Below are positions 1 through 8,627 of a DNA stretch of 8,627 nt, in pieces. Position 1 is the first letter of the stretch. Each line of letters starts with the position of its first letter. Below the pieces are notes generated by a model, which was given only the letters and a program-made list of their open reading frames with translations, did not search any database and was not told the DNA's origin. Source of the stretch: Promethearchaeota archaeon (GTDB lineage Archaea > Asgardarchaeota > Lokiarchaeia > Sigynarchaeales > SOKP01); assembly GCA_030620005.1 (NCBI GenBank), contig JAUXAJ010000228.1, positions 1 through 8,627 of the forward strand, read 5' to 3'. The position numbers were made by a program, and so were the translations under genes.

Positions 1-212
1 TCCAATACGATTGCATTGCAACAATCGCGTGAACTTCCGCCCCATGTACGATACCATTGCTGTACACCAGAGCTATCATACTTTACCAAACACATATCAT
101 CATATCCCGCCCCGAAACTTTCTGTATAACCTGCAAGATAAATGTTGCCAGACGAATCCAATGCGATTGCTTTGCAACTATCGCTTGAACTTCCGCCCCA
201 GGTACGATCCCA
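1..212 (-). repeat. Tandem 156-bp coding repeat (SBBP units), two copies visible
   Basis: Positions 157-212 and 1-56 are near-identical at the DNA level: I count 6 mismatches in 56 bases. They are exactly 156 bp (52 codons) apart. The second unit continues beyond the window. Identity this high between neighbouring propeller blades suggests recent duplication or homogenisation. Confidence 0.8.
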
Positions 213-413
213 CTCATAAATAACTTCTTCATTAGCAGACAAAAAAGGTAATACATTAACACTTTTTTGATTGTTTTTTTCATCTATTTCATTAGATAAA
301 TCTTGATTAGTTATTTCTTGAGCATTTACGATAATTTTACTATCTTGCAATAATAAACAAAGACATAAAGTAAAAAAAGAAATTATTAGAAAAGATGTTT
401 TTAAATGTTTCAT
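1..413 (-). CDS. Secreted SBBP-repeat beta-propeller protein, N-terminal part (cut by window edge)
   Basis: I translated the complement from the ATG at 413-411. It gives 137 residues without a stop, running off the left edge, so the C-terminus is missing. Residues 1-31 look like a signal peptide: MKHLK, a hydrophobic core (about residues 7-22), and a V-N-A site before Gln32. A polar linker (32-60) follows. From about residue 67 come repeats of the SBBP type: a WDRTWGGSSSD segment, then AIALDSSGNIYLAGYTESFG, then DDMCLVKYDSSG. The next repeat begins 52 residues later (Trp68 versus Trp120). Such repeats build beta-propellers on secreted or surface proteins. The ligand cannot be told. No Shine-Dalgarno precedes the ATG; a TATA-like AAATATTA on the minus strand lies about 22 nt upstream, which suits a leaderless message. 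Gene and fold class are fairly sure; the role is unknown. Confidence 0.85.
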   Translation of the reverse strand, partial: MKHLKTSFLIISFFTLCLCLLLQDSKIIVNAQEITNQDLSNEIDEKNNQKSVNVLPFLSANEEVIYEWDRTWGGSSSDSCKAIALDSSGNIYLAGYTESFGAGYDDMCLVKYDSSGVQQWYRTWGGSSRDCCNAIVL

Positions 414-887
414 TTTTGAATCAAATGTGTAATATTTTTGTCATTTAATTTAATTATTAATTATTGTATTTAAATATAAATATTAAAAAATGCAAAAGCA
501 AAAATAATGAAATGTGGTCCTCTCATAGATTTGCAAAGAATAATCTTTGCACAAATTATATTTTGGATTAAATGTATCTCCCAAAAAGAGAATTTCTCAA
601 TTAAGCTTAGTTATTTTTAAAAAGATTTTACATTTTCTAATATTTTAACTAAGCAATATATGAAATAAATTCTAATTGTCTTATCTAATTACCATTTTTC
701 CGTTATTAGGTCTCTCATCTCTAAAAATATATAATATCAAAAAGATTCTGTTAAGAGTCTCCAAGTTCCATCCATTACTTTTTTTAAGGATTTATTTTAC
801 CAATATAATTCAATATTTATTTCAACCTTATTTAAATAAGATTTTTATAGATTAAAGATAATATTAATATAATATTTCTTAAAGAAT
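414..887. other. AT-rich intergenic region, no gene seen
   Basis: This stretch separates divergently oriented genes (minus-strand propeller gene, plus-strand Fe-S gene). It is strongly AT-rich with stops in all frames at short intervals. I see no convincing coding region, tRNA or known RNA. It must hold the promoter of the propeller gene near its left end, and it contains one perfect hairpin at 532-551. The rest shows nothing I can name. Confidence 0.6.
532..551. repeat. Perfect 8-bp inverted repeat with 4-nt loop
   Basis: TGCAAAGA (532-539), loop ATAA, TCTTTGCA (544-551). All eight pairs are Watson-Crick. No T-tract follows on either strand, so it is not an obvious terminator; it lies about 120 bp upstream of the minus-strand propeller gene. 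It could be an operator or a small RNA hairpin. Function is unknown. Confidence 0.55.
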
Positions 888-900
888 ATTTTTAATTAAA
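888..900 (+). promoter_or_regulatory. Likely TATA box of the Fe-S protein gene
   Basis: ATTTTTAATTAAA lies about 20-26 nt before the ATG at 914, the archaeal spacing from TATA box to transcription start. There is no Shine-Dalgarno between them. This supports a leaderless transcript starting at or next to ATG 914, and argues independently that 914 rather than 1071 is the gene's start. The region is AT-rich, so a chance match is possible. Confidence 0.5.
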
Positions 901-913
901 TAGCCTTACTACT

Positions 914-2255
914 ATGTTAAACGATAAAGATTACTCGAATATGATTAAGCGGTGTTTAAGATGCTCGATAGGTCATTAGTTCTTTTAGCTAGTTACCCGA
1001 GAATTGTAAGTGGATTCCGCAGGTTCAGATCAAATCCCAAAAGTATGCTACCATTTGTCCCTCAATAGATATGTATAATTTTCACACATACAGCGGAGGG
1101 GGCAAGATAATACTAGCTTTAGCGTTAGAGATGGACAGGATCAAGCCTTCAGAAGAATTGCGAGATGTAGTTTACAAATGTACTGAATGCGGGGGGTGTG
1201 CTGTAACATGTAAATATTTGAATACACTAGAGCCGTTAGAAATTATCATGAGGCTAAGGGAAAGGTTAGTGGAAGCTGGTGTGGGTCCAATGCCAAAACA
1301 ACAACAATATATAGAATATGTCAAGAAGGTCAACAATCCTTACAACGAATCTCACCAGAAGCGATTTGGTTGGTTACCTGCTGATATTCAAGTCGATCCC
1401 GACGCTAAAGTACTGTTTTATATTGGATGTACCGCGTCCTATAGAAGAAAAGAAATGGCTCTTGCTGCGGCTCGGATAATGAATGCCGCTGGAGTTCCCT
1501 TTAGAATATTGGAGGACGATGAGTACTGTTGTGGGAGCCCCATCTTAAGAACTGGCGATATTGGAACATTTACGGAGCTGCTCAATAAAAATATAGATGT
1601 TGTTGAAGCAAAAGGAATTGAGACGATGGTTTTTTGTTGCGCGGGTTGTTACGATACTTTCAAAGTAGATTATCCATTGTATAGGAAATTTAATTTTAAA
1701 GTGCTTCACATTGTTGAATTTTTTGAAGAATTAATCGAAAGTGGACAATTGCAACTGTCAAATAAAGTTCCATTAACAGTTACATACCACGATCCTTGTC
1801 ATTTAGGGAGAAATGCTGAGCGATATGAAGAATGGGACGGCGACGAGGTACCTATCATGCCCTTAATCTCAATAAATGTTCCACCAAAACCTAAGAGGTG
1901 CGGAACATTTGGAATTTACGACGCTCCAAGAAACATTTTAAATAAAATTCCCGGTTTAAAACTCGTTGAAATGGAAAGAATCAAAGAGTATGCATATTGC
2001 TGTGGTGCTGGTGCAGGTGTAAAATCAGCATTTCCAAATTTCGCGCTTCAAACGGCCAAAAATAGAATGGAAGAAGCCGAAGATACTGGCGCTGAAGTCA
2101 TAGTTTCTGCCTGTCCATTTTGTTCCACGAATTTACAAGATGCTATAGCAGAAAGCGGTTCAAGACTAATATTTTACGATATAAGTGAGTTGATATTAAT
2201 GGCCTTAGGAATGGATTTAAAAAAAGTGAAAGGTAAAGCAAAGGAGGTCGCTTGA
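914..2255 (+). CDS. Two-cluster [4Fe-4S] / CCG-domain oxidoreductase subunit (GlcF/HdrD-like), interrupted by a putative BHB intron
   Basis: Read as 914-969 joined to 1004-2255 this gives 435 residues. Exon 1 encodes MLNDKDYSNMIKRCLRCS; the junction codon is ATT (Ile19); exon 2 continues CKWIPQVQIKS. First ferredoxin-type cluster: C14, C17, C20, then C37 before Pro38. Second: C78, C81, C84, C88 (YKCTECGGCAVTC). First CCG domain: C161, C194-C195-G, C231-x2-C234 (spacing 32 and 34). Second: C284 (YHDPCHLGR), C351-C352-G, C389-x2-C392. Such proteins carry electrons between an FAD partner and a further acceptor, as in GlcF, LutA or HdrD. The second CCG domain holds an extra segment of roughly 30 residues after HLGR, including C318. 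If the insert were not spliced, translation from 914 would stop at TAG 977 and only a 394-residue form from ATG 1071, lacking cluster 1 cysteines, could be made. The stop overlaps the ribosome-binding site region of the FAD partner gene. Family certain; substrate unknown. Confidence 0.88.
970..1003 (+). other. Putative 34-nt archaeal BHB-type intron in a protein-coding gene
   Basis: Central helix: CTCG 964-967 pairs with CGAG 998-1001, exactly 4 bp. Bulges: ATA 968-970 and AAT 1002-1004, 3 nt each on opposite strands. Inner hairpin: 971-973 with 995-997, a C974/T994 mismatch, then 975-979 with 989-993 (one wobble pair), loop 980-988. The splicing endonuclease cuts between bulge bases 2 and 3, giving cuts after 969 and after 1003. 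Joining restores TCG ATT TGT AAG TGG (S-I-C-K-W), completing the C-x2-C-x2-C motif. The outer exon helix is weak next to the bulges (963, 962, 961 with 1005, 1006, 1007: two wobbles and one A-U); a stronger GCGG 949-952 / CCGC 1017-1020 lies beyond. So the motif is a relaxed rather than ideal BHB. Inferred from sequence; splicing itself is not shown. Confidence 0.83.
2242..2248 (+). promoter_or_regulatory. Strong Shine-Dalgarno for the FAD oxidase gene
   Basis: AGGAGGT ends 10 nt before ATG 2259 and lies inside the last codons of the Fe-S protein gene (stop 2253-2255). It fixes the start of the FAD gene and indicates co-transcription and translational coupling of the two subunits. Confidence 0.8.
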
Positions 2256-2258
2256 ACA

Positions 2259-3815
2259 ATGTTAAAAAATGAAATTTACATAGAATTTGAAAGTATCGTT
2301 GGTCCTGAGAATATTAACGATGGAGCAGTGGTCACTGAATGTTACGCGTATAACTGGTGCCAAGAGATATTCAATTTCATGAACGATAAGCCTCCGATCC
2401 CTTTTTCTGACGTTCCTAAAGCGGTCATTTTACCTTCAACTACAGAAGAGGTTCTAAAAATCGTTAAGTCATGCAACAAGTACAATATTAAATTTAAAGC
2501 CCAATCAACAGGATTAGGACCATGGAATCAACCTTCAACGGATAATTCCATAATTTTAGATTTGCGCCGCATGAATAAAATAATCAAAATTGACGAAAAA
2601 AATCTGTACGCAGTTGTAGAACCATATGTGAGCGGAGCGCAATTACAAGTTGAAACCATGAAATTCGGGTTGAACTGTCACATGCCGGGTGCAGGTCCAA
2701 TGGCTTCGCCTCTCGCAAGTTCAACGTCAATGAACGGTCCTGGCTTTACTTCTCCCCATACGGGGCACAGCGCTAGAAATGTTTTGGGGATTGAGTGGGT
2801 ATTACCAACTGGCGAATTGATGCAATTAGGATCTCTCGGTCTAAAAAATAATCCCGATTGGTACAGTGGTGATGGGCCAGGTCCCAGTTTAAGAGGAATC
2901 ATGCGAGGCTGGGCAGGTACGAAATCTGGTCTGGGAGTGTTTACTAAAGTCGCAGTTAAACTCTTTCCCTATCCTTGTAGTACGGATTTTAATGTAAAAG
3001 GTAACTCTCCGAATTACGGATTTGACATTCCAGACTTCATTAGGGTTTATACAATGGATTGCGGGAATTTTAAACACTTAGAAGAAGCGATGTTACGAAT
3101 TGAAGAAGAAGAAATAACCTTCATGTGCAGTTACTTGTCTGGTCTTGCTGTAATGGCGATTTTTTCTAATAGCATAGAAAGTTTAATGGATAAGATGGCA
3201 TTAGGGAGCATGAGAACACCTTTAGTCGTAATAATAGCAGCAAGAACACAGCGAGAATTCAATTACAAGCAAAAAGTAATGGACAGTTTAATGGAAGAAC
3301 TAAAATTAAAAGATATTATAGGAACTAGTTTTACGCCGGAATCAATATTTTACGCAGAAGCCTTGCGCTCGAATCTCGGAATTCACGGTTTTATAGCCAC
3401 GGGTGGTTTTCAAAGTACTAAAGGAGTATGTGATTCAGCAAAAGTTTGTCTTTTAAGCGCAAGGGAAAACATTCCAATAAAACAAAAATACATCGAGAGG
3501 GGTGCGATTGCGAACGATTTTGGTGAAGGCGCTTGGATGACGAGTTATGAAGGAGGACACTTTTACCATTTTGAAGCTCCGACAATGTTCGATCAGACCA
3601 ATGAACAGAGCGTAGAAGGCATGGCGGAATACATGGAATTAAGCAATAAGTTAGATCTTGTCAAGCATCTCGGCGCGCCGTTTTTCGTGGAAGGCGATAA
3701 GAACCATGAACTTTTCGGTCCATACATGATGAATTATCATTTATGGTTAAGAAAGATAAAAAAAGCTTTTGATCCTAACAATGTGTCTGATTCTGGTTTT
3801 TACATTTCTCCTTAG
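2259..3815 (+). CDS. FAD-binding (PCMH/VAO-type) oxidase, GlcD-like catalytic partner of the Fe-S protein
   Basis: 518 residues, near the usual 450-550 for this family. The N-terminal FAD_binding_4 domain spans about residues 50-240: KAVILPSTTEEVLKIVKSCN (54-73) opens it; STGLGPWNQ (83-91) fills the place of the first FAD-pyrophosphate loop; SMNGPGFTSPHTGHSARNVL (157-176) is the second FAD-contacting stretch; EWVLPTGE (179-186) and WAGTKSGLGVFTKVAVKLFP (218-237) follow the usual order. The C-terminal FAD-oxidase domain ends in the family hallmark KKAFDPNNVSDSG. Relatives oxidise 2-hydroxyacids (glycolate, D-lactate), phenolic alcohols or alkyl-DHAP; the binding pocket cannot be read well enough to choose. 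No signal peptide or membrane segment, so likely cytoplasmic. It starts 3 nt after the Fe-S gene's stop, so the two probably form one enzyme, the Fe-S subunit taking electrons from FADH2. Confidence 0.88.
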   Translation: MLKNEIYIEFESIVGPENINDGAVVTECYAYNWCQEIFNFMNDKPPIPFSDVPKAVILPSTTEEVLKIVKSCNKYNIKFKAQSTGLGPWNQPSTDNSIILDLRRMNKIIKIDEKNLYAVVEPYVSGAQLQVETMKFGLNCHMPGAGPMASPLASSTSMNGPGFTSPHTGHSARNVLGIEWVLPTGELMQLGSLGLKNNPDWYSGDGPGPSLRGIMRGWAGTKSGLGVFTKVAVKLFPYPCSTDFNVKGNSPNYGFDIPDFIRVYTMDCGNFKHLEEAMLRIEEEEITFMCSYLSGLAVMAIFSNSIESLMDKMALGSMRTPLVVIIAARTQREFNYKQKVMDSLMEELKLKDIIGTSFTPESIFYAEALRSNLGIHGFIATGGFQSTKGVCDSAKVCLLSARENIPIKQKYIERGAIANDFGEGAWMTSYEGGHFYHFEAPTMFDQTNEQSVEGMAEYMELSNKLDLVKHLGAPFFVEGDKNHELFGPYMMNYHLWLRKIKKAFDPNNVSDSGFYISP

Positions 3816-3891
3816 AGTAAAAAAAGTAATTTAATAACCATTAATGTAATGAAATAAAATTATTAATCAATAATAACTTAATAAGTGAACG

Positions 3892-4308
3892 ATGACCGAA
3901 GTAAAATTGGAAGGTGAAAAAGTAAGAGGTTTTGCGGGGATTATAGAGAATGTTTTCAAGCCAATTAATGAAAAAGAAAAATTTAAAGAAAAATTTGGTA
4001 AAATAAATGTTAAAATTCTAATAAACGCCGTGAATTTAAATTACGCCGCCTTAATTATTATAGAGAATGGGACATTATCAGTTAAAAGCGTCAGAAATCG
4101 CCCGAAAGAGAATTTGACAAAAAGTAAACTTGGATGGGACGCTTTATTAGAAATGGACAGTCAAACTTTTTTAGCGTTTTCCATGAAAAGACTTTCTCTA
4201 CCAGATATGGCTAAAAAATGGTTGACAGGTAAGATAAAAATGAAGGGAATTCGAAAGTTGCTTGTTCTAATGAAAGTCCTAGCCCTATTGAATGAAGAGA
4301 GTAGCTGA
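3892..4308 (+). CDS. Small SCP2-like (sterol-carrier / lipid-binding fold) protein
   Basis: 138 residues, close to a single SCP2 domain (about 100-130). The order of elements fits the family: an N-terminal helix (about 15-35), beta strands KINVKILINAV (37-47), YAALIIIENG (51-60) and TLSVKSV (61-67), then a stretch with WDALLEMDSQTFLAF (82-96), and the C-terminal signature LTGKIKMKGIRKLLVLMKVL (111-130), which matches the GK(I/L)K(I/M)KG plus amphipathic helix of SCP2 proteins. Such domains bind lipids or fatty acyl-CoA; here the ligand is unknown. It begins 76 bp after the FAD gene with no Shine-Dalgarno; an AT-rich TATA-like stretch near 3860-3870 could give it its own leaderless transcript. 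Fold assignment is from pattern memory, moderately sure. Confidence 0.65.
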   Translation: MTEVKLEGEKVRGFAGIIENVFKPINEKEKFKEKFGKINVKILINAVNLNYAALIIIENGTLSVKSVRNRPKENLTKSKLGWDALLEMDSQTFLAFSMKRLSLPDMAKKWLTGKIKMKGIRKLLVLMKVLALLNEESS

Positions 4309-4332
4309 GTTTAATTACTACTTTATGCTTCA

Positions 4333-4342
4333 TTTTTTTTTT
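4333..4342 (+). terminator. T10 terminator after the SCP2-like gene
   Basis: A run of ten T lies 25 nt past the stop at 4308, with no stem before it, as expected for archaeal poly-T termination. It sits between converging genes and ends the plus-strand redox module. Confidence 0.6.
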
Positions 4343-4422
4343 CACTTTAAATGAATTTAAATTTCTTAATGCTAAATCGTTTTAGAACAATTCATTTTTA
4401 TTTCTTTATAGATTTTGGAAAA

Positions 4423-4863
4423 TCAATACTTAAATGGTTTCATATTAGGAGCCCATTGAGCAATTCTGGATAGTTCTATTTTTACTTTTGCTTTATTTAC
4501 TTCGTGTATTCTTTTTAATAACGAGTGTGCTCGATTATCTGTTTTTGGATCGTGTTGTATAGTTATGGGAAAATTATTCCGTCTAATGCATTCTCTTAAT
4601 TTGCCAACTATAAATTCTACAATTCCAAAAATTTTCAAATCTGGAGTTAAGCGATTAAATGTAAATTCTGAAGTAGCATATTTACTCCAATCTACTGATA
4701 ACCCTCCTATAGTATGATCAAATTGAAAGAAATTAGGATAAATTACGCTAAGATCTGACCATCTCATCCATAAATTTTTATGCACACCACGATAAAGAGA
4801 ATGTTCATCTAGAAAATTTTCGGGAGGTTCCGCCTCCCAGATTAAATTATTTTTTTTAGCCAT
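4423..4863 (-). CDS. Conserved-type hypothetical protein, downstream partner of an overlapping pair
   Basis: 146 residues. I recognise no characterised family. The protein has features I associate with a widespread uncharacterised family: LYRGVHKNLW (23-32) near the N-terminus, LSVDWSKYAT (55-64), then an IFGIVEFIVGKLRE segment (78-91), and an HDP...NRAH motif (104-113). The conserved-looking His, Asp and Arg residues could be an active site, but that is only a guess. No signal peptide or membrane segment. It overlaps the upstream gene by 22 nt, with AAGGAG 10 nt before the ATG, so the two are co-translated. Base composition is more AT-rich than the redox genes next door, which hints at separate history. 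It may be one half of a two-gene accessory unit, for example toxin-antitoxin-like, unproven. Confidence 0.78.
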   Translation of the reverse strand: MAKKNNLIWEAEPPENFLDEHSLYRGVHKNLWMRWSDLSVIYPNFFQFDHTIGGLSVDWSKYATSEFTFNRLTPDLKIFGIVEFIVGKLRECIRRNNFPITIQHDPKTDNRAHSLLKRIHEVNKAKVKIELSRIAQWAPNMKPFKY

Positions 4864-5495
4864 TCAACTACGACTCCTTGAACAAGTTCCTGATTGATTC
4901 GAACATCAATCTCATATTCAGGAAAGCCTATTTTTTCACCAAATAAATGGATTAATTCCTTTAGATGAGGAGGTATGTTTAAAAGCAATTCGAATTTATC
5001 TGTTTTCCAATAAACATCAAAACTATTATCCGTATTAGGTAATACTAAAGGGATTGGAACATTATATTCTTTTTCCCATAGTTTAAATAAAATTTTTTTC
5101 AATAGATTAGTTGTAAGAAGCCATGACTCCTCCGTAATGGCTTTACTTCCTTGACTATCCCAGTTATCCTGCAAACCAACTATACCTTCACCATACTCAT
5201 TCAATTTTTCTTCAAGTTCTTTTATTTTGTTTTCCTTTACAGATGCTTGATATCTTTCATTTTGAAAACCTGATACTAAGTTATGTATTTCCTCTCGTTG
5301 ATCCAGTAAATTCTTTAAAGTAATTGCATCATCTTTAGCTTCCTCAATCGTTCCATTTCTTGCATCTTGTAGAAATTTAGATGCCGATTCATACTTCCAT
5401 TTGGATAAAATTTTATCCATTTCATCATTAAGAAAATTTAATTTTAAATCAACCAATTCTTCCAGAAGTTCTTTCTTTACAGGTATGGTTGTCAT
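4842..5495 (-). CDS. Hypothetical protein with N-terminal helical domain and C-terminal WDSxGxKxI domain, first gene of the pair
   Basis: 217 residues, not assignable to a characterised family. Residues 1-75 are helical and charged (KKELLEELVDLKLNFLNDEM at 7-26, SASKFLQDARNGTIEEAKDD at 37-56). Residues 70-103 (EIHNL...KIKELEEKLNEY) should form a short coiled coil. From 108 a second domain starts with LQDNWDSQGSKAI, followed by helix and strands with VPIPLVLPNTDNSFDVYW (146-163) and FELLLNIPP (168-176). The pattern of N-W-D-x-x-G-x-K-x-I, then P-x-P, then a W-containing strand resembles small uncharacterised proteins I recall beside homologues of the downstream 146-residue gene; this is memory, not a search. 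Looks like a fusion of two modules joined by the coiled coil. The start is set by AGGTGA 7 nt upstream. Possible roles: antitoxin-like or scaffold; unknown. Confidence 0.78.
   Translation of the reverse strand: MTTIPVKKELLEELVDLKLNFLNDEMDKILSKWKYESASKFLQDARNGTIEEAKDDAITLKNLLDQREEIHNLVSGFQNERYQASVKENKIKELEEKLNEYGEGIVGLQDNWDSQGSKAITEESWLLTTNLLKKILFKLWEKEYNVPIPLVLPNTDNSFDVYWKTDKFELLLNIPPHLKELIHLFGEKIGFPEYEIDVRINQELVQGVVVEWLKKII
4874..4879 (-). promoter_or_regulatory. Shine-Dalgarno inside the upstream gene, decides the start at 4863
   Basis: AAGGAG on the minus strand, 10 nt before ATG 4863, lies within the last part of the 217-residue gene. It supports the overlapping start and translational coupling. 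Confidence 0.65.
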
Positions 5496-5502
5496 TTATT
5501 CT

Positions 5503-5508
5503 TCACCT
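5503..5508 (-). promoter_or_regulatory. Shine-Dalgarno of the hypothetical gene pair
   Basis: AGGTGA on the minus strand sits 7 nt before ATG 5495. A TATA-like TTTAAATA at about 5548-5555 (minus) would start transcription near 5527, leaving a leader of about 30 nt that contains this site. Confidence 0.6.
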
Positions 5509-5675
5509 ATTAGTATATGGTAATTTTCTTATAAAAATTAATTGAAAATATTTAAATGTATATTGCGTTTTTTGTTTTTTTTTTTTCGTGAATAACTACA
5601 TCTTCTTTTTCTTTTTCGCAAGATTTAGATGCAGCGTTTTATATTTACATTTAAATAAGTTAGTAAACAAAAATA

Positions 5676-5684
5676 TTTTTAAAA
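5676..5684 (+). promoter_or_regulatory. Likely TATA box of the hydroxyacid dehydrogenase gene
   Basis: TTTTTAAAA about 25 nt ahead of a start near 5704 would give a leader of about 35 nt holding the GGTGATC site. The intergenic region 5496-5739 is otherwise AT-rich and contains a T12 run at 5575-5586 and pyrimidine-rich 5600-5620; I see no gene in it. Confidence 0.4.
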
Positions 5685-5725
5685 CTTAGAGAACAATGAT
5701 ATTTTAAATGTTTCTTAAATATTTT

Positions 5726-5732
5726 GGTGATC
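5726..5732 (+). promoter_or_regulatory. GGTGATC ribosome-binding site
   Basis: GGTGATC is fully complementary to the archaeal 16S 3' tail (GATCACC) and ends 7 nt before ATG 5740, fixing that start. It points to a leadered message, unlike the leaderless genes nearby. Confidence 0.8.
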
Positions 5733-5739
5733 ATTAAAT

Positions 5740-6624
5740 ATGGATAAACATGTAGGATGGATTGGTACAGGCGTTATGGGCAGATCCATGTGTTCTCACG
5801 TAATAAAGGCGGGATATGAAGTAGCAGTATTTAACAGGACTAAGCAAAAAGCCAAAGAATTAATTGAAATGGGTGCTCAATGGTGTTCTGATCCAAAAGA
5901 AGTCGCTGAAAAGAGCGATATGCTGTTTACTATTGTAGGTTTTCCGAAGGATGTGAGAGAAGTATATCTTGGTGAAAACGGGATCCTCAGTGGAATCAGG
6001 GAAGGTTCGATAATAATAGATATGACCACGTCTGAGCCTACTCTTGCTCAATTAATACACAAAGAAGCAAGAAAGAAAGGAGTTTTCTCTATTGATGCTC
6101 CAGTTTCGGGCGGTGATGTTGGAGCTCGCGAGGCGACGTTAGCAATAATGGCAGGTGGAGATAAGGACATTTACGATAAAGTTTTACCATTTTTTGAATT
6201 AATGGGAAAAAATATCGCTTATCTTGGAAAAGCAGGTGCAGGACAGCATACTAAAATGAGTAATCAAATACTCATCGCATCAACCATGATTGGTGTTGTT
6301 GAATCATTGCTTTACGCTTATAGGGCTGGAAATGATTTAAATGACGTAATTAACGTAATTGGAAAAGGCGCTGCGGGATGCTGGTCGATAAATAATCTTG
6401 GACCCCGCATAGTTGGTGGAGATTTTGATCCTGGATTCTTTATCAAGCATTTTGTAAAAGATATGGGAATAGCTCTTCAAGAAGCTAAACAAATGAAATT
6501 GTCATTACCAGGTTTGGCTCTTGCTTACCAGTTCTATATTTCAGCAACGGCAATGGATTTTGAGAATCTCGGAACTCAAGGCCTTTATAAAGTGTTTGCT
6601 AAAATGAATGGAATTGATGTATAA
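5740..6624 (+). CDS. 3-hydroxyisobutyrate dehydrogenase-family NAD(P)-dependent beta-hydroxyacid dehydrogenase
   Basis: 294 residues, the normal length for the family. The N-terminal Rossmann domain begins with GWIGTGVMGRSM (6-17; GxGxxG). The second strand ends FNRT (31-34); an Arg there, instead of the Asp of NAD-specific members, suggests NADPH preference as in plant glyoxylate/succinic semialdehyde reductases. The substrate-binding motif DAPVSGGDVGAREATL occupies 119-134. The catalytic lysine is K172 in GAGQHTKMSNQ (166-176), with N175 beside it. The helical C-terminal domain ends with LGTQGLYKVFAKMNG, as expected. Family members interconvert beta-hydroxyacids and semialdehydes, or reduce glyoxylate or succinic semialdehyde; direction and substrate are not readable here. 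Cytoplasmic. It stands alone, with its own promoter and ribosome site, divergent from the hypothetical pair; a link to the redox module is only by neighbourhood. Confidence 0.93.
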   Translation: MDKHVGWIGTGVMGRSMCSHVIKAGYEVAVFNRTKQKAKELIEMGAQWCSDPKEVAEKSDMLFTIVGFPKDVREVYLGENGILSGIREGSIIIDMTTSEPTLAQLIHKEARKKGVFSIDAPVSGGDVGAREATLAIMAGGDKDIYDKVLPFFELMGKNIAYLGKAGAGQHTKMSNQILIASTMIGVVESLLYAYRAGNDLNDVINVIGKGAAGCWSINNLGPRIVGGDFDPGFFIKHFVKDMGIALQEAKQMKLSLPGLALAYQFYISATAMDFENLGTQGLYKVFAKMNGIDV

Positions 6625-6671
6625 GGAATTTGGTATTGACATGCTGAATTTCCTAAAAGCATTAATTATCA

Positions 6672-6677
6672 TTTTTT
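6672..6677 (+). terminator. Short T6 tract, possible terminator after the dehydrogenase gene
   Basis: T6 about 47 nt past the stop. A weak AGGAA/TTCCT inverted repeat (6624-6654 area) precedes it. Short T-tracts can end archaeal transcripts, but this is weak evidence. Confidence 0.3.
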
Positions 6678-6765
6678 CCGTTGAATGAATTAAATTGTCC
6701 ACGAAAGTAAAAAGTATGAAAACTAAACTGGTTTGAACTCGACCTCTATATTTTAGAATAATTAC

Positions 6766-6771
6766 TATAAA
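6766..6771 (+). promoter_or_regulatory. Likely TATA box of the acetyltransferase gene
   Basis: TATAAA centred 27 nt before ATG 6795 suits a leaderless transcript beginning at that ATG. It lies too close to the in-frame TTG at 6783 for that codon to be the start. A second box, TATATTTT at 6747-6754, would instead allow TTG 6783. Confidence 0.45.
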
Positions 6772-6794
6772 CTTTTAAACCATTGAAAGTTGTA

Positions 6795-7634
6795 ATGAAA
6801 AATATCAGCGTCAGACAATCAAAAGAAAACGAGATTTTGAGTGGTATAGACATATTTTGTCAGGCTATGGGAAGGGAAAAAGAATCAGAAGGAGCACAAC
6901 GATTGAAAAAATTTGCGCTAACTCTTGTTAGATATAATTTTTCTCAAAATTATGTGGTGGAACATGAGAAAAAATTAATAGGTAATGGGACATTAATTTT
7001 TCAAGAGCCAACTGCCTGGATTACGTCATTTGGCATATTACCAGAGTTTCAACGGATGGGTATTGGTAAAGAACTCCTAAAAAAACTTATTGGAAGGGCG
7101 AAATCATTAGGTTTTGATTCAATCCATTTATACGCAACAAAAGAAGGTGAATCATTATATCATGAGTTTGGATTTCAAGCTGAATATCCTGCACAGAGAT
7201 ATATAATATCTGAAGCTCCTAAATTAGAAATAATTTCTGAAATTGACGTCTCAAATACATTTCCAGATTGGATTTGGGAACATGATAAAAATTCCATGGG
7301 ATATGATCGTAAGAATTATTTAAAATCTCAATTAGACGATACTTCAAGAGTTATTTGTTGTAAAAATAACGGTTATGGTTTACTAAGTGGAGATATCATT
7401 GGTCCTGTTATTTCAGATAATGTTAATATGGCAATTGATATAATTTTAAAGAGCATTGAACTTGGAGCCAAGAACATTATAATTCCAAAACACAATAAGT
7501 TAAATCCCCAATTATTTAGTAGATTGAAGTTAAAGGAGATAGAAGGAACCAGAAACTTAAAAATGACTTTAGGAAAACCAATATCAATTAATCTTAAAAA
7601 TATTTACGCTCTTAGAAATTTTGGAGCAGGTTGA
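6795..7634 (+). CDS. GNAT-family N-acetyltransferase with second C-terminal GNAT-like domain
   Basis: 279 residues from ATG 6795; an in-frame TTG at 6783 would add four (M-K-V-V), but the TATA spacing favours the ATG and no Shine-Dalgarno marks either. Domain 1 (about 1-140) shows the acetyl-CoA signature: strand TAWITSFGILPEFQ (73-86), then QRMGIG (86-91, the Q/RxxGxG/A pyrophosphate loop), helix GKELLKKLIGRAKSLG (91-106), strand IHLYAT (110-115) and YHEFGF (122-127). The C-terminal half (150-279) matches the arrangement of proteins with an added Acetyltransf_18-type domain: WEHDKNSMGYDRKNYL (161-176), GYGLLSGDIIGPVI (193-206), and a final NIYALRNFGAG. Such enzymes acetylate small amines or proteins; the acceptor is unknown. 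Monocistronic, converging on the coiled-coil gene. Confidence 0.88.
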   Translation: MKNISVRQSKENEILSGIDIFCQAMGREKESEGAQRLKKFALTLVRYNFSQNYVVEHEKKLIGNGTLIFQEPTAWITSFGILPEFQRMGIGKELLKKLIGRAKSLGFDSIHLYATKEGESLYHEFGFQAEYPAQRYIISEAPKLEIISEIDVSNTFPDWIWEHDKNSMGYDRKNYLKSQLDDTSRVICCKNNGYGLLSGDIIGPVISDNVNMAIDIILKSIELGAKNIIIPKHNKLNPQLFSRLKLKEIEGTRNLKMTLGKPISINLKNIYALRNFGAG

Positions 7635-7648
7635 AGATATTTCACGTT

Positions 7649-7655
7649 AAAAAAA
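7649..7655 (-). terminator. T7 terminator (minus strand) after the coiled-coil gene
   Basis: Seven A on the plus strand read as T7 on the minus strand, 27 nt past the stop at 7682. No stem is needed in archaea. It lies in the short gap between converging genes. Confidence 0.5.
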
Positions 7656-7681
7656 TGTAAATAGTAAATTAATAAAATAAC

Positions 7682-8446
7682 TCATACAGGTTTGATTACT
7701 TTTTTCTCTTCTAAAGCTTTCTTTTCAAATAACCTTTTTTTCAATTTAGTCGTTCCTTTTTCCATGTCATATTCCACGAGTCCAACTTTATCCAATTCTT
7801 GAATGGATCGTAAAACAAAAGCTCCGCCAATACCCGTGGTTTTTTTTATTTCTTCACGTGTCATTACCTCTTTCTCACCGTGCAAGCAAAGTAAAATTCT
7901 GTAATGAGGTTGACCTTGAAATATCTTTTCGATTAAAACCGAATAGATTGACAACAAAGCTTGAATCCTCTCGAAATTAAACTCAACTTCCTCAGCATCT
8001 GCTGCAGCTTGAGCAAATTTTTTTAAATCTACTTTGAGTTTTTCGTATTCGTCTAATAATTTCATTTGTTCTTCTGTCATTGCTCCAATTTTTTTGTCTC
8101 TCTCTTTCTTGTCCTTCTCTAATTTTTTTGTCTCACCTTCTAATTTCTTTTTATCTTGCTCCAGTTGCGTTTTTTCTTGTTCTAGTTGAGTTTTTTCCTG
8201 TTCAAGTTGAGACGTTTCTTGCTCGAGTTGTTTTTTTTCAGTTTCTAATTTATGTTTTTCTCCTTCTAATTGTTCTTTTTCACCTTCTAATAGTTGCGCT
8301 TCATTACCCAACTTGCTTTTATCTTTTTCTAACAAAATTAACTCTGACTTAGCTTTCCCCAAAACCTCGCTAAATTGATCAAATATATCTTTTACGGTAT
8401 CTAGGGTCTCATCAATGACCTTCAAGGTATTTTTTTCTTCAGACAT
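7682..8446 (-). CDS. Heptad-repeat coiled-coil protein with C-terminal winged-helix-like domain
   Basis: 254 residues, very rich in Glu, Lys, Leu and Gln. Residues 1-45 are helical and acidic. Leucines recur exactly every seven residues at 53, 60, 67, 74, 81, 88, 95, 102 and 109, within units such as LEQEKTQ, so a long parallel coiled coil is expected over about 35-145. An Ala-rich link (AQAAADAEEVEFNFER, 145-160) leads to a helix and then a winged-helix-like region (about 181-240): YRILLCLHG, an EEIKKTTGIGGAFVLRSIQE recognition-helix segment (198-217), and a wing LVEYDMEKGTTKLKKRL. This resembles archaeal transcription-factor or ArsR/MarR-type DNA-binding folds. It could be a multimeric DNA-binding or chromosome-structuring protein, or a scaffold; the repeats carry no function of their own. 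GGTG lies about 7 nt upstream of the ATG. I recognise no named family. Confidence 0.82.
   Translation of the reverse strand: MSEEKNTLKVIDETLDTVKDIFDQFSEVLGKAKSELILLEKDKSKLGNEAQLLEGEKEQLEGEKHKLETEKKQLEQETSQLEQEKTQLEQEKTQLEQDKKKLEGETKKLEKDKKERDKKIGAMTEEQMKLLDEYEKLKVDLKKFAQAAADAEEVEFNFERIQALLSIYSVLIEKIFQGQPHYRILLCLHGEKEVMTREEIKKTTGIGGAFVLRSIQELDKVGLVEYDMEKGTTKLKKRLFEKKALEEKKVIKPV
8120..8290 (-). repeat. 21-bp tandem coding repeats (heptads)
   Basis: The segment encoding leucines 53 to 109 is built of imperfect 21-bp units, each coding one heptad of the L-E-x-E-K/T-x-x kind. Neighbouring units such as LEQEKTQ LEQEKTQ LEQDKKK are nearly identical, which indicates growth by unit duplication, with copy number likely to vary between relatives. 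Confidence 0.7.
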
Positions 8447-8450
8447 GATC

Positions 8451-8490
8451 TCACACCAAACATTCTAAAAAAGTGTTTTATATTTTAAAA
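8451..8490 (-). promoter_or_regulatory. Promoter and ribosome site of the coiled-coil gene
   Basis: On the minus strand a TATA-like TTTTAAAATATAAA (8477-8490) lies about 38 nt before ATG 8446 and would start transcription near 8458. GGTGTGA (8451-8457) follows, 4 nt before the ATG, a partial match to the 16S tail. The rest of the window to 8627 is AT-rich and shows no supportable gene. Confidence 0.4.
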
Positions 8491-8627
8491 GGCTGTTTAG
8501 GTATAGTTTCTAAAAAGTCTTTTTTAAATTTAAATTCTAAGATTTCCTGCGTTTTTACCATATTTTTTTCATATCACCTACATATTACACTCATTTAATA
8601 CTCAATTCACGAATATTATCTACATGA

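Follow-up and report, generated by a model that had tools for sequence, protein, structure and literature searches.

How can a gene whose reading frame is broken inside its first cysteine motif still encode a complete Fe-S protein? The question is raised by the window, the whole stretch of 8,627 nt analysed here, where translation from ATG 914 gives MLNDKDYSNMIKRCLRCSIGH before a TAG at 977-979, and a second open frame, LPENCKWIPQ..., begins at 993. Removal of 34 nt (970-1003), a length that is no multiple of three, gives one 435-aa frame ending at 2255; the joined product of 914-969 and 1004-2255 is a stop-free Fe-S protein of the CCG type. A preliminary description of this DNA had reported the upstream frame with its RCLRCS, the stop at 977, the continuation from 993 and the joining of the two frames by this removal, and our translations agree with it on each of these points.

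The joined protein and its surroundings

The features of the locus are collected in Table 1. It had been expected that an automatic annotation would start the protein at 1071, and this is what is seen in the database protein P0001. With the Fer4_8 profile (cut-off 27 bits) the joined protein scores 30.7, above the cut-off, and the form from Met 1071 scores 21.7, below it. Five of the nine codons of exon 1 that precede the junction vary among carriers of the insert, three of these silently only; since the changes are mostly silent, they indicate that exon 1 of the Fe-S gene is still under selection.

Two other kinds of element were set aside. A group I or group II intron was rejected because no Rfam match to either was obtained at the gathering score in the window or in loci L076, L077, L134 and L124, and an intein because the 34-nt insert breaks the frame and the 30-nt inserts found in EF-2 genes (see below) contain stops.

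Table 1. Positions in the window of the split gene, its predicted intron and the neighbouring features.
Feature	Position	Strand	Remark
Start of beta-propeller repeat (SBBP) protein	3..413	-	runs off the window
Non-coding stretch 5' of exon 1	414..913	.	no trace here of the nuclease unit of G115/G140
Exon 1, Fe-S protein gene (MLNDKDYSNMIKRCLRCS + 2 nt of Ile codon)	914..969	+	translation, homologous N-termini
BHB central helix, 5' strand CTCG	964..967	+	pairs with 998-1001
5' bulge ATA	968..970	+	predicted cut 969/970
34-nt BHB intron, splicing predicted	970..1003	+	frame, fold, inserts of 31 or 34 nt at this site in seven further genomes
Inner hairpin of intron	971..997	+	changed yet paired in other carriers
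BHB central helix, 3' strand CGAG	998..1001	+	pairs with 964-967
3' bulge AAT	1002..1004	+	predicted cut 1003/1004
Exon 2, Fe-S protein gene: remainder of first Cys motif, second Cys motif, CCG domains	1004..2255	+	
394-aa form of automatic annotation, lacking the first cysteine motif	1071..2255	+	P0001
FAD-linked oxidase gene (FAD2)	2259..3815	+	constant 3' partner of the Fe-S gene in relatives examined

The insert folds as a relaxed bulge-helix-bulge motif

The 34 nt and their borders can be folded as a bulge-helix-bulge (BHB). The 4-bp helix between two 3-nt bulges that had been described is present; the hairpin on top of it is also present, with 10 pairs (3 bp and 7 bp, separated by a 1x1 mismatch) in place of the eight previously counted. 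Cuts after the second base of each bulge remove exactly 970-1003, so that the canonical BHB cuts are the frame-restoring cuts, and the earlier claim that protein frame and RNA fold name the same sites is borne out. When the insert was shuffled, 4 of 20,000 shuffles matched the quality of the window motif in any register tried. The outer helix (961-963/1005-1007) consists of G-U, U-G and A-U pairs only, as the preliminary description had anticipated in calling it weak; the minimum-energy fold of 955-1013 closes this outer part in another way, and the plain folding energy of three stretches is ordinary (z of -1.83, -1.31 and -0.36). On account of the weak outer helix and the ordinary overall folding energy, the window motif is a relaxed BHB.

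Inserts at the same codon in related genomes

Relatives of the Fe-S gene were collected by one genome search, which gave 15 loci (14 from Lokiarchaeota/Lokiarchaeia, one from Thorarchaeota), and by a phylum-wide search, in which 136 of 227 genomes had a family match. The cysteine motif is uninterrupted in 49 of the 62 DNA rows of the family, some genomes contributing more than one row; three of these 49 were judged by eye because the search motif missed them. A frame-breaking insert of 31 or 34 nt with a BHB-like fold is found at the same codon in 13 rows from eight genomes, the window included. Such an alignment of homologues had been suggested as a check on the intron, and it is clear that uninterrupted and interrupted forms of the same motif both occur. 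Proteins starting at the equivalent of Met 1071, which had been named as evidence that would speak against an intron, were absent among the 17 homologues aligned out of 120 listed: 13 span the motif and 4 start just before CKW. One database protein, P0086 (MALLSEKCKW), is exactly the G115/G118 intron read through; P0052, P0054 and P0055 resemble it, as judged on protein sequence alone.

The seven other carriers, all of them Promethearchaeal, are G001, G002 and G003, which belong to Lokiarchaeia or Lokiarchaeota, and G115, G118, G140 and G144. Shuffles reaching the observed motif numbered, per 20,000, 0 for G003, 7 for G118, 19 for G115, 40 for G144, 161 for G001, 215 for G002 and 2,615 for G140. 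In G140 a U-U mismatch interrupts the central helix, and the best 4-bp register of the insert differs from the one that restores the frame; this was counted against the motif. In G001 and G002 the central helix (TCGA/TCGG) lies one base further on and the cut moves along with it; because the cut shifts with the helix, the product stays S-I-C-K. These two genomes were left out of the covariation analysis, as was G115, whose insert is that of G118. In the five remaining rows, which share one register, 95.6% of cells pair, compared to 22-44% when the register is slid, and two pairs are compensated.

Four carrier loci (L049, L050, L056 and L060) have the conserved LSEDEY N-terminus with no ATG, GTG or TTG at its start, and their translation may use the ATG of MIKRC, further downstream, instead. 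In G002 there are two tandem FeS-FAD2 cassettes (L068/L082), the first intron-free and the second intron-bearing.

Scatter on the tree and exchange of the 5' tract

A protein tree of exon 2 was built from 46 rows with eight carriers, 16 of the 62 rows being left out as duplicates or distant paralogues. Intron presence needs seven changes on this tree, at least five of them on well-supported branches, and the carriers cluster no more than by chance (209 of 500 label shuffles were as low). Exon 2 of G118, which has the intron, is 96-99% identical in DNA to that of G116, which has none; their upstream stretches are unlike each other and exon 1 differs. Conversely, G118/G115, G140 and G144 are alike in upstream sequence, exon 1 and intron, with exon 2 only ~72-84% identical. 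These comparisons indicate that the 5' tract is exchanged among Fe-S alleles.

The borders of such a tract can be followed between G115 and G140. Identity is ~68% in the first oxidase gene (FAD1) and ~90% from the stop codon of the nuclease unit described below onward; it reaches 94% in the 100-nt bin that holds exon 1 and the intron, falls to 82% in the next bin and then to ~74-75%. Around 170 nt lying 5' of exon 1 are present in G115 and absent in G140. The tract, from the unit to just past the intron, appears homing-like, and it is in this one genome pair that a co-conversion tract running from nuclease gene through intron to exon is found.

A two-gene unit with a predicted nuclease adjoins some split genes

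At the intron-free loci examined the Fe-S gene lies directly behind FAD1. In G115 and G140, ~4 kb separate FAD1 from exon 1 and carry two overlapping opposite-strand genes, the smaller encoding 206-208 and the larger 983-984 residues. In the large G115 protein a 181-residue piece matches GIY-YIG at 24.7 bits (cut-off 22.6); in the full-length G115 and G140 proteins Pfam found no GIY-YIG, the matches being to helix-turn-helix domains only, and the G140 copy gave none even at E 10. PDB sequence searches with both unit proteins returned nothing useful, and PADLOC and NCBIfam gave weak helix-turn-helix-like matches only. The unit is found in several states of completeness: G118 keeps only the two ends of the ~4-kb insertion, with most of the unit deleted and the intron retained; in G003, 119 nt of the large gene are left; in G152 a related unit lies behind FAD1 on a contig that ends inside it; and no trace of the unit was found upstream of the Fe-S gene in the window, G001 or G002.

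The first 300 residues of the large protein were matched at no fewer than 52 places in 21 of 227 genomes, at most the best ten candidates per genome being scored. Pfam labels among 36 database relatives of the large protein include PF14528 (LAGLIDADG_3), PF01541 (GIY-YIG) and PF13392, which we take to be HNH_3. A nuclease label was obtained for 2 of 10 other unit C-termini, one of them just under the cut-off; the unit adjoining EF-2 in G137 matches LAGLIDADG_3 at 28.2 bits (cut-off 22.5).

Twenty-two units, made up of 20 loci together with G115 and G140 (or, by place, of 20 of the 52 places and the partial units G152:C220 and G002:C4), were examined for a split neighbour. Eight directly precede exon 1 of a split gene: those of the Fe-S gene in G115 and G140, and six others at zinc alcohol dehydrogenase (ADH; G118, G140), EF-2 (G137), Mg-chelatase (G002, G131) and AAA_5/AAA_3 ATPase (G131) genes. 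The window has no such unit beside its exon. At 13 of the 22 (L118-L123, L126, L128, L129, L132, L133, L135 and L136) no split neighbour was found, where relaxed motifs may have escaped. The units of L121-L123 (G149, G146 and G124) are 50-58% identical in their N-terminal parts and stand beside a coiled-coil gene resembling 7682-8446 of the window; two of the three are 3' of an FAD2 gene, with no split gene seen.

Probable mini-introns in other protein genes

Altogether ten insertion sites were found in six gene families (FeS, EF-2, ADH, Mg-chelatase, AAA ATPase and aIF5B-like), with inserts of 29-34 nt; the families were reached via the nuclease units or the window's Fe-S gene, and as a sample they are biased. 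Labels like P-loop, zinc site and MoxR, where they are applied to the split sites or genes, are our assumption. In EF-2, at least 14 of 169 genomes have an insert, with one EF-2 match each in the tally. Among the matches listed, eleven inserts are at MTDSD^DEEQ, three at AH^IDHGKTT (one genome having both) and one at HIDHG^KTT. At least 7 of 34 ADH genomes are carriers, five at RCGI^CGSD, one at CGSD^VH and two at AQ^GHSGHG (one genome shared), and at least 7 of 152 for Mg-chelatase, at NPE^EGEL. The aIF5B-like GTPase gene of G117 (L227, minus strand, ~6.9 kb) carries a 30-nt insert at HIDHG^KTT, the place equivalent to the EF-2 split in G108.

In 13 alleles, a set without the Mg-chelatase genes of G149 and G139, the best-scoring structure of each placed the cuts that restore the motif behind the second base of both bulges, by a score that favours standard bulges and cuts. 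Within this set, two alleles form 3 of the 4 central-helix pairs, and five have a 5' bulge of only 2 nt. Some ADH and Mg-chelatase alleles, in which the central helix has only 2-3 of its 4 pairs or a bulge measures 2 nt, were counted against the motif; the central pairs in ADH number 2 in G132, 3 in three genomes and 4 in G118. Ten EF-2 inserts, G128 being omitted as identical to G114 over the stretch, covary with a score of 0.239 compared to a shuffled mean of 0.118 (0 of 500 shuffles), and for five EF-2 inserts the shuffles reaching the motif were 0, 0, 0, 0 and 1 per 20,000.

A de novo scan for BHB-split genes over 1.2 Mb of G002:C6 gave 825 raw hits versus 1,822 with a mock pairing rule, no excess, and 7 versus 20 under strict filters. 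Since the scan did not discriminate, no number of introns per genome is given.

Splicing machinery

The preliminary description had proposed to look for splicing endonuclease genes and their type. Such genes are present in all six relatives searched, and RtcB in five of the six, the one in which it was not found being G001. Two kinds of endonuclease subunit are seen, one with Tyr, His (in LEHS) and Lys and the other without the His; we assigned these catalytic residues by eye, following the familiar motifs of the enzyme. Both kinds occur in G003, G005 and G006; the non-catalytic-looking subunit was not found in G001, nor the catalytic one in G002 or G004. We read the endonuclease of these relatives as the hetero-oligomeric type, a type which PMC2738675 links to relaxed BHB motifs in pre-mRNA. 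On the 1.2-Mb contig G002:C6 (L252-L311) ARAGORN predicts three tRNAs, every one of them intron-bearing.

Discussion

We consider it probable that 970-1003 is a BHB mini-intron, likely to be excised from the mRNA by the tRNA-splicing endonuclease, and that within the Asgard set such introns were probably spread by adjoining free-standing homing endonucleases. Excision from the mRNA is likely because the insert has the fold that marks archaeal tRNA introns. The endonuclease would cut both bulges of the pre-mRNA and RtcB would presumably join the exons, giving the full-length protein. Alleles without the intron would be cut by the nuclease of the unit at the insertion site, which is conserved; the intron would split this target, so that an intron-bearing allele would be protected, and with a carrier as the repair template the unit, exon 1 and the intron would be copied as one, as in collaborative homing. 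Loss of the unit would leave a bare intron, in G118 and perhaps in the window, whose allele may have lost the unit or have received the intron without it. The window would still fit this scheme, since G118 keeps its intron after most of the unit has been deleted.

Alternatively, the BHB introns may be real and spliced while the units are bystanders that favour the same neighbourhoods, spread and persistence being due to ordinary recombination or differential loss. It is true that most carriers, the window included, have no unit within the stretch fetched, that the majority of the units examined show no split neighbour and that the nuclease activity and target of the units are predicted only. 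However, the placing of eight units directly 5' of exon 1 in five families, and a tract of raised identity that runs from the unit to a point just past the intron, make this explanation unlikely.

A ribosome that bypasses or frameshifts over the hairpin could in principle translate the unspliced message, and the gap does contain a hairpin. Yet it contains more than this, namely a BHB with its cuts at the right bases, and the relatives possess the splicing endonuclease. Furthermore, inserts at one and the same site differ in length modulo 3 (29 and 30 nt in ADH, 30 and 32 nt in Mg-chelatase), which fits excision and not stop read-through. Bypassing therefore appears very improbable.

It is just as hard to believe that the upstream piece is dead and that the protein starts at Met 1071 or within the insert, as database forms of 394 aa and 423-426 aa would have it. 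Half of the first cysteine motif is missing from such short forms, the changes in the conserved exon 1 are mostly silent, and in at least 14 genomes the only detected EF-2 gene, which contains an in-frame stop, would lose the start of its GTPase. An assembly or sequencing artefact, which might be feared from the metagenome-derived contigs of the window and its relatives, has a negligible probability in view of inserts in eight genomes at one site and at ten sites in six families, the paired changes, and the fact that some inserts lie on contigs as long as 1.28 Mb (G002) and 2.27 Mb (G123).

Returning to excision and homing, a wider proposal, in which we have moderate confidence, is that Lokiarchaeia and their relatives harbour an undescribed mobile system. 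Gene-less BHB introns of ~30 nt would parasitise the host tRNA-splicing endonuclease from within active-site motifs of essential genes (EF-2, aIF5B, Mg-chelatase, AAA ATPase, zinc dehydrogenase and Fe-S oxidoreductase). Each would owe its spread to a free-standing nuclease unit of two genes, in which a shared N-terminal domain is combined with exchangeable heads of the GIY-YIG, LAGLIDADG or HNH type. If this is true, these archaea, which are related to the eukaryotic host lineage, have interrupted protein genes as a matter of course, and many of their genomes contain wrong gene predictions, for EF-2 among others; the stop codons at which annotation truncates EF-2 and other universal genes would be explained. 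It would also show how, in the archaea closest to eukaryotes, protein-gene introns can spread with no spliceosome involved.

In the literature found, cbf5 of Crenarchaeota is the only archaeal mRNA with a BHB intron whose splicing is proven: PMC7714728 (2020) names cbf5 as the only additional BHB intron reported in archaeal mRNA, and PMC2738675 mentions further putative, unconfirmed BHB introns, both in an archaeal virus and in protein genes other than cbf5. No report of BHB introns in Asgard protein genes was found at the level of titles and the beginnings of abstracts, in a search with most subscription journals and bioRxiv outside its scope. Ten sites in six Asgard protein families would change this cbf5-only picture. 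The cbf5 pre-mRNA intron resembles the present inserts in being a short BHB-like intron of an archaeal protein gene with a relaxed motif, in its cuts between the second and third bulge base, in its gain and loss between relatives and in the hetero-oligomeric splicing endonuclease (PMC2738675). Unlike cbf5, the Asgard inserts belong to another phylum, other genes and many sites, and have a nuclease unit beside some copies.

The homing endonucleases of archaeal rRNA introns are of the LAGLIDADG type. Those mobile introns, with their internal homing endonuclease genes (PMC6125680), share with the Asgard case a BHB intron tied to a homing-type nuclease; the Asgard hosts, in contrast, are protein genes, the intron is ~30 nt long and gene-less, and the predicted nuclease lies outside the intron and varies in its nuclease domains. 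The collaborative homing of phage group I introns differs in that the Asgard intron is not self-splicing, its host is archaeal and its nuclease is predicted from sequence. What the phage (PMC10448857, PMC2988022) and Asgard cases have in common is a free-standing nuclease gene beside the N-terminal exon, a conserved target and an exchange tract that spans nuclease gene and intron.
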